Positions 1-64,000 of a stretch of 64,000 nucleotides of DNA are shown here, piece after piece. The position numbers and the translations under genes were made by a program. The stretch comes from Marinobacterium stanieri. Lineage in GTDB: Bacteria > Pseudomonadota > Gammaproteobacteria > Pseudomonadales > Balneatricaceae. The stretch's first letter is position 1, and every line of letters begins with the position of its first letter. The DNA lies in the NCBI RefSeq assembly GCF_900155945.1, contig NZ_FTMN01000005.1:124001-188000 (forward strand), read 5' to 3'. The notes below the pieces were generated by a model that saw only the letters and a program-made list of their open reading frames with translations, had not been told where the DNA came from and ran no database searches.

Positions 1-161
1 GGGACTTTCTTCACCTGCTGTTGGCTCATGTCGACAAAGGAGTCGGCAGTATCGAGTATCTCGGTCAGCAATTCCTTGGGCAGGCCTTCCGTGGTCAGGA
101 AGTGGCGCAGCTGTCCGTCGGCGGTCAGCTGAATGCTGTTCGGGTCGTTGGCCTCAAACAT
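1..161 (-). CDS. pyrB: Aspartate carbamoyltransferase catalytic subunit (N-terminal fragment)
   Basis: The first 53 residues of aspartate transcarbamoylase, cut off by the window edge. The enzyme joins carbamoyl phosphate to aspartate in the committed step of pyrimidine synthesis. The start is ATG at 161. The translation has the family's N-terminal signature [15 protein letters not shown] followed by DTADSF. It lies 20 nt downstream of pyrR on the same strand, the usual pyrR-pyrB order in pseudomonads and relatives, so the two are probably co-transcribed. The carbamoyl-phosphate and aspartate binding domains lie outside the window. Identification is firm; completeness cannot be judged. Confidence 0.9.
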
Positions 162-181
162 GATGCAGTCTCTTATTCGGT

Positions 182-691
182 TCAGTCGCGCTGGCGGATC
201 GTCAGCGACAGGGGATCGGGGCCGTTCAGTTTGACCAGCTGGTCCGGGCCCAGGGCCAGGGTGCCGCCGACGACATCGGCCTGAATCGGCAGTTCGCGGC
301 GTTGCAGGTCCAGCAGGGTAATCAGGGCAACCGAAGCCGGGCGACCGTAGTCGAACAGCTCATTCAGCGCCGCACGGATAGTGCGACCGGTCATGACCAC
401 GTCGTCGACCAGCAGAATGTTGCGGCCTTCGGTGGCGCAGGGCAGCTGGGTGGGCTGTACCTTGGGATTGATGCCAGCCTGGGTGAAATCGTCGCGGTAA
501 AAACTGATATCCATGACTCCCAGTGGGCTTTCCAGTTCCAGCTGCTGGTGCAGGCGTTCGGCCAGCCAGACACCACCGGTACGGATGCCGATCATCAAGG
601 GGTCGTCCAGGTTACGCTGGCTGATCAGGCCACGGGTTTCGCGCGACATCTTGTCGAGCAGCGCGTCAACGCTCAGGGTGCTCGATACCAT
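182..691 (-). CDS. pyrR: Bifunctional pyrimidine regulator / uracil phosphoribosyltransferase PyrR
   Basis: A 169-aa PyrR-family protein of normal length. The type I phosphoribosyltransferase PRPP-binding loop is intact ([18 protein letters not shown], about residues 92-109), as is the conserved SFYRDDF segment near residue 63. In Gram-positives PyrR binds pyr mRNA. In gammaproteobacteria with a pyrR-pyrB order its regulatory role is less clear and it may act mainly as a weak uracil phosphoribosyltransferase. An AGGA ribosome-binding site precedes ATG 691. The gene overlaps ruvX by 26 nt and leads into pyrB, which suggests translational coupling in one operon. Confidence 0.93.
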
Positions 692-1148
692 AAAGGTCCT
701 CCAGTCGGGTGTGGCTCGGAATGCGGTCGGGTGAATTGAACCAGTCCTGCAGAATCAGCTGGGCGGCCAGTCCGTCCACCGACTCCTGCTTGAAATTGGT
801 GCCGCCACCGGCGTCCAGATGAATACGCTTGGCTTCGGCCGTGGTGAGGCGTTCGTCGCACAGGAAGCAGGGCAGTTGGTAGCGATCCTGAATGCGGTTG
901 GCAAACTTGCGTGCCCGGCGTGCCATCTCGCTGATGGTGCCGTCCATATTGAGCGGAATACCGACCACCAGCACATGGGGCTGCCAGTGTTGAATCACGG
1001 CGTCCAGGCTGTCCCAGTCGGGTTTGCCGTCCCGTGCCCGTATGGGGTCAATGGGGTTTGCGCTGGCGGTCAGGCTCTGGCCAATGGCCAAGCCGATGCG
1101 GGTGGTGCCGAAGTCGAACCCCAGCACCAGTTGGGTGTCACTGCTCAT
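666..1148 (-). CDS. ruvX: Holliday junction resolvase-like RuvX (YqgF)
   Basis: A 160-aa YqgF/RuvX protein with an RNase H-like fold. This family acts in 16S rRNA 5'-end maturation and is also reported as a Holliday junction resolvase. The N-terminal GFDFGTTRIGLAIG carries the first catalytic Asp. DERLTTAEA (about residues 99-107) and the later DGLAAQLIL region supply the other conserved positions. It starts at ATG 1148, 13 nt after yqgE, and its 3' end overlaps pyrR by 26 nt. The yqgE-ruvX-pyrR order is strongly conserved in this group and supports the call. Length is typical and nothing looks broken. Confidence 0.93.
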   Translation of the reverse strand: MSSDTQLVLGFDFGTTRIGLAIGQSLTASANPIDPIRARDGKPDWDSLDAVIQHWQPHVLVVGIPLNMDGTISEMARRARKFANRIQDRYQLPCFLCDERLTTAEAKRIHLDAGGGTNFKQESVDGLAAQLILQDWFNSPDRIPSHTRLEDLYGIEHPER

Positions 1149-1161
1149 CCGGTCGCTTCTG

Positions 1162-1734
1162 TCAGGCGTGTCCGGCGTGTACCGGCAACAGGTTCAGGTT
1201 GATGCCCAGAGTGGCCGCTGCCGCTTGCAGTCGGTCCTCCAGTGGCAGGTGGAAAAGTATATCCGAATTTGCCGGGCAGCTTAACCAGAGGTTGTCGCGC
1301 AGTTCCTGTTCCAGTTGCTCGGGGCCCCAGCCAGCGTAGCCCAGTGCCACCAGGAATGTATCCGGGCCCTGATCGCGGGCGATGGCTTCAAGGATGTCGA
1401 TGGAGGTGGTCAGGCAGAGCTCGTCATTGATGCTGTGGCTGGAAAGCCATTCCTGTCCGGGCTGCGGCTGGTGCAACACAAAACCGCGGTCATCACGTAC
1501 AGGGCCGCCATTGAAAACAGGTCTGCCGGAATAGAGGCCGGGTTGGTGCTCCAGCTCGAGATGATCCAGCAGGTCACACATGCGGATGCCGCTGGGCTTG
1601 TTGACCACGATGCCCATGGCGCCGTATTCGCTGTGATCGCAGAGATAAACGACGGTTTCAGCAAAGGTGTCGTCCTGCAGGTGCGGCATGGAGATCAGGA
1701 AATGATCGCGCAACGATGTAGGTGGCTGTGTCAT
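1162..1734 (-). CDS. yqgE: UPF0301 / AlgH-family protein YqgE
   Basis: A 190-aa member of the UPF0301 (YqgE/AlgH) family. The conserved N-terminal part DHFLISMPHLQDDTF and the following TVVYLCDHSEYGAMGIVVN are both clear, as is the VALGYAGWGPEQLEQEL segment near residue 130. AlgH was named for an effect on alginate in Pseudomonas, but its biochemical function is not established. The gene sits between the TonB-like gene and ruvX in the expected order and is probably co-transcribed with them. The start at ATG 1734 gives the usual family length. Confidence 0.92.
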   Translation of the reverse strand: MTQPPTSLRDHFLISMPHLQDDTFAETVVYLCDHSEYGAMGIVVNKPSGIRMCDLLDHLELEHQPGLYSGRPVFNGGPVRDDRGFVLHQPQPGQEWLSSHSINDELCLTTSIDILEAIARDQGPDTFLVALGYAGWGPEQLEQELRDNLWLSCPANSDILFHLPLEDRLQAAAATLGINLNLLPVHAGHA

Positions 1735-1770
1735 GGTCGGGGCTCTGCGTTGCTTGAGTACAGCTTAGGC

Positions 1771-2724
1771 TTAGTACACCCGTGCATGTTTCTCAAATTT
1801 CCAGGTTCGAATAATTTCAAGTCGGTCCACTTTCTTGCGCATTTCCACCGGGAAACTCTGGAAGGGAGACGCCAGTTGCACGATGCGAATGGCGGCATCG
1901 TCCAGCACGGCATGCCCGGATGAACTGAGGATCTCCACGTTGACCACCTTGCCGCTGGCATCCAGTGCCACCAGCATGCGTAACCGGCCCTGGATGCCCC
2001 GGCTGCGGGCCTGTTCGGGGTAGTTCAGGTTGCCCACGGTTTCGACGCGGCGGCGCCAGTTATCCAGGTATGACGCATATTCATGCTTGCGCGTGGCGGC
2101 AGAGGTCAGGCGCAACACCCGTGGTTTACGTGCGCGGGTTTCCCGCTGCAGATCCACCTGGGCCTGCAGGCTGGCCATCTCCAGGCTGCGTGACAGCAGT
2201 GACGAAGAGCGGGTTTGCGAAGTGGGCGTGCTGGCGCCGGCCTGCTCCTGGCGTGGCTGGGGTTTCGGCTTGGGTTTGGGAGCCTGGGTTACCAGCTGTT
2301 CGGGCGCAGGCTCCTTGCCGGTCTCGGCCTTGGGCTGTTCGGCTTTACCCGGCAGAGGCACCGGCGCCGGTGGCTTATCGACGCTGGTCTCCAGTGAAGG
2401 TGCTTCACGAGCCGCCTGCAACTTGGGTGAGTCACTGGCCAGGGGGGCTTCTTCGGTGGTGGTCGGGGTCGACACCGCTTCTTCAGTGCCACTGCCAACC
2501 TGGTTGTGCTGGGCAATAAAGTCTGCCTGTTCCGGCGCTTCCTTCTGTGGATGCTGGGCCAGGGTGACATCCAGCGTATGCTGGGGCGGCTTGGGTTCGG
2601 GCAGGGTGAAGCCGAGTGCCAATAACAGGACGCCATGCACAGCCGTGGCCAGGAACAGCATAAACCCGAAGCTATCGCTGTTCAGGTGATGCCAAAGCGG
2701 CAGGCGGGCGTCCTTTTTGATCAT
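1771..2724 (-). CDS. TonB-family energy-transducing protein
   Basis: A 317-aa inner-membrane protein with TonB architecture. A short cytoplasmic N-terminus is followed by one membrane helix (about residues 20-41, FMLFLATAVHGVLLLALGF), a long Pro/Lys/Glu-rich periplasmic linker (about 42-190), and a C-terminal TonB domain (about 220-310) containing NYPEQARSRGIQG and LRMLVALDASGKV. TonB proteins pass proton-motive force to outer-membrane receptors, but this gene is not next to exbBD. Its place between gshB and yqgE is the conserved location of a TonB paralogue in pseudomonads, where its receptor partners are unclear. It overlaps gshB by 4 nt (ATGA), so it is translationally coupled. ATG 2724 is the only sensible start. 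Confidence 0.88.
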   Translation of the reverse strand: MIKKDARLPLWHHLNSDSFGFMLFLATAVHGVLLLALGFTLPEPKPPQHTLDVTLAQHPQKEAPEQADFIAQHNQVGSGTEEAVSTPTTTEEAPLASDSPKLQAAREAPSLETSVDKPPAPVPLPGKAEQPKAETGKEPAPEQLVTQAPKPKPKPQPRQEQAGASTPTSQTRSSSLLSRSLEMASLQAQVDLQRETRARKPRVLRLTSAATRKHEYASYLDNWRRRVETVGNLNYPEQARSRGIQGRLRMLVALDASGKVVNVEILSSSGHAVLDDAAIRIVQLASPFQSFPVEMRKKVDRLEIIRTWKFEKHARVY

Positions 2725-3674
2725 CGTTGTGCCAGTTCCTTCTCGATACAGTCCATCAGCTCCATGCCGATGTCGAGGTTAAACTGGTCGTCCAGTTCAC
2801 GGATACAGGTGGGGCTGGTGACGTTGATCTCGGTCAGGTAATCCCCGATCACATCGAGGCCGACAAACAGCAGGCCTTTTTCGCGCAGGGTCGGGCCGAC
2901 CTGTTCGGCGATCCAGCGGTCGCGGTCGCTCAACGGGCGGCCTTCGCCACGGCCACCGGCAGCCAGGTTGCCACGGGTCTCGCCGGCCATGGGGATACGT
3001 GCCAGGGCATAGGGCACCGGCTCGCCGTTGATCATCAGGATGCGCTTGTCGCCCTGCTTGATCTCGGGGATGTATTTCTGCGCCATGATGGTTTCAGTGC
3101 CGTGTGCGGTCAGCGTCTCGATGATCACGCCCAGGTTGGTGCCGTCTTCGCGGATATGGAAGATGGAGGAACCGCCCATGCCGTCCAGCGGCTTAAAAAT
3201 AACGTCTTTGTGCTCGGCGTGGAACTGGCGCAGCAGATCTTCACGGCGGGTTACCAGCACCGGCGGGCAGCACTGCGGGAAGTGGGTGGCAAACAGCTTT
3301 TCGTTAAAGTCACGCAGGCTGCCGGTACGGTTTACGATCAGGGTGCCCTGAGCTTCCGCCATGGCCAGCAGATGGGTGCTGTAGATGAACTCGTTATCGA
3401 ACGGCGGGTCCTTGCGCATCAGGATAACATCCAGCTCGGCCAGGTCGCGAACCTCGTAGTCACCACGCTCGAACCAGTTGTCCGGGTCCATGGCGACCTT
3501 CAGTGGTGCCATCTGTGCCTTGACGGTGCCGTCGCGCAGGAACAGGTGCTGCTGTTCCATGTACTGCAGCTCCCAGCCCTTGCGCTGGGCGGCCCAGAGC
3601 ATCGCCAGTGAGCTGTCTTTCTTGTAGCTGATGGCTTCGATCGGGTCCATCACCACGCCGACTTTGAGTGTCAT
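2721..3674 (-). CDS. gshB: Glutathione synthetase
   Basis: A 317-aa prokaryotic glutathione synthetase that adds glycine to gamma-glutamylcysteine using ATP. The length matches the E. coli enzyme (316 aa). Diagnostic segments are VVMDPIEAISYKKDSSLAML at the N-terminus, VIFKPLDGMGGSSIF in the ATP-grasp domain (about residues 156-170), and GLDVIGDYLTEINVTSPT near the C-terminus with the Mg-binding Glu/Asn. Glutathione made here would feed adhC/fghA formaldehyde oxidation further right in the window. It starts at ATG 3674 and its stop overlaps the TonB-like start (ATGA). Confidence 0.96.
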   Translation of the reverse strand: MTLKVGVVMDPIEAISYKKDSSLAMLWAAQRKGWELQYMEQQHLFLRDGTVKAQMAPLKVAMDPDNWFERGDYEVRDLAELDVILMRKDPPFDNEFIYSTHLLAMAEAQGTLIVNRTGSLRDFNEKLFATHFPQCCPPVLVTRREDLLRQFHAEHKDVIFKPLDGMGGSSIFHIREDGTNLGVIIETLTAHGTETIMAQKYIPEIKQGDKRILMINGEPVPYALARIPMAGETRGNLAAGGRGEGRPLSDRDRWIAEQVGPTLREKGLLFVGLDVIGDYLTEINVTSPTCIRELDDQFNLDIGMELMDCIEKELAQR

Positions 3675-3708
3675 ACCTGAATGTCCTGTACTGAATGTGG
3701 TGTCAATC

Positions 3709-4437
3709 TTACCCCAGGTCGCCCCAGAGGTAGTGCAGAATTGCGCAAGCGGCCACGGGCGCGGTTTCGGTGCGCATTACGCGCGGGCCGAAGGCTACCG
3801 GTTGAAAGCCTGCGGCGAGGGCTGCGTCGACCTCGGCCTCGGTCAACCCGCCCTCGGGGCCGATCAGTAGAGCAACCGACCCGGGCGGGTCCATGCTTTG
3901 CAATGGCTGCGCAGTATGGTGGTGCAGCACCAGTTTAAGGTCGGCATCCACCTGCTCGATCCATGTCTGCAGCGGGCTGACCTCTTCGATACTGGGCACG
4001 CGGGTGCGCAGACTCTGTTCACAGGCGCTGGTGGCAACCTGCTGCCAGTGACGCAGACGCTTGTCCTCACGGTCGCCCTTGAGTTTGACCTCGCAGCGCT
4101 CGCTGGTCAGCGGTGTAATCTTGCTGACCCCCAGTTCGGTGGCTTTCTGCACGGCATAATCCATGCGCTCGCCCCGGGACAGGGTCTGGCCGACATGGAT
4201 CTGCAATGGCGATTCGACCGCTGGTGTGGCCGGTTGTTCCAGTATGGCCCAGGCACTGCGCTTGCTGACATCGGCCAGCTGCGCCAGACACTCCTGGCCT
4301 TCACCATTGAAAATACAGATACGGTCGCCGTCGTTCATGCGCAGGGCACGCACAACATGCTGGATACTGGTGTCACCAAGTTCAATACGAGCGCCGGCAC
4401 TGAGCGGCTGAGGTTCGAAAACCCTGGGGATACGCAT
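3709..4437 (-). CDS. rsmE: 16S rRNA (uracil1498-N3)-methyltransferase
   Basis: A 242-aa SPOUT-class RNA methyltransferase that methylates N3 of U1498 in 16S rRNA. It has an N-terminal PUA-like part (RIPRVFEPQPLSAG) and a C-terminal SPOUT knot domain with LLIGPEGGLTEAEV (about residues 195-208) and FGPRVMRTETAPVAA, the SAM-binding trefoil loops. I chose ATG 4437, which has AGGA 8 nt upstream; an in-frame TTG at 4443 would add two residues. The gene ends 34 nt before gshB starts and belongs to the same conserved neighbourhood. Confidence 0.94.
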   Translation of the reverse strand: MRIPRVFEPQPLSAGARIELGDTSIQHVVRALRMNDGDRICIFNGEGQECLAQLADVSKRSAWAILEQPATPAVESPLQIHVGQTLSRGERMDYAVQKATELGVSKITPLTSERCEVKLKGDREDKRLRHWQQVATSACEQSLRTRVPSIEEVSPLQTWIEQVDADLKLVLHHHTAQPLQSMDPPGSVALLIGPEGGLTEAEVDAALAAGFQPVAFGPRVMRTETAPVAACAILHYLWGDLG

Positions 4438-4532
4438 GCACAATCCTGCCGAGTGAATTTCTGTCGGTGAGTATTATGTCGTATGGCGGGGAGGGGATGC
4501 CAGTGAGCAGGGCAGGGATTGGGACTGAGGTA

Positions 4533-4557
4533 TTCGCTCGCGGAGCGAGCTCCCACA
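4533..4557 (-). repeat. REP element copy 1
   Basis: A 25-nt palindromic unit. On the minus strand it reads the head TGTGGGAG, then a GC-rich stem (CTCGCTC/GAGCG), then GAA. Head, stem and tail match copies 2-4 and the copy at 58075. The GTGGGAG head with a short hairpin is the class of REP element described in Pseudomonas and relatives. Confidence 0.85.
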
Positions 4558-4658
4558 GTCAATACAGCAGGTGGCTCAGGAACAAACTGCGAGTGCAGGA
4601 GGTTTGGCGTCAGACTGGGCTGAGTGGACTGAGTTGTGGGCGATTTATGGGAATGCTT

Positions 4659-4683
4659 TGTGGGAGCGCACTCTGTGCGCGAA
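4659..4683 (+). repeat. REP element copy 2
   Basis: A 25-nt unit in plus orientation. The head TGTGGGAG is followed by the hairpin CGCACTCTGTGCG and the tail CGAA. It is identical over all 25 nt to copy 4 and opposite in orientation to copies 1 and 3. Confidence 0.87.
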
Positions 4684-4708
4684 GGGGGGAGCAAAACAAA
4701 GTTCAGAG

Positions 4709-4733
4709 TTCGCTCACAGAGTGAGCCCCCACA
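4709..4733 (-). repeat. REP element copy 3
   Basis: A 25-nt unit in minus orientation. The head is TGTGGGGG, one base different from the others, followed by the hairpin CTCACTCTGTGAG and the tail CGAA. The stem sequence differs from copy 1 but the pairing is kept, which is typical compensatory variation within a REP family. Confidence 0.83.
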
Positions 4734-4762
4734 GTGTACCACCAATGAATGATGACCGAGAT

Positions 4763-4787
4763 TGTGGGAGCGCACTCTGTGCGCGAA
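4763..4787 (+). repeat. REP element copy 4
   Basis: A 25-nt unit in plus orientation, identical to copy 2. It lies 18 nt beyond the metK stop codon (metK reads on the minus strand), so the hairpin would be near the 3' end of the metK transcript. Confidence 0.87.
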
Positions 4788-4804
4788 AGAAGCGGCACTA
4801 AGTC

Positions 4805-5995
4805 TTACAGACCCGCGGCGCTCTTCAATGCGTCAGCCTTGTCGGTCTTCTCCCAGGGGAAGGCCAGGAAGCTGTCGCCGGCAACGGTCATCTCGAACGG
4901 GTCGCGCCCGAAGTGGCCGTAGGCTGCGGTCTGACGATACATCGGGTGCAGCAGGTCGAGCATGTTGGTGATCGCGTACGGACGCAGATCGAAGTGCTCG
5001 CGCACCAGTTCGATGATCTTGTCATCGCTGATCTTGCCGGTGCCGAAGGTGTTGATGGACACGGAGGTCGGCTCGGCGACGCCGATGGCGTAGGACACCT
5101 GGATCTCGCAACGATCCGCCAGACCGGCGGCGACGATGTTCTTGGCCACGTAACGGCCGGCGTAGGCGGCGGAACGGTCAACCTTGGACGGATCCTTGCC
5201 GGAGAAGGCGCCACCACCGTGACGGGCCATGCCGCCGTAGGTGTCGACGATGATCTTGCGGCCGGTCAGACCACAGTCTCCCACCGGGCCGCCGATGACG
5301 AACTTGCCGGTCGGGTTAATGTGGTACTGGGTGTCCTTGTGCAGCAGCTCAGCTGGCAGCACGTGCTTGATGATCAGCTCCTGTACCGCTTCGCGCAGGT
5401 CGGCCTGGGATACATCCGGGTTGTGCTGAGTGGACAGAACCACCGCATCGATGGCCACCGGTTTGCCGTTTTCGTAGCGGCAGGTCACCTGGGATTTGGC
5501 ATCGGGACGCAGCCAGGGCAGCAGGCCGGATTTGCGTGCTTCGGCCTGACGCTCCACCAGACGGTGGGAGAAGGTGATCGGTGCCGGCATCAGTACGTCG
5601 GTTTCGTTGGAGGCATAACCGAACATCAGGCCCTGGTCGCCCGCGCCCTGGTCTTCCGGCTTGCTGCGGTCAACGCCCTGAGCGATTTCGACAGACTGCT
5701 TGCCGATGATGTTGATGACGCCACAGGTTTCACCGTCGTAGCCAACATCAGACGAGGTGTAGCCGATATCGCAGATGACATTACGGACCAGGTCTTCCAG
5801 GTCGATCCAGGCCGAGGTGCTGATCTCGCCAGAGACGACGGCAACACCGGTCTTGACCATGGTTTCACAGGCAACACGGGCGTACTTGTCTTCGGCGATG
5901 ATGGCATCCAGCACCGCATCGGAGATCTGGTCGGCAATCTTGTCCGGATGTCCCTCGGACACGGACTCGGAGGTGAACAGGCTGTATTCGCTCAT
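4805..5995 (-). CDS. metK: S-adenosylmethionine synthetase
   Basis: A 396-aa methionine adenosyltransferase that makes SAM from methionine and ATP. The family core is complete: [20 protein letters not shown] at the N-terminus, DQGLMFGYA (about residue 118), [19 protein letters not shown] (about residue 257), and the C-terminal [10 protein letters not shown] chose ATG 5995. An in-frame TTG at 6007 has a GAGGA nearby and would add four residues (MFPE), so the start is not fully certain. I see no SAM riboswitch-like structure in the 270-nt divergent region shared with tkt. Confidence 0.97.
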
Positions 5996-6266
5996 TTCCG
6001 GAAACAATCCTCACTGGGTTCAGGCGCAGCCGGGTCGGCCCGGGCTGATCCATGGATGTGATGTTAAACCGGGCATTTTAACGCCAGTGTCGCACCCCTG
6101 CATAATGATCGACCGATTTTTGCGTGAAAATTTTGCGCCTTGGGTATGAAAAACGCTCTATTTGCGCATTTGGATTTGAAGCTGGTCGCTATCTGGGCGA
6201 AAATTGCGCCTTTAATTTCCCGAATCCGTAAACCTCAAGGTTGGGTCCAGCCCCAGGAGTAGATTG

Positions 6267-8261
6267 ATGTCCTCTCGCCGAGAACTTGCCAATGCGATTC
6301 GCGCATTGAGCATGGACGCCGTACAGAAAGCCAAATCCGGTCACCCGGGTGCCCCCATGGGCATGGCGGATATCGCCGAAGTGTTGTGGAACGATTTCAT
6401 GAAACACAACCCCGGCAACCCGCACTGGTATGACCGTGACCGCTTCGTGCTGTCCAACGGCCATGGTTCCATGCTGATCTACTCGCTGCTGCACCTGACC
6501 GGTTACGATGTCAGCATCGATGACCTGAAAAACTTCCGTCAGCTGCACAGCAAGACGGCGGGTCACCCGGAATACAGCTACTGCCCGGGTGTTGAAACCA
6601 CCACCGGCCCGCTGGGTCAGGGCATCACCAACGCGGTGGGCATGGCGGTTGCCGAAAAGGCGCTGGCGGCCCAGTTCAACCGTGACGGTCACGACATCAT
6701 CAATCACTACACTTACGCATTCATGGGCGATGGCTGCCTGATGGAAGGCGTATCCCACGAAGCCTGCGCACTGGCCGGCACTCTGGGTCTGGGCAAGCTG
6801 ATTGCGTTCTGGGATGACAACGGCATCTCCATCGACGGTGAAGTGGAAGGCTGGTTCACCGACGATACGCCGGCACGTTTTGAATCCTATGGCTGGCAGG
6901 TCATCCGTGGCGTCGACGGTCACGACAGCGACCAGATCCGCGAAGCGATCGAACAGGCACGTGAGAACACCGAGCAGCCGACCCTGATCTGCTGCAAAAC
7001 CATCATCGGTTTCGGTTCCCCCAACAAGCAGGGCAAGGAAGATTGCCACGGTGCGCCGCTGGGCCACGACGAGATCCTGCTGGCGCGTGACATGCTGCAG
7101 TGGGCTCACCCGGAATTTGAAGTACCGGAAGAACTCTACTCTGACTGGGATGCGCGTGAAGCCGGCACCCATGCCGAGAGCGAGTGGAACGAGCGCCTGA
7201 GCGCCTACACCGCGGAATACCCGGAACTGGCTGAAGAGCTGCTGCGTCGCCTGTCCGGCGAGCTGCCCGCGGACTTCGGCGAGAAAGCCGATGCCTGGAT
7301 TGCACAGGTTGCCGAGAAGGGCGACACCATCGCTTCCCGTAAAGCTTCGCAGAACGCCATCGAAGCCTTTGGCCCGATGCTGCCGGAGTTCATGGGCGGC
7401 TCTGCCGACCTGGCCGGTTCCAACCTGACCCTGTGGTCCGGCTCCAAGGGCCTGACCCGCGACGATGCCAGCGGCAACTACATCCACTATGGTGTGCGTG
7501 AGTTTGGCATGAGCGCGATCATGAACGGTATCGCTCTGCACGGCGGTTTCATCCCGTACGGCGCCACCTTCCTGGTGTTCATGGAGTACGCCCGCAACGC
7601 GGTGCGCATGGCGGCCCTGATGAAGCAGCGCGCGCTGTTCGTCTACACCCACGACTCCATCGGTCTGGGTGAAGACGGCCCGACGCACCAGCCGATCGAG
7701 CAGATTGCCAACCTGCGTCTGACCCCGAACATGGAGACCTGGCGTCCGTGTGACGCGGTTGAATCCGGCGTCGCCTGGAAAGCCTCTGTACAGCGTACTG
7801 ATGGCCCCAGCTCCCTGATCTTCTCCCGTCAGGGCCTGCCGCATCAGAACCGCGATGGTGACCAGATCGCGGCCATCGAACGCGGTGGCTACATTCTGCG
7901 TGACTGCGCCGGTACCCCGGATGCGATTCTGATCGCCACCGGCTCCGAAGTGTCTCTGGCCGTGGATGCGGCTGAAGCCCTGACTGCCAAAGGCAAGCAG
8001 GTACGTGTTGTCTCCATGCCCTGTACCGAGCGTTTCGACAAGCAGGACGCTGCCTACAAGGAACAGGTACTGCCGGCTGCCGTGACTGCACGTGTTGCAG
8101 TGGAAGCCGCACACGCTGACTTCTGGTACAAGTATGTCGGTCTGAACGGTGCCATCGTCGGCATGCGTAGCTTCGGTGAATCCGCACCGGCTGCTGAGCT
8201 GTTCAAACTGTTCGGCTTCACCGTCGACAACGTTGTCAGCACGGTTGAAGGCCTGCTGTAA
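6267..8261 (+). CDS. tkt: Transketolase
   Basis: A 664-aa thiamine-diphosphate transketolase of the pentose phosphate pathway that transfers two-carbon units between sugar phosphates. The N-terminal pyrophosphate domain begins with [19 protein letters not shown]. The ThDP/Mg motif [13 protein letters not shown] lies near residue 156. The pyrimidine-binding segment contains [15 protein letters not shown] and [17 protein letters not shown], the transketolase signature near residue 470. The start is ATG 6267, eight nt after CAGGAG; the TTG just before it is less likely. It leads the tkt-epd-pgk-fba cluster and is divergent from metK. Confidence 0.97.
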
Positions 8262-8308
8262 CAGCAGGTTATCCGCCGGGCACGGCCTGTGTCCGGCGGC
8301 TTACTGAC

Positions 8309-9328
8309 ATGAGTTATCGAATCGCGATCAACGGCTATGGCCGTATCGGGCAAGGTGTATTACGTGCCATCTACCAGCGCGGGCTTGAGGCCGAGCTGCA
8401 GGTGGTGGCGATCAATGAGCTGTCCGATCTGGATACGCTGACCTACCTGACCCGCTACGACACCACCCACGGTCGCTTTCCCAAGCCCGTGGATAATGAT
8501 GGCGAAGCACTGCTGATCAATGGTGATCGGATTCGTGTGTTGAGCCATGCCGAGCCCGAGCAGATTCCCTGGGGTGAGCTGGACGTGGATCTGGTGCTGG
8601 AGTGCTCCGGTGCCTTCAAGACCCGCGCCGATGCCGAACGGCATCTGGCCAGTGGCGCCCGGCGTTTGCTCTATTCGCATCCGGCCCAGCCCGACATCGA
8701 TGCCACTCTGATCTTCGGTTACAACGAAGGCAACCTGAAGGCAGAGCATCGCATCGCCTCGGCTGCCTCCTGTACCACCAACTGCGTGGTGCCGGTGCTG
8801 GACCTGCTGGATCGCCATTTCGGTATCGACAGTGGCGTCACCACGACCATTCACTCGGCGATGAATGACCAGCCGGTGATCGACAGCTATCACCGTACGG
8901 ATCTGCGTCTGGCGCGCAGTGCCATGCAATCGATCGTGCCGGTGGACACCGGGTTGAGCAAGGGCATCGACCGTCTGTTGCCGCACCTGGCCGGGCGTTT
9001 CGAGTGTCTGCATGTGCGGGTGCCGACGATCAACGTTTCGCTAATGGATCTGTCGATCAATTTGCAGCAGGATACCGACCCCGCCGAGGTCAATGCCATG
9101 CTGCGCGCGGCGGCAGGCCAGGAACTGGCCGGTTTGCTGGGCTATACCGAAGAGCCTCATGCCTCGGTGGACTTCAATACCGACCCCCGCTCGGCGGTGG
9201 TGGACGGTACCCAGACCCGTGTATCACGTGGGCGACTGCTGAAGCTGCTGTGCTGGTTCGATAATGAATGGGCGTTTGCCAACCGGATGCTGGATATCTC
9301 CCGGTACTGGCTGCAGCTCAAAGACTGA
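8309..9328 (+). CDS. epd: D-erythrose-4-phosphate dehydrogenase
   Basis: A 339-aa GAPDH-fold dehydrogenase. The Rossmann motif AINGYGRIGQGVLRAI is at the N-terminus and the catalytic Cys lies in ASCTTNCVVPVLDLL (about residues 154-168), with His in TTIHSAMNDQPVIDSYH. The E4P-dehydrogenase type rather than GAPDH is favoured by INELSDLDTLTYLTRYDTTH, the HSAMNDQ segment and the position between tkt and pgk. Epd supplies 4-phosphoerythronate for pyridoxal phosphate synthesis. A role as a second GAPDH cannot be excluded from sequence alone. It starts 47 nt after tkt. Confidence 0.88.
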   Translation: MSYRIAINGYGRIGQGVLRAIYQRGLEAELQVVAINELSDLDTLTYLTRYDTTHGRFPKPVDNDGEALLINGDRIRVLSHAEPEQIPWGELDVDLVLECSGAFKTRADAERHLASGARRLLYSHPAQPDIDATLIFGYNEGNLKAEHRIASAASCTTNCVVPVLDLLDRHFGIDSGVTTTIHSAMNDQPVIDSYHRTDLRLARSAMQSIVPVDTGLSKGIDRLLPHLAGRFECLHVRVPTINVSLMDLSINLQQDTDPAEVNAMLRAAAGQELAGLLGYTEEPHASVDFNTDPRSAVVDGTQTRVSRGRLLKLLCWFDNEWAFANRMLDISRYWLQLKD

Positions 9329-9362
9329 ATTACTGACTTAACAATAAACAGGAACTCCTCTC

Positions 9363-10529
9363 ATGAGCGTATTGAAGATGACGGACCTGGATCTGGCCGG
9401 CAAGCGTGTGCTGATCCGTGAAGACCTCAATGTCCCGGTCAAGGATGGTCAGGTGACCTCCGACGCCCGTATCCGTGCCTCTATGCCGACCATCGAGCAG
9501 GCGCTGAAAGCCGGTGCCAAGGTTATGGTGATGTCCCACCTGGGTCGTCCCACCGAAGGCGAATACGAAGAGAAATACTCGCTGGCACCTGTAGCTGAAC
9601 ATCTCAGCAAGCTGATGCAGCGTCCGGTTCCGCTGGTCAAGGACTGGCTGGACGGCGGCTTCGACGTGGAAGAGGGTGAGCTGGTCCTGCTGGAAAACGT
9701 GCGCTTCAATGCGGGCGAGAAAAAGGACAACGAAGAGCTGTCTAAAAAGATGGCCGCGCTGTGCGACGTCTATGTGATGGACGCCTTCGGTACTGCGCAC
9801 CGCGCCCAGGCGTCGACTCACGGTGTTGCCAAATTCGCTACCCAGGCCTGTGCGGGCCCCTTGCTGGCGAACGAGCTGGATGCGTTGGCCAAGGCACTGG
9901 ACAACCCGGCGCGCCCGATGGCCGCTATCGTGGGTGGCTCCAAGGTTTCCACTAAGTTGGAAGTGCTGAATGCACTGTCCGAGAAGTGCGATCAGCTGAT
10001 CGTGGGTGGCGGTATCGCCAACACCTTCCTGGCGGCGGCTGGAAAGCCGGTGGGCAAGTCACTGTGCGAGCATGACCTGATTCCGGCGGCCAAGGCGCTG
10101 ATGGAAAAGGTTGATATCCCGCTGCCGGTGGATGTGGTCGTGGCCAAGGAGTTCGCCGAGTCCGCTGAAGCAGTCATCAAGTCTGCCGATGACGTGGCCG
10201 ACGATGAAATGATCCTGGATATCGGTCCGGAATCTGCCAAGAACCTGGCGGCACTGCTGACCAGCGCGGGCACCATCATCTGGAATGGACCTGTTGGCGT
10301 ATTTGAATTCGACCAGTTCGGTGAAGGTACCAAGGCGCTGTCCCTGGCGATTGCCGACAGTGCCGGTTTCTCCATCGCGGGCGGTGGCGATACCCTGGCA
10401 GCGGTGGATAAATACGATATCGCTGATAAGATTTCCTACATCTCTACCGGTGGCGGTGCTTTCCTCGAATTCGTGGAAGGCAAGGTCCTGCCGGCGGTTG
10501 CTGTATTGGAAGCGCGCGCAGCGAAGTAA
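9363..10529 (+). CDS. pgk: Phosphoglycerate kinase
   Basis: A 388-aa glycolytic enzyme that transfers phosphate from 1,3-bisphosphoglycerate to ADP. The PGK signature [15 protein letters not shown] is at residues 15-29. [14 protein letters not shown] contributes substrate-binding residues, and the C-terminal [12 protein letters not shown] and [15 protein letters not shown] contribute the nucleotide-binding residues. Length is typical. ATG 9363 follows AGGAACTC. It sits 34 nt after epd and is part of the same cluster. Confidence 0.97.
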
Positions 10530-10641
10530 AAGACTGCGGTCTGACACGACACGGATACCGGCGCAGCCTGTATCCGTACACCCAAGGCTCACAAGGCCGG
10601 GTGACGACAACATTTGATGAACCAATTCAAAGGGTGAAACC

Positions 10642-11706
10642 ATGGCTTTGATCTCCATGCGTCAGCTGCTGGACCATGCCGCCGAATATGGCTACGGCAT
10701 TCCGGCGTTCAACGTCAACAACCTGGAGCAGATGCGTGCGATCATGGAAGCGGCGGCCAAGACCGACTCGCCGGTGATCGTTCAGGCTTCTGCCGGTGCG
10801 CGCAAATACGCGGGCTCCAACTTCCTGCGTCACATGATCCTGGCGGCGATCGAAGAGTTCCCGGACGTGCCGGTGTGCATGCACCAGGACCACGGTACCA
10901 GCCCGGCTGTGTGCCAGCGTTCTATCGCCATGGGCTTCTCCTCAGTGATGATGGACGGCTCTCTGGGCGAAGACGGCAAGACCCCGACTGACTATGCCTA
11001 CAACGTCGATGTGACCCGTCGTACCGTTGAGATGGCGCACGCCTGCGGTGTTTCCGTGGAAGGTGAACTGGGCTGCCTGGGTTCTCTGGAAACCGGTCAG
11101 GCCGGTGAAGAGGACGGCATCGGTGCCGAGGGTACGCTGACTCACGACCAGATGCTGACCGACCCGGATGAAGCGGCTGACTTCGTTACCCAGACCAACG
11201 TGGATGCGCTGGCAATTGCCTGCGGTACCTCCCACGGTGCCTACAAGTTCACCAAGCCGCCCACAGGCGACATCCTGGCGATCGATCGCATCAAGGCGAT
11301 CCACGAGCGCATCCCGACCACCCACCTGGTTATGCACGGTTCCTCTTCCGTGCCGCAGGAATGGCTGGCCGTGATCAACGAATTCGGTGGCGAGATCCCG
11401 GAAACTTACGGTGTGCCGGTTGAGCAGATCGTTGAAGGCATCAAGTACGGTGTTCGCAAGGTCAACATCGATACTGACCTGCGTCTGGCGTCTACCGGTG
11501 CCGTGCGTCGTTTCCTGGCAGAGAACCCGGCTGAATTCGACCCGCGCAAATTCCTCAAGGCGACCATGCAGGCGATGAGCGAGATCTGTATTGCCCGTTA
11601 TGAAGCCTTCGGTACCGCCGGCCATGCCAGCAAGATCAAGGCGATCTCGCTGGAAGACATGTCCGAGCTTTACATGACCGGTGAGCTGGACGCTAAAGTT
11701 AACTAA
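10642..11706 (+). CDS. fba: Fructose-bisphosphate aldolase, class II
   Basis: A 354-aa zinc-dependent aldolase that interconverts fructose-1,6-bisphosphate and two triose phosphates. Class II zinc ligands are visible in [10 protein letters not shown] (about residue 80) and further on in TSHGAYKF and [10 protein letters not shown], with GGEIPETYG and [11 protein letters not shown] completing the active site. The long [14 protein letters not shown]-terminal region is typical of the Calvin-cycle (CbbA-like) subtype common in pseudomonads. The gene closes the cluster and is followed by a strong terminator. Confidence 0.96.
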
Positions 11707-11730
11707 ATCAAAGCGTTAGCAGTTCAAGAA

Positions 11731-11753
11731 CCCGGCCTCGGCCGGGTTTTTTT
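11731..11753 (+). terminator. Rho-independent terminator after fba
   Basis: The stem CCCGGC/GCCGGG with a CTCG loop is followed directly by seven T residues, 24 nt after the fba stop codon. It ends the tkt-epd-pgk-fba transcription unit. Confidence 0.93.
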
Positions 11754-11990
11754 GTGCTGTCTGGCAGGGGTGTTTCCAAATAGAGACTATGTAAGCTATT
11801 GTTTTTAAATGATTTTGTGTTTTGCTGTTTCATGTGTCTGCAAATCGCCAACACTTAACTGCAGATGAACAGGTTTGATTACAAAAAAAACCGAAATTAT
11901 TTTTATAAATTATTGAAAATAAAGGGATAAATAATCTTTGGCACAGGTTTTGATATGTAAGGGCCAAGTGTAATTAACGGAGTAAACACC

Positions 11991-12257
11991 ATGCTACGCC
12001 TGACTCTGGCCCTGACCCTGATGCTGACCTTCGCCGGCCTGCCGTTGGCACTGGAACCTTTCCTGTTTCAGTCTGAGCCGCGCCTGGTCATGCTGAATGT
12101 CGAAGAGGAACGTCCTGTCATTAATGCTCAGAGCCGCAGCCTGTCTCAGCCTGAAGTCGAGGCTGATGCGCAGATCAAGCCGCTGTCCGTATTGGAAGGG
12201 CCGCAGTTGACTGCCTATCGCCCCTTCGCTGAAGAGCTGATGGCCGCAGATTCCTGA
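11991..12257 (+). CDS. Small secreted protein of unknown function
   Basis: An 88-aa protein with a clear hydrophobic signal sequence at residues 1-20 (LTLALTLMLTFAGLPLALE) and an acidic mature part with no Cys. I recognise no family. It is preceded by an AT-rich stretch (about 11870-11960) and a ribosome-binding site (ACGGAG) before ATG 11991. It ends 10 nt before the next gene, a lipoprotein, so the two are probably co-transcribed and both act in the envelope. Confidence 0.6.
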   Translation: MLRLTLALTLMLTFAGLPLALEPFLFQSEPRLVMLNVEEERPVINAQSRSLSQPEVEADAQIKPLSVLEGPQLTAYRPFAEELMAADS

Positions 12258-12267
12258 GGAGGCCGCC

Positions 12268-12696
12268 ATGCAACTGATGACATTGAAACGACCGCGTAGC
12301 CTGGCGCTTGCCCTTGTCGCCACCCTGTTTCTCAGTGGCTGTGGCACCGTTCTCTATCCTGAACGCAAGGGGCAGGTGAGTGGGCGCATTGATCCGGCTG
12401 TCGCCGCACTGAATGGCGTCGGTCTGCTGTTCTTCTTTGTGCCCGGTGTGATCGCCTTTGCCGTGGACTTCAACAACGGCACCATCTACCTGCCACCGGG
12501 TCAGACTGCAGCCCTGGACAGTGCAGATGAAGGCATGACCATCAGCTTTGAAGGGCGTCCGGACCGCGAAGAGCTGGAGCAGTTGCTGCGTCTCGAGGCG
12601 GGTGTCGAGGTCGAGCTGGACCAGGCCATGATGCTCAGCTCCGAGCAGTATCTTGCCATGACTCAAAACGGCGACATTGAGAGAGTGGTGCTTTAA
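12268..12696 (+). CDS. Putative lipoprotein of unknown function
   Basis: A 142-aa protein whose signal peptide ends in a lipobox (LSGC, Cys at residue 26), so it should be lipid-anchored. After the Cys come GTVLYPERKGQ and DPAVAALNGVGLLFFFVPG, a hydrophobic segment around residues 48-66, then VDFNNGTIYLPPG. I recall similar conserved lipoproteins in pseudomonads with no known function. It may form an operon with the 88-aa secreted protein immediately upstream. Confidence 0.7.
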   Translation: MQLMTLKRPRSLALALVATLFLSGCGTVLYPERKGQVSGRIDPAVAALNGVGLLFFFVPGVIAFAVDFNNGTIYLPPGQTAALDSADEGMTISFEGRPDREELEQLLRLEAGVEVELDQAMMLSSEQYLAMTQNGDIERVVL

Positions 12697-12762
12697 TCTC
12701 GTACCCCAGACGTCCAGACGTTATCCTTATCGGCTCGATTCCGTACCGATCAAGGAGCTTCA

Positions 12763-13641
12763 ATGCCGTACCTGGTTGCCGTCACCCTGCTCTGGGCCAT
12801 TTCCTTCAGCCTTATCGGCGAATATCTGGCGGGGCAGGTGGACAGCTATTTCGCTGTCCTGACCCGAATTCTGTTGGCCGCCCTTATTTTTGTGCCCCTG
12901 CTGCGGCCTCGCCGATTGGCACCGGGGCTGATGGCGGGCATCACCCTGGTGGGCGCGTTACAGTTCGGCCTTACCTATATCTGTCTCTATCTCTCATTTG
13001 AATACCTCAGCGTGCCTGAGGTACTGCTGTTCACCATCTTTACCCCGCTCTATGTGGCCTTGATCGATAACCTGCTGCAGCGCCGCTTTAGTCTGGCACC
13101 GTTAATCTCGACGGCTGTAGCGGTAGTAGGGGCCGCAATTATCCGTTACGACGGCGTCAGTGATGACTTTATCCGTGGTTTCCTGTTGCTGCAGCTGGCC
13201 AACCTGGCGTTTGCGGCCGGTCAGGTCGGTTATGCTCACCTGGTGCGCCATTACCAGGTCGCAGGGCGTGAGCTTTGGCACAGCTTCGGCTTCTTCTTCA
13301 TCGGTGCTTTCCTGCTGGCACTGCCGGCCTGGTTGTTGCTGGGCAATGCTGAGCGTCTGCCGCACACCAGCCTGCACTGGGGCGTTTTGGCCTGGCTGGG
13401 TCTGGCAGCGTCCGGGCTGGGGTTCTTTTTCTGGAACAAGGGCGCGACCCTGGTGGATGCAGGGACCCTGGGCATCATGAACAATGCATTGGTGCCGGCA
13501 GGGCTGATAGTCAATCTGCTAATCTGGAACAGGGATGCGGATCTGCCGCGTTTGTTGATTGGCGGTGCCGTGATTATGCTGTCACTCTGGGTCAATGCCC
13601 GCTGGCAAGGCTGGGTAGGGGCCAAATCCAGGTGGGCCTGA
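12763..13641 (+). CDS. EamA-family (DMT superfamily) transporter
   Basis: A 292-aa inner-membrane protein with about ten hydrophobic helices arranged as two EamA repeats, the normal size for drug/metabolite exporters of the DMT superfamily. The N-terminal YLVAVTLLWAISFSLIGEYL and the repeat-two GVLAWLGLAASGLGFFFWN are typical. E. coli members export amino acids or related metabolites; the substrate here cannot be told from sequence. AAGGAG lies 7 nt before ATG 12763. It is not clearly linked functionally to its neighbours. Confidence 0.83.
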   Translation: MPYLVAVTLLWAISFSLIGEYLAGQVDSYFAVLTRILLAALIFVPLLRPRRLAPGLMAGITLVGALQFGLTYICLYLSFEYLSVPEVLLFTIFTPLYVALIDNLLQRRFSLAPLISTAVAVVGAAIIRYDGVSDDFIRGFLLLQLANLAFAAGQVGYAHLVRHYQVAGRELWHSFGFFFIGAFLLALPAWLLLGNAERLPHTSLHWGVLAWLGLAASGLGFFFWNKGATLVDAGTLGIMNNALVPAGLIVNLLIWNRDADLPRLLIGGAVIMLSLWVNARWQGWVGAKSRWA

Positions 13642-13689
13642 AACGCTAATCCTGCGTAGAAAAGGCAAACACCAGAACGGGAGGCCGTG

Positions 13690-15072
13690 ATGGAACGTTG
13701 GCGAATGGACTTGGGCAAGGGGCTGCAGCTGTCGGAGCTGATCAGCGCACTGTCCCACGCGTTGGATATGACCGAGGGGCAGCCGCCCGGGCATTGCATG
13801 CGCTGCTGCTGGATCGGCATGCAGCTGGCCGACCACCTGAAGCTGAGTGCTGAAGAACGTTGGGAGCTTTATTACACCCTGCTGTTGAAAGACCTGGGCT
13901 GCAGCAGTAATGCGGCGCGTATATGTGAGCTGTATGGCACCGATGACCTGAGCTTCAAGCGCGACTTCAAATGGGTGGATGGCAGCCTGGGGCAGGTAGT
14001 GCGTTTTGTGCTGCAACACACCGGCAAAAACGAAGGGGTTGCCGAGCGCTTACGCAAGCTGATGCGAATTGCACGTGAGGGTGAGGAGCTGGCGGATGAG
14101 ATTATCTCAACCCGATGCGAGCGCGGAGCCGCCATTGCCCGGGATCTGGGGTTCAGCGAACAGGTCTGTGCCGGCATTCATAGCCTGGATGAACACTGGT
14201 CCGGTGAGGGCCGGCCCGAGGGGCTCAAGGGCGACCAAATCCCGTTGTATGCCCGTGTCGCCTTGCTGACCCAGGTGGTGGATGTGTTCCATACCGCTTC
14301 CGGCGGGGAACCAGCGCTGCAGGAGGCGCGTGCGCGCAGTGGCCAGTGGTTTGATCCTGAACTGGTACAGGCGCTGGAGCAGGTGGCGCAGCAGCCGGGC
14401 TTCTGGCAAACCCTGGCGGGGCCGGATCTGCCAGCGGCCGTTTTGGCACTGGCACCACAAGGGCATCAGGTGGAAGTGGATGATGACTACCTGGACCGGG
14501 TGGCAAGGGCGTTTGGTCAGGTGGTGGATGCCAAGAGCCCTTATACCGCGGGGCACAGTGAGCGCGTCTCCCTCTACACCGATATGATTGCCGAACAGCT
14601 GGGGCTGAGTGAGGATCGCCGTCGCTGGCTGCGTCGCGGTGCCTTATTGCACGATGTTGGCAAGCTGGGGGTGAGCAACAGCATTCTCGACAAACCGGGT
14701 AAGCTGGATCAGGACGAATGGATCCAGGTACAGAACCATGCCCGTTTTACCGAGGAAATCCTGGGCCGTATCGGGGCGTTTGCCGAGCTGGCAAAGGTGG
14801 CCGGCGCCCATCATGAGCGGCTCGACGGCAAGGGCTATCCCTATGGTCGAAAAGCTGAAGATATTTCACTGGATACCCGCATCATTACGACGGCAGATAT
14901 TTTCGATGCGATTACGGCCGAGCGGCCTTACCGGGGTGCAACGCCAATTGCCAAAACGCTGGCGATCATGGAAGAAAGCGTGAATACGGCGATTGATGAG
15001 CGTTGTTTCGAAGCCCTGAAACAGGCTGTGGCGATACTGGAAGGATCCGGGGAAGAGGTGTTGGCGAGTTGA
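13690..15072 (+). CDS. Tandem HD / HD-GYP domain protein, probable c-di-GMP phosphodiesterase
   Basis: A 460-aa cytoplasmic protein with two HD-GYP-like halves. The C-terminal half (about residues 260-450) is a canonical HD-GYP domain with HDVGKLGV and HHERLDGKGYPYG, the family that hydrolyses cyclic di-GMP. The N-terminal half (about residues 10-200) looks like a decayed copy: the HD pair appears as KD in LLLKDLGC, and the HHE..GYP motif is reduced to DEHWSGEGRPEG. The start is ATG 13690 behind GGGAGG; a GTG one codon earlier is too close to it. No sensor or membrane domain is visible. Confidence 0.86.
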   Translation: MERWRMDLGKGLQLSELISALSHALDMTEGQPPGHCMRCCWIGMQLADHLKLSAEERWELYYTLLLKDLGCSSNAARICELYGTDDLSFKRDFKWVDGSLGQVVRFVLQHTGKNEGVAERLRKLMRIAREGEELADEIISTRCERGAAIARDLGFSEQVCAGIHSLDEHWSGEGRPEGLKGDQIPLYARVALLTQVVDVFHTASGGEPALQEARARSGQWFDPELVQALEQVAQQPGFWQTLAGPDLPAAVLALAPQGHQVEVDDDYLDRVARAFGQVVDAKSPYTAGHSERVSLYTDMIAEQLGLSEDRRRWLRRGALLHDVGKLGVSNSILDKPGKLDQDEWIQVQNHARFTEEILGRIGAFAELAKVAGAHHERLDGKGYPYGRKAEDISLDTRIITTADIFDAITAERPYRGATPIAKTLAIMEESVNTAIDERCFEALKQAVAILEGSGEEVLAS

Positions 15073-15075
15073 GGA

Positions 15076-15096
15076 GGAGCAGGCAGAGCCTGCTCC
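15076..15096. terminator. Hairpin between convergent genes, possible bidirectional terminator
   Basis: A perfect 9-bp inverted repeat (GGAGCAGGC / GCCTGCTCC) with an AGA loop lies between the HD-GYP stop and the convergent small gene. It has no long T-tract, so termination efficiency is uncertain. It might instead be a short extragenic palindrome. Confidence 0.5.
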
Positions 15097-15105
15097 AGCA
15101 TCTAC

Positions 15106-15291
15106 TCAGTTGACCAGTGCAGACGCACCTGCCAGCGGGCGGCGCGGTTTCAGCAGGCCGGTGATACCGCGATACATGGACTTGATAGCGGAGGCCAGCA
15201 GTGCAGCACGTTCACGACGCGCCTGTTCAACATAGTAATCCACGTCTACCAGACCATTCTGTGTCATTACCATGCGGTTGAAGTCGGACAT
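15106..15291 (-). CDS. Small conserved basic protein divergent from a LysR regulator
   Basis: A 61-aa protein beginning MSDFNRMVMTQNGLVD at ATG 15291, preceded by AAGGAG (12 nt spacing). An in-frame ATG at 15333 has no ribosome-binding site and coincides with a possible -10 box. It has a helical middle (YYVEQARRERAALLASAI) and a basic end with LLKPRRPL. It recalls short DUF1127-like proteins, but I cannot assign it. It is divergent from the LysR gene and shares its operator region. Confidence 0.6.
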   Translation of the reverse strand: MSDFNRMVMTQNGLVDVDYYVEQARRERAALLASAIKSMYRGITGLLKPRRPLAGASALVN

Positions 15292-15380
15292 TTTTGAGTA
15301 GAGCTCCTTAATTGGCTGTTGATTTCGACGCATATACTAAGGTCTAATCGCAAAGACGACAAAAGATTGATTTTCAGGCT

Positions 15381-15403
15381 ATAGTTGAAAAAAACTAAAC
15401 TAT
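15381..15403. promoter_or_regulatory. Inverted repeat, candidate operator of the adjacent LysR
   Basis: ATAGTT (15381-15386) and AACTAT (15398-15403) form an inverted repeat with 11 nt between, the T-N11-A layout of LysR-type operators. It lies between the divergent small gene and the LysR gene and ends 16 nt before the inferred LysR start, so it suits autoregulation plus control of the small gene. Confidence 0.55.
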
Positions 15404-15418
15404 TCGAGGAGCGCCGCC

Positions 15419-16342
15419 ATCCGTCGCCTGCCACCCCTCAATGCCCTGCGCAGTTTCGAGTCTGCGGCCCGCCTGCAAAGCTTTAACGAGGCGGCGGAGG
15501 AGCTGTGTGTTACCCCGTCTGCCATCAGCCACCAGATCAAGTCACTTGAAGAATTCTTGAACTTGAAGCTGTTTCGGCGTGAGCGCCGCCAGGTCAGCTT
15601 GACTGCGGCCGGTGAACGCTATCTGCCCTCGGTGCAGCTGGCACTGGATGAAGTCGAGAGTGCCACTCGGCGTTTGATGACTTCGCCCAACCTCAGTGCA
15701 GTGAATATCAGTGTTGCACCTGCCTTTTTGTCTCGTTGGCTGGTGCCGCGTATCGGTCGCTTTCAGGAACAGTACCCGGATGTTGAGCTGCGTTTCAGCG
15801 CCACCACCGGTTATGTCGACTTTGTGCATTCCGATACGGACATGGCGGTCTACTACGGTGAAGGCAACTGGCAGGGGGTGGATATCCACTTTCTGCGTCA
15901 TCTGGCGTCTACGCCGGTCTGCAGTCCACGTTTGATGGAAGGCCCTCAGGGGCTAAGTAATCCGGAAGACCTGCTGCAGAAAACCCTTATCCATGTCAGT
16001 GGTCGCCGTCAGGAATGGCCGCAAATTCTGCGTCAGTTGGGTGTTCGAGTGACCGGGCTGACCCGCACCATGTCCTTCTCCAGTACCGCATTGGCGGTAT
16101 CTGCGGCGATTGAAGGCATCGGGGTCGCGCTGGCGGACAGGGCGCTGGTGCAGCGAGAGCTGGAGTCGGGCCAGTTGGTGGTGCCCTTCGATATCACGCT
16201 GGATAAGCCCAAGGGGTTTTATCTGGTGTACCAGGAAAAACGCCCCCTGACCTATGGCATGGAGGCGTTTCGAGACTGGATTCTGGCTGAGATGCAGCAG
16301 GATCTGGCCCCGGCAAGCGGGGCCGGTCAGTCTACACCTTGA
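15419..16342 (+). CDS. LysR-family transcriptional regulator (GcvA-like), apparent ATC start
   Basis: A LysR regulator of about 307 aa. The N-terminal winged HTH reads [18 protein letters not shown] and then [20 protein letters not shown], a GcvA/AmpR-type pattern. The effector domain runs from about residue 90. In this frame there is a TGA at 15386 and no ATG, GTG or TTG before the HTH. The only well-placed codon is ATC at 15419, seven nt after GAGGAG. Starting at the first TTG (15557) would delete the whole HTH. So either ATC is used as a rare start or the start codon is mutated. The 3' end overlaps the convergent chemoreceptor gene by 11 nt. Confidence 0.82.
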
Positions 16343-18215
16343 AGCGGCCCAGCTGTTCGCTCTGTTTCTGGCTCAGCTCATTCATGGTGTGACACAGCTC
16401 GGTCTGCTGCTCAGCACCTTCGGAAACCTGCTGGCTCAGATCGCGAATATTAGTGGTGTTGCGGTTGATCTCTTCCGTGGTGGAGCTCTGCTCCTCCGCA
16501 GCCGTAGCGATCTGCACCGTCATCTCGTTGATGGAACGGATGCTGTCGCGGATGCTCTCCAGTGAATTACTGGCCGTGAGCGCATGACTCTGCGTATCCA
16601 GTGCGCGCTCGGTATTGTCGCGAATACTGGTTTCGGCGGTGGCAACTCCCTGTTGCAGCTGCTCGATCATGCCGCGGATTTCGGTGGTGGACTGCTGGGT
16701 CCTTGACGCCAGTGCCCGCACTTCATCTGCCACCACAGCAAAACCACGGCCCAGATCACCGGCTCGGGCGGCTTCAATCGCGGCGTTCAGGGCCAGCAGG
16801 TTGGTCTGCTCCGAGATATCCACAATGGTGGTCAGGATGGACTCGATGTTGTTGCTGTAGTGGGTCAGCTGAGTGATATTCTCCATCGCCTGATTCATTT
16901 CGGTGACCAGCGTGTCGATGGACTGGCGCGTCTGCTCCATCACCTGGGTGCCGTCCTGTGCCGATGTGTCGGCTTCACGTGCGGCTTCTGCCGTGGTTTG
17001 TGCGCTCTGAGCCACCTGATGGGCGGTGGCAGACATCTCATGCATGGCGGTGGCAAGCTGATCCAGCTCATCCAGCTGCTGGCGGATATGCGTGGTTGAA
17101 GTGGAGGCGGAGGATGCCGTGTCCGAGGCCTTGTCCTGCATTACCAGCGCCTCCTGTTTGACCTCGCTGATCAGGCGCTGCAGGAAGGAGATAAACTCGT
17201 CGAAGGACTTGGCCAGGGCGCCGAATTCATCCTTGGAATCCAGGTTCAGGCGCTGGGTCAGGTTGCCACCGCCCTGGCTGATCTCGCCAAGCGTGGCGCT
17301 CAGACGGCCCAGCGGGGCCAGAATGCGTTGCATCAGGAGATACAACACTACGCAGCTGAGCAGGGTGCTGATAATGGCACCGGCAATGGCCCAAAGACCG
17401 AATTCGTTGGCGTCGGCCATCACCTTGCGTTCATCCAGCATCACACCCACCAGCCAGTCACTGCCGGGCAGGTCCTGCACCGGGCGAAAAGCGATCAGCT
17501 GGGTGCGTCCGTTGACCTTAATCGGCTGCAGAGTCGCACTGAAAGAGGGCACTTTCTGCCCCAGCAGTGTGCTCAGCGGTTTGCCGTTAAACTCGGCATT
17601 GGGGTGGCTGATGATGTTGCCATCGCGATCAATCAGGAAGGCATAACCGGTTTCGTTGAAGGTGATGGAGTTCACGGTTTCGGCCACGGATACCAGGCTT
17701 ATATCGCCGCCAAAGGCACCCATGAACTGACCTTTGTCTGTCAGCTTGGCCACGGCGGAAATCAGGATTTCGCCGGTGGTGGAGTCTTCGTAAGGCGCGG
17801 TCAGCACGGCTTCATTGTTGTCGCGTGCATAGGGGTACCAGGGACGTTTGCGTGCATCCCAAGTGGGCGGGGGGTTCCAGCTATCGTCGTTTTTGATCGC
17901 CTTGCCGTCACTGTCCAGACCGCCGAAAACGAGGATGAATTGCTGTTTCAGGACGGGCGAAGAAAAGATCCAGTCAATGGTGTCGCGGCTGAAGTCCTGA
18001 TCGATGGTCTGGGCCATCAGGTTGATCAGGTCCAGACGCGCATTGAGCCAGTAACTGATCTCGTTACTCAGCGAGGTGGAAGCTTCCTGAACGCTATCTT
18101 CCGCCTTGCTATAGAGCGCCGAGCGCACCGAATTGTACTGGAACAGTGAAAAGGCGGTGAATGCCAGTATCACAACCAGAGAGGCCGCGAGTGCGACCTT
18201 GTGAGCTACCTTCAT
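16332..18215 (-). CDS. Methyl-accepting chemotaxis protein with dCache sensor
   Basis: A 627-aa transmembrane chemoreceptor. TM1 is at about residues 7-28, a periplasmic dCache domain at about 35-265, TM2 at about 273-297, a HAMP domain follows, and the signalling domain carries the highly conserved hairpin tip [20 protein letters not shown]. The membrane-distal Cache module contains [12 protein letters not shown] and [11 protein letters not shown], which resembles the published amino-acid-binding dCache motif (R.WY...D), so an amino acid ligand is a reasonable guess. No C-terminal CheR-tethering pentapeptide is visible. I chose ATG 18215 because AAAGGGG precedes it. Confidence 0.92.
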
Positions 18216-18417
18216 GGGGAACCCCTTTTGAATCCTTGAACTGGATACAGGCATTACCATCCATGACCGAGCCTGGAATCTGTTTGTTACTATGCTGCTA
18301 CATAAGCAGCTAATATGCCAAGTGTAGTTCTTTAGTACAATAAGTCATTCCTGTTGCGCTTTGGTTGCACTGGGCGGAGTGCAGTAGAATGCAGGTCCAA
18401 CTGCGCAAAGGTGCCCT

Positions 18418-19407
18418 ATGCAAGACAACAGCCAACCCTTTTATCAGCTCACGCCCGATACCGTCATGGATGCGGTGGAGTCCAGAGGGTATCTCTGCGA
18501 TGGCCGCATACTGGCACTCAACAGTTATGAAAACCGGGTGTATCAGGTGGGTATCGAGGATGAAACGCCGCTGATCGCCAAGTTCTACCGCCCCAACCGC
18601 TGGAGCGATGAGCAGATTCTGGAAGAGCATCAGCTCTGCTTTGAGCTGGATGAGCAGGAGCTGCCGGTGGTCGCGCCGCTGCGGGACGAGCAGGGCGAGA
18701 GTCTGTTCCAATTTCAGGAATATCGCTTTTCCCTATACCCGCGCCGCGGTGGCCGGGCGCCGGAGCTGGGTGACCCCGATCATCTTTATCGTCTGGGCCA
18801 GACGCTGGGGCGTTTTCATCTGGTGGGTCAGGCGCAGCCGTTTCAGAGTCGCCCGGCACTGGATATTCAGACCTACGGCCTCAACAGCATTGAGCTGATC
18901 GGTCGGGACTTTATTCCCTCATCCCTGCGCGAGGCCTATCTGAGTCTGACGTCAGACCTGATCGCCAGTATCGAGCGCTGTTATGCCGCCGCGGGCGATG
19001 TGCGCCGCATTCGAGTGCATGGCGATTGCCACGGCGGCAATATCCTTTGGCGCGATGACACGCCCAATTTTGTCGACTTTGACGATGCGCGGATGGCACC
19101 GGCTGTACAGGACTTGTGGATGCTGTTGACCGGCGATGACCGTCAGCAGCAACAGTTGCAACTGGCGGAAGTTGTGGAGGGCTATAACGAATTCGCCGAC
19201 TTTGACCCGCGCGAACTGCATCTGGTGGAAGCTCTGCGCACCCTGCGCATGCTGCACTACAGTGCCTGGCTGGCGCGTCGCTGGGAAGATCCGGCCTTTC
19301 CGCGCAACTTCACCTGGTTCAATACCGAGCGTTACTGGGGTGAGCACATTCTGCAGCTGCGCGAGCAGCTCTCGGCCATGCAGGAGCCGCCGCTGCAGCT
19401 GCTTTAA
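18418..19407 (+). CDS. srkA: Stress response kinase A (YihE/RdoA-like Ser/Thr kinase)
   Basis: A 329-aa kinase of the aminoglycoside-phosphotransferase fold, very similar in pattern to E. coli SrkA (YihE), which is linked to the Cpx response and to antagonising MazF-dependent death. Key segments are LNSYENRVYQVG, KFYRPNRWSDEQILEEHQ, the catalytic loop HGDCHGGNILW (about residue 201), the Mg-binding VDFDDARMAPAVQDLW, and the C-terminal MQEPPLQL shared with the E. coli protein. It is divergent from the chemoreceptor gene and ends 6 nt from the convergent 2OG oxygenase. Confidence 0.93.
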   Translation: MQDNSQPFYQLTPDTVMDAVESRGYLCDGRILALNSYENRVYQVGIEDETPLIAKFYRPNRWSDEQILEEHQLCFELDEQELPVVAPLRDEQGESLFQFQEYRFSLYPRRGGRAPELGDPDHLYRLGQTLGRFHLVGQAQPFQSRPALDIQTYGLNSIELIGRDFIPSSLREAYLSLTSDLIASIERCYAAAGDVRRIRVHGDCHGGNILWRDDTPNFVDFDDARMAPAVQDLWMLLTGDDRQQQQLQLAEVVEGYNEFADFDPRELHLVEALRTLRMLHYSAWLARRWEDPAFPRNFTWFNTERYWGEHILQLREQLSAMQEPPLQLL

Positions 19408-19413
19408 CCCGGA

Positions 19414-20079
19414 TTAATGGGGCGGGTCGATCTGGTTGTTAAGACTGGCATTGACCCTGAACCAGCCGGCAATGCTGAAACGGTCGGTGCTGGCGGGCAG
19501 CACTTCGTGCGGAAACTGTTCACTGAGGAAAATCACCAGCGTACCCATTTGCGGCACCACGCGGGTCATCACCGTTTCGCTGTCCGGCTCGGGCCAGATC
19601 AGCAGTTCACCGCCATTCTGTTCATCCCAATCGGGATTCAGATACAGCACGGTGGTCAGCACTCGGTTGGTTTGACCGCGGAAAGCATCCAGGTGGCGCT
19701 TGTAGAAAGCCCCGGCCGGGTAATGGGCAAAGTGGGCCTCGTAGTCGAACAGCCCCATGAACAGGCGGCGATTCAAGCCCTCACGCAGACCTTCCATCCA
19801 GTCCAGATAGGCTGCTTCAACCGAACTCTGCTCACGGCCGAGCCAGCGGATCTGGTCGCGGCGCACCTTGCCATGTAATTGATGGTCCTGCTCACGGCCG
19901 ATACCGGCACGCTGGAACTCATCATCACGATGGGCTCTCAAATGCTGATAAAGGTCGTATGCCATTGTTTCCGGCAATGCGGAAGGCAGGATCAGATAAC
20001 CGGTATCAACCAGGGCATCGGCAATGCGATCATAAAGGCTGGCTGTCAGGTCGAGTTCGAGCTCGGGGGGTGAATACAC
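19414..20079 (-). CDS. 2-oxoglutarate/Fe(II)-dependent oxygenase (SM-20/prolyl hydroxylase type)
   Basis: A 221-aa dioxygenase. The iron ligands are His and Asp in KRHLDAF (about residues 128-134) and the distal His in EQFPHEV (about residue 194), followed by the 2-oxoglutarate-binding Arg in RFSIAGWF. The layout matches the SM-20 prolyl-4-hydroxylase group. In Pseudomonas a member of this group hydroxylates EF-Tu, but a protein substrate here is only a guess. The gene is monocistronic, with a ribosome-binding site (GAGGAGGA) upstream of ATG 20079. Confidence 0.85.
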   Translation of the reverse strand: MYSPPELELDLTASLYDRIADALVDTGYLILPSALPETMAYDLYQHLRAHRDDEFQRAGIGREQDHQLHGKVRRDQIRWLGREQSSVEAAYLDWMEGLREGLNRRLFMGLFDYEAHFAHYPAGAFYKRHLDAFRGQTNRVLTTVLYLNPDWDEQNGGELLIWPEPDSETVMTRVVPQMGTLVIFLSEQFPHEVLPASTDRFSIAGWFRVNASLNNQIDPPH

Positions 20080-20162
20080 GCATGCATCCTCCTCATAATG
20101 GAAAACGATATATACTTTGTACTGGGTCGATTGTCATCAAAAATTCATCATTGTGGGTGTAA

Positions 20163-20561
20163 ATGTCATCTTTTGTTGCTAAGTGTCTGATTTGTATGTT
20201 GCCCTTGGCGTTGTTGGCCGGAGCCGGTTCTGCTAGTGCGGAGCAACGGCTGAAAGTAATGGCCTCGGCCTACAATTCGGTAGCCGACCAAACCAACGAT
20301 CAGCCCAACATCACGGCCTGGGGTGACAAGCTGAAGCCGGGCATGAAAGTGGTGGCGGTATCCCGTGATCTGATCAAGAAAGGGCTGACCCACAACACAA
20401 TGATCGAGATTGTGGGCCTGCCCGGGCGTTACCGGGTACTCGATAAGATGCACCGCCGCTGGGACAAGAAAATCGACATTTACATGGGCACGGACGTGGA
20501 TGCCGCACTGGAATGGGGTGTTCGCCCGGTTGAAATCCGCTGGGTGGAAGACGACAGTTAA
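20163..20561 (+). CDS. Secreted 3D-domain protein
   Basis: A 132-aa protein with a signal peptide (about residues 1-26, ending ASA) followed by a 3D (Asp-Asp-Asp) domain of the double-psi beta-barrel type seen in MltA and Gram-positive Rpf/Stationary-phase proteins. Visible elements are ASAYNSVADQTND, ITAWGDKLKPG and MHRRWDKKIDIYMG. Such domains are associated with peptidoglycan binding or cleavage, but this short version lacks a lytic transglycosylase domain. The ribosome-binding site is weak (GTGGGTGT). It is divergent from the oxygenase. Confidence 0.8.
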   Translation: MSSFVAKCLICMLPLALLAGAGSASAEQRLKVMASAYNSVADQTNDQPNITAWGDKLKPGMKVVAVSRDLIKKGLTHNTMIEIVGLPGRYRVLDKMHRRWDKKIDIYMGTDVDAALEWGVRPVEIRWVEDDS

Positions 20562-20577
20562 CTGCCTGCACAGCTTC

Positions 20578-21351
20578 TCAAGGTGTAATCGGTTGCCCGT
20601 CCCAGGCAAAGACCTGGCCCGAATCCTCAGGCGTCAGGCCATCCAGAACCTTCAATAGCGATTCGGCACAATAATCGGGTGTGAACAGTTTCCCTTCCGG
20701 CACCCGTGCCTGAAAAGGTGCGGAGAGTGAGGTATCAACGGTGCCGGGGTGTAAGCCGGTCACCACCAGCTGGGGCCAGCGTCGTTTGGCTTCAATCGCC
20801 GTGCATTTCAGCAACATGTTCAAAGCCGCCTTGCTGGCGCGATAGCTGTACCAGCCTCCCAGACGGTTATCGCCAATACTGCCGACGCGCGCTGACAGCG
20901 CGGCAAACAGTGCCGGCCGGTCCTTCGGCATCTTCGGAATCAGGTGTTTCGCCAGCAGTGCCGGCGCCAGGGCATTGATCTGCATCTGCTGGTGAAAGTA
21001 ATCCTCATCCAGCTGCCGCCAGCTTTTTTCCGGCATCCGGGTTTCGGTATACAGCAGGCCACTGGTAATCAGTACCAGATTGGGTGAAACGCTCTCCAAT
21101 TGTGCCATGGCCGCTGCAATGCCGGCTTCATCACTGAGGTTGATGCTGTGCAGGGAGAGGCGCTGGCTGTGCTCCATGGCCAATTGCGACAGGTGAGAAG
21201 GGCGTTTGCGGGTAAACGCATGAATATGTTCGACCGCGGGATTATTCAGCAATGCGCGTAACATTGCCTGCCCAATACCGCCGCTGGCACCGATGATAAC
21301 GGCCTCGATGGGATGCTCCAGGCGTGATAGTTGCGGTGATGGCTGCGTCAT
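20578..21351 (-). CDS. Short-chain dehydrogenase/reductase (CsgA/C-factor-like)
   Basis: A 257-aa SDR with the Rossmann motif GASGGIGQAML (about residues 21-31) and the catalytic YSYRASKAALNML (about residues 171-183), preceded by LSARVGSIGDN with the catalytic Ser. The closest recognisable type is the C-factor-like NAD(P)-dependent group. The substrate is unknown. Its start overlaps the stop of the upstream ABC1 kinase by 4 nt (ATGA), so the pair is translationally coupled and may act in one pathway. Confidence 0.87.
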   Translation of the reverse strand: MTQPSPQLSRLEHPIEAVIIGASGGIGQAMLRALLNNPAVEHIHAFTRKRPSHLSQLAMEHSQRLSLHSINLSDEAGIAAAMAQLESVSPNLVLITSGLLYTETRMPEKSWRQLDEDYFHQQMQINALAPALLAKHLIPKMPKDRPALFAALSARVGSIGDNRLGGWYSYRASKAALNMLLKCTAIEAKRRWPQLVVTGLHPGTVDTSLSAPFQARVPEGKLFTPDYCAESLLKVLDGLTPEDSGQVFAWDGQPITP

Positions 21352-22691
21352 AACAGCTCCCGGTATCGGCTGAAAATGGCATGCACGTCGACAGACGCAC
21401 CCAACTGTGCGGCCAGCATGAAAAGGCCACCCATCTTGCGGTGCAGAAAAAGTACATCCGCCGGTGGTGTATGCCAGGCCTCTGGCGTGCTGCTGATGGC
21501 CATGCCGCGCTGATGAATCCGTTGTGCCAGGTCCGAGTGGCCAAAGTCATAGTCACCGGGTGTACGCAGAGGCTCGGTAGCTTCGACGAATATATCCAGC
21601 ACCACCTGACGGTTGGCGGCATCATGGCGCTGGCTGAAGAACCTCAGGGTTTCCAGCGCTTCAGCCAGTGTTGCGGTATCCCGGTCGGTGGCAGCGCAAA
21701 TAGCGCGATGGTATTGGCGGACAAAGTCGCTGGAGAACTGACGCACGGCACCAAAGTCCAGCAGTACCAGCTGCTCCGAGCTCAGGTTGTACTGGTAGTT
21801 GGCCGGATTGGGATCAGTCTGCACGCGGTGCAGCTGGAAGAGTTCGCAGAAGAATAGCTCCAGCAGCAGGGCTGGAATCTCATGGCGCAAAGCATGCTTT
21901 TGTTCCGCGGCCTGTATCAGGCTGACACCCTCGACGAAGTCCATGCACAGGATCTGCTCGGTGGTGAGCGCCTTGTCCACACCGGGTATGAGCAGTGCAC
22001 CTGCATGGCGAAAGCTCTGCAGCGCCTGGGCGTATTCCTGCAGTTGTTGCTGCTCGTGCAGGTAGTCCGTTTCCAGGTACAGCTGATGTTTGGCCTCTGC
22101 TACCAGAGGATCAATATCCAGCTCGCGGGGCAGCAAGCCGCTCAGTCGCAGCAAGGACACGACGTTATCAATGTCGCTGTCGATACTGCGCCTCACACCG
22201 GGATACTGAATCTTGATCGCCAGTTCGCGTCCTGCATGGGTGCGGCCCTTGTGAACCTGACCGATGGATGCTGCGGCAACGGGATCAAAGCTGAACTGGG
22301 CCAGTGTCTGGTCCCAGTTACTGCCCCAGTTATGTTCGAGGACATCGACCAGCTGGGCGGCGGGCATGATGACCGCATCATCGCGCAGCCGTGACAGTAC
22401 GTTGGCCAGCTCCGGTGGCAGCAGGGCGCCGGAGTCCATGGAGATCAGTTGCCCCAGCTTCATGGCGGCACCGCGCATGCGAGCCAGCTTGGCCGCTACC
22501 TGCTCCAGGTTCTTGGCACTGAGCAGCAGTTCGGACATGGCGGGCCGCTGGCCTTTGAGCCATTGTCGGCTGCCGTCGGCCACCAGGTTGCCGGCCACCC
22601 GTCCGGCCAGACCGGTCAGGCTGGCCATGCGGGACAGGCGACTGCTGGGCACAGCAGCCGAAGCGCGTTGTTTGGGCTTGGCGTCGTCCAT
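21348..22691 (-). CDS. ABC1/AarF-family atypical kinase (UbiB-like)
   Basis: A 447-aa ABC1 kinase-like protein. It has the family's KxGQ motif in GAAMKLGQLISMD (about residues 73-85), the Ala-rich loop AAASIGQVHKG, KIQYPGVR with the nucleotide-pocket Lys, and the metal-binding LLDFGAVRQF (about residues 315-324). The usual catalytic HADPHPGN is altered to QTDPNPANY. Proteins of this family act in isoprenoid-quinone metabolism as ATPases. This is a soluble-looking paralogue, not the ubiquinone-operon UbiB, which carries C-terminal membrane helices. It is coupled to the SDR downstream. Confidence 0.87.
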   Translation of the reverse strand: MDDAKPKQRASAAVPSSRLSRMASLTGLAGRVAGNLVADGSRQWLKGQRPAMSELLLSAKNLEQVAAKLARMRGAAMKLGQLISMDSGALLPPELANVLSRLRDDAVIMPAAQLVDVLEHNWGSNWDQTLAQFSFDPVAAASIGQVHKGRTHAGRELAIKIQYPGVRRSIDSDIDNVVSLLRLSGLLPRELDIDPLVAEAKHQLYLETDYLHEQQQLQEYAQALQSFRHAGALLIPGVDKALTTEQILCMDFVEGVSLIQAAEQKHALRHEIPALLLELFFCELFQLHRVQTDPNPANYQYNLSSEQLVLLDFGAVRQFSSDFVRQYHRAICAATDRDTATLAEALETLRFFSQRHDAANRQVVLDIFVEATEPLRTPGDYDFGHSDLAQRIHQRGMAISSTPEAWHTPPADVLFLHRKMGGLFMLAAQLGASVDVHAIFSRYRELL

Positions 22692-22784
22692 CCGATCTCC
22701 TGATCATTCTTCCCTGTTAGGGTTAGGGTATCATGTGCGTTTACGCCGACTGGCCGGAATTGGATGTATTGAGGGGTGTACTGA

Positions 22785-23144
22785 GTGGAGTACGAATTCA
22801 GACAGGATCTCTATGATCAGCCCGAGGCGATCGTCGAGTATGAACAGGCATTGTTCGGCCGCTGGCTGGGCGAAGAGCTGGGAAACAACCCTGAGCAGGC
22901 GTCCCGTGTGTTAAAGGAAGCCGAACGTCTGGCAGTGCAGAAGCGTGGTCAGTTTGAGTGGCATGGCCGTGAGTTGAGCCTGCGCCTGGACAGCGAAAGC
23001 GCTCGGGTCTGGGTGCAAGCTGAAGGCGATGAAGATGCCCTGGAAGAGGGTTTTGGCTGGAGTGATGCAGTGGCAGAAGCCGGGCTGGAAGATTTTATCG
23101 CCCTGTTAAGCGGCTGGATTGGCTATATTGAAGGTGGCCGCTAG
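22785..23144 (+). CDS. yacL: UPF0231 family protein (YacL-like)
   Basis: A 119-aa protein matching the UPF0231/YacL family in length and in the features MEYEFRQDLYD at the N-terminus, the acidic middle DEDALEEGFGW and a C-terminal GLEDFIALLSGW. The function is unknown. The start is GTG 22785, preceded by GAGGGG; no ATG lies nearby in frame. It is divergent from the ABC1 kinase gene. Confidence 0.82.
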   Translation: MEYEFRQDLYDQPEAIVEYEQALFGRWLGEELGNNPEQASRVLKEAERLAVQKRGQFEWHGRELSLRLDSESARVWVQAEGDEDALEEGFGWSDAVAEAGLEDFIALLSGWIGYIEGGR

Positions 23145-23213
23145 GCAGGAGGCTCGATTCACTGCTAGAATCCTGAGCAAATCACTCAACTATAGTGTAA
23201 TGGAGAGCAGATC

Positions 23214-23690
23214 ATGAGCATTCAGATCGGTGATACCCTTCCCAATGTAGAACTGCGTGTGATGGGCGCGGACGGCCCTGAAGCAGTGAACACTGCGGAC
23301 CTTTTTGCAGGCAAGAAAGTTGTTCTTTTCGCGGTACCGGGTGCTTTTACCCCGACCTGTTCTGCTGCTCACCTGCCGGGTTTTGTGGTTAAGGCTGACG
23401 AGATCAAGGCCAAGGGCGTCGACAGCATCATCTGCACCGCTGTAAATGATGTGTTCGTAATGGATGCCTGGGGCAAGGCGCAGAACGCTGACAACATCAC
23501 AATGCTGGCAGACGGTATCGGTGAATTCGCATCGGCGCTGGGTCTGGAACTGGACCTGACCGGCATTCAGTTCGGCAAGCGCAGCAAGCGTTACGCCATG
23601 ATCGTCAACGACGGTGTGGTTGAGCTGCTGAACGTGGACGAGAAAGACTTCGAGAAGAGCAGCGCTGAAGCGGTTCTGGCCGCACTCTAA
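23214..23690 (+). CDS. Peroxiredoxin (Prx5 type)
   Basis: A 158-aa thiol peroxidase of the Prx5 group that reduces peroxides. The peroxidatic Cys lies in VPGAFTPTCSAAHLPGF (about residues 42-58), the standard Prx5 active site. A further Cys (SIICTAVND) is also conserved in this group. No glutaredoxin domain is fused, unlike Haemophilus-type hybrid proteins. Glutathione/glutaredoxin is the likely reductant by family analogy. The ribosome-binding site GGAGAG precedes ATG 23214 and a bidirectional terminator follows. Confidence 0.93.
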   Translation: MSIQIGDTLPNVELRVMGADGPEAVNTADLFAGKKVVLFAVPGAFTPTCSAAHLPGFVVKADEIKAKGVDSIICTAVNDVFVMDAWGKAQNADNITMLADGIGEFASALGLELDLTGIQFGKRSKRYAMIVNDGVVELLNVDEKDFEKSSAEAVLAAL

Positions 23691-23712
23691 GCGTCACGCG
23701 ACCTCATACGAA

Positions 23713-23747
23713 AAACGCCGACCGGCTTGCGCGGGTCGGCGTTTTTT
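23713..23747. terminator. Bidirectional rho-independent terminator between prx and fghA
   Basis: An 11-bp perfect stem (AAACGCCGACC / GGTCGGCGTTT) with a 10-nt loop has a T-run on the plus strand and an A-run on the 5' side, so it can terminate both the peroxiredoxin transcript and the convergent fghA transcript. Confidence 0.92.
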
Positions 23748-23769
23748 TGTGTCTGTTTCAGACCGCGAT

Positions 23770-24621
23770 TCAGCTTACGCCCAGTGCCTTGGCGTGATGA
23801 CGCAGGTGGTCTTCGATAAAGCTGGCGATAAAGAAGTAGCTGTGGTCATAGCCCGGCTGCAGGCGCAGCTCGAGCGGGTGGTTCGCAGCTTCGCAGGCCG
23901 CCTGCAGGGCTTCCGGCTTGAGCTGTTCCGCCAGGAAATCATCGGCTTCGCCCTGATCCACCAGCAGGTGCAGTTTCTCTTCCGCATTGGCAATCAGCTC
24001 ACAGCTGTCCCAAGCCTTCCAGCTTTCGCGATCTTCACCCAGATAACCGGTCAGGGCTTTTTCACCCCAGGGGCAGTTGATCGGGTTGGTGATCGGCGCG
24101 AAAGCGGATACGGAAGCATAACGACCCGGATTCTTCAGTGCGCAAATCAATGCACCATGGCCGCCCATGGAATGGCCGCTGATAGCGCGCTTATCGGTCA
24201 CCGGGAAGTGCTGTTCGATCAGTGCAGGCAGTTCCGCCGTCACGTAATCGTACATGTTGTAATGCGCTGACCAGGGTTCCTGGGTCGCATTGACGTAGAA
24301 GCCGGCGGCAGAGCCGAAGTCGTAGCTGTCATGCTCACCCGGCAGGTCGGTGCCGCGCGGTGAGGTGTCCGGTGCCACAATGGCGATACCCAGCTCGGCG
24401 GCGATGCGCTGAGCACCGGCTTTCTGCATGAAGTTTTCATCGGTGCAGGTGAGGCCGGACAGCCAGTAAAGAACGGGCACCGGTTGCGTCTGGGCCTGTG
24501 GCGGCAGGTAGATGGCAAAGATCATCTCTGTGCCGGTTGCCGGCGACAGATGTTTGTAGCGCTTGAGCCAGCCGTCGAAGCATTTGTTGCTGGCGATCAG
24601 CTCGGGGGCTGCTTGTGACAT
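23770..24621 (-). CDS. fghA: S-formylglutathione hydrolase
   Basis: A 283-aa esterase-D-family serine hydrolase that releases formate and glutathione from S-formylglutathione, the second step of glutathione-dependent formaldehyde detoxification. The nucleophile lies in [11 protein letters not shown] (about residue 148). [12 protein letters not shown] provides the oxyanion region and PGYDHSYFF the catalytic His. Its partner adhC lies upstream on the same strand but is separated by 332 bp containing repeat elements, so the two may not be co-transcribed. Length and motifs are normal. Confidence 0.96.
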
Positions 24622-24953
24622 GTGCGTTCTCCTTGAGCCTTCGGTGGTTTGCCGTGTTGTGCTTGGGTGCTGGGCTCAGGAGAGGACAGTGTTGCTCGAC
24701 ACGCCGTAAACCCTTCCCTGGGGGCTCGATGGCGCCGTCCATGGCGCCATACGGTCGATCAACCCTGTCCTCTCCACGCCTGCAACTGTGGGTGCCAGCG
24801 TCTGGTTATCGTTGATGACAACCGGAGCCGCACTGGGTGCCCGCAAAGCCGACCTTCAGCGCCAGGGATGGCGCTGCAGAGCCTCCATGGATGGATTCAC
24901 GGCGTGTCGGTGTGCGGGTGCCCAGTGGGGCGGTAGGCACCCAAAGCGTCCAA
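24622..24953. repeat. fghA-adhC intergenic region with two inverted copies of a palindromic element
   Basis: There is no gene in these 332 bp. A GGAGAGGACAG (24679-24689) pairs perfectly with CTGTCCTCTCC (24765-24775). Inside lies a block (about 24695-24754) that reads GACACGCCGT, then GGGGGCTC, then GCGCCGTCCATGGCGCC. A diverged second copy of this block lies inverted at about 24853-24911. The elements look like extragenic palindromic repeats of a kind I recall from marine gammaproteobacteria; copy number in the genome cannot be judged here. Confidence 0.65.
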
Positions 24954-26136
<1,183 letters not shown>

Positions 26137-26212
26137 TCGAAAAGTATTTTTGCTCAGTAGCAATAATCGAGGGAAAATAGGCCTGCAGTGAACACCACAG
26201 GCCGGCAGGTCA

Positions 26213-26566
26213 TCAGTCTTCGACGGCTGCGGTCACGGTCAGCTCGACCAGAATTTCCGGGCGGGCCATGCGTGCTTCAACACAGGCGCGAGCCGGTTTG
26301 GGCAGGTCAGCAACCCAGGCATCCCAGACTTCATTCATGGCAGCGAAGTCCTTCATGTCGCGGATATAGATGGTGACTGACAGCATGGAAGCCTTGCTGC
26401 TGCCGGCTTCGGCAAGCAGGCCTTCAATCTTGGTCAGGCACTGACGGGTCTGTTCGGCGATATCCCATTCCGCCTGGCCGGCGGTCTGGCCGCACAGATA
26501 AACGGTGCCGTTGTGCTTGACGATGCGGCTCATGCGGTCGGTGGAGTGGATGCGTTCGATGGACAT
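26213..26566 (-). CDS. RidA-family protein
   Basis: A 117-aa member of the RidA (YjgF/YER057c/UK114) family, enamine/imine deaminases that destroy reactive intermediates of PLP enzymes. The signature end [14 protein letters not shown] and the active-site Arg in [10 protein letters not shown] are present, as is the early CGQTAG segment. It lies between adhC and the LysR gene, so a role near reactive carbonyl metabolism is possible. The start is ATG 26566 with GGAGAG upstream. Confidence 0.88.
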
Positions 26567-26702
26567 GGGGCTCTCCTGTTGTGCGGATTATTGGATTCAT
26601 CTGTGGGTATCGATCTTATGTCGACGCCACAGGCGGATAGCTACATTTTCTAAAGTTTCTTGCCGAAGGTGTGGCTTTTTTAAATGATATATAAAGCAAT
26701 TG

Positions 26703-26719
26703 TCAGAAAATATTTCTGA
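26703..26719. promoter_or_regulatory. Perfect palindrome between ridA and LysR, candidate LysR operator
   Basis: TCAGAAA-ATA-TTTCTGA is a perfect 17-nt palindrome containing T-N11-A spacing. It lies 57 nt upstream of the LysR start and about 137 nt upstream of ridA, in an AT-rich divergent promoter region. Confidence 0.5.
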
Positions 26720-26776
26720 TGTATGTTGGTTTTGCAGAGTAACACCCGCTTGGGCGGCTGTTCGGGGTAGATCTAA

Positions 26777-27661
26777 ATGCGTAATTGGGATGCGATTGAA
26801 GCCTTTGTCGAAGTCGTGGAGCAAGGCAGTTTCTCGGCAGCCGCCAAGAAGCTGAAAGTCTCGCCATCGCATATGAGCCGATTGGTGGCGCGGCTGGAAG
26901 CCGATCTTAATACTCCGCTCATGTACCGCACCACGCGCAAGTTTCGCCTCAGCGAAGCGGGTGAGCATTACTACCAGCATTGTCGCGATCTGCTGCAGGG
27001 GTTTTCTGCAGCAGAAGAGGAGTTGTCCAGCTTTCAGGCCGAGCCTTCGGGCAAGCTGCGCGTGACCTGCGCCACCACTTTCGGTGAGCGTTTTCTGGCA
27101 CCCCAGCTCAATGACTTTATGCTGGCCTACCCCAAGATCAGTCTGGATCTGCATCTGACCAACCGCCAGACCGACCTGATTACCGAGGGTTACGATCTGG
27201 CCATACGCATGGGGACGCTGAAAGATTCCAGCCTGCTGGCGCGGCGGTTGTGTGATCGGCGTGAATATCTCTGTGCCAGCCCGGAATACCTGCAGCGCTA
27301 TCCCATGCCGCATACGCTTTCCGAGCTGAGCCGGCATAACTGCCTGCTGGGCTCCAATACCTTCTGGCTGTTCAGTGACAACGGCCAGCGCCGTGAGCTG
27401 CGGGTGAACGGTAACTGGCGCTCCAACTCGGGGCCGGCGCTGATGGATGCGGTGAGCAAGGGGTTGGGCATTGCCCAGTTGCCGGATTATTACGTGGAGC
27501 CGGCGCTGGAGCGGGGTGAGCTGGTATCCATGCTGGAGCAGTACCGCTATCCGTTCAGCGGCGTCTGGCTGGTATATCCCCAGGCGCGGCAGCGCTCTCC
27601 CAAACTGCAGTTGTTGTGCGATTTTCTGGTGGAGCGCTTTGGCCAGGGACTGCCCTGGTAG
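26777..27661 (+). CDS. LysR-family regulator, possible regulator of formaldehyde genes
   Basis: A 294-aa LysR protein of the CrgA-like subgroup with a complete N-terminal HTH (AFVEVVEQGSFSAAAKKL and SPSHMSRLVARLEADL) and a normal substrate-binding domain containing YDLAIRMGTL. From memory, Pseudomonas has a LysR gene (gfnR) next to adhC-fghA that controls glutathione-dependent formaldehyde oxidation. Position and subgroup make this a candidate equivalent, though ridA intervenes here. It is convergent with the amphi-Trp gene, 3 nt apart. Confidence 0.85.
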   Translation: MRNWDAIEAFVEVVEQGSFSAAAKKLKVSPSHMSRLVARLEADLNTPLMYRTTRKFRLSEAGEHYYQHCRDLLQGFSAAEEELSSFQAEPSGKLRVTCATTFGERFLAPQLNDFMLAYPKISLDLHLTNRQTDLITEGYDLAIRMGTLKDSSLLARRLCDRREYLCASPEYLQRYPMPHTLSELSRHNCLLGSNTFWLFSDNGQRRELRVNGNWRSNSGPALMDAVSKGLGIAQLPDYYVEPALERGELVSMLEQYRYPFSGVWLVYPQARQRSPKLQLLCDFLVERFGQGLPW

Positions 27662-27664
27662 GGC

Positions 27665-27928
27665 TTATTTAACCTTGAGCATATCTTCGGACAGCTCGCG
27701 CGGGTGCTCTTCCCAGCGGATACGGATATTGAGCTGGTTACGGGTTTCATCTTCACTGGCGGACACCTTCAGGTGCAGCAGACCTTCCGGTGTCAGCACC
27801 AGATCGGTATCGCCATCGCTGAATTCCAGTTTGCCCTTGCCCAGACCGCGGGCAATGGACTTGAGCAGGGTCTGAATCGTTTTGCCATCCTGGTAGGACT
27901 CGTAAACGAACTCGTTTTTCGCTGCCAT
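27665..27928 (-). CDS. Amphi-Trp domain protein
   Basis: An 87-aa acidic/amphipathic protein matching the amphi-Trp family I recall (about 80-90 aa, ending with an IRIRWEEHPRELS-type Trp motif, about residues 68-80). The N-terminus FVYESYQDGKTIQTLLKSIA is also typical. The molecular function is unknown. It is the last gene of a seven-gene minus-strand operon that also encodes an ATP-grasp enzyme and an HprK-related kinase, so it may be the substrate or carrier on which those enzymes act. That role is inference. Gap to the upstream gene: 9 nt. Confidence 0.82.
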   Translation of the reverse strand: MAAKNEFVYESYQDGKTIQTLLKSIARGLGKGKLEFSDGDTDLVLTPEGLLHLKVSASEDETRNQLNIRIRWEEHPRELSEDMLKVK

Positions 27929-27937
27929 AAATGCAGG

Positions 27938-29269
27938 TTACCTCGCCGGGTTAAGAGGAGCAGGACGGAACACCTTGGCGAACGGGTAGTCGTTGCTGAT
28001 GCCAATGATATGCCGACCGGGATCGATGATCGTGGCACCACAGCCGACGCCGCGCAAGCCTTCCTGGCGCCGTGAGTTGCGGTCCAGGGTGATATCCGCT
28101 TCCACATGCAGCAATCCCTGACGTAGGGCCAGACGCTGGCCGCGGGTGCGGTTGATATGGCCATGGACCAGTGCGCGCACGCCACAGCCATGAATCTGCT
28201 GCACGCCGGCATCGCTCAAGGGCAGATCGGCGGCCCGGTACTTGGTTCTGAAAGTGTTGGCCAGGGAGCTGTAATAGAAGCTGAACAGGTCCTTGTGCAG
28301 GGCCTTGCGAAAGCGCTTGTTGACCTTTTTCAGGCCGCGCTCGGCAATGTCCCGGCTCATCACATCATCCAGCCCGGCATGCAGGAACAGGAAGGAACCG
28401 GTGCGGCGTACCAGCTGCATCTTTTTGAAGAACCAGTAAAACTCGCCCTTGGGGTGTAAGAACAGACGCTGACAGTGCCGTGCCACGGCATACACGGTGC
28501 GGATATCCATGCCTGCATTGAGGCAGTGGCGCTCAAAACTGCTGGCCTTGCTGCGCATTTTCTTCAGCTCGCGGGCCACGCCGGCTTCGGTCAGTATGCC
28601 TTCGGCGTGGGCGGGAAAACGCTCGAACCAGTCATCCGCCGGCAGCAGCAGGCTGCGGCAGGTATCGGCATCGGGCACACCTTTGAGCCAGTTGCGCTCC
28701 GGCCAACTGTCGAACACCTCACGGAACAGCGGAATCACTTTCTTGCCCATGCGGGCGAACAGGTGCTCGTTACCGGTATGACGCTTCTGCTGCATGGCGA
28801 GCAGTCCCATCATCAAGCGCAGGTCATGGTTGCCGGCCAGCAGGGTCACGCGCGCGCCCAGATCATACAGGCGCTTGAGACTGCGCAGCATTTGCAGGTT
28901 GCTGGGGCCCTTGTCCAGGCAGTCGCCCCCGATGATGAACTCGGCCTTCTTGCCCTGTTTGGTCAGCTTGAAACGGCCCTGTCCCGGTGTATCGTTCAGT
29001 TGCACACCGCCGCTGGCAACCAGTGAGGCTTCAAAGGCTTCCGCATCGGCGTGGGTATCGGAGATGAAAATCACCGGCCGCTTGGGCCAGCGCCAGTCGT
29101 CGGCAGGATAGGGGTCAATCAATGCCTGCTGGCGCATTTCGTCATCGCGGAGACGGCTGTCGGCAGAGCCTTTTTCCAGCGGCCAGACACAACTGGCGGG
29201 TGGCAGCGTTGAGCGGATGCCGGCGTGGCTGGGCAGGTCTTTGATGGTGGGCAGAAGGGTGCGCGACAT
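27938..29269 (-). CDS. Calcineurin-like metallophosphoesterase
   Basis: A 443-aa protein with the five metallophosphatase motifs: ISDTHAD (about residue 69), GGDCLDKGP (about residue 113), LLAGNHDLRLMM (about residue 142), LFLHAGLDD, and ALVHGHINRT (about residue 375) supplying the dinuclear-metal ligands. The substrate is not predictable. It has a long N-terminal extension of about 60 residues and helical insertions, unlike small Ser/Thr phosphatases. It lies 21 nt after the histidine phosphatase and 9 nt before the amphi-Trp gene in the GAK-like operon, so it might remove a phosphate added by the operon's kinases. Confidence 0.85.
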   Translation of the reverse strand: MSRTLLPTIKDLPSHAGIRSTLPPASCVWPLEKGSADSRLRDDEMRQQALIDPYPADDWRWPKRPVIFISDTHADAEAFEASLVASGGVQLNDTPGQGRFKLTKQGKKAEFIIGGDCLDKGPSNLQMLRSLKRLYDLGARVTLLAGNHDLRLMMGLLAMQQKRHTGNEHLFARMGKKVIPLFREVFDSWPERNWLKGVPDADTCRSLLLPADDWFERFPAHAEGILTEAGVARELKKMRSKASSFERHCLNAGMDIRTVYAVARHCQRLFLHPKGEFYWFFKKMQLVRRTGSFLFLHAGLDDVMSRDIAERGLKKVNKRFRKALHKDLFSFYYSSLANTFRTKYRAADLPLSDAGVQQIHGCGVRALVHGHINRTRGQRLALRQGLLHVEADITLDRNSRRQEGLRGVGCGATIIDPGRHIIGISNDYPFAKVFRPAPLNPAR

Positions 29270-29290
29270 GCTGTCCTCTGGGCGACCCGC

Positions 29291-29974
29291 TCAGTCGGGG
29301 CGCTCGCTTTTTTGTCTGATTTTCCACTCACCGCTGTGATGGCTCCAGCCGGTCAGGGGATCCTGTTGCAGCACCACCGGATGTCCGTGATACATGCTTA
29401 ACCGCTTAATATCGTCGAATTCGATGACATTTAGATGATAGGCCGCATGACGAAAGGCAGCGCCGTGGCCGAATACCAGCTGCAAACCGCGTTCGGGTGC
29501 GGCGGCACACAGGCGCAGATGGCCAGCCACACGGGTACCGGCATCCATCAGCGACTCGGCGCCTTCCAGTGGCAGGCGGTAGTGGCTGTCGGATTTCCAG
29601 CCCTTGGGCGCGGGCTCGAAGCGCGGGTCCAGTTCCAGAATGCGTTCGATCTCACCGGTGCTCAGGTTGGCAACGGAGCCAACGCGGCGTTCGCACAGGT
29701 CCGGGAAGCTTTGCAGTTCCGGCGTTGAGCTAAACAGGTCGGCCAGCTCTTCCATATACAGTTGCGCGGTCTGCCAGGCCCTGAGCAGGGTGGAACAATG
29801 TACCTCGGCGCTGGGGCGAATGTCCTGCTGCTCAAGCCAGTCACGGAAGCGGCGTGCCTGTTGGCGCACCTCTTCGGCACCCTCATCGGTCAGCGGATAG
29901 GGCTGCAACGCACTGGGTGTTTTCGCCAGCTGCTCATAGTCACCGTGGCGGATCAGGGCGATCAGTTTAGTCAT
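29291..29974 (-). CDS. Histidine phosphatase (phosphoglycerate-mutase-like) protein
   Basis: A 227-aa branch-1 histidine phosphatase. The catalytic His is in IALIRHGDYE (about residue 9), the Arg in STLLRAWQTA, and the second His in LVFGHGAAFRHAAY (about residue 166). The start is ATG 29974, which overlaps the end of the SixA-NUDIX gene by 8 nt; a GTG at 29989 would add five residues. The substrate is unknown. Being the second histidine phosphatase domain in this operon makes repeated dephosphorylation steps likely. Confidence 0.84.
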   Translation of the reverse strand: MTKLIALIRHGDYEQLAKTPSALQPYPLTDEGAEEVRQQARRFRDWLEQQDIRPSAEVHCSTLLRAWQTAQLYMEELADLFSSTPELQSFPDLCERRVGSVANLSTGEIERILELDPRFEPAPKGWKSDSHYRLPLEGAESLMDAGTRVAGHLRLCAAAPERGLQLVFGHGAAFRHAAYHLNVIEFDDIKRLSMYHGHPVVLQQDPLTGWSHHSGEWKIRQKSERPD

Positions 29975-30926
29975 GGCCGACCCGGGCACGCAGCTGCTGG
30001 ATGAAATGCCCCATGCCGTTGATCACACAGGACGGTGCGGCAGCTTCCGGGCTCAACCACTGGCAGAAGCGTTTATCGTGCCACCACTGGTCTTCGGCGG
30101 GTGTTGCGGTTACGCGCATGGCGAACAGGCGCAGGTCACACTCGCCACCCCATTTGGCGTGACGGGTATCGCCCAGCGGCTCGGGGTCCACTTCGCCACG
30201 AATGCCCAGCTCTTCCCAGGCTTCCTTGGCGGCGGATTCGGCGGCGCTCAGGCCAGGCTCGATGATGCCCTTGGCCAGCTTCCACAGCGGGTTGTTCAGG
30301 GTTTTGAACATCAGCAGCTGCAGCTCGCCTTCATGGATACGGTAGGCCAACACGCCAGACTGTTTGTAATAGTAGGCCGGGCGATCACGCCAGACGGTCA
30401 GGCCGTTCTCTTCAAAGGCAAACAGGCGTGGCAGAGTGCGCGGGCGGATCAGTTTTTCCAGCTGCCAGTGGCCCGGCGTCGGAATGCTGGCATCGGTGCT
30501 CAGGTGTGCCAGAGCGGCTGTGGGCATCAGCTTGCCATCATCCGGAATCGCCAGCGGCTCATCCAGCAACTGTTGCAGCAACTGCTCCAGGCCGGGATTG
30601 TGTGCCACCAGCATAATGCGCTGATAATGCTTCAGGCGTGGCTGCAAATGCTCCCACAGGGTCTCGGGCGAGCCCAGGTAGAGCTCGTCATCGGTTTCGA
30701 TATTGGCGGCCGGAATGCCCATGACCTTGGCGCATTTTTCGGCCGTCAGCAGTGCCCGCTCGGCCGGCGAGCTGATAATGCAATCCGGCTGCAGATCGTG
30801 CTGTTGCAGCCAGTGGCCAATGCGCTGGGCATCGCGTTTGCCGCGCGTTTTCAGAGTGCGTTCGGAATCATCCTTATCGGCACCCACTTCAGCCTTGCCG
30901 TGTCGCAACAGCAGCAGTTCAGCCAT
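29967..30926 (-). CDS. SixA-like histidine phosphatase fused to a NUDIX hydrolase
   Basis: A 319-aa two-domain protein. Residues 1-150 are SixA-like (LLLLRHGKAEVG with the catalytic His, SSPAERALLTAEK, VAHNPGLEQLL with the second His). Residues about 180-310 are a NUDIX domain whose box reads GIIEPGLSAAESAAKEAWEE. The first Glu of the consensus is Leu and the Arg is Lys, so activity is not assured. SixA removes phosphate from phosphohistidine; NUDIX enzymes cleave diphosphates linked to another moiety. The pairing suggests trimming of a phosphorylated or pyrophosphorylated product of the operon. It overlaps both neighbours by 8 nt. Confidence 0.85.
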   Translation of the reverse strand: MAELLLLRHGKAEVGADKDDSERTLKTRGKRDAQRIGHWLQQHDLQPDCIISSPAERALLTAEKCAKVMGIPAANIETDDELYLGSPETLWEHLQPRLKHYQRIMLVAHNPGLEQLLQQLLDEPLAIPDDGKLMPTAALAHLSTDASIPTPGHWQLEKLIRPRTLPRLFAFEENGLTVWRDRPAYYYKQSGVLAYRIHEGELQLLMFKTLNNPLWKLAKGIIEPGLSAAESAAKEAWEELGIRGEVDPEPLGDTRHAKWGGECDLRLFAMRVTATPAEDQWWHDKRFCQWLSPEAAAPSCVINGMGHFIQQLRARVGHD

Positions 30927-32016
30927 TTTTCATGACCTCCCGAGAGTACCAGTCCGCGACCTGATCAAAGTCGGCGCGGCCGGTCACTTCATAGATATTA
31001 AGCCCGCCCAGTGACTGCAAATAATCGGCTTCCGGCGGCAGGGCGGGGCGGTCCAGAAATGCGCCCTGGGCATCCTGATAAAACGCGCCAGGGGATTTCA
31101 TGATGCCGGGTAACAGCTGAGGCTCCTGGGCCAGATCGACCTGGCGGATCTGGCAGGGCTGGTCACTCTGATGCGACCAGTTCAGCAGAATCAAATCGTG
31201 CAGCGGGGCGCTCATGCAGAGGCTGTCGGCGCCGTAGTAGTCTTCCACCGGCACATCGGATTTGAACTCCAGCTGCCAGAGCTCATCCTTGGGCAGTGCC
31301 GCAAAGCGCGCCTGATTTTCCTCGCTCAGGACTGGTCGCAGGCGCTCGTTATTCAGGAGCGTCCCCGGGTTTACTCGGGGCAGCTTGGCTACGCCTTCGC
31401 CCTGAGTACCGCTGTCGCTGCGGGTAACAAACAGGCGGTCGTTGGTGATAAAACGGGCTTCTGGCAGCTCCATCAGGCGCAGCATCAGGGTAGACTTGCC
31501 GCCACCGGAGCTGGCCGCCACTGCTACACCGCGTTGACCCACTGTCAGCGCCGCTGCGTGGCAGATCAGCCCGCCTTTATGCTGCAGATGGTTGATGTGC
31601 TGGTTGTTGATGAAATTGACTGCCTGCGCCAGATTTTCCTGTGCCGGGCCGATCAGCATCGGATCTTGCAGGCGCTGCAGCATCAGCATGCCGGTTTTTA
31701 CCTTGTATACCAGACGCTGGCCTGCGGGCAGATCGACGATGGCTTCCTTGAGACCGCTTTTGCCGGTTTCGCGGGGCCAGTCCTGCCAGTCCAGATCCGG
31801 TTTGATGGCCGGCTGATCGACCATCCACAGCTGAAGGTTCGGTGTGGCCTGCTCGGGTTGCGGGTAGCTGCGGTAATAGTCACGCAGGGCCGCGATCAGC
31901 GCTGGCGCATTGCTGCCGACGCGCACAACAAAATCGTCCAGCTGCAGCATAAAATGGTGTTGGCAATCGGCGATGGCCGTTTCCAGTTGTTGCGTGTTGA
32001 GCGGGTCGTTCAGCAT
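30919..32016 (-). CDS. HprK-related kinase (GAK-system type)
   Basis: A 365-aa protein with an HprK/PEPCK-like P-loop. The Walker A AASSGGGKSTLMLRL is at about residues 167-181, preceded by GGLICHAAAL (about residues 148-157) and followed by ITNDRLFVTR (about residues 190-199), the pattern that replaces the HPr kinase Asp-His motifs. No HPr or PTS gene is nearby, so the target is probably another protein or a small molecule. It matches what I recall as 'HprK-related kinase B' of the GAK system. It overlaps the ATP-grasp gene by 7 nt and the SixA-NUDIX gene by 8 nt. Confidence 0.85.
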   Translation of the reverse strand: MLNDPLNTQQLETAIADCQHHFMLQLDDFVVRVGSNAPALIAALRDYYRSYPQPEQATPNLQLWMVDQPAIKPDLDWQDWPRETGKSGLKEAIVDLPAGQRLVYKVKTGMLMLQRLQDPMLIGPAQENLAQAVNFINNQHINHLQHKGGLICHAAALTVGQRGVAVAASSGGGKSTLMLRLMELPEARFITNDRLFVTRSDSGTQGEGVAKLPRVNPGTLLNNERLRPVLSEENQARFAALPKDELWQLEFKSDVPVEDYYGADSLCMSAPLHDLILLNWSHQSDQPCQIRQVDLAQEPQLLPGIMKSPGAFYQDAQGAFLDRPALPPEADYLQSLGGLNIYEVTGRADFDQVADWYSREVMKNG

Positions 32017-32906
32017 GTGCGTGTTGTTTCCAGTGTTTGCATAATCCAGTCCAGATAGGACGCCGCGGCATCAATGCCACAGCCTTCCAGCGCGCCGCGG
32101 AAGCCTCCAAAGGCGGACACCTCGAACACGACCGGACCGGTGTCCGTGAGGGCAATATCCACGGTGGTGAAATCGAGATCAAAGCAGGCCTGTGCCTTAC
32201 GGCCCAGTTCGATCAGTTCAGCATCGGGTTCAAACGGCTCGTAGCGGCCGCCACTGTGAATGGTGGTGTTCCAGGCATCCTGACTGCCGACGCGGGCATA
32301 GGTGCAGAGGTATTGGCCACCCACAAACACCATGCCCAGATCGCGCCCTGACAGGTCCAGCTTCTTCTGAATGTAGAGCATGGGGTTGCCGGCTGCAAAG
32401 TCCGCCAGCTGGGTGGTCAGGTTGGCGTCATCGGCTTCAACCAGTGTCATGCCCCGTGCCTTGGTGGAGTAGAGCGGCTTGAGCACGGCGGCGCCAAACT
32501 CATGCACGGCCTGTTCGGCGGCTTGCAGCGACTCGGTGACACGGGTCAGCGGCATGGGGATACCGGCGGCAGACAGGCTCAGGGTGCCACTGAGGCGGTC
32601 GATCAGCTGCATCAGGCTGCGGGTCGGGCTGAACACGCGAACTCCCGCGCGTTCGGCATGGCGCAGCAGCTCAATGCGGTCGAGCGTATGCGGGGTGTAG
32701 GTCTCACTGATCTTTTTCACCACCAGGGCGTCCAGTTCAGTCAGGTCCTGACCGCGATACAGCAGACGGTTGCTGTCCAGCTGCAGCTCCACGTCCGCCA
32801 TGTCGATCACCAGGCGAAAACCGGTGCGTGCTTCAATGGCGTCGGCCAGGGCTTCAGTGGACCATTTGCCGGGAATGCCGACAACGCCAATACGCAGATT
32901 ACTCAA
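32010..32906 (-). CDS. ATP-grasp enzyme (RimK-like, GAK-system type)
   Basis: A 298-aa ATP-grasp protein, related in layout to RimK-type amino acid ligases. The nucleotide-binding core includes AVLKPLYSTKARGMTLVE (about residues 139-156) and QKKLDLSGRDLGMVFVGG, with C-terminal metal-site residues in VDIALTDTGPVVFEVSAFGG (Glu and Asn/Ser region, about residues 250-270). Family members form amide or peptide bonds through acyl phosphates. The start codon is TTG at 32906 with AAGGAG seven nt upstream inside the preceding gene; the ORFs overlap by 8 nt. I recall these as 'ATP-grasp enzyme, GAK system'. The substrate is unknown. Confidence 0.85.
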   Translation of the reverse strand: MSNLRIGVVGIPGKWSTEALADAIEARTGFRLVIDMADVELQLDSNRLLYRGQDLTELDALVVKKISETYTPHTLDRIELLRHAERAGVRVFSPTRSLMQLIDRLSGTLSLSAAGIPMPLTRVTESLQAAEQAVHEFGAAVLKPLYSTKARGMTLVEADDANLTTQLADFAAGNPMLYIQKKLDLSGRDLGMVFVGGQYLCTYARVGSQDAWNTTIHSGGRYEPFEPDAELIELGRKAQACFDLDFTTVDIALTDTGPVVFEVSAFGGFRGALEGCGIDAAASYLDWIMQTLETTRTC

Positions 32907-34536
32907 GGAACAACTCCTTCAGGGGCAGTTTGTAACGGTCTTCCTGGCCGGGTTTGACGGCGCTGATCTGCTCCATCAGGTAGAGGGCACGCATGTACAT
33001 GCGACCGGCCAGGGCTTTGTCGAAAATAAAACGAGTCGAGGTGATAAACGAGCGTGCCAGACCAATGGCCAGGCGCAGGTCAAAGCTGTCGTCCTTCTCC
33101 TGTTTGGCGAAGCGACGGCAGGCCATGTAAATGGTTCGGGCGACGGCCATCAGACGACGACGGCGGTCGCGCTCCAGAATCTTCAGACGGTAGATGGAGA
33201 CCATCAGCACCGAGATATCCTGGCAGTAATCCAGGTAGCGCGAGCGGTGCAGGTCGATAAAGAAAATACGCTTTTCCGACGGGTCGTAGATGATGTTATC
33301 CACATTGAAGTCGCCGTGGATGTAGACCGAAAATGGCGGCTTGCAGCGCGCTTCCACTTCAGCGGTGTCGTCGACCAGCGTTTGCAGTGCGGGCAGGGTT
33401 TCACCGCAGATCTGCAGCTGTGGACGATCAAACTCGGGGTGCACCGACAAAATTGAAGGCAGGCGCTTATCCAGCTGGCGCATGAACTGGGCCGGTTCCG
33501 CCTTACGGTTGCGCGTTTCCCGCCAGATGCTGCGCAGGGTTCGCATCAGCTGCCGACTGGCTTGTTCCAGCAGAGCGCCATCATCGGCAAACAGCAGCGA
33601 CTCGAAGGTCTGGCCCGGCAGATGCTCGATCAGCATGGACGCCGAGCCGTCCTTTTCCGAATGCGCCAGAATGCGCGGTGCCAGGCCCGGATAGATTTCG
33701 TGCCAGCTTTCCACGCCCTGTACTTCTTCATCCAGCTTGCCGGGGTCGCCTTCCTTATAGATGGCGAGATAGCGGCTGGAGCTGTTCTTGCGAATGCCGG
33801 CGATGGTGCTGCCGGATCGTGTTTCCGCCAGGGTGCTCACATCCAGTTTCTTCAACGGACGTTTCAGCTCGGCGGCCGCCTGGCGGATATGAGCAAGGTT
33901 TGACAGGTTAATCGCCTGCCCCAGGTTGGCCGCCAGAATGGCCTCCGCCATCTGTTCCAGTGACAGCGCCATCTGGCGCAGGGAATAGCAGGCAAAGAGC
34001 GTCGGCAGCAGCGCCGTGCGTTTCTCACTGGGCGGCTTCTCGATCAGCTCGGCCTGGAGATTGTCACAGGTGAGCTGCAGGCGATCACTACGCTGTTTCA
34101 GGCGGACTGCAGCATTGGCATCGGCATCGAACAGGCCCGGCTCGACCAGCTCCAGTGCCAGGGTGATGCGCTTGAGCATGCGGCGAAACTGTTTGCGCTT
34201 GGGCGGCTGTGGCAGGTCGTCATCGGCATGGCGGGCAAACTCGCTCAGACAACCGCGGGCAGAATCGGTCAGCAGCTCCAGTGCCTGGGCCAGGTTATCC
34301 ACTGCCCGCATGCGCACTTCCTGCTGCACAGGCTTACGGCTGCGGCTGAGCAGGCGGATGGTCTCGCGCTGGATACGCATGCGCAGGTTACTGACGTAAC
34401 CGCGACGGGATTCCAGGGTCGCCAAATGCTTGGGGGAAGGGTTACGGAAAAACTCGGCAGCCTGCTGCAGCTGGGTCTCGACCTCGCTCAGCAGAAAGTG
34501 AAGGTTTTCCTGTATGATCTGACTCAACGCGCTCAT
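32899..34536 (-). CDS. PhoU-like helical domain fused to an APH-type kinase
   Basis: A 545-aa first gene of the operon. Residues 1-230 are long helices resembling PhoU (RIQRETIRLLSRSRKP, LAQALELLTDSARGCLSEF). Residues about 245-545 form an aminoglycoside-phosphotransferase fold kinase, with YLAIYKEGDPGK carrying a candidate Lys, HGDFNVDNIIYD (about residues 407-418) as the catalytic loop and FFIDLHRSRYLD as the metal-binding Asp. PhoU domains are tied to phosphate signalling, and a Pho-box-like array lies just upstream. The kinase target is unknown. The PhoU assignment is by pattern and less certain than the kinase domain. Confidence 0.82.
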   Translation of the reverse strand: MSALSQIIQENLHFLLSEVETQLQQAAEFFRNPSPKHLATLESRRGYVSNLRMRIQRETIRLLSRSRKPVQQEVRMRAVDNLAQALELLTDSARGCLSEFARHADDDLPQPPKRKQFRRMLKRITLALELVEPGLFDADANAAVRLKQRSDRLQLTCDNLQAELIEKPPSEKRTALLPTLFACYSLRQMALSLEQMAEAILAANLGQAINLSNLAHIRQAAAELKRPLKKLDVSTLAETRSGSTIAGIRKNSSSRYLAIYKEGDPGKLDEEVQGVESWHEIYPGLAPRILAHSEKDGSASMLIEHLPGQTFESLLFADDGALLEQASRQLMRTLRSIWRETRNRKAEPAQFMRQLDKRLPSILSVHPEFDRPQLQICGETLPALQTLVDDTAEVEARCKPPFSVYIHGDFNVDNIIYDPSEKRIFFIDLHRSRYLDYCQDISVLMVSIYRLKILERDRRRRLMAVARTIYMACRRFAKQEKDDSFDLRLAIGLARSFITSTRFIFDKALAGRMYMRALYLMEQISAVKPGQEDRYKLPLKELFLE

Positions 34537-34589
34537 GGATGCCGGCTACCGCATAATTTCGGGTGTCACTATACGTTAATGCTTTTGCA

Positions 34590-34633
34590 GCTAACATGAC
34601 AAAAACATGACGTATCAGTGACATAGACGTCAC
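34590..34633 (-). promoter_or_regulatory. Four 11-bp direct repeats, candidate PhoB (Pho box) array
   Basis: On the minus strand four units start at an exact 11-bp period: GTGACGTCTAT, GTCACTGATAC, GTCATGTTTTT, GTCATGTTAGC. The GTCAT core and 11-bp spacing are the PhoB geometry; the last two units match TTGTCAT/CTGTCAT best. Reading on the minus strand, the array ends 54 nt before the kinase ATG. A TATAGT (34573-34568) lies downstream, about one helical turn farther than in E. coli phoA, so its use as the -10 is uncertain. The array is also in front of the divergent CofD-like gene. Confidence 0.65.
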
Positions 34634-34659
34634 GGCTTGCCGGCCACAGAGAGGATAAG

Positions 34660-35853
34660 ATGCCCCGCATATTGATGACGCGACCGGTCAGTATTCCGGA
34701 CTCGCTCAAGCTCACCCGTTACTCCAAGTTGCCCGAACTCGGCCCGCGTGTGCTCTTTTTCAGCGGCGGTTCGGCACTGAACGGGCTGTCGCGCACGCTC
34801 AAGCGATACACCCACAATTCCATCCATCTGGTATCGGCGTTTGATTCCGGTGGCAGCTCGGCGGTATTGCGTGAGGCCTTCGATATGCCCGCGGTGGGTG
34901 ACCTGCGCTCGCGCCTGATGGCACTGGCCGATGAAACGGTGCTGGGGCACCCGGAGATCGTGCGCCTGTTCAGCTACCGTTTGCCCAAAGACGATGATGA
35001 CGCCAGTTTGAATAAACAACTGGAACGGCTGGCGCAGGGCAAGGACCCGCTGGTGCGACGCATCCCCAACCCCATGCGCAGCCTGATCTGCAACCACTTG
35101 GGTTATTTCCAGCAGGCGATGCCGCACGATTTTGATCTGCGTGGAGCCAGTATCGGCAACCTGATCCTCACCGGCGGTTACCTCAACAACAACCGCTCGT
35201 TGGACCCGATCATCTTCCTGTTCTCCCAGCTGGTAAACGTGCGTGGCACCGTGCGCGCGATTACCGGCGATGAACGCCAGTTAATGGCGCGTCTGCAGGA
35301 TGGCACCCGCGTGGTAGGCCAGCACCTGCTGACCGGCAAGGAAGTGGCGCCGATCAGCAGCCCGGTGCAGCGCCTGAAACTGGTGCACTCCCAGCAGGAA
35401 CCCAAGCCGGAAGGCTCCAAACTGCGCAAGGCCAACCGCAAGCTGCTCGCCTCGGCTGAGCTGATCTGCTACCCGCCGGGCAGCTTCTACAGTAGCCTGA
35501 TGGCCAACCTGCTGGTGGATGGCGTGGGCTCTTCCGTGGCCGACAACCCCTGCCCCAAGGTGTACATCCCCAACCTGGGCTCGGACCCGGAACAGTTCGG
35601 CATGACCCCGCAACAACAGGTGGAAGCGCTGCTGCATTACCTGCAGGCGGACCAGGAAGACCCGGTGGCGGTATCGCGCCTGCTCAACATCGTGTTGCTG
35701 GACAGCCGCTTTCTGAATGATGTGGATGCCGATTTCAAGGCGCGCCTGGCAGAGCTGGATATTCAACTGATCGACATGGACCTGACCGACCCGCACCAGC
35801 CGGAGCAGTACGATAACGAGAAACTGGTATCGGCGCTGCTGTCGATGACGTGA
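34660..35853 (+). CDS. CofD-like protein (GAK-system type)
   Basis: A 397-aa protein of the CofD/YvcK fold, relatives of 2-phospho-L-lactate transferase. The N-terminal LFFSGGSALNGLSRTLKRY (about residues 32-50) is the glycine-rich motif, followed by VSAFDSGGSSAVLREAF and GDLRSRLMAL. Later come GNLILTGGYL and CYPPGSFYSSLMANLL. It is not evidence for coenzyme F420 synthesis, since no CofC, CofE or FbiB partner is present. It is divergent from the seven-gene operon, and I recall CofD-like members in the same 'GAK system'. AGAGGA precedes ATG 34660. Confidence 0.85.
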   Translation: MPRILMTRPVSIPDSLKLTRYSKLPELGPRVLFFSGGSALNGLSRTLKRYTHNSIHLVSAFDSGGSSAVLREAFDMPAVGDLRSRLMALADETVLGHPEIVRLFSYRLPKDDDDASLNKQLERLAQGKDPLVRRIPNPMRSLICNHLGYFQQAMPHDFDLRGASIGNLILTGGYLNNNRSLDPIIFLFSQLVNVRGTVRAITGDERQLMARLQDGTRVVGQHLLTGKEVAPISSPVQRLKLVHSQQEPKPEGSKLRKANRKLLASAELICYPPGSFYSSLMANLLVDGVGSSVADNPCPKVYIPNLGSDPEQFGMTPQQQVEALLHYLQADQEDPVAVSRLLNIVLLDSRFLNDVDADFKARLAELDIQLIDMDLTDPHQPEQYDNEKLVSALLSMT

Positions 35854-35873
35854 TCAGCCTCCATACTACACGC

Positions 35874-35897
35874 AAAAAAGCCGCCCCGAAGGGCGGC
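35874..35897 (-). terminator. Rho-independent terminator after ahpF
   Basis: The stem GCCGCCC/GGGCGGC with a four-base TTCG loop (minus strand) is followed by TTTTTT, about 50 nt beyond the ahpF stop codon. The same stem-loop recurs after ahpC. Confidence 0.92.
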
Positions 35898-35949
35898 AAA
35901 ATCAGCTAGGTCGCTGAAGAGAGATAAGGACGCAATGTCTAACGGTGGA

Positions 35950-37488
35950 TCAGTTACGGATCAGGTGGTCGAAGGCACCCAGTGCCGCCGTTGCGCCTGA
36001 ACCCATGGAGATGATGATCTGCTTGTACGGTGTTGCCGTCACATCACCTGCCGCGAATACGCCCGGCATGGACGTGGCACCGTGGCCGTCGATCACGATC
36101 TCGCCGCGCTCGGTCAGCTCCAGGCTGTCTTTCAACCATTCGCTGTTCGGGACCAGGCCGATCTGAACAAAGATGCCGGCCACATCCAGTACGTGCATTT
36201 CATCGGTACGACGGTCCTTGTATTTCAGACCGATCACCTTGTTGTCATCACCCAGCACTTCAGTGGTCATCGCCTGTTTGATGATGGTGACGTTGGGCAG
36301 AGATTCAGCCTTTTTCACCAGTACATCATCGGCACGCAGGGTGTCGGAAAACTCCAGTACGGTGACATCTTTCACGATACCGGCCAGGTCGATGGCGGCT
36401 TCGATACCGGAGTTGCCACCCCCGATGACGGCGACGCTTTTGCCCTTGAACAGCGGGCCATCACAGTGCGGGCAGTAGGCCACGCCCTTGCCACGGTACT
36501 CCTGTTCGCCCGGCACGTTCATTTCACGCCAGCGGGCACCGGTAGCCAGAATCACGCTGCGGCTTTTCAGGGTCGCACCGCTGGCCAGTTCCACTTCGAT
36601 CAGCTCGTTTTTGCTGATTTTGGCGGCAGATTGTTCAGTCATTACATCGACTTCGTACTCTTTAACGTGCTGCTCCAGGCTGGCCACCAGTTTCGGGCCT
36701 TCGGTGTAGGGCACGGAAATGAAGTTCTCGATGCCGACCGTATCCATTACCTGGCCACCAAAGCGCTCAGCAACAACACCGGTACGGATGCCTTTACGTG
36801 CAGCGTAGATCGCGGCAGATGCTCCAGCCGGGCCACCGCCCACAACCAGTACTTCGTACGGATCTTTCTCGCTCAGGGCGGCTGCTTTCTTCTCCGCAGC
36901 ACCGGTATCCAGTTTGTTGACGATCTCTGCCAGCGTCATGCGGCCCTGACCGAAGTGCTCGCCATTCATGTATACAGAGGGCACGGCCATGATCTGACGC
37001 TCATCCACTTCCTGCTGGAACAGGGCACCATCAATCATGGTGTGGGTGATGTTCGGGTTCAGTGTCGCCATCAGGTTCAGCGCCTGCACCACGTCCGGGC
37101 AATTCTGGCAGGACAGCGAGATGTAGGTTTCAAACTCGTAGGTGCCCGGCAGATTACGGATCTGCTCCTGCAGTTCGGCATCAGCCTTGGACGGGTGACC
37201 ACCGGCCTGCAGCAATGCCAGTACCAGCGAGGTGAACTCGTGACCCATGGGGATACCGGCAAAGTTCACACGCGGTGCCTGGCCAGCGGCGCCCACAGCC
37301 ATGTTCGGTGCGCGACGGTCGTTACCTTCCTTGACGCTGATCTTGTCAGACAGCTCGGCAATCTCCTGAGTAAGGGTTGCCAGCTCATCGGACTTGTCAG
37401 TGCCGTTGGTGGTCAGGGTCAGCTCAATCGGAGTCACAATGTTCTGCAAGTAAGTGTTCAGCTGCTGCTTCAGGTTTGTATCCAACAT
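35950..37488 (-). CDS. ahpF: Alkyl hydroperoxide reductase subunit F
   Basis: A 512-aa flavoprotein disulfide reductase that keeps AhpC reduced with NAD(P)H. The N-terminal thioredoxin-like domain has the CQNCPDVVQ motif (about residue 128). The FAD domain begins with [19 protein letters not shown], the redox pair is in [13 protein letters not shown] (about residues 340-352), and the NAD motif is [19 protein letters not shown] chose ATG 37488 after AAGGA; upstream in-frame codons would add an untypical 13-residue tail. It is transcribed separately from ahpC, with a terminator and about 345 bp between them. Confidence 0.96.
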
Positions 37489-37642
37489 GGTGTCTGTTCC
37501 TTCAAGGTCAATAAGTCGATCAATCAAGTCAGATGGCGGTCCGCCTGTGGATCTCCTGTGCGGCGGTGAAGCTCATCTCGAATATGTGTTTATAGTACCG
37601 AGCGAGTTTTTATGCGTGAAATTAATCGTAGTTAATAGGCTG

Positions 37643-37657
37643 ATAGCTTTTGGCTAA
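37643..37657 (-). promoter_or_regulatory. OxyR-like half operator upstream of ahpF
   Basis: ATAG-N7-CTAA, part of the motif GATAGCTTTTGGCTAATG, closely resembles the ahpC upstream motif GATAGTTTTTTGCTATTA. OxyR sites are spaced ATAG-N7-CTAT quartets; the second quartet here is poor. It lies about 155 nt upstream of the ahpF start. Confidence 0.45.
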
Positions 37658-37727
37658 TGATGGCCTATAGAAGGAAGCAATCGCCCGACGCTGAACCAGG
37701 TAAACGAGAGTTGCGGCAAGCACAAAC

Positions 37728-37752
37728 AAAAACGCCGCCCCGAAGGGCGGCG
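37728..37752 (-). terminator. Rho-independent terminator after ahpC
   Basis: The stem CGCCGCCC/GGGCGGCG with a TTCG loop on the minus strand is followed by TTTTTG, about 80 nt beyond the ahpC stop. The core is identical to the ahpF terminator. Confidence 0.92.
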
Positions 37753-37834
37753 CCTGGGCCTGTCGCAGCCGAAGCCGGACAGACCGAGCGATGATCAAGC
37801 GCCGGCCAGTGCAAGCCGACGCGGAAGATCAATC

Positions 37835-38398
37835 TTAGATTTTGCCAACCAGGTCCAGAGACGGAGCCAGAGTTGCTTCACCTTCTTTCCATTTAGCCGG
37901 GCAAACTTCACCCGGGTGAGCGGCAACGTACTGAGCCGCTTTAACCTTGCGCAGCAGGTCGTCAGCGTCACGGCCGATGCCTTCAGCAGTGATTTCAACT
38001 GCCTGGATAACACCTTCCGGATCGATCAGGAAAGTAGCGCGGTCTGCCAGGCCCTGGCCTTCACGCATCACGCCGAAGTTGTTGGTGATGTTGCCAGTCT
38101 GGTCGCCGACCATGTAGTAGTTGATCTTGCCGATAGTCTCGGAAGAATCGTGCCACGCTTTGTGGGTGAAGTGCGTGTCAGTAGACACGGAGAAGACTTC
38201 AACGCCCAGCTTCTGCAGCTCTTCGTATTTGTCAGCAACGTCGCCCAGCTCGGTCGGGCAAACGAAGGTGAAGTCAGCCGGGTAGAAGAAGAATACAGCC
38301 CACTTGCCTTTAACGTCCGCTTCAGTGATTTCTACGAACTCGCCCTGTTTGAAAGCGGTAGCCTGGAACGGTTTGATCTCGGTGTTAACGATACCCAT
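37835..38398 (-). CDS. ahpC: Alkyl hydroperoxide reductase subunit C (peroxiredoxin)
   Basis: A 187-aa typical 2-Cys peroxiredoxin. The peroxidatic Cys is in [13 protein letters not shown] (about residue 47) and the resolving Cys in [13 protein letters not shown] (about residue 166). It reduces hydrogen and organic peroxides and is recycled by AhpF. I chose ATG 38398, with AGGAGA 10 nt upstream; the seven residues before it (MCRRFNH) do not belong to the family. An OxyR-like site is found about 100 nt upstream. Confidence 0.97.
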
Positions 38399-38477
38399 GT
38401 GATTGAATCTCCTGCACATTTGAGTAGTTGCTTAAGAAGTTGGAAGCCATAGTACCGGCGTGAGCTGGATTCGTAAA

Positions 38478-38514
38478 ATTGATGGTAGTGATTGGGGTGA
38501 TAGTTTTTTGCTAT
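38478..38514 (-). promoter_or_regulatory. OxyR-like operator upstream of ahpC
   Basis: Four tetranucleotides at 11-bp spacing, ATTG-N7-TGAT-N7-ATAG-N7-CTAT, match the OxyR consensus ATAG-N7-CTAT-N7-ATAG-N7-CTAT at 13 of 16 positions, with a perfect promoter-distal pair. The position, 80-116 nt upstream of ahpC, fits OxyR activation. Confidence 0.55.
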
Positions 38515-38639
38515 TAAAAAGGGCGTCCCCTGTCATCCCATCACATTGTGATGGATTGTTCAATTATAGGCTTAATATATTATGAGCCTTTAGTCTCTTT
38601 GATGCCGCAGGAGGGGAAGCTAACCCCCTCCCCATTTCC

Positions 38640-39968
38640 TCAGGAGAGGACGATATCTTCCGTTGCATCATAGATGGACGAAACATCTTTCCATTTTATT
38701 CGGAACTGGTTTCGCTTTTTTGCTTTCCATTTGCTGTTTGTTAATTTCATGTTGATACCTGGATCGTAGTAAACAACGCTGTCTGCTAAAGCTGAAACGT
38801 AGCTTTTGATGTTCGCTCCTGTGCATAATCGAATGTTTGGGCCATATGAAAAATAGGGAACTTCTTCTCGTAATTCCTTCTGGTAGCTCACATAACAGGT
38901 GTTGGCGTGCTTGCGCTTCCAGTGGTTTAGAAGCTTCTGAAAAGACCAGCCGGCAGCAATGTTCTCTTGCGGGTCCATGAGGACCATCCCGCCCTTTGGA
39001 TCGGTGATTTCCGATTTGGAGTAATCGAATCCGGTAAGGGTCATGGTCAATGAGCTTTTTTCATTCGGCTCATTCATACGATGAATGCTTGCAAAATTTA
39101 TTTTTCGTGCAGTCCTGCTTGTTGCATAGGTATCAAGGAATGTATAGAAATCATCAAGGTAGGTACCCATATCAGGCTCAGGAGTCATAAGGGTAACCAC
39201 GCCCGATGAGTGTGCCTTTAGTTCCCAGTCAAGAAAATCTGGCTCAGACTTTCCGTTAGGCGTTATGCCAAAAAAACTTTCAAGAGTAAGGCCTGCACCG
39301 TTTTGGGCCTTATACGGTATACGATTACCAGCTGCATCCAGGCGGCAAGATCTGATAAATCCCATGTGGTGGATTTCGTTGAGGCGCTGAATGAGTTTGG
39401 TACGCGTGGGAGTCTTACTCAGGGTTTCAGAATATTCATAGAATACAGAAGTGAAAAGTTCGGACTCACCAGAATCTATTCTATGGGCAGCTTCACGAGA
39501 CAAGGCTGAGTCCCAAGGGCTGACATAAGCCAACACACTGTTTTGGCATATGCCAAAGACAAGGCACCGGTTGAGGTTTCCTGCTAGCCTTTGCTCACGC
39601 TCCTCGGGGGTCGGTGGTTGCATTAGATGGCTTGGTGCAAGCCCACAACCCTTGAGAAGGCCTGAAAGGCGTACTTCAGGGTACTTGGGGTAAAGAATAA
39701 ACTGGGATCCACTGGCTTGCTGGATGTTATCGTTAAGGTCGATCCAGCTTAGGGAGACTTTGGCTTTGAAAATCGCGCCTTTCTTTTCGCTGTATCCATC
39801 TTCGTAGATATCCCCGGTCGGTACATTTCGCAGAATATCGAAGTCTGACCCGCAGTAAACTTGCTGCTTGGAATTGTCATTATTTGCCATGAGCTTGAAA
39901 AGGACAGTATGAGCGCCATGACTGCGCATGATTCGTGCAACGTCTTTCAGCTGAGCAGAATAATTCAT
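38640..39968 (-). CDS. MvaI/BcnI-family type II restriction endonuclease
   Basis: A 442-aa protein with the catalytic pattern of MvaI/BcnI enzymes: GAGLTLESFFGI (about residues 224-235) followed by PDFLDWELKAHS (about residues 243-254) giving the D...ExK site. The family cuts CCWGG or CCSGG. The neighbouring Dcm methyltransferase makes CCWGG the likely site. At 442 aa it is longer than MvaI (about 250 aa); the extra N-terminal 190 residues (starting MNYSAQLKDVARIMRSHGAH) are a separate domain I cannot name. AAAGGGA precedes ATG 39968. Base composition is AT-richer than the flanking genes. Confidence 0.83.
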   Translation of the reverse strand: MNYSAQLKDVARIMRSHGAHTVLFKLMANNDNSKQQVYCGSDFDILRNVPTGDIYEDGYSEKKGAIFKAKVSLSWIDLNDNIQQASGSQFILYPKYPEVRLSGLLKGCGLAPSHLMQPPTPEEREQRLAGNLNRCLVFGICQNSVLAYVSPWDSALSREAAHRIDSGESELFTSVFYEYSETLSKTPTRTKLIQRLNEIHHMGFIRSCRLDAAGNRIPYKAQNGAGLTLESFFGITPNGKSEPDFLDWELKAHSSGVVTLMTPEPDMGTYLDDFYTFLDTYATSRTARKINFASIHRMNEPNEKSSLTMTLTGFDYSKSEITDPKGGMVLMDPQENIAAGWSFQKLLNHWKRKHANTCYVSYQKELREEVPYFSYGPNIRLCTGANIKSYVSALADSVVYYDPGINMKLTNSKWKAKKRNQFRIKWKDVSSIYDATEDIVLS

Positions 39969-40016
39969 TACGTTCCCTTTAAATCTTAATCCTTTCAGTT
40001 TTGGGATACAGTTATT

Positions 40017-40730
40017 TTAAGACTGTCTGAATCTGTCAAATTCAGCTGGTATCAGGCTGAAAAAGTCTTCTGTACTCATGGCAAAGAGATCATAATTTAC
40101 TTTTAACTGCTCCATCCAGCTTATATATCTGGCAATACATCCCGCACTTTTTCTCGCTGCTGCGCCCTTCTTATAGGTTGCGCGTTCAGAATCGTAGTAA
40201 AGCAGGCTTGCGGTTCTTATAGCACCGTCGCAGCTGAGGAGATACTGTCTAGCCATCAGCTGTTCAACTAGCTCCCCCCTAACAGGCAGGGCACCGCTGA
40301 GAAGAAATTTTGAATCCTCACCGTAACGTGAAACCAGTTGCCATGTAGTGAAAACGGCATGCCGTGGGCGATGATTGTAGTTTTCACTCAAAATATAATT
40401 GTATTCCTTGCTGGGCTTTCTTGAGCCGTCCTCCTTGGCCGGACAGAATTGATCAAACCAGTAGAGTGCCAAAGCGCTCCAAAAGCCTCTGTCACCAAGA
40501 AAGCGTGCAGCATCAGAAATGCCTCCCAAGGCATCTACGAGATGTTTGCCCAAAGCATATCGTGTTTCAAATGCTACATTTTCGAGTAATAGTGACTCTC
40601 CGATTGGCTCAGATGTTGAGTCCTCAGTCAGGAGATACAGTGGGGTGCTCGGGGTGCCCTCGTTGCGAAGCTCCAAAATGAAGTTTTCAAATTCAATTAG
40701 CCCCGCTTCATTAAGTTTGCGCTCAATCAT
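40017..40730 (-). CDS. Unknown protein of the restriction island
   Basis: A 237-aa soluble protein I do not recognise. It has no signal peptide or membrane helix. Notable segments are GKHLVDALGGISDAARFLGD, RGFWSALALYWFDQFCP and a basic patch YKKGAAARKSAGCIARYI. Its start overlaps the preceding 247-aa gene by 4 nt (ATGA), so both are translated together with the GHKL ATPase upstream. The restriction enzyme follows 48 nt later. The context implies a role in defence, but no catalytic motif is visible. Confidence 0.72.
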   Translation of the reverse strand: MIERKLNEAGLIEFENFILELRNEGTPSTPLYLLTEDSTSEPIGESLLLENVAFETRYALGKHLVDALGGISDAARFLGDRGFWSALALYWFDQFCPAKEDGSRKPSKEYNYILSENYNHRPRHAVFTTWQLVSRYGEDSKFLLSGALPVRGELVEQLMARQYLLSCDGAIRTASLLYYDSERATYKKGAAARKSAGCIARYISWMEQLKVNYDLFAMSTEDFFSLIPAEFDRFRQS

Positions 40731-41470
40731 TGTTCCCTCTCCATTGAATTGGTGAGCAGGTCACAGAGTTCAAACTGTTTGCTGAAACTGTCCACGACAT
40801 CCTCCACCCAGTTGTTCAGAGTAAGAGGATCTTTTTCTGATGGTCTTTCCGTAGCGATGTGTTCAGCAAACCGGAGCCAACCGTCTGCCTCTTGGTCATC
40901 GTCGTCATCGTTCCATAAGTAATGGAGAAGAACATGTCGTAGAGCCGCCGGGAGTACTAGGGATTGAAACAATGGGTTGCTTTTGATCTGTTCGACTGCA
41001 TTGGGGATCTTGCTATTAATACAAAGTTGGGGCTTGCCGCCAGTTTCAAATTCGACTCTCCATGTTACTTGCCCTAGAGGCCCGGAACGGACAGTAAGAA
41101 GACTTGCTTTATTATCCTCATCATTATCTCCCTCTGGTCGGAGAGCCTCAGCTTTGGCGATCAGGCGGCCAACATGCTCACGTTCGTCGACAATTAGTGC
41201 TCGAAACAATACTGGTCCACTAAGATCAAGCTGATCCAGCTTTGTACTTGCAGGGGCTAAAATACGGCCTACCCGCCCGAATGGAAATCGTTGGAGCGTA
41301 TTATTACGATATGCCTCGATATAGATCTGGGCATCTTCTGGTAGGCCTTTTTTGTTCAGACTAAAATCCACACTGAATTCTGGCACACCATCCGGCTGAG
41401 TTTCGATATTTATTCTGAGCTCACTGAGTTCGATCCTGCGACGTCCTGTATGGTTTATCGTTTTCTGCAT
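40727..41470 (-). CDS. Unknown protein coupled to a GHKL ATPase
   Basis: A 247-aa acidic protein of unknown family. The N-terminal third looks beta-rich (RRIELSELRINIETQPDG, VDFSLNKKGLPED). The middle contains FPFGRVGRILAPAS. The C-terminal part has an acidic run NDDDDDQEADGW followed by helices ending EQFEL-like (DSFSKQFELCDLLTN). It starts 4 nt after the GHKL ATPase stop and overlaps the next gene by 4 nt. The tight spacing suggests a complex of the three products. Confidence 0.72.
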   Translation of the reverse strand: MQKTINHTGRRRIELSELRINIETQPDGVPEFSVDFSLNKKGLPEDAQIYIEAYRNNTLQRFPFGRVGRILAPASTKLDQLDLSGPVLFRALIVDEREHVGRLIAKAEALRPEGDNDEDNKASLLTVRSGPLGQVTWRVEFETGGKPQLCINSKIPNAVEQIKSNPLFQSLVLPAALRHVLLHYLWNDDDDDQEADGWLRFAEHIATERPSEKDPLTLNNWVEDVVDSFSKQFELCDLLTNSMEREQ

Positions 41471-41474
41471 CAGG

Positions 41475-43331
41475 TCAGCCCTCCTTGGTCAGCTTAATTT
41501 TCACATCACGATTATCATCGAATCCGGTCACATGTAGGCCGAAAGGGGGACTTTCCACTTCTACCAGCATGGTATTTTCAGCTCTGCTTACTATTTTCCC
41601 AGTTCCCTTGGTAAGCGCGATTTTCAGGTTTCCACCCTGTCCCAGCTTGAAGTCATGTGGGGAGTATTTTTTAAATGGGTTCCCAGCCCCTACATCGTAG
41701 GCGACCTCAATCTTGACCGTCTGTGGATAATTCTCAGTGTTGGCATCTTTCGGTGTTACAACGGAAAAACCACCTTCAATTTTGGAAATACTGAAATGCC
41801 TCGGGCGGGGTTTATGCTCGGGGGGTATTGGGATTGGAGTTTTTTTGGGTTTTTTTTGTGATGGCCCGTCCGCTTCAGGTTCATCTACCCAGAAAAAATT
41901 GCGAAGAGCTTGTTCGTCCACCTCTTCGATTTCTTCGGATAACAGGTCGTAAAGTTGAACAAGCGACTGCTTAATAGCTTGGATGGGCTTATTGGGGCTT
42001 TTGTAGCGTTGTTTCAGTTTTTCAGCACTACCTACCCACTTAGTGTGTGCCGCGTTCTCTGCATATCCTAGGAAAGAACAGATTTCATCATCATCAGCGA
42101 TCATTGCTCCGAGAGCTTTACGGTCCCGAAACTTTTCCTCACCGGGTAGGGTTAACCCTCCTCGGACATAGAGGTCTATCCCCTTGTTAAGGGCCGTGGG
42201 CTTCTTCAGAAATATAGAAAAATATGTACTAACCTGGTTGCCGTTTTTCTGTTTTAAGGTGATCGGTAGTCTTAGACTGACCAGCTGGCCTTCAACATAT
42301 CTTGTGCGGATAGAGTCGAGGACTTCCGGTTCAAAGTCCTCCTCGTCAAGTCGGCCATCATCAAGCCAGCTTGGGCGCATTTCCTGTATCTCTTTATCCT
42401 CAAGCTTGTAGGCTTCTTCGATGAAGTCAAATAGAGCATCAATATCTGCAAACTTATCCTTGGCATGCTCATATGCAAGCTCTCTAACATTGGAGGAGTT
42501 CACCTCTAGATGATCAAAGCGCAATGTGAGCTGTTTGGTAATAATTGGGTAAAAATAGTTTGCAATGGCAGTACCGATCATTGCTCCTATGTGAAAGTTC
42601 GGATTTGGAAACGGTATGATTATTGAGAGTCCATTCTGTCCCGGTGATCTTTGTACGCCGAACTGCTGAATAAATGTGTCAACTTCATCCTGATCCTTTC
42701 CCGGGACTGGAAACTCCTTGAGTCGGTCACCCTCATTCTCAACGTGAGCAAAAAAAGCATGAGGGGGATACTCATAGCTATCAACCTGCCGTAGCTTGAG
42801 GACAGTCTGGCCCATGAGGTGTGGCATGCTGTCACCATCTCTAAGGGTCAGTCCGAAAAAAACGCCTACTTGGCTGGTTGCTGAATATACCAGTTTCCCA
42901 AGGCCCCAACGTCCCCGGCTTTTACCTGTTTTGTGAGATTTGCCGTGACGTCGCCAGAAATCTGAAAAGTTATCGTTATCCTTACTGCTGACACACCCGG
43001 TAAGACCTTTGGTTCCAAAGTCCTCTATTAAAAGGGCTGATGGAGAGTCAAATGGCACTTCGCTTAGATCAAGATCTGCAGCGCGGGCATGTACCAGCTG
43101 TTCATCAAGAATGCCAGCCAAGAATGATTTGTCCAGGCCATCTTTAGTCGTTTGCATCCTGATGGATACGTGTACTTTAGGAGGGTCGTCGGCCGCTGCA
43201 TCAAGCGAGTTCTGAATAGCTTCGCGGATAATCGTTTCTGACAGTTCAACCTCATCATTGCTGAACTGATCCCGCTGGGTAACTTCGGTTTCGACTTGGC
43301 CGGGGAGTTGCGGAGAAAAGAACCACCTCAT
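41475..43331 (-). CDS. GHKL (HSP90/MORC-like) ATPase of the restriction island
   Basis: A 618-aa protein with the GHKL ATPase elements: the N box IIREAIQNSLDA (about residues 34-45), the G1 box LLIEDFGTKGL (about residues 100-110) and the G2 box GRWGLGKLVYSATS (about residues 140-153). The C-terminal 150 residues include a Pro/Lys-rich linker KKPKKTPIPIPPEHKPRPRH and a beta-rich tail. GHKL ATPases occur in MutL, gyrase, Hsp90, MORC and several anti-phage systems. Nothing here identifies a known system. It leads a 3-gene unit ending near the restriction gene. The start ATG 43331 lies at the end of the decayed vsr. Confidence 0.8.
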   Translation of the reverse strand: MRWFFSPQLPGQVETEVTQRDQFSNDEVELSETIIREAIQNSLDAAADDPPKVHVSIRMQTTKDGLDKSFLAGILDEQLVHARAADLDLSEVPFDSPSALLIEDFGTKGLTGCVSSKDNDNFSDFWRRHGKSHKTGKSRGRWGLGKLVYSATSQVGVFFGLTLRDGDSMPHLMGQTVLKLRQVDSYEYPPHAFFAHVENEGDRLKEFPVPGKDQDEVDTFIQQFGVQRSPGQNGLSIIIPFPNPNFHIGAMIGTAIANYFYPIITKQLTLRFDHLEVNSSNVRELAYEHAKDKFADIDALFDFIEEAYKLEDKEIQEMRPSWLDDGRLDEEDFEPEVLDSIRTRYVEGQLVSLRLPITLKQKNGNQVSTYFSIFLKKPTALNKGIDLYVRGGLTLPGEEKFRDRKALGAMIADDDEICSFLGYAENAAHTKWVGSAEKLKQRYKSPNKPIQAIKQSLVQLYDLLSEEIEEVDEQALRNFFWVDEPEADGPSQKKPKKTPIPIPPEHKPRPRHFSISKIEGGFSVVTPKDANTENYPQTVKIEVAYDVGAGNPFKKYSPHDFKLGQGGNLKIALTKGTGKIVSRAENTMLVEVESPPFGLHVTGFDDNRDVKIKLTKEG

Positions 43332-43344
43332 GTAAAACCTCCAT

Positions 43345-43810
43345 GTCTTGGTGTTGCGACAAAGGTAACTTGATATAAGGACGAATTCAAAATATTAGGG
43401 TGACTTAATACGAGGGGCCAAATGGTGCTCGGCCAACACAACACATTTGTCCAGTTCAGACTTAATCTGATGTTACCAAAACGGTAAAACTTCCGGCCCT
43501 TGCAGCTGTAGGCTACGTGTGGCCACCTCCAAATCCCTGTCGGTATTGCGGTTTTTTTGTTTAGCCAAAATTCGGTGATGGTCTCTGGGCTGACAAAGTG
43601 CACGGGGAATTTGTGCCAGAAACAGCTATCTACAAAGATCACCAAGCGGCTTCTAGGAAGCACTGTGGTCGGGCTTGCCCTCGAAATTGATGCTTATTCT
43701 ATAGCGCTATCCAAGTGCCCAAAGTACTTTGCGTAAAGTCTGCTCAGGCTTAGTTTTTTACCTTTAATGCGGGACATGTAGTAGGCGCGCTGCCTGGACG
43801 GAAAATCCTC
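43345..43810 (-). pseudogene. Decayed vsr-like mismatch endonuclease
   Basis: A broken Vsr homologue. On the minus strand the N-terminal part SRQRAYYMSRIKGKKLSLSR continues to a TAA at 43694-43696, then the same frame gives VLPRSRLVIFVDSCFWHKF, the Vsr active-site region, and EFWLNK. At the A-run near 43555 the frame changes and the reading continues as NRNTDRDLEVATRSL and GPEVLPFW, again Vsr-like, before another TAA. So there are at least two stops and one frameshift. An intact vsr lies at 46017, so this copy is redundant. The endpoints are approximate. Confidence 0.75.
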
Positions 43811-43959
43811 AATCGAGGTCAGCCCTCTGATATGTAACTTTCCTATCACCTTGTGGGCAACAAACAGTACTGTTGTTGCTTGTCGTGACACTGGCATCGA
43901 TTCAGTAGGTAGGCTAGAGGCCCGTCAATCGCTACGTGCAGAGCTGGTAAGAATATTTT

Positions 43960-43979
43960 TACTGTATAAAAAAACAGTT
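43960..43979. promoter_or_regulatory. LexA (SOS) box
   Basis: TACTGTATAAAAAAACAGTT has the exact CTGT-N8-ACAG core and matches the E. coli consensus (TACTGTATATATATACAGTA) at 16 of 20 positions. It ends 5 bp upstream of a good sigma-70 -35 element for the 128-aa gene at 44066, a position suited to SOS repression by LexA. Confidence 0.75.
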
Positions 43980-43984
43980 TTTTG

Positions 43985-44013
43985 TTGGAATCTACACTTT
44001 TTATGCCTAATAT
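43985..44013 (+). promoter_or_regulatory. Sigma-70 promoter for the 128-aa gene
   Basis: TTGGAA (-35, 43985-43990), 17 bp, TAATAT (-10, 44008-44013). Transcription would begin near 44020, 46 nt before the ATG. The adjacent LexA box suggests DNA-damage control. Confidence 0.65.
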
Positions 44014-44065
44014 GTGATTGATGAGTGATGTTGAGTCACCTAATAAACACATATAGGGGTGTCGT

Positions 44066-44452
44066 ATGGATACGTTATCAATTCTTGAAGACATAAATGC
44101 ACGGAAGCATATTGTCTCCAGGGTAGAAGAGCCGGTGGCTTCAGATCTTTCTCTACGTCAAACTGTTATCTTCCGTACAAAAATTGCGCAGCTTTGGATG
44201 GAGGAGGATTTCAGGAGGGGAGTTTTACCTGAAAAGATTGAGACCTTTTCCGAAGTACATGACTACATGGATGCCAACGAGTACTTGATGGATGAATTTC
44301 ATCCTGTAGAGAGGCTCCGTTCCGTTCTTCAGTGGAACCTCCCGTTTTTCGACTTCTATGACCAGTACCACATCATGGTTGCTTCGCTGGATAAGTGGCT
44401 GAGTATTGGCAGAAAAGGGATGGCTGTTGACTATTTAGAACAGGCTGATTGA
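44066..44452 (+). CDS. Unknown 128-aa protein, probably SOS-controlled
   Basis: A 128-aa acidic soluble protein, MDTLSILEDINARKH onward, with aromatic-rich LPFFDFYDQYHIMVASLDKW. I do not recognise the family. It is preceded by a LexA box and a strong promoter, has AGGGG before ATG 44066, and lies 88 nt upstream of dcm on the same strand. It may be co-transcribed with dcm. Possible roles are a control or immunity-type protein of the restriction-modification island; no HTH is evident. Moderate confidence that it is a real gene, none on function. Confidence 0.7.
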   Translation: MDTLSILEDINARKHIVSRVEEPVASDLSLRQTVIFRTKIAQLWMEEDFRRGVLPEKIETFSEVHDYMDANEYLMDEFHPVERLRSVLQWNLPFFDFYDQYHIMVASLDKWLSIGRKGMAVDYLEQAD

Positions 44453-44467
44453 AACAGCTTGCAGACG

Positions 44468-44529
44468 TCAGGGGATATAGCGAGAATACGGATCGTTTTC
44501 GTGACCCCTGATCACCCATGTGACCCAGG
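44468..44529 (+). promoter_or_regulatory. Inverted repeat and CCAGG site in the dcm leader
   Basis: TCAGGGG (44468-44474) pairs with CCCCTGA (44505-44511), forming a possible hairpin or operator. A CCAGG sequence, a predicted target of this methyltransferase, lies at 44525-44529 beside the ribosome-binding site. Related methyltransferases (SsoII/EcoRII type) autoregulate through their N-terminal region, so self-control is plausible but unproven. Confidence 0.35.
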
Positions 44530-44540
44530 GAGCGATTGTC

Positions 44541-45989
44541 ATGAACAAACAGGTGCAGCTGGAACTGATGAATAGTTTTAACCCCGATATTCCAGAAGAC
44601 GGATTCTGTGCGGAAATGCAGTTACTGCATCGGCTTTCAGAAATCTATGATCAGAAATTCATAGCAGAAGTTCTTTCCAAGACTTCTCCCGGCTACTGGA
44701 CGCGGGAAACTATCAACCGGGCGCTGAAAGGGAAGGCAACTCCGCGCGTAACCTTTACCGAGTATCAGATTTTGCAGGGGCTTTTGCCCAAAAAGCCTGC
44801 GCATTACGACCAGCCAGCGTTCAGGTTTATTGACCTGTTCGCAGGTATTGGGGGGATACGCAAGGGCTTTGAGCAGGTTGGCGGCAAGTGTGTATTTACC
44901 TCCGAATGGGATAAGAATGCTCGCCGTACTTACTTGGCTAACCATTACTGCGATCCAGATGAGCATGTGTTCAATCACGACATTCGTGATGTAACTCTCT
45001 CTGCACAAACTGATATTTCTGAAGAACAGGCCTATGCGCATATAGATCATGCGATTCCTGACCATGAGGTATTGCTTGCGGGCTTCCCGTGTCAGCCTTT
45101 CTCTCTTGCTGGTGTATCTAAAAAGAACTCACTGGGCAGAAAGCACGGTTTTGAGTGTGACACTCAGGGGACCCTCTTCTTTGACGTAGCCCGTATTCTG
45201 GCAGCCAAGCGCCCAGCCGTTTTTCTGCTGGAGAACGTTAAGAATCTGAAAAGTCACGACAAGGGTAAAACCTTCAGAGTCATCTGTGAAACGCTGGACG
45301 AGCTGGGCTATGAAGTTGCTGATGTAGAGGCGCCCAAGGGGAGTGATCCAAAGGTGCTGGATGCTCGACATTTCGTGCCTCAGCACCGAGAGCGTATCGT
45401 GCTGGTCGGTTTCAGACGCGACCTGAAGCTTCATGAAGGCTTTACCCTTAAAGATGTGGCGAAACTCTATCCCCAGGATAAGCCCTGCTTTGGTGACATT
45501 CTTGACCCCGAGGTTGATGACAAGTACATCCTGACGCCAAAGCTTTGGGAATATCTCTACAAATACGCCGAGAAGCATCGTGCAAAAGGTAACGGATTTG
45601 GCTTCGGGCTCACGGGACCAAACACGGTTGCACGTACACTGTCCGCGCGTTATCACAAGGACGGGTCTGAAATTCTCGTAGACAGGGGGTTTGACCCTGA
45701 AAGTGATTTCTACTCTGAGAAGAACATGATCAACCGGCCACGTCGGCTGACGCCACGTGAATGCGCCAGGTTGATGGGCTTTGATGAAGTGGGCGAGAGT
45801 AAAATGGTCATCCCTGTGTCAGATACTCAAGCTTACCGACAGTTTGGTAACTCGGTTGTTGTGCCCGTTTTTGCAGCTGTTGCTGAACTACTCAAAGAGC
45901 GAATTCCAGCTGCGCCTCAAGTAAAGACTGAACAAATACCAGACTCATCTTTGAAGCAACTTGGGATGCAACTCCCAATTCCTGACTAG
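44541..45989 (+). CDS. dcm: DNA (cytosine-5)-methyltransferase, Dcm type (CCWGG)
   Basis: A 482-aa C5 methyltransferase, very similar to E. coli Dcm, which methylates the inner C of CCWGG. Motifs: [14 protein letters not shown] (SAM, about residues 98-111), [20 protein letters not shown] (catalytic Cys about 184), [13 protein letters not shown] (motif VI), [12 protein letters not shown] (motif VIII) and [11 protein letters not shown] (motif X). An N-terminal extension of about 90 residues precedes motif I, as in Dcm/EcoRII. I chose ATG 44541 with GGGAG upstream; a GTG at 44520 would add seven residues. It protects DNA from the island's MvaI/BcnI-type nuclease. Confidence 0.96.
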
Positions 45990-46016
45990 AGCATAGCAGC
46001 GGGGACCGCAGCAGGG

Positions 46017-46502
46017 TTAAGAACTGTTGTCGCCGGTATTGAATTGCCATGAGGGCCGGGGAGGTGTCGCCGGCCACTCCAGCAACTTTGTGTCACTGTT
46101 GATGATTGGTGCAATCTCTTCAATCATTTGACTTAAATGTTTTAACCCACACTCCCAGATAACCAGCACACGCCACCCCATATCTAGCAGTTGTTGCTGC
46201 TGTACCTGATCCCGTTGTCTGTTCCCTTCCAGTTTTGCCTTCCACTTTTCACTGTTCGATGCCGGAGTGTATGCATAGTGGCATCCTGGATGCTGATGCC
46301 AGAAACAGCCATGTACAAAAATAACCAGGTTGTATTTTGGCAGGACAAGGTCCGGCTTCCCTGGCAAGTCCTTGCGATGAAGGCGGTAGCGGTAGCCCTG
46401 GGCATGAAGCCATCGTCTCACTGCCATTTCAGGTTTTGTATTTTTGCCTTTGATGGATGACATCATTCTTGAGCGTGTGGCCTGATCTACGATATCAGTC
46501 AT
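46017..46502 (-). CDS. vsr: Very short patch repair endonuclease Vsr
   Basis: A 161-aa Vsr-type mismatch endonuclease. It nicks 5' of T in T:G mismatches arising from deamination of 5-methylcytosine at Dcm sites. The family core is intact: SSIKGKNTKPEMAVRRWL, GKPDLVLPKYNLVIF with the catalytic Asp, and HGCFWHQHPGC with the zinc-site His/Cys. The C-terminal extension after IWECGLKH is slightly longer than in E. coli. It is convergent with dcm (27 nt apart), the usual partner. The start is ATG 46502; a GTG at 46547 would add 15 residues. Confidence 0.93.
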   Translation of the reverse strand: MTDIVDQATRSRMMSSIKGKNTKPEMAVRRWLHAQGYRYRLHRKDLPGKPDLVLPKYNLVIFVHGCFWHQHPGCHYAYTPASNSEKWKAKLEGNRQRDQVQQQQLLDMGWRVLVIWECGLKHLSQMIEEIAPIINSDTKLLEWPATPPRPSWQFNTGDNSS

Positions 46503-46672
46503 CGTTTGCGGTCCGAAACTTGATGGGTGTTGATGAGCTGCTCTCACATTATCATGTCCGGAATGTTTGTTTAGAGGCTGTTTGTGCCATGCGTTGGTTC
46601 TCTATTCATCGCCGGAGATGAATGGAGTAGCCTGAGTCATTACTCTAAACATCAAAGTAGGGCCTGCTTCCA

Positions 46673-46894
46673 ATGGACTCTGATCTCATCCCCTTCCTGA
46701 TATTCGCCGGCTTTGTCGTAGCTATCATTCTGCGTGTTCGTTCCCAACGGGCGGCTCGGGGACTGACGCCTGAGAAGCGTAAAGGCAGAGGGCGGCCTTC
46801 CGGTAGATCCCGCGCCAGTGAGGCGGGTGGCAGTGAGATGGGCGGTGGTTCTGAAAGTGGTGGCGACGGCGGTGGTGATGGCGGTGGCGACTGA
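46673..46894 (+). CDS. Small single-pass membrane protein with Gly-rich tail
   Basis: A 73-aa protein: one hydrophobic helix at about residues 6-20 (IPFLIFAGFVVAIIL), a basic stretch, then a C-terminal run of Gly/Ser/Asp ending in GGGDGGGD. Low-complexity tails of this kind occur in small envelope proteins, but no function is known. The ribosome-binding site is weak (AGGGC), so the start is uncertain. It lies 52 nt before a His-rich secreted protein on the same strand. Confidence 0.5.
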   Translation: MDSDLIPFLIFAGFVVAIILRVRSQRAARGLTPEKRKGRGRPSGRSRASEAGGSEMGGGSESGGDGGGDGGGD

Positions 46895-46946
46895 GCTTCC
46901 TGCTTATACTCCCTTTAATCTTGCTGACAGTATTGAGGTCGTTGTG

Positions 46947-47525
46947 ATGAAACGATGGGGAATGGGTTTGTGCGCGCTGTTGTTTGCGGCCGGGCTTCAG
47001 GCTGAGACGATGCATGACACCGGGCATCACCATCAGGCAGCCCATGCACATGCCGAGCACATGGGGTCCAGTCCGGTGAATAACCTGAAAGAGCCGGGTC
47101 AGTCTGCGTTTGCGGCGATTCAGGAGGTGGTGGCAACGTTGATGGCGGACCCGGATACCGATTGGAGTCGTGTGAATATCGAGGCGTTGCGTCAGCATTT
47201 GATCGATATGGATAACGTGACGCTGAGGGCCGAGGTTGTTACGGAAGCCTTGCCAGGTGGCGCGCGTTTTACTGTGACAGCGCAGGAGGCGCGAGTAGCC
47301 CGCTCGATTCAGACGATGGTTTCCGCGCATGCCGGGGCCATGAATGGGGTTGAAGGTTGGGCGCTATCAGCCGACCTGATTGAGAATGGCGCGGTGCTGG
47401 CGGCTACCGGTGAGGATGTTGAGCGTATTCGCGGGCTGGGCTTTATCGGCTTAATGACGGTGGGTATGCACCATCAGGCGCATCATTTGGCGCTGGCGAA
47501 AGGGCTAAATCCACACGTGCACTGA
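46947..47525 (+). CDS. Secreted His-rich protein of unknown function
   Basis: A 192-aa protein with a signal peptide (about residues 1-19, GLCALLFAAGLQAE) and His clusters near both ends: HDTGHHHQAAHAHAEHMG and HHQAHH, with PHVH at the C-terminus. The middle is helical and lacks Cys. The His clusters suggest metal binding in the periplasm (copper, zinc or nickel), which is inference. ATG 46947 is preceded by TTGAGG; a longer reading from 46818 has no signal peptide. I do not recognise the family. Confidence 0.68.
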   Translation: MKRWGMGLCALLFAAGLQAETMHDTGHHHQAAHAHAEHMGSSPVNNLKEPGQSAFAAIQEVVATLMADPDTDWSRVNIEALRQHLIDMDNVTLRAEVVTEALPGGARFTVTAQEARVARSIQTMVSAHAGAMNGVEGWALSADLIENGAVLAATGEDVERIRGLGFIGLMTVGMHHQAHHLALAKGLNPHVH

Positions 47526-48068
47526 TCTCCCTGTGGGCTCTGTGAGTAATTACACCAATGGCCCCTGAATCTCCATTTATACACAGCCGTGTATTTCTTC
47601 TGCTTTGTTGATATCTTCCTTGACTTACCCATCTTCAACTCGATGAAAGTGCAATGCTTTCGTAACTTACCCCCATTTTCTCTGTATAGTTCTGTGGAAA
47701 ACCTCATAGCAACAGGTCCGCACATCTCGCTTAAGCCCTTGAAATACGGGGTCTGTAAAACTGGTCAGTGAGTACCCATATGCCTGTATAAATCTTTTCG
47801 ATGTCGTTGCGATGGGTTGTGGGTATCGCCACTGCCCTGTGGGTATCTATGTGGCTGCCTGTGTAGCATCCTGTTAATGAAATTTTCCACTGGTCAAATT
47901 ATGAGCATGAAAGCTGAGGGTTATGCTGAACGTTGTATGGCCTGATGCGCGACAGCATTGGCTTGTTTGGAATAGTTAATAGCTATCAATAATAAATAAA
48001 GAATAAATTTCTAAAACATAAGCCGGCGGATTAACCTGATTCCATCACTTTCCCAACGGAGCAGGAAC
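47526..48068. other. Intergenic region without a recognised gene
   Basis: About 540 bp, AT-rich in places. A short open frame at 47589-47771 has no ribosome-binding site or family resemblance and is not believed. TGTGGGTATC occurs twice (47818-47827 and 47838-47847), 20 bp apart, a spacing that could mark a protein-binding site upstream of the small gene at 48069. Nothing else stands out. Confidence 0.6.
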
Positions 48069-48212
48069 ATGGCTAACATCTTTCGTTACATCGACACCAC
48101 CGCCAGCAAGCCGGCTACACGCAACCAAGCCGAGAAGCCTCAGGGTTGCCCGCAATGTAACTACAGCAACAACTACTACGGTGATCAGGTCTGTACCACA
48201 GCACCGCGTTGA
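48069..48212 (+). CDS. 47-aa small cysteine-containing protein
   Basis: A short gene missed by most length cut-offs. ATG 48069 has GGAG upstream (AACGGAGCAGGAAC). The product begins MANIFRYIDTTASKPATRNQ and contains GCPQCNYSNN, a CxxC pair, and a third Cys near the end (DQVCTTAPR). The zinc-ribbon-like CPxC and codon use resembling neighbours favour a real protein, perhaps a metal-binding or redox small protein. Its last 28 nt overlap the 3' end of the convergent diguanylate cyclase gene. No family is recognised. Confidence 0.5.
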   Translation: MANIFRYIDTTASKPATRNQAEKPQGCPQCNYSNNYYGDQVCTTAPR

Positions 48213-50458
48213 TCAGGGTCTTCGCCCTCGTCCGGGGCAGTGAGTACCCGGTTACGACCGCTCTGTTTGGCACGGTAGAGCGCCTGGTCAGCCTGCTGCA
48301 GCAGTGTGTCTGCGTCGATAGTGCCGGCGCGGCCACTGCTGACCCCTGCTGACAGGGTCACCGAGCCGATCCGGTCGCCTTCAATCACAATCGATTTGGC
48401 TGCCATGCCCATGCGTAATTGTTCGGCCCGAACGCGCGCATCTTCCAGGCAGGTATCAGGCAGTACCACCACAAATTCCTCACCGCCATAGCGGCAGATA
48501 ATGTCACTGCTGCGAAAGGCTTGTCGCAGTTGCTGGGCAACGATCTGAAGTACATGGTCGCCAGCGGCATGGCCGTAATTGTCGTTCAGTTGCTTGAAGT
48601 GGTCGATGTCACAGATCACCAGGGCGATCTCGGTCTGGGTGCGCTCGCCTCTTGCCAGCTCATGAGTCAGCATCTGGTCCAGGTAACGTCGGTTGTGCAG
48701 TTCTGTCAGCGCATCCTCATAGGAGAAGCGGTTCAGTAGCTGCTGCAGTGCGACCTTGGACAAGGTCAGGTTGATGCGCTCGATGGCGCGCGTGAACAGC
48801 AGTTGCAGAGTGTTGCGGCTGAGTTCGCCTACCAGTGCGCTTTCTTCATTGAAATCGAGCAGCAGGATGGCTTCCAGCTTGCGCTGCTCCAGTGGCGTGT
48901 CGTACTGAATGCGCAGCATCAGGTGCCGGTTGCCCAGGCTTGTATCAGCCTCAATATCGAGGTTGGTGGGAAAGTCACGGGCGTCGCCCCAGCGTTGGCT
49001 TTCTGGCAGCAGAGGCTCATCTGCATTGAGTTTGTAGAGTGCGCCGGGAATAGGGGCGCACAGGTCTTCAGTGCGGCGGTACAGACACGCCAGTGCTTGC
49101 TCGATATCAGCCCGGCTTTCCATCTCGCTAACCAGTTCATCCAGCATGCTGCGTTTGAGGTTGGCAAACTCCAGCGCCTTGACCCTCTGGGCTTCGCGCC
49201 GGGCCAGCTCTTCCAGTGCCTGGGTACGCTCAGCCACCCTGACTTCCAGCGTGGCATTGAGGCGGGCCAGCGCTTTCTGAGTACGGGAAAAGTGGTTCAG
49301 CGACAGCACCACCACGGCAAGTGAGAACAGCAGGGAGCCGATGCCCACCGGTACCTGGCCCCAGGGCAAAAGGCTATGGGCTACGGCCATATCGAGCAGC
49401 AGCAGAAGCGTCATGATGCTGGTGGCCAGTAACAGCAGGCGTTGATCCCGAGTGGCATGGGGCCAGTGGCGCGCGACTACCAGCAACATGCTGGGTACGC
49501 AGATCGCGAACAGCATGTCGAAGGGCGGGTAGGTATTGGCCAGGCTGGTAATGCCGGCTAATGACAGCCCCAGCGCGGCAATGAAATAGGCACCGAACAG
49601 GGCGACCAGGCGGTTGAACAGTTTCGGATAGCGCTCGTGGTACCAACTGCGCAGCAGCAGGGCCAGGGCAACCGGCATGATGTAGTAGCAGCCGGCGCTG
49701 ATGTATTCCCACAGCAGGGGGTTATGGAACAGCAGCTGTTTAGCCTGGCTGGCGCTGATGGCGAGGCCTGCGTGGGAAAAGGAAAATAGCGCCAGCGACA
49801 ACAGACTCAACCGCTCCCGATTGAACGGCGCGAACAGCAGGCACAGCAGCGCCACAATAAGGCTGAAGGCGCCGATCGCAAGGTTGTGCATGGAGCCTTC
49901 CAGAATGCGTTGATAGAGCGCGGTGCGTTCCATCACTTTCACTTCGCCCCAGAGGCCGATATCCAGGTAGTTGCTGAACACCCGGAAGTAGATGGGCTTG
50001 CCCGCCGCATCTTCGGGAAGGGTGATCATGTGCCAGGGCCAGCCTTCGAACTGGCCACGCCCTTTGGCATCAAATTCGCCGTAGTGATAGATCTGCTGCC
50101 CATCGATATAGACTTCGGTAATCAGGTCGACGCTGAAGATATACAGCACCGGGTCACGCCAGTCGGCATCGGGGATCAGGGTGCGATACCAGACCTGCTC
50201 TCGGCCATCACGACCGGGCGGGTTGGACGGGAAATCGATGGGTTTCCAGGCCTCGGGGGCTGGCTCCAGGGTCCAAGTGGGCACGCCGTTCTGGAACGGG
50301 GAGTCACCCCAGCGGTATTCCCAGTTCTGGTTCAAATCCAGGGTTTCGGCATGCAGAAAAGAGGTGCACAGCTGCAGCAGCAGGTACAGACACAGGGCCA
50401 GACTTGATCGTGTGGCCTGTTGGAAGATGCCTTGAAGGCCAAGGGCAAACCTGAACAT
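48185..50458 (-). CDS. Membrane diguanylate cyclase with 7TMR-DISM sensor
   Basis: A 757-aa protein: a signal peptide/first helix, a periplasmic 7TMR-DISM extracellular domain (about residues 40-185, WEYRWGDSPFQNG, VWYRTLIPDADW), a seven-helix membrane domain (about 195-405), a coiled coil (LEVRVAERTQALEELARREA), a middle domain (about 460-590) and a C-terminal GGDEF domain. The active site is GGEEF, preceded by RSSD five residues upstream, the allosteric I-site. It should make cyclic di-GMP in response to an unknown extracellular ligand. I chose ATG 50458; the upstream GTG reading is less likely. Confidence 0.92.
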   Translation of the reverse strand: MFRFALGLQGIFQQATRSSLALCLYLLLQLCTSFLHAETLDLNQNWEYRWGDSPFQNGVPTWTLEPAPEAWKPIDFPSNPPGRDGREQVWYRTLIPDADWRDPVLYIFSVDLITEVYIDGQQIYHYGEFDAKGRGQFEGWPWHMITLPEDAAGKPIYFRVFSNYLDIGLWGEVKVMERTALYQRILEGSMHNLAIGAFSLIVALLCLLFAPFNRERLSLLSLALFSFSHAGLAISASQAKQLLFHNPLLWEYISAGCYYIMPVALALLLRSWYHERYPKLFNRLVALFGAYFIAALGLSLAGITSLANTYPPFDMLFAICVPSMLLVVARHWPHATRDQRLLLLATSIMTLLLLLDMAVAHSLLPWGQVPVGIGSLLFSLAVVVLSLNHFSRTQKALARLNATLEVRVAERTQALEELARREAQRVKALEFANLKRSMLDELVSEMESRADIEQALACLYRRTEDLCAPIPGALYKLNADEPLLPESQRWGDARDFPTNLDIEADTSLGNRHLMLRIQYDTPLEQRKLEAILLLDFNEESALVGELSRNTLQLLFTRAIERINLTLSKVALQQLLNRFSYEDALTELHNRRYLDQMLTHELARGERTQTEIALVICDIDHFKQLNDNYGHAAGDHVLQIVAQQLRQAFRSSDIICRYGGEEFVVVLPDTCLEDARVRAEQLRMGMAAKSIVIEGDRIGSVTLSAGVSSGRAGTIDADTLLQQADQALYRAKQSGRNRVLTAPDEGEDPDQRGAVVQT

Positions 50459-50544
50459 CAAACGGCCGCCATTCAAATCGCTGAATACCCACACAGTATA
50501 TGCAGAGTTCTGTGATCTGTGGGTTAAACAAGCGTTTTTATAGC

Positions 50545-51324
50545 TTAGTGTTGATGTGGATACAGTTTCTGCGCCAGTTCGTTAAAGCCCAGACCGCCGT
50601 TGGCACTCAAGATATGCCGGGGATGATGGGTCATGTCGGGCAGCCAGGGGCGGATATTGGCGACGCCAAAGGTGTGCTGCAGGTAGGCAAACATGGGCTC
50701 GTCATTGGCGGAATCACCGACATAGGCAACCTGCTGCTGGATAGCCGCGTCGTTGAGGCCGAATTTCTGTTTCAGCAGGCGCTCGGACATGGCCTGTTTG
50801 CTGTAGTCGCCCAGCCAGGCGTTGATATGGATGGAGCTGGCGCGTGCCTGGGCACCGGCCTGGTGAAAAAGTGCCAGTACTTGATCGCGCTGTTCGGCGC
50901 TGATACCGCTCACGTCCTGGTTGTAGTCCAGTGCCACATCGGCCAGGCGGTAGGGCTGGTCCTTGGCCAGCTGCATCTGGGGTACCTGTTGCAGGGCCTG
51001 TGTGGCCAAGGCGAGTAACTGTTGCTGGCGCTCGCTGCGGGTCTGTTCACTGTCCCAGCCGTGATATTCCACCCGGCCCGCTTCATCTCTGTCGAAGTAA
51101 AAGGCGCCGTTCTCGCCAATCACCGCGGCTACGGGCCAGAGACGGATCATCTGATCACACCAGCCGGCACAGCCGCCGGTGACGGGCACGACTTGAATGC
51201 CAGCGGCTTCCAGTTGATAGAGCGCGGCCAGGGTTTCCGGCAGTAAACGCCCATCGGTCGTGAGAGTGTCGTCCACATCGGTAAAAAGGTAACGAATCTG
51301 GTCATCATCGGGTGTGGCGGGCAT
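50545..51324 (-). CDS. HAD-IIB family hydrolase
   Basis: A 259-aa haloacid dehalogenase-fold phosphatase of the IIB (Cof-type) class. Motif I is FTDVDDTLTTDG (nucleophile Asp, residues about 15-26), motif II Thr lies in VPVTGGCAGW, and motif IV is VAYVGDSANDEPMF (about residues 201-214). Such enzymes usually dephosphorylate sugar phosphates. It is the last gene of the ugp-type operon and its start overlaps the DeoR regulator's stop by one base, so a role in phosphorylated intermediates of glycerol metabolism is likely. Confidence 0.87.
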   Translation of the reverse strand: MPATPDDDQIRYLFTDVDDTLTTDGRLLPETLAALYQLEAAGIQVVPVTGGCAGWCDQMIRLWPVAAVIGENGAFYFDRDEAGRVEYHGWDSEQTRSERQQQLLALATQALQQVPQMQLAKDQPYRLADVALDYNQDVSGISAEQRDQVLALFHQAGAQARASSIHINAWLGDYSKQAMSERLLKQKFGLNDAAIQQQVAYVGDSANDEPMFAYLQHTFGVANIRPWLPDMTHHPRHILSANGGLGFNELAQKLYPHQH

Positions 51325-52094
51325 CAGTGGGCCTGTCCTGTCTGGATGAGTTCGATGCCCAGATCCTGCAGGGACTGGCCAAGTTCAGTCGTGGGCAGGC
51401 GGTCGCACACCATCAGGTCCAGGCTGTCGAACCCGGCCACCTTGACCATGGGGCTGCGGCTCCATTTGCTCAGGTCGGCCAGCAGCACCCGCTGGCGTGC
51501 GTTGCGCAAGATGGCGCGGCTGACGTCGGCTTCCTGCGGATCAAAGTCGAGCAGGCCGGCGTCCGGGTCCAGGCCTCCGGCACCGATGATGCCGAAATCG
51601 ACCCGGTACTGATCCAGGCTGCGGGTAACGGCTTCGCCCACCATATCGCGGTCGTTATGGCGCAGGGTCCCCCCGATCACCAGTACTTCGGTGTCCGGTT
51701 GCTCACAGAGAATGCCGGCCACATCCAGGTTGTTGGTGAGTACACGCAGGCGCTGATGGCCAGATAACGCGCGCGCCAGGTGCGCGACCGAGGTGCCGAT
51801 GCCCAGCATCAGGGTCGAGCCGTCGGGAATGCGGGCGGCCAGTGCCCGCGCCATGCTGTGTTTCACCCCGGCATTGAGCTGCTCGCGGCTGCCAAAGGAC
51901 AGGTTGAGTGCACTGGCGGGCAGGCTGACACCGCCATGAATGCGGCGTGCCAGGCCCAGTTCGCACAACTGGTTCAGATCCTTGCGGATGGTTTGGCTGC
52001 TGACCGAGAACTGCTCGGACAGGCTGTCGACCTCAAGTTCACCCTGACGATTGAGCAGGGCGAGGATGCGGTCCTGACGTTCATTCAGATTCAT
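51324..52094 (-). CDS. DeoR/GlpR-family transcriptional regulator
   Basis: A 256-aa DeoR-type regulator with an N-terminal HTH (ERQDRILALLNRQGELEVDS, SVSSQTIRKDLNQLCELG) and a C-terminal sugar-phosphate sensor domain (DGSTLMLGIGTSVAHLAR, VIGGTLR, GIIGAGGLD). GlpR-type members respond to glycerol-3-phosphate. Being inside the ugp operon, it probably controls it. It overlaps ugpQ by 14 nt and touches the HAD gene, so it is translationally coupled. Candidate operator: the inverted repeat at 57074-57107. Confidence 0.9.
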   Translation of the reverse strand: MNLNERQDRILALLNRQGELEVDSLSEQFSVSSQTIRKDLNQLCELGLARRIHGGVSLPASALNLSFGSREQLNAGVKHSMARALAARIPDGSTLMLGIGTSVAHLARALSGHQRLRVLTNNLDVAGILCEQPDTEVLVIGGTLRHNDRDMVGEAVTRSLDQYRVDFGIIGAGGLDPDAGLLDFDPQEADVSRAILRNARQRVLLADLSKWSRSPMVKVAGFDSLDLMVCDRLPTTELGQSLQDLGIELIQTGQAH

Positions 52095-52827
52095 GGATCT
52101 CGTTAAACCGTTGCGGATAATCAGTGATAACGCCGTCCAGCCCCCAGTGCCAGAGCGAGGCGATCTCGTCGGGGATGTTGGCGGTCCAGCAGTAGAGTTT
52201 CAGGCCCGTATCCTTGATCGCTTTCACCTGCAGGTAGTTAAGCTGGCGCCAGTGGGCGTGCAGGCTGAACAGATTAAGGTGTTGTGCCTGGGTGTGCCAG
52301 TCGCAGGGCAGGTCATCCACCAACAGACCGCGTCGAATCTCAGGAGCCTGGGCCTGACATTCCGCCAGCAGGTCACGGCTGAAACTGGAGATCAGTAGTT
52401 GCTCGATGGGGAAGTCGGTCATGCGAACGGCCTCGATAACCGCCGCGACCACCTGCTCTGCCGGCAAGCCATGATGCTTGATCTCCAGATTCAGGCCCAT
52501 CTCCAGATGGCACAGCAGATCCAGCGTATCCGTCAGCAGGGGGAGCGGCTCGTGGGGCCAGTCCGGGTGCAGCGCGGCCATGTTCATATTATTCAGCTCA
52601 TCGGCAGCCAGTGCCTGCAGCAGATCGTTGCGGTTGCCACAGCGGCCAGTGGTGTCGTCATGGCTGACCACCGGGGTGCCATCGGCCAGAAGGGTGACAT
52701 CCAGTTCGATCCAGCGCACACCAATCTCGGCGGCCTTGCGAAAACCGCCCAGGGTATTTTCCGGGGCCAGGCTGGGAATGCCGCGATGACCGGTGACGCG
52801 GGCCGGGTTCAGGTAGGTGGTCGTCAT
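52081..52827 (-). CDS. ugpQ: Glycerophosphodiester phosphodiesterase
   Basis: A 248-aa GDPD enzyme that cleaves glycerophosphodiesters to glycerol-3-phosphate and an alcohol. Catalytic segments are GHRGIPSLAPENTLGGF (about residues 13-29) and ELDVTLLADGTPVVSHDD (about residues 41-58), then LNLEIKHHG with the third acidic residue, and DGVITDYPQRF at the end. It is cytosolic, with no signal peptide. It directly abuts ugpC (the ATG follows the ugpC stop) and overlaps the DeoR gene, consistent with the classic ugpBAECQ operon. Confidence 0.94.
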   Translation of the reverse strand: MTTTYLNPARVTGHRGIPSLAPENTLGGFRKAAEIGVRWIELDVTLLADGTPVVSHDDTTGRCGNRNDLLQALAADELNNMNMAALHPDWPHEPLPLLTDTLDLLCHLEMGLNLEIKHHGLPAEQVVAAVIEAVRMTDFPIEQLLISSFSRDLLAECQAQAPEIRRGLLVDDLPCDWHTQAQHLNLFSLHAHWRQLNYLQVKAIKDTGLKLYCWTANIPDEIASLWHWGLDGVITDYPQRFNEIHESE

Positions 52828-53895
52828 TTAATTGATCCGTTGTTGGCTGTTGGCACAGAACAGATGTAGTTCGTCGCAGTGAAACCCCAGTGACAGGCGG
52901 GTGCCGGGTTCACAGGGGGCAGCTCCCTTGAGGCGCACGATCAGCTCCTGATCCAGCCCTGGCACCTTGCCATGTACCAGCGTATCGGCGCCCAGCTGTT
53001 CCAGCAGACTCACATCCAGCTCAATGCGATGTGGATAATCTGTGCCCCGGTGCAGATGCTCCGGGCGCAGGCCCACAATCACCTCGCCGTTGAAGTCCAC
53101 TTTCTGCTTCAGCGGAATCCTGAGCTCACCCAGTTGTAGTTGATGATGGTCCAGGCGGCCAGTGATGAAATTCATGCTGGATGAACCAATAAAGCCGGCG
53201 ACAAAAGGTGTCTGCGGGCGGTGATAGACATCCAGTGGTGAGCCGATCTGTTCCGCACGGCCGGCGTTCATCACCACCAGACGGTCGGCCAGGGTCATGG
53301 CTTCGGTCTGGTCATGGGTCACGTACACCGTGGTGGTATTGAGGCGGCGCTGCAGGCGTTTGATCTCGATGCGCATCTGGCCGCGCAGCTTGGCATCCAG
53401 GTTGGACAGGGGCTCATCGAACAGGAACACCTTGGGCTGGCGCACAATGGCACGGCCCATGGCCACGCGCTGACGCTGACCACCGGATAGCTGGCGCGGC
53501 TTGCGCTCCAGCAGTTGTTCCAGCTGCAGCATTTCCGCGGTGGATTCCACCTGCTGACGAATCTGCGCCTTGGGCGTACGACGGTTGCGCAGGCCGTAGG
53601 CCATGTTGTCGAACACGCTCATATGCGGGTACAGGGCGTAGTTCTGGAACACCATGGCGATATCGCGTTGCGCCGGTTCCAGCCGGTTGACCTGTTGCTC
53701 GCCGATATGCAGCTCACCGTCGGTGATCGTCTCCAGCCCTGCGATCATGCGCAACAGACTGGATTTGCCGCAGCCGGAAGGGCCGACCAGTACGATCAGT
53801 TCGCCCGGCTCCACATCCAGGTTGAGGCTGTGAATGGCCTGATGGCCGTTGGGATAGGTTTTGCCAATATTGGCCAGGGATAAATTGGACATCAT
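52828..53895 (-). CDS. ugpC: sn-Glycerol-3-phosphate ABC transporter ATP-binding protein
   Basis: A 355-aa ABC ATPase of the MalK/UgpC type. Walker A is VGPSGCGKSSLLRMIAG (about residues 37-53), the signature LSGGQRQRVAMGRAI (about residues 136-150), Walker B VFLFDEPLSNLDAKLR, and the switch His in TVYVTHDQTEA. The C-terminal regulatory TOBE-like domain (about residues 245-355) is present. It energises uptake through UgpA and UgpE. A 1-nt overlap with ugpE and direct abutment with ugpQ show one operon. Confidence 0.94.
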   Translation of the reverse strand: MMSNLSLANIGKTYPNGHQAIHSLNLDVEPGELIVLVGPSGCGKSSLLRMIAGLETITDGELHIGEQQVNRLEPAQRDIAMVFQNYALYPHMSVFDNMAYGLRNRRTPKAQIRQQVESTAEMLQLEQLLERKPRQLSGGQRQRVAMGRAIVRQPKVFLFDEPLSNLDAKLRGQMRIEIKRLQRRLNTTTVYVTHDQTEAMTLADRLVVMNAGRAEQIGSPLDVYHRPQTPFVAGFIGSSSMNFITGRLDHHQLQLGELRIPLKQKVDFNGEVIVGLRPEHLHRGTDYPHRIELDVSLLEQLGADTLVHGKVPGLDQELIVRLKGAAPCEPGTRLSLGFHCDELHLFCANSQQRIN

Positions 53896-54746
53896 TATTT
53901 CTCGGTTTCGACCAGGCCCTTGATAAACAGGCGCTGCATCAGAATGACCACCAGCACCGGCGGCAACATGGCCATCAGGGTGCTGGGCATGACCAGGTGC
54001 CAGGCGACTTCGGCATCGCCCACCGACAGCATGCGCTGAATGCTCATCACCACGGTGTAGTAGTGTTCATCGGTGGTGATCAGCAGCGGCCAGAGGTATT
54101 GGTTCCAGCCGTAAATGAACATGATCACGAACAGCGCCGCCAGATTGGTGCGCGACAGCGGCAGCAGGATATCGATGAAGAAACGGATCGGCCCTGCGCC
54201 ATCCATGCGGGCGGCTTCGATCAGCTCGTGCGGCACCGTGAGGAAGAACTGGCGGAATAGAAAGGTCGCCGTGGCGCTGGCGATCAGCGGCAGGATCAGC
54301 CCGGAATAGGAGTTGAGCATGCCCAGATCTGCTACCACTTCAAATGTTGGCATGATGCGCACTTCCACCGGCAGCATCAGGGTGATAAAGATCAGCCAGA
54401 ACGAGAGCATGCGAAAACGGAAGCGGAAAAACACGATGGCGTATGCAGCCAGCATGGAGATCAGCAGCTTGCCGATGGTGATGCCCAGCGCCATGACCAG
54501 GCTGTTGCCCAGCATGCTGATCAGGTTCACGTTGAGGGTTTTCTGCCCGGTTTCCAGCCCCAGCGCCATGGCGTAGTTGAGCAGAAAACGGTCGCCGGGC
54601 CAGAGCGGTACAGTGCCGCTGTTGAGGGCTTCCGGCGCATGGGTGGAGGCAACAAAGGCAATCCAGATCGGAAAGGCCACCACCAGCACACCGAGGCAGA
54701 GAGTCAGGTGGCTGATCAGATTCAGCAGAGGACGGTTCTCGATCAT
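53895..54746 (-). CDS. ugpE: sn-Glycerol-3-phosphate ABC transporter permease UgpE
   Basis: A 283-aa inner-membrane permease of the MalG/UgpE group with about six helices. The EAA loop that contacts the ATPase is present near residue 190 (IEAARMDGAGPIRFFIDILL), and helices such as LAALFVIMFIYGWNQYLWPL are typical. It pairs with UgpA. Both ends overlap the neighbouring ugp genes by one base. Confidence 0.93.
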   Translation of the reverse strand: MIENRPLLNLISHLTLCLGVLVVAFPIWIAFVASTHAPEALNSGTVPLWPGDRFLLNYAMALGLETGQKTLNVNLISMLGNSLVMALGITIGKLLISMLAAYAIVFFRFRFRMLSFWLIFITLMLPVEVRIMPTFEVVADLGMLNSYSGLILPLIASATATFLFRQFFLTVPHELIEAARMDGAGPIRFFIDILLPLSRTNLAALFVIMFIYGWNQYLWPLLITTDEHYYTVVMSIQRMLSVGDAEVAWHLVMPSTLMAMLPPVLVVILMQRLFIKGLVETEK

Positions 54747-55627
54747 CAGTACTGCACCTTGCGTTCGATATAGCGGAACTGCACCACGGTGAGTGCACCG
54801 ACAATCGCCATCAGAATCACCGACTGGGCGGCGGAGGAGCCCAGATCCAGCCCGTTGAAGCCGTCATCGAACACCTTGTACACCAGAATGCTGGTGCTGC
54901 CGCCGGGGCCACCCTGGGTCACGGCGTGGATGATGCCGAAGGTATCGAAGAAGGCGTATACCACGTTGATCACCAGCAGGAAGAAGCTGGTGGGCGAAAG
55001 CAGCGGGAACAGAATGGTCCAGAAGCGTTTCATCGGCCCGGCGCCATCCAGTGCCGCAGCCTCGATCAGCGAACGCGGAATCGCCTGCAAACCGGCGAGG
55101 AAAAACAGGAAGTTATAGCTGATCTGCTTCCAGGCGGCGGCGATAATCACCAGCAGCATGGCCTGGTCGCCATTCAAGAAATGGTTCCAGTCGTAACCCA
55201 GCTGCTCCAGCAGGTAGCTGAGAATGCCGATGCTGGGATTGAACATGAACATCCACAGCACACCCGCTACGGCAGGGGCTACGGCGTAGGGCCAGACCAG
55301 CAGGGTGCGGTACACGCGGGCACCGCGAATCACCTGATCGGCCATCACGGCCAGCAGCAGTGCGCCGCCCATGGACAGGGCGGTGACGCCGATACTGAAA
55401 ATAAAGGTGGTGGTGAAGCTGCGGTGATAGATCTCATCCTGCAGCAGCACACTGAAATTCTCGAACCAGACAAACTCGGTGGACAGGCCAAAGGCGTCTT
55501 CCATCAGGAAGGACTGCCAGACCGCCTGGGCGGCGGGCCAGAGAAAGAACACCAGTGTGATCGCCAACTGCGGCAGCAACAGCAGCCAGGGCAGCCAGCG
55601 ATGGTTGAATACGGGTTGGCTTTGCAT
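54746..55627 (-). CDS. ugpA: sn-Glycerol-3-phosphate ABC transporter permease UgpA
   Basis: A 293-aa permease of the MalF/UgpA group. It contains the EAA loop ([19 protein letters not shown], about residue 190) and [19 protein letters not shown], a characteristic helix pair. It forms the transmembrane channel with UgpE. It starts 56 nt after ugpB and shares a base with ugpE. Confidence 0.93.
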
Positions 55628-55683
55628 GGAGTCTCCGAAACGTGCAGAAACGGCAGGGCCGGATGGCCCTGCCTGTCACGGTG

Positions 55684-56982
55684 TTAGCCGTTCTGACGCT
55701 CGAACTTGCGCAGCAGCTTGTTGCCACGCTCTACCGCACGGTTCAGGGCGGCTTCGGCGCTGTCCTTGCCGGACCAGACGTTTTCCAGTTCTTCGTTGAT
55801 GATGTCGCGAATCTGCACGAAGTTACCCAGACGCAGGCCCTTGGAGTTGGCGGTCGGCTCAACCGAGGTCATCTGAGTGATTGCCACATCGGTACCCGGG
55901 TTCTGGTTGTAGAAGCCCTGTTTGCGGGTCAGATCAGCGGCTGCGTGGGTGATCGGCAGATAGCCGGTGAACTGGTGCCAGTCGGCCTGGATTTCCGGGG
56001 AAGACAGGAAACTGTAGAAACGCGCTACACCTTTGTAGTCAGCCTTGTCGTGACCCTGCAGCGTCCAGAGGGTGGCGCCACCGATGATGCTGTTCTGCGG
56101 CTGCTGGATCGCTTCACCCCAGTTGGGCAGCTGCGCCACGCCGAACTCGAAGCCCTTGGCGTTGTTTTTCACACCCGCGTAAGAGGCGGAGGAGTTCATG
56201 TACATGGCACATTCGCCGCTGTAGAACTTGGGTGCGCTGTCAGAACGGCGACCGCCATAGCTGAAGATGCCTTCTTTCTGCCAGTCGGCCAGCTGCTGAA
56301 CGTGTTTGACGTGCAGCGGGCTGTTGAACGCCAGCTCGGTGTCCAGACCGGCAAAGCCGTTGTTTTCCGTGGCGAAAGGCACGTTGTGACGGGCGCTGAA
56401 GTTCTCCAGCTGCACCCAGGACTGCCAACCGGTAGTGAAACCACATTCGTAACCGGCATCCAGCAGCTTACGGCCAGCTTCGCCCATCTCTTCCCAGGTT
56501 TTGGGCGGCTCGACACCAGCCTTGGCCAGGGCATCCTTGTTGTAGTAAAGCACCGGGGTGGAGCTGTTGAACGGCATGGACAGCATCTTGCCGTCGTTGC
56601 TGGTGTAGTAGCCGGTCACGGTAGACAGGTAGTCGGACGGATCAAACGCCTGGCCGGTATCTTCCATCAGCTGATACACCGGATAAACCGCACCTTCAGC
56701 GGCCATCATGGTGGCGGTGCCCACTTCGAATACCTGCACGATGTGCGGCTGTTCCTTCGCGCGGAAGGCTGAAATCGCCGCCGTCATGGTCTCGGTGTAG
56801 TTACCCTTGAACACGGGGACAACCTGATAGTCATCCTGGCTGGCGTTGAACTTGTCAGCGATCTCGTTGACCTTTTCGCCCAGCTCGCCGCCCATGGCAT
56901 GCCACCACTGAATCTCGGTTGCTGCCTGTACCTGTGCTGCCATCACTGACAGTGCCAGTGTTCCCAATGTCTTGCGCAACAT
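55684..56982 (-). CDS. ugpB: sn-Glycerol-3-phosphate-binding periplasmic protein
   Basis: A 432-aa solute-binding protein with signal peptide (about residues 1-20, ending VQAA). The mature sequence matches the UgpB pattern closely: IQWWHAMGGELGEKVNEIAD, FKGNYTETMTAAISAFRA, QVFEVGTATMMAAEG, FNSSTPVLYYNKDALAKAG, WQSWVQLENFSARHN and IIGGATLWTLQG. It captures sn-glycerol-3-phosphate or glycerophosphocholine for UgpAEC. I chose ATG 56982 (GGAG upstream); 28 further residues before it are not family-like. It is the first gene of the operon. Confidence 0.95.
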   Translation of the reverse strand: MLRKTLGTLALSVMAAQVQAATEIQWWHAMGGELGEKVNEIADKFNASQDDYQVVPVFKGNYTETMTAAISAFRAKEQPHIVQVFEVGTATMMAAEGAVYPVYQLMEDTGQAFDPSDYLSTVTGYYTSNDGKMLSMPFNSSTPVLYYNKDALAKAGVEPPKTWEEMGEAGRKLLDAGYECGFTTGWQSWVQLENFSARHNVPFATENNGFAGLDTELAFNSPLHVKHVQQLADWQKEGIFSYGGRRSDSAPKFYSGECAMYMNSSASYAGVKNNAKGFEFGVAQLPNWGEAIQQPQNSIIGGATLWTLQGHDKADYKGVARFYSFLSSPEIQADWHQFTGYLPITHAAADLTRKQGFYNQNPGTDVAITQMTSVEPTANSKGLRLGNFVQIRDIINEELENVWSGKDSAEAALNRAVERGNKLLRKFERQNG

Positions 56983-57073
56983 GATTTGCTCCATCACTTG
57001 TTTGGTAACCGTAGTGAAGGGCGAGCAACTGCCGGCACCGCCCGATTCCGAAGAGCATTGCAACAAAGGGATG

Positions 57074-57107
57074 TTTCATTTGATTGTCAGTCTGCTTTCA
57101 AATGAAA
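57074..57107. promoter_or_regulatory. Inverted repeat upstream of ugpB, candidate DeoR-type operator
   Basis: TTTCATTTGA (57074-57083) and TCAAATGAAA (57098-57107) are perfect 10-bp inverted arms with a 14-nt spacer, about 92-125 nt upstream of ugpB. The arms resemble DeoR-family sites. A perfect Pho half-box CTGTCAC lies just beyond (57123-57117, minus strand), but its second half is poor. Confidence 0.5.
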
Positions 57108-57108
57108 G

Positions 57109-57975
57109 TCATTCTGGTGACAGCGGGTTTAAAGTGAAACCTTTGGCAGGTGAGGTGAGCCTGTCCAGCTGGCCCAGCGTGGCCTGCAAAACCGGCGCGA
57201 TAGGGGCATCCAGCTTAAGGTTAAGCAGTTCATCGGCGCGGGTTTTTCCGAGGGTAAGGGCCGCAATAGGCTTGTTCCACTCATTGGCGCGGCGGCAGAA
57301 CCGGAAGCCGGAGTAGACCATCAGCGAGGAGCCGATCACCAGCAGGGCGTCGGCCCGCTGCAGCGCATCCAGAGCATCCAGAACCCGTTGTTTGGGCACG
57401 TTATCGCCAAAAAACACCACATCGGGCTTCAGAATGCCGCCGCATTGGGGACAGTCGGGAATCTGAAAACCACTGAAATCCACTTCCAGGTCGGCATCGC
57501 CATCGGGGGCGGTGTCAGCGGTAAAGCGGGTGAAGGCTGGATTCAGCTCGGCACTGCGTTGATGCACTTCATCCCGACTGCAGCCGAAATCACAGCTCAT
57601 GCAGATGACCCGATCAGAGCGGCCGTGCAGATCGATCACCTTCTGACTGCCTGCACTCTGGTGCAGACCATCCACATTCTGGGTCACTAGCAACTCCACA
57701 TGGCCTCGTGTCTCCAGCTCCGCCAGTGCTTCATGGGCCTGGTTCGGGCGAGCATCGCGCATCACGGGCCAGCCCACCAGAGAGCGACCCCAGTAACGCT
57801 TGCGGGTGTGTTCGCAGCGCATGAAATCCGGGTGCTGCACGGGCTGTTTGCGTTTCCAGTCGCCGTTTTTATCGCGGTAGTCGGGAATGCCGGAGTCGGT
57901 GCTGATACCGGCACCGGTCAGAATCAGGAGGCGTGGGTGGCGCTGGATGAAGTCGCTCAATGCCTGGTGGGACAT
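57109..57975 (-). CDS. NAD-dependent protein deacylase, Sir2 family
   Basis: A 288-aa sirtuin. The NAD-binding LTGAGISTDSGIPDYRD (about residues 19-35) and TQNVDGLHQSAG (about residues 98-109) are intact, with the catalytic His in IDLHGRSDRV. Four Cys in the zinc module (ICMSCDFGC..., DCPQCGG) are present. Class II sirtuin features (GDWKRKQP) fit. It removes acyl groups from lysines using NAD. It is upstream of the ugp operon on the same strand, but no functional link is shown. Confidence 0.92.
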   Translation of the reverse strand: MSHQALSDFIQRHPRLLILTGAGISTDSGIPDYRDKNGDWKRKQPVQHPDFMRCEHTRKRYWGRSLVGWPVMRDARPNQAHEALAELETRGHVELLVTQNVDGLHQSAGSQKVIDLHGRSDRVICMSCDFGCSRDEVHQRSAELNPAFTRFTADTAPDGDADLEVDFSGFQIPDCPQCGGILKPDVVFFGDNVPKQRVLDALDALQRADALLVIGSSLMVYSGFRFCRRANEWNKPIAALTLGKTRADELLNLKLDAPIAPVLQATLGQLDRLTSPAKGFTLNPLSPE

Positions 57976-58074
57976 GGTTGGGTCTCAAGCGGAAAAAGGA
58001 TCTTTCTAGGATACGTCATTGTGCGGGAAATGAATCACGGGGGCCAGAATGGGGGGAGTTGTAGAGTCTGAGTT

Positions 58075-58099
58075 TTCGACCTCGGAGAGGCCTCCCACA
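58075..58099 (-). repeat. REP element copy 5
   Basis: A 25-nt REP unit in minus orientation: head TGTGGGAG, stem GCCTCTCCGAGGTCG, tail AA. It is the same family as the four copies at 4533-4787, over 53 kb away, which supports a genome-wide family. Confidence 0.82.
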
Positions 58100-58211
58100 G
58101 AATGCCTTCATCAAGACTATCCACAGAGAAATTTCAGCGTGGCATGTGGCCTGGATGTCTTCGTGAGTGTGCAAAGGGCTTCTGTTCAGCGCGCATCTGA
58201 GGAATGTTCTA

Positions 58212-58245
58212 TTGATTATCTAAATGATAACAATTAGCATTAATA
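58212..58245 (+). promoter_or_regulatory. Fur-box-like sequence upstream of the siderophore receptor
   Basis: An AT-rich array with TGATTATC and AATGATAACAATTAGCATT, resembling overlapping NAT(A/T)AT hexamers of the Fur box (about 11 of 19 identities over the core). It lies about 120 nt upstream of a TonB-dependent receptor, where iron repression by Fur is expected. Confidence 0.6.
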
Positions 58246-58364
58246 TTAAGTGTTTGGTGCTTTGACCCCTTCCAGAGCACCGCACGCTCTCACTGTACTC
58301 AAGAAGCCCTCTGCCTTAAGGCCAAACAAAGGGCCAACACACATTCTTACAGGGATAAGACAAG

Positions 58365-60275
58365 ATGCATCCTTCGAAGCCGATTCGGGCATTTGCCCTT
58401 TCTACGCTTTCTGCCGGGTTGATGCTGGCGCACCCATCTGCATTTGCCGCGACTCAGGAAATGGACACGGTCGTCATCAGTGCCTCGGGTACCGAACATA
58501 CCCAGATGACCGCACCGGCCTTTACCACCGTGATCGATGCCGATGCGCTGCGCGACAATCCGACCGAAAGCGTAGCCGATCTGGTCAGCCGCAGTGCCGG
58601 TGTGATCAACACCACCGACAGCGCCGGCCGTGATGAAGTGCGCATGCGCGGTCTGGATGCCGGCTATACCCTGATTCTGGTGGATGGCCGCCGCATCTCC
58701 TCCGGCAATGCCCTCTGGCGTGGCGGTGACTTCGACTTCAGCGCGGTGCCGCGTGCCAGTATCGAGCGGATCGAAATTGTGCGTGGTCCCATGTCGTCGC
58801 TTTATGGGGCTGATGCCATGGGCGGTGTCATCAATATCATCACCAAGAAGGGGGCGCAGGATTGGGCCACCAATGTGGACGTGGTCTACGAGCACATCAC
58901 CGAGGGTGAAGAGGGTGACCAGTTCCGTACCAACCTCTCCACCGCCGGTTCACTGACGGACAACCTCTACCTGCGCCTCAGCGGTGAGTTCTACAACCGT
59001 GACGCCTGGTATATCAACGACGCCGATACGGTGCCGGAACGTGAAGAGAAGGAAGCGCGAAACTTCTCCGGCTCGCTGAGCTGGGATCTGGATGAGCGTC
59101 AGACCCTGAATGCGGATCTGATGATCAACCAGGATGAGCGTCCTTACGACAACTATGCCAGTGGCTCCTATCGTGAGCAGGAGATCGAGCGCACTACCTA
59201 CGCCCTGAGCCACGAGGGTAACTGGGATTGGGGCCGTACCCTGCTCAGCGCCAATTATGAAGATGGCGAGATCGACGACTACAACAGCCGCTATCCGGAC
59301 CCCAAGCAGCGCAACCTGGAAGAGACCAACCTGACGCTGTCCGGTAGTGCCGGCATGAATCTGGGCATCCACGGCCTGAGTATGGGCTACGAATACCGCA
59401 ATCAGGAAGTCAGTGACAAGGTTGCCTTTACCCAGTCCGGCAGCAGCGATGCCAGCCAGCAGGCCCTGTTTATGCAGGATGAAATGCAGTTGACCGACAA
59501 GTTGCGCCTGACCCTGGGTGGCCGCTATGAAGACCACGATGACTTCGACGGTGAGTTCACCCCGCGTGGTTACCTGGTGTATGAGCTGAACAACGCCGTC
59601 TCCATCAAGGGTGGTGTCAGCAAGGCGTACAAGGCACCGCGTCCGCACCAGATTATCGAGGAATACCAGATCGTCAGCTGTGGCGGTTCCTGCTTTATCC
59701 CGGGTAACCCGGACCTGACGCCGGAAACCAGCGTCAACTATGAGCTGGGTGTGGAAACCCGTGCTGATGATTGGCGCATGTCTGCAGTGGTGTTCCGCAA
59801 TGATGTGGAAGACATGATCACCGCTACCTACGATGCCGCGACTCAATCCCGTGCCTGGGTCAACCTGAATGAGGTTCAGGTCACCGGTCTGGAGGTGGAA
59901 GGTCAGGTTGATCTGAACCACGCCTTGAGCCTGGATGCGGCCTACACCTACATGGATACCGAAGAGAACGGCGATGCCGAGCTGGCCTTCCGCCCGCGCC
60001 ACAAATTGAACGCCGGCTTGAACTGGCAGGCCATCGCCGATACCGGCTTGCGTCTGGGTGTGGATTACTTTGGTGAGCAGAAAAACTGGGATAACGAAGC
60101 CCAGTCGGCCTATACCCTGGTGAGCCTTGCGGCCAACTCCCGTGTCACACCGGATCTGACCCTGCGTGGCGGTATCAACAACCTCACCGACGTGGACCTG
60201 AATGACGACGATGATGACTACTACAGCAATGTGGTCGGTCGCAGCGTCTACGTGGGCCTGAGCTACGATTTCTGA
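58365..60275 (+). CDS. TonB-dependent catecholate siderophore receptor
   Basis: A 636-aa outer-membrane receptor. Signal peptide to about residue 29 (AFAA), TonB box region EMDTVVISASG, plug domain (about residues 45-160, including AGRDEVRMRGLDAGYTLILV and RIEIVRGPMSSLYGADAMGG), then a beta-barrel ending in the aromatic terminus GLSYDF. It fits the FepA/CirA/IroN group that imports ferric catecholates. A Cys pair SCGGSCF (about residue 440) also occurs in this group. A downstream periplasmic esterase supports a catecholate substrate. AGGGATAAG precedes ATG 58365. TonB family energy coupling is required. Confidence 0.9.
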   Translation: MHPSKPIRAFALSTLSAGLMLAHPSAFAATQEMDTVVISASGTEHTQMTAPAFTTVIDADALRDNPTESVADLVSRSAGVINTTDSAGRDEVRMRGLDAGYTLILVDGRRISSGNALWRGGDFDFSAVPRASIERIEIVRGPMSSLYGADAMGGVINIITKKGAQDWATNVDVVYEHITEGEEGDQFRTNLSTAGSLTDNLYLRLSGEFYNRDAWYINDADTVPEREEKEARNFSGSLSWDLDERQTLNADLMINQDERPYDNYASGSYREQEIERTTYALSHEGNWDWGRTLLSANYEDGEIDDYNSRYPDPKQRNLEETNLTLSGSAGMNLGIHGLSMGYEYRNQEVSDKVAFTQSGSSDASQQALFMQDEMQLTDKLRLTLGGRYEDHDDFDGEFTPRGYLVYELNNAVSIKGGVSKAYKAPRPHQIIEEYQIVSCGGSCFIPGNPDLTPETSVNYELGVETRADDWRMSAVVFRNDVEDMITATYDAATQSRAWVNLNEVQVTGLEVEGQVDLNHALSLDAAYTYMDTEENGDAELAFRPRHKLNAGLNWQAIADTGLRLGVDYFGEQKNWDNEAQSAYTLVSLAANSRVTPDLTLRGGINNLTDVDLNDDDDDYYSNVVGRSVYVGLSYDF

Positions 60276-60292
60276 TTATTTGTCTCTCCCCG

Positions 60293-60329
60293 GGGCGGTG
60301 TTCCTGTTAACTGGGCACCGCCCTTTTTT
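60293..60329 (+). terminator. Terminator between receptor and esterase
   Basis: GGGCGGTG (60293-60300) and CACCGCCC (60316-60323) pair perfectly, followed by TTTTTT (60324-60329). It lies 17 nt after the receptor stop. The U-tract directly abuts the possible esterase start, so read-through would set esterase expression. Confidence 0.9.
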
Positions 60330-60341
60330 ATGAGTGAACCT

Positions 60342-61937
60342 ATGTTGAAAAGGATGAATAGGCTGGCGCTGGCCGTGGCAGGTACCGCGCTGGTGACAAC
60401 GGCTGCATGGGCGCTGCCGCTGCAGCAAACGCTGTCCCTGCCGGCCGGCGAAACACGGGTGGTGGACCTGGATTTGGCACAGGGGGATTACCTGCGCGGG
60501 CAACTCAGTGGCAACGGCCCGGTCAAGGCACTGCTGGTCGATGCCGAAGGCGCGCCGGTACGCCACCTGACTCGCACCGGTGATGTGGATGCACGGGTGG
60601 CCTTTCGTGCGCCTCAGGGGCAAGCCTATCAGCTGGTATTGAGTGCCGGTAATGCACCCGTGCAACTGTCGCTGGCGCTGGAAAAGGCACCCTTGTTGGC
60701 ACCGGGGGAGGTGAATACGCCCGAGATGGACAGCCCTCAGGTACGCCGGGCATTGGCTGCATTGAAAGCAGGGCAGAGTGTCGATGAGGTCTGGTCTGGA
60801 TTGACGGCCTCAGGCACTCCCCTGATCGAATGGCCGCAGGATGTGCCTGAGGCAGAATTGGCTGCGAATGAACGTCTGGTCACCTTCCTTTGGCGCGGTG
60901 CCCGTGAGCGGGTATTGATGCTGGGCGCACCGGGTTATGAACATGATCCGCTGTTTCGCCTGGGTAACTCGGATATCTGGTTTCGCAGCTATCGCCTGCC
61001 CAGTGATACGCGCATGAGCTACAAGCTGGCGCCGGATGTGCCGCAGGTGGCGGGGACGGAGCGCGAGCAGCGGGTCGCCATTATGGCGACAGCACAAAGA
61101 GATCCGCTGAATCCGAATCAGTGGTCGCCGGATGGTCTGAATGATCGCTATAACCTCAACTCCATTCTGGAGCTGGATCAGGCACCTTCCGACCAGCTGC
61201 TCAAGGGGGATCGACCGCTGCCAAATGCCCGGCACTACCGCTTGAGCAGTGAGCGTTTGGGCAGTACCCGTGATGTGGATATCTGGCTGCCCGAAGGCGT
61301 TGAAGCGGGGTCGGGTGATCAGGTGCCGCTGGCCATTTTCTTCGATGGTGCTGAATACCAGTCCCGTATCCCCACGCCCCGTATTCTGGCGAATTTGATC
61401 GAGTCAGGTCAGATACCGCCCACCGCAGCGGTCTTTGTCAGTAACCCCAGTCGTGCAGCACGGCGTACGGAGCTGCCCTGCAACGCAGACTTTGCTGACT
61501 TCATGGCAGAGGAGCTGCTGCCTTTTGTTGTGGATAAAACCGCTTTGCGTTTCTCTGGGGATAAAACCCTCTTGGCCGGTGCCAGTTTCGGTGGTTTGGC
61601 ATCTGCCTGCACGGCCTACCGTTATCCACAACACTTTGGCCTGGTGCTGAGCCAGTCAGGGTCGTTCTGGTGGAGCCCGACGGATGCGGAACGTCCTGAA
61701 TGGCTCAATGCGCAGTTGGCCAAGTCCGAGCTTTTGCCTATCCGTTTCTACCTCAGTGCCGGTCGTTTCGAAACCGATTTTGGCGAAAGCGGTATTCTCA
61801 ATGCCAACCGCCAGCTGGAGCAGATCCTGCAGATAAAAGGCTATCCGGTGAAACTGGAAGAGTTCAGCGCTGGCCATGACTACTTCCACTGGCGTGCCAC
61901 CCTGGGACGGGGGCTGGTACATCTGCTGGGTGACTGA
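60342..61937 (+). CDS. Periplasmic ferric-catecholate (enterobactin-type) esterase
   Basis: A 531-aa esterase with an N-terminal signal peptide (about residues 1-24, ending AWA), a middle beta domain with WFRSYRLPSDTRMSYKL, and a C-terminal alpha/beta-hydrolase domain. The nucleophile Ser is in LLAGASFGGLASAC (about residue 416) and the likely catalytic His is in FSAGHDYFHWR. Enterochelin esterases of this type (Fes/PfeE-like) cleave the siderophore to release iron; the signal peptide implies periplasmic action as in PfeE. The start codon is uncertain: ATG 60330, 60342 or 60354 are all possible. It lies after a terminator. Confidence 0.85.
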   Translation: MLKRMNRLALAVAGTALVTTAAWALPLQQTLSLPAGETRVVDLDLAQGDYLRGQLSGNGPVKALLVDAEGAPVRHLTRTGDVDARVAFRAPQGQAYQLVLSAGNAPVQLSLALEKAPLLAPGEVNTPEMDSPQVRRALAALKAGQSVDEVWSGLTASGTPLIEWPQDVPEAELAANERLVTFLWRGARERVLMLGAPGYEHDPLFRLGNSDIWFRSYRLPSDTRMSYKLAPDVPQVAGTEREQRVAIMATAQRDPLNPNQWSPDGLNDRYNLNSILELDQAPSDQLLKGDRPLPNARHYRLSSERLGSTRDVDIWLPEGVEAGSGDQVPLAIFFDGAEYQSRIPTPRILANLIESGQIPPTAAVFVSNPSRAARRTELPCNADFADFMAEELLPFVVDKTALRFSGDKTLLAGASFGGLASACTAYRYPQHFGLVLSQSGSFWWSPTDAERPEWLNAQLAKSELLPIRFYLSAGRFETDFGESGILNANRQLEQILQIKGYPVKLEEFSAGHDYFHWRATLGRGLVHLLGD

Positions 61938-61960
61938 CCACCGGGCAGTTGATTGCAGTA

Positions 61961-62857
61961 TCAGGCTGGAGGCTGATTGTACTGGCGTGCCAGCTCCACA
62001 AAGGCGTGCAGGTAATCCACCTGCACGTCGTCCTTGCGCAGGCCCAGAAAGATCTGCTTATCCACACCGGTTTCGCCTAGTCGCAGGGGGTGCAGCGGCA
62101 GGCGTTGCTGATATTCCTCCACCAGCCAGCGGGGCAGGGCGGCGACGCCACGTCCGGCGGCGACCATCTGCAGCATGATATCCGTGGTTTCAATCTGCTT
62201 GTGCCGCAACGGGCTACAGCCTGCAGGGGTCAGAAAGCGGTTGAAGATATCCAGCCGGTCAGGCTCCACGGGGTAAGTGATCAGGGTTTCGGGAACCAGT
62301 TGCTCGGGCTCCACTCGTGTCTGACCAAACAGGGCATGCTCGGGGCCGACGACCAGCACCTGTTCGTAATCGAACACCGGCTCGAATACCAGGCCGCTGC
62401 GATGCAGGGGGTCCGGTGTCACCAGCAGGTCGATCTCATGGCCGTACAGAGCGCCCATGCCGCCGAACTGGAATTTCTGCCGCACATCTACATCCACGCC
62501 CGGCCAGAGTTTCAGGTAGGGGCTGACCACTTTCAGCAGCCACTGGTAGCAGGGGTGACACTCCATGCCGATGCGCAGGGTGCCACGCTGACCGCTGGCA
62601 AACTGCTGCATCAGATCTTCTGCATGCTCAAACTGCGGCAGCAGCCGTTCAGCCAGTTTTAACAGATATTCACCGGCCTGGGTCAGGCGCAGGCGGCGGC
62701 CTTCCTTCTGCCAGATCGGCGTGCCCAGCTGTTGTTCCAGCTTGCGCACCGAGTGGCTCAGTGCCGATTGTGTCAGACAGAGAGTGTCGGCGGCGGCGGT
62801 GAGAGAACCCTGCTGGTCGACGGCGCGCAGGATCATCAGGTGGTGGCGTTCAAGCAT
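61961..62857 (-). CDS. metR: Methionine biosynthesis regulator MetR (LysR family)
   Basis: A 298-aa LysR regulator with an N-terminal HTH (ILRAVDQQGSLTAAADTL, LTQSALSHSVRKLEQQLG) and a co-inducer domain with MECHPCYQWLL (about residue 99), typical of MetR, which binds homocysteine. MetR activates metE and related genes. It is divergent from metE with an inverted repeat between them, the conserved metR-metE arrangement. Length is normal. Confidence 0.94.
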   Translation of the reverse strand: MLERHHLMILRAVDQQGSLTAAADTLCLTQSALSHSVRKLEQQLGTPIWQKEGRRLRLTQAGEYLLKLAERLLPQFEHAEDLMQQFASGQRGTLRIGMECHPCYQWLLKVVSPYLKLWPGVDVDVRQKFQFGGMGALYGHEIDLLVTPDPLHRSGLVFEPVFDYEQVLVVGPEHALFGQTRVEPEQLVPETLITYPVEPDRLDIFNRFLTPAGCSPLRHKQIETTDIMLQMVAAGRGVAALPRWLVEEYQQRLPLHPLRLGETGVDKQIFLGLRKDDVQVDYLHAFVELARQYNQPPA

Positions 62858-62884
62858 ATCAATCCATGATTTGAGCTAATTGGT

Positions 62885-62913
62885 TGATGAGATAATGCCA
62901 TTATTTTTCATCA
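62885..62913. promoter_or_regulatory. Candidate MetR operator between metR and metE
   Basis: An inverted repeat with outer arms TGATGA (62885-62890) and TCATCA (62908-62913) and inner arms ATAAT (62892-62896) and ATTAT (62900-62904) about a GCC centre. It lies 47-75 nt upstream of metE and 28-56 nt upstream of metR, as expected for MetR autoregulation and metE activation. Confidence 0.55.
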
Positions 62914-62959
62914 TTCATAAGGGCTAGCATCTCTCTTGAATTGAATCATGGAGAGAGTC

Positions 62960-64000
62960 ATGCGCCGTCCCACAGAACACAAAACCCTGCTGCATAACCT
63001 TGGTTTCCCGCGTATCGGGGCTCGTCGTGAACTGAAATTTGCCCAGGAAGCTTTCTGGAAAGGTGAGGCGACCGAGGCGGCGCTGCTTGGCACGGCAGCC
63101 GATCTGCGTCAGCAGAACTGGCAGCGTCAAGCCGGGCTGGATTTCGTGCCGGTGGGGGACTTCTCTCTGTATGACCAGGTGCTGGATATGAGCTTTACGC
63201 TGGGTAACCTGCCAGCGCGTATTCAGGGGCTGGAAGGCTCGGAGCTGGACCAGTATTTCCGCGTTGCCCGTGGCCGTTCTGCCAACGATGCCGACGACAA
63301 CGCGGTTCATGCCGGCGAGATGACCAAGTGGTTCGACACCAATTACCACTACATCGTGCCGGAATTCAGTGCCGAAACCTGCTTCAGCCTGAACCCGGCC
63401 CGCCTGCTGACACAGCTGGCCGAAGCCCGTGAGCAGGGCCATAACGCCAAACCGGTGCTGATTGGACCGATTACCTATTTGTTGTTGGGCAAATCCAAGG
63501 ACGAGACCCAGCCTCTGAGCCTGCTGGCACAGTTGCTGCCGGTGTATGCTGAACTGCTCGATCTGCTGGCAGAGCAGGGCGTGGAATGGGTACAAATCGA
63601 CGAACCCGCACTGGTGACGGATCTCTCACCGGAATGGCAGGACGCCTTCCGCACCGCTTACGCGGCATTGTCTGACAGCGGTGTGAAGCTGCTGCTGACG
63701 ACCTACTTCGGTCAACTTGGCGACAACCTGGAACTGGCGTGTAGCCTGCCGGTGGCGGGCTTGCACCTGGATGCCGTGAATGCCCGTGCGGAGGTGGCAT
63801 CGGTCATCCGTCAATTGGCTGCCGACAAGGTGCTGTCGCTGGGGGTGGTGAACGGTCGCAACATCTGGAAAACCGACCTGAGCGCATTGCTGGATTGGCT
63901 GGAACCGGTCGCACAGCAGCTCGGGAAGCGCCTGTGGATCGCGCCGTCCTGCTCCCTGCTGCATGTGCCGGTGGACCTGTCCAGCGAGCAAACGCTGGAT
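62960..64000 (+). CDS. metE: Cobalamin-independent methionine synthase (N-terminal part)
   Basis: The first 347 codons of MetE, truncated by the window end. It transfers a methyl group from methyltetrahydrofolate to homocysteine. The N-terminal pattern [19 protein letters not shown] and [11 protein letters not shown] (about residue 214) are family-typical, as is the [13 protein letters not shown] segment. The catalytic zinc-binding C-terminal domain lies outside the window. ATG 62960 has GGAGAGAG upstream; an in-frame ATG at 62948 would add four residues. It is divergent from metR. Confidence 0.95.

Follow-up and report, generated by a model that had tools for sequence, protein, structure and literature searches.

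The NCBIfam models that define the GAK system are of the hypothetical equivalog and subfamily kinds and carry no function, and no paper naming the GAK system, amphi-Trp or the HprK-related kinase was found in the open-licence PMC literature. Several described systems share parts with it. ATP-grasp enzymes of the RimK/LysX type carry out protein-tail and carrier chemistry, and YvcK/GlmR has a CofD domain in common with the GAK CofD-like protein, although the latter scores below the YvcK cut-off. In Streptomyces, a ppk-pptA(CHAD)-nudix operon is under phosphate control, and NUDIX and histidine phosphatases commonly adjoin ppk (PMC8003754). The GAK system resembles that operon in its kinase and NUDIX genes and in its association with CHAD, and its hydrolase types match those that the same source places beside ppk. 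Unlike that operon, it has CHAD as an occasional neighbour only, and none of its eight proteins matched a polyphosphate-kinase family (NCBIfam and Pfam, E 0.01). Here we describe a GAK locus in a 64,000-nucleotide stretch of Marinobacterium stanieri DNA (the window), and tentatively favour a role for the system in phosphate limitation.

Gene content and spread of the GAK locus

All eight predicted ORFs, seven on the minus strand and one divergent, were confirmed at their positions (Table 1). Neighbouring minus-strand genes overlap by 7-23 bp or are separated by 9-21 bp, which bears out the seven-gene operon of the original prediction, and the CofD-like gene lies 123 bp from it. All four NCBIfam models of the GAK system were matched above their curated cut-offs within this one locus: TIGR04356 by the ATP-grasp enzyme (454 bits, cut-off 300), TIGR04355 (HprK_rel_B) by the HprK-related protein (317 bits, cut-off 200), TIGR04354 by amphi-Trp (68.5 bits, cut-off 31), and TIGR04357 (CofD_rel_GAK) by the CofD-like protein (534 bits, cut-off 340). 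The GAK label of the original prediction is thus upheld. Pfam matches across the set were APH, RimK, His_Phos_1 with NUDIX, His_Phos_1, Metallophos, Amphi-Trp and CofD, and the NCBIfam and Pfam domains agree with the predicted two kinases, three phosphatase-type hydrolases and NUDIX domain.

Table 1 Features of the GAK locus in the Marinobacterium stanieri window
Feature	Positions	Strand	Model or remark
Amphi-Trp protein, 87 aa	27665-27928	-	TIGR04354
Metallophosphoesterase, ApaH/PPP-like	27938-29269	-	PF00149
Histidine phosphatase	29291-29989	-	PF00300
SixA-NUDIX fusion	29967-30926	-	PF00300 + PF00293
HprK-related kinase B	30919-32016	-	TIGR04355
GAK ATP-grasp enzyme, RimK/MptN-like	32010-32906	-	TIGR04356
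PhoU-domain + APH-fold kinase	32899-34536	-	First gene of the operon
Putative PHO box	34596-34624	-	Three 7-bp units, 11-bp period, towards operon
GAK CofD-like gene, divergent	34660-35853	+	TIGR04357

The gene set recurs in Alpha- and Gammaproteobacteria, Planctomycetota and one Desulfonatronum MAG, and its order is conserved within lineages, so the cluster is not a chance assembly. Membership was counted in 41 complete, non-redundant loci, for which the GAK ATP-grasp was required by selection. Amphi-Trp, the PhoU-APH kinase and the ATP-grasp enzyme occur together in all 41, followed by the HprK-related kinase B (39), the metallophosphoesterase (35), the histidine phosphatase (34), the CofD-like gene (29) and two NUDIX genes (18 and 15, the latter being the SixA-NUDIX fusion). 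The fixed core is therefore amphi-Trp, PhoU-APH kinase and ATP-grasp, with CofD outside it. Compared with the NCBIfam definition, the set is widened by the PhoU-APH kinase, which is always there, and narrowed by CofD, which is optional.

PHO-box-like repeats and phosphate-related neighbours

The region upstream of the operon contains the direct repeat ATGTCAC-TGAT-ACGTCAT-GTTT-TTGTCAT, whose best pair matches 11 of 14 and whose triple matches 16 of 21 consensus positions. A scan of the region for consensus promoters gave 2 against 2.7 expected and was of no help. When promoters were scored against the pair CTGTCAT-N4-CTGTCAT with a threshold of at least 11 of 14 matches, PHO-box-like sites were found in 12 of 41 operon promoters versus 2 of 152 other promoters of the same loci (Fisher, 1.3e-7). 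None of 300 permuted units reached 12 of 41 (best, 7). The count was maximal at a 4-bp spacer, with a small excess at 8 bp too (5/41 vs 1/152), and 11 of the 12 sites are oriented towards the operon. Scoring by triple units separated the promoters worse than scoring by pairs (9/41 vs 5/152). The nearest relative (L014) retains two of the units, and the third coincides with a gap of 11 bp in the alignment. Among pstS promoters, which served as a rough positive control, 3 of 10 had a site. No site was found in 11 CHAD promoters, 2 Na/Pi symporter promoters or the promoters of 49 CofD genes not on the GAK list. At this threshold, 29 of the 41 operon promoters were without a site, and neither the eight CHAD-linked loci nor the Planctomycetota and Desulfonatronum loci were among the 12. 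These upstream direct repeats suggest that the operon may belong to the Pho regulon, a link to phosphate that is new relative to the original prediction.

Neighbourhoods were compared between 49 non-redundant GAK loci and 39 solo-CofD control loci. A CHAD (polyphosphate-binding) gene lies near eight of the former and none of the latter, in one gammaproteobacterial group and three alphaproteobacterial loci. CHAD with a ParA partner forms a separate module elsewhere. ParA was counted nine times near GAK loci, but one is a MerR-ParA protein that probably serves plasmid partition; setting it aside leaves eight CHAD-ParA pairs. Na/Pi symporter and CYTH genes were found near four and three of the GAK loci, respectively, and PstS near four control loci as well; domain identities of these neighbours were examined on examples. 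In whole genomes, the difference in CHAD was modest (19/25 GAK genomes vs 11/25 others). IMPase-like neighbours (3/49) were too few to use.

Enzymes of the set and the amphi-Trp protein

Catalytic motifs are intact in the metallophosphoesterase and the histidine phosphatase and conserved in the PhoU-APH kinase. The window kinase matches PhoU weakly (24.5 bits, cut-off 23.5). Among 30 homologues scanned, the PhoU domain was present in 26 (best E 5.7e-25) and the APH domain in 29; H407 G408 D409, N414, D428 and R431 are invariant (30 rows). In the metallophosphoesterase, the ApaH/PPP-like residues D71, H73, GGD 114-116, GNHD 146-149, HAG 297-299 and H371 are near-invariant (28 rows), as are R14 H15 G16 (the RHG motif) and H175 in the histidine phosphatase (28 rows). 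The SixA-NUDIX fusion scored 65 bits against the sixA model, below its cut-off of 74.5.

The HprK-related kinase B has a P-loop, SGGGKST, and a predicted model with pLDDT 95. It matched no Pfam family, and its NCBIfam matches were limited to HprK-related A and B, the HPr kinase family not being among them. The original assignment as an HprK-related kinase holds by its TIGR04355 match, but its best Foldseek matches, of moderate TM, were PEP carboxykinases (PEPCK; E 8e-8). These made up the whole top ten, with 410-443 gapped alignment columns, TM 0.44-0.48 of query and rmsd 9-11 Å, and PEPCK 1ii2_B at rank 30 reached TM 0.51 of query, whereas HPr kinase entries in the same search aligned over a shorter stretch (TM 0.24-0.31). 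At about 11% identity the protein is not a PEPCK by sequence. By eye, its P-loop, HAA and ND motifs align with GLSGTGKTT, MHCSAN and GDD of PckA, but a profile comparison with PckA aligned just 38 columns around the P-loop (probability 73), so the PEPCK relation rests on the predicted model. Given this fold match, a small-molecule substrate appears no less likely than a protein one. Nine Lys/Arg residues beyond the P-loop Lys are invariant (K86, K90, R101, K105, R194, K211, R214, K252, K307), an abundance that is at most a hint towards the phosphate-rich compound proposed below.

The original prediction proposed that amphi-Trp is reversibly modified, the ligase and kinases adding groups and the hydrolases stripping them. 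Amphi-Trp is indeed the sole non-enzyme of the set, the ATP-grasp enzyme has relatives of the RimK/LysX type that act on protein tails, and H9, S11 and D14 of amphi-Trp are at least 90% conserved, though the window protein has Tyr at position 9. However, its C-terminal residue is not conserved and its tail length varies, which makes a RimK-type ligation to the tail less likely. S11 is Ala in two loci (L136 and L128) that retain both kinases, two genomes keep amphi-Trp without the HprK-related kinase, and the model of that kinase matches PEPCK better than HPr kinase. The predicted structure of amphi-Trp (pLDDT 83) is one helix (15-31) followed by four strands; S11 and D14 lie just ahead of the helix and may merely cap it. 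We therefore regard the modification of amphi-Trp as doubtful.

A second alternative is that the genes build a cofactor, either F420-like or linked to a nucleotide, CofD serving as the transferase and ATP-grasp as the amino-acid ligase. The CofD domain scored 131 bits (Pfam), CofD is linked in the 29 loci counted above, and the ATP-grasp enzyme reached 137 bits with the model of the glutamate ligase MptN. That score is below the curated cut-off (350), as is the one against rimK_fam (99 bits, cut-off 143.4), the nearest solved relative being the RimK-type protein 4iwx (E 1.7e-22). Residue-by-residue comparison with 4 of 11 PDB matches showed that the RimK relatives have DIR and EVN, whereas the GAK ATP-grasp has DLG and EVS. 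The Arg of DIR and the Asn of EVN have functional roles in RimK relatives; here the former is an invariant Gly (G191, 31 rows) and the latter is replaced by Ser in 90% or more of the same rows, so the substrate or chemistry may differ from that of the RimK/MptN/LysX ligases. A tail motif of the ATP-grasp enzyme was likened to inositol kinases, a comparison dropped because a motif of the same shape occurs in MptN. Moreover, 10 of 23 chosen GAK genomes lacked CofD (E 1e-10), several being draft MAGs and one a single-contig genome (G109), while 14 of 23 chosen CofD genomes lacked the GAK ATP-grasp (E 1e-50), and the CofD-GAK linkage is labile on the tree. CofD is thus a dissociable, frequent but dispensable neighbour, often found solo; its predicted membership stands as a TIGR04357 match and a common linkage but not as a fixed one. 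Since solo CofD is common and some GAK genomes are without it, TIGR04357 is not specific to the GAK system. On this evidence, a cofactor pathway is unlikely.

A third alternative, highly improbable, is a regulatory relay of the HPr/Crh type: carbon use would be governed through phosphorylation of amphi-Trp by the HprK-related kinase, and CofD would act alongside in the manner of YvcK. HPr is about the size of amphi-Trp, Bacillus has a yvc-crh gene set, and the CofD-like protein scored 123.6 bits against the YvcK model TIGR01826, under the cut-off of 196. However, PEPCK ranks above HPr kinase in the fold search, and a PDB fold search with the amphi-Trp model gave no convincing match (best E 2.6), with HPr absent among 50 listed of its 51 weak matches. 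A sequence search was no more useful, its best hit being a designed repeat protein at E 0.012. The yvc-crh gene set did not appear in the searched passages of PMC5482804. A defence or selfish mobile cassette, which the patchy distribution and presence on five Rhodobacterales plasmids could suggest, is scarcely credible, as PADLOC returned 0 families for each of the eight proteins and the ATP-grasp protein had no close counterpart in viral contigs.

A possible phosphate-limitation module

As the most likely of these readings, we tentatively propose, at somewhat under even confidence, that GAK is a phosphate-limitation module that makes and breaks a phosphate-rich compound, with amphi-Trp as an obligate non-enzymatic partner. 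The proposal draws on the PHO-box-like sites, the PhoU domain of most of the kinases, the CHAD, Na/Pi symporter and CYTH neighbours, the hydrolase types and the invariant basic residues. Counting against it are the operon promoters that have no site (all Planctomycetota and Desulfonatronum loci included), the lack of overlap between loci with a site and CHAD-linked loci, the absence of sites from CHAD and symporter promoters, the small excess at an 8-bp spacer, the narrow spread of the CHAD linkage and the modest whole-genome difference in CHAD, its separate module with ParA, and PstS near control loci. Under low phosphate, PhoB would bind the repeats of 11-bp period that lie between the operon and CofD, and thereby switch the operon on. 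The PhoU-APH and HprK-related kinases might each carry out one phosphoryl transfer on a shared phosphate-rich intermediate, and the ATP-grasp enzyme would spend ATP on its further activation or ligation. This intermediate would probably have phosphoanhydride bonds, or arise from polyphosphate or alongside it. Its breakdown, or the control of its level, could fall to the histidine phosphatase, the metallophosphoesterase and the SixA-NUDIX fusion. Amphi-Trp may keep together the substrate or the first two enzymes, or may itself carry the group, and CofD may supply or consume the same pool.

A bolder form of this proposal, which we consider highly improbable, is that the compound is a soluble polyphosphorylated messenger made and erased by GAK, so that the system would be the bacterial equivalent of phosphate sensing by inositol pyrophosphates. 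Its writers would be the ATP-grasp, APH and PCK-type kinases, its erasers the NUDIX and histidine phosphatases, and its reader the PhoU domain or amphi-Trp, all switched by PhoB.

Phosphate limitation provides a named but functionless gene system with its first functional clue open to direct checking. Low phosphate is the living condition of many marine bacteria, and a patchy, sometimes plasmid-borne operon acting on phosphate reserves would, if the proposal is true, be of ecological interest.

Gene content and distribution of GAK loci

An ORF check of the window confirmed all eight ORFs of the original prediction at its coordinates, with seven minus-strand genes overlapping or nearly touching and the CofD-like gene divergent across a 123-bp gap. 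The HMM check named there upheld the GAK label, four of the eight proteins scoring above cut-off in NCBIfam GAK models; domains of the other proteins were assigned by Pfam. Homologues of the histidine phosphatase, metallophosphoesterase and APH kinase share near-invariant catalytic motifs.

The 54 loci with an ATP-grasp gene formed 49 clusters at 90% identity, 41 of them complete (>1 kb of sequence past the outermost matches on either side). ATP-grasp, demanded by selection, was present in 41/41 complete loci, as were amphi-Trp and PhoU-APH, followed by HprK_rel_B (39/41), metallophosphoesterase (35/41), histidine phosphatase (34/41), CofD (29/41, no free estimate because many loci were found via CofD), a second NUDIX gene (18/41) and SixA-NUDIX (15/41). 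The second NUDIX gene, absent from the window, lies directly ahead of PhoU-APH where present. Locus L144, in the single-contig genome G109, carries a four-gene set of amphi-Trp, PhoU-APH, ATP-grasp and HprK_rel_B; locus L130 has three genes only, with the PhoU-APH frame broken. At E 1e-20, HprK_rel_B was found in 23 of 25 genomes, the two without it being planctomycetes. In three Planctomycetota GAK loci (L128, L129 and L072), an additional amphi-Trp gene lies divergently close by the first one.

One scan, by a method that picks up close relatives only, gave 67 CofD loci; in the window's genus, CofD exceeded the cut-off in 2/8 genomes. Of the 274 genomes in the class, eight, the window's own among them, had HprK_rel_B above its cut-off. 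ATP-grasp was found in 2/240 genomes in the class and 13/345 in the family of genome G329, 5/246 in the phylum of the Phycisphaerae locus and 9/23 in the order of genome G319, each count including the genome serving as centre. Five Rhodobacterales plasmids carry the gene (regions examined for three), and a search of viral contigs with the ATP-grasp protein found no close relatives. This scattered pattern resembles that of repeated transfer or loss.

Features located in the window and in collected loci
Feature	Location	Remark
Putative PHO box	window 34596-34624	three units in register
AhpF and AhpC-family genes	window 35950-38419	adjoin CofD gene; AhpF 812 bits
MvaI/BcnI-family restriction endonuclease gene	window 38640-39968	152.8 bits
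Putative esterase and zinc alcohol dehydrogenase pair	window 23770-26069	Pfam; presumably formaldehyde detoxification
Second amphi-Trp gene	L128 7597-7995	Pfam Amphi-Trp match
Second amphi-Trp gene	L129 12287-12676	
Second amphi-Trp gene	L072 4297-4620	Pfam Amphi-Trp match
Long CofD gene	L139 9666-11468	600 aa
Glycerate 2-kinase-like gene before CofD	L026, L027, L031, L033, L034, L036-L040, L042, L043, L048	

PHO-box-like sites and phosphate-related neighbours

Stretches of at least 40 bp ahead of the first operon gene came from 41 of 50 loci (five duplicates removed), and 152 stretches ahead of further genes of these loci served as controls, gene calls following a simple ORF rule. A site was defined as at least 11/14 matches to CTGTCAT-N4-CTGTCAT. 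Such PHO-box-like sites occurred in 12/41 operon promoters versus 2/152 controls (Fisher, 1.3e-7), and 5.4% of shuffled operon promoters reached 11/14. Among spacers of 0 to 14, the next best were 11 (6/41 versus 6/152) and 8 (5/41 versus 1/152). With 300 permuted units, the count always stayed below 12 promoters (mean 0.8, best 7). Eleven of the 12 sites point towards the operon (p 0.003), the twelfth being a tie. The loci with sites belong to Gamma- and Alphaproteobacteria, and about 11 of the 12 sites are separate because the window and locus L014 are near kin; L014 keeps two of the window's three units, plus a block closer to the operon, the third falling within an 11-bp alignment gap. As described in PMC4415409, the E. 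coli PHO box has the same motif and 11-bp architecture as the GAK promoter repeats.

The site was found in 9/32 CofD promoters within GAK loci, mostly in the stretches shared with the operon, in 0/49 CofD promoters outside the GAK list (a few on short contigs holding GAK genes), in 3/10 PstS promoters, and in none of 11 CHAD or two Na/Pi symporter promoters.

A CHAD gene, paired with a ParA-type ATPase, lies near 8/49 clusters, five gammaproteobacterial (one group) and three alphaproteobacterial, and near 0/39 loci of solo CofD genes, those without GAK genes nearby. Two short contigs not among the 49, L020 and L023, have CHAD too; the CHAD protein of locus L078 scored 203 bits. Chance proximity would be 1.5e-10 for eight independent events, assuming 20 kb in 4 Mb, or about 1e-4 by hand reckoning for only four. 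CHAD genes occurred in 19/25 GAK genomes versus 11/25 others, some of the latter screened for CofD only. Away from GAK, loci L213 and L214 hold a CHAD-ParA-CYTH set beside what we take, by eye, to be PQQ or cobalamin synthesis genes. Na/Pi symporters lie near 4/49 clusters and CYTH near 3/49; PstS lies near 4/49 but also near 4/39 controls. Because the eight CHAD loci and 12 PHO-box loci share none, CHAD and the PHO box are two separate hints. The 7.5 kb contig L141 (G209:C152) holds its genome's second HprK_rel_B gene next to CHAD, a histidine phosphatase and a partial PstS gene, but no other GAK genes.

CofD linkage

CofD was originally placed in the GAK system; the window's protein does exceed the TIGR04357 cut-off, but CofD is not a fixed member. 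Among 23 GAK genomes, picked mostly for no CofD seen nearby or for distance, CofD matches turned up in 13, of which 11 passed the cut-off, and the remaining 10 gave no match; ATP-grasp was present in 9/23 CofD genomes picked from the loci. Several genomes in these checks were drafts. In a tree built from 82 CofD proteins (35 GAK-linked and 47 solo, some solo rows on short contigs with linkage possible past the end), linkage needed 20 changes, of which well-supported branches force 14 or more. With labels shuffled, the average was 26.5, and at most 4/500 shuffles were as low as 20; linkage is therefore both labile and clustered. Sister pairs located on long stretches (L053/L055, L060/L049, L145/L147) differ in linkage.

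In Roseibium and kin, a glycerate 2-kinase-like gene precedes solo CofD in 13/47 solo loci; the two checked had DUF4147 and MOFRL, and one matched glycerate 2-kinase models below cut-off. This neighbour may point to a phosphoglycerate-type substrate for the CofD-like protein. The CofD protein of L139 is extended at its N terminus by about 200 residues and sits on a very long branch. That of L022, labelled a Halobacteria archaeon, pairs with 100/100 support with the one from an Ectothiorhodospiraceae MAG, and L022 is probably a misbinned or misnamed contig.

Enzymes, amphi-Trp and the phosphate-limitation reading

RimK and MptN are the nearest relatives of the GAK ATP-grasp, whose family has Gly for Arg of the RimK-type DIR and Ser for Asn of EVN. 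The HprK-related protein model (pLDDT 95, from 28 sequences) had PEP carboxykinase as its top Foldseek match (E 8e-8, TM 0.44-0.51 of query, rmsd ~10 A), whereas TM to HPr kinase was 0.24-0.31. The modelled fold match is moderate, and in profile comparison with PEP carboxykinase only the P-loop stretch aligns. Nine Lys/Arg, not counting the P-loop Lys, are invariant over 28 aligned rows. The first operon gene combines a PhoU domain (26/30 homologues) with an APH kinase (29/30). Amphi-Trp was modelled (pLDDT 83) as one helix plus four strands, for which Foldseek found no PDB match.

Most economically, the GAK operon can be read as a phosphate-limitation module. Under putative PhoB control, several phosphoryl-transfer enzymes and several hydrolases would act on one presumably phosphate-rich substrate, with amphi-Trp as the likely obligate partner. 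A live rival is the original suggestion of a reversible phospho-modification, possibly on amphi-Trp, with the ligase and kinases attaching groups and the hydrolases removing them; it is weakened in that the amphi-Trp tail is variable and the modelled kinase fold appears to lean to PEPCK.

The GAK system is already named in NCBIfam, its function not given, and this locus is one member; our search of open-licence PMC papers found none on the system. What is new is the phosphate link of the GAK system and its revised core, in which amphi-Trp, PhoU-APH and ATP-grasp are fixed and CofD is optional.
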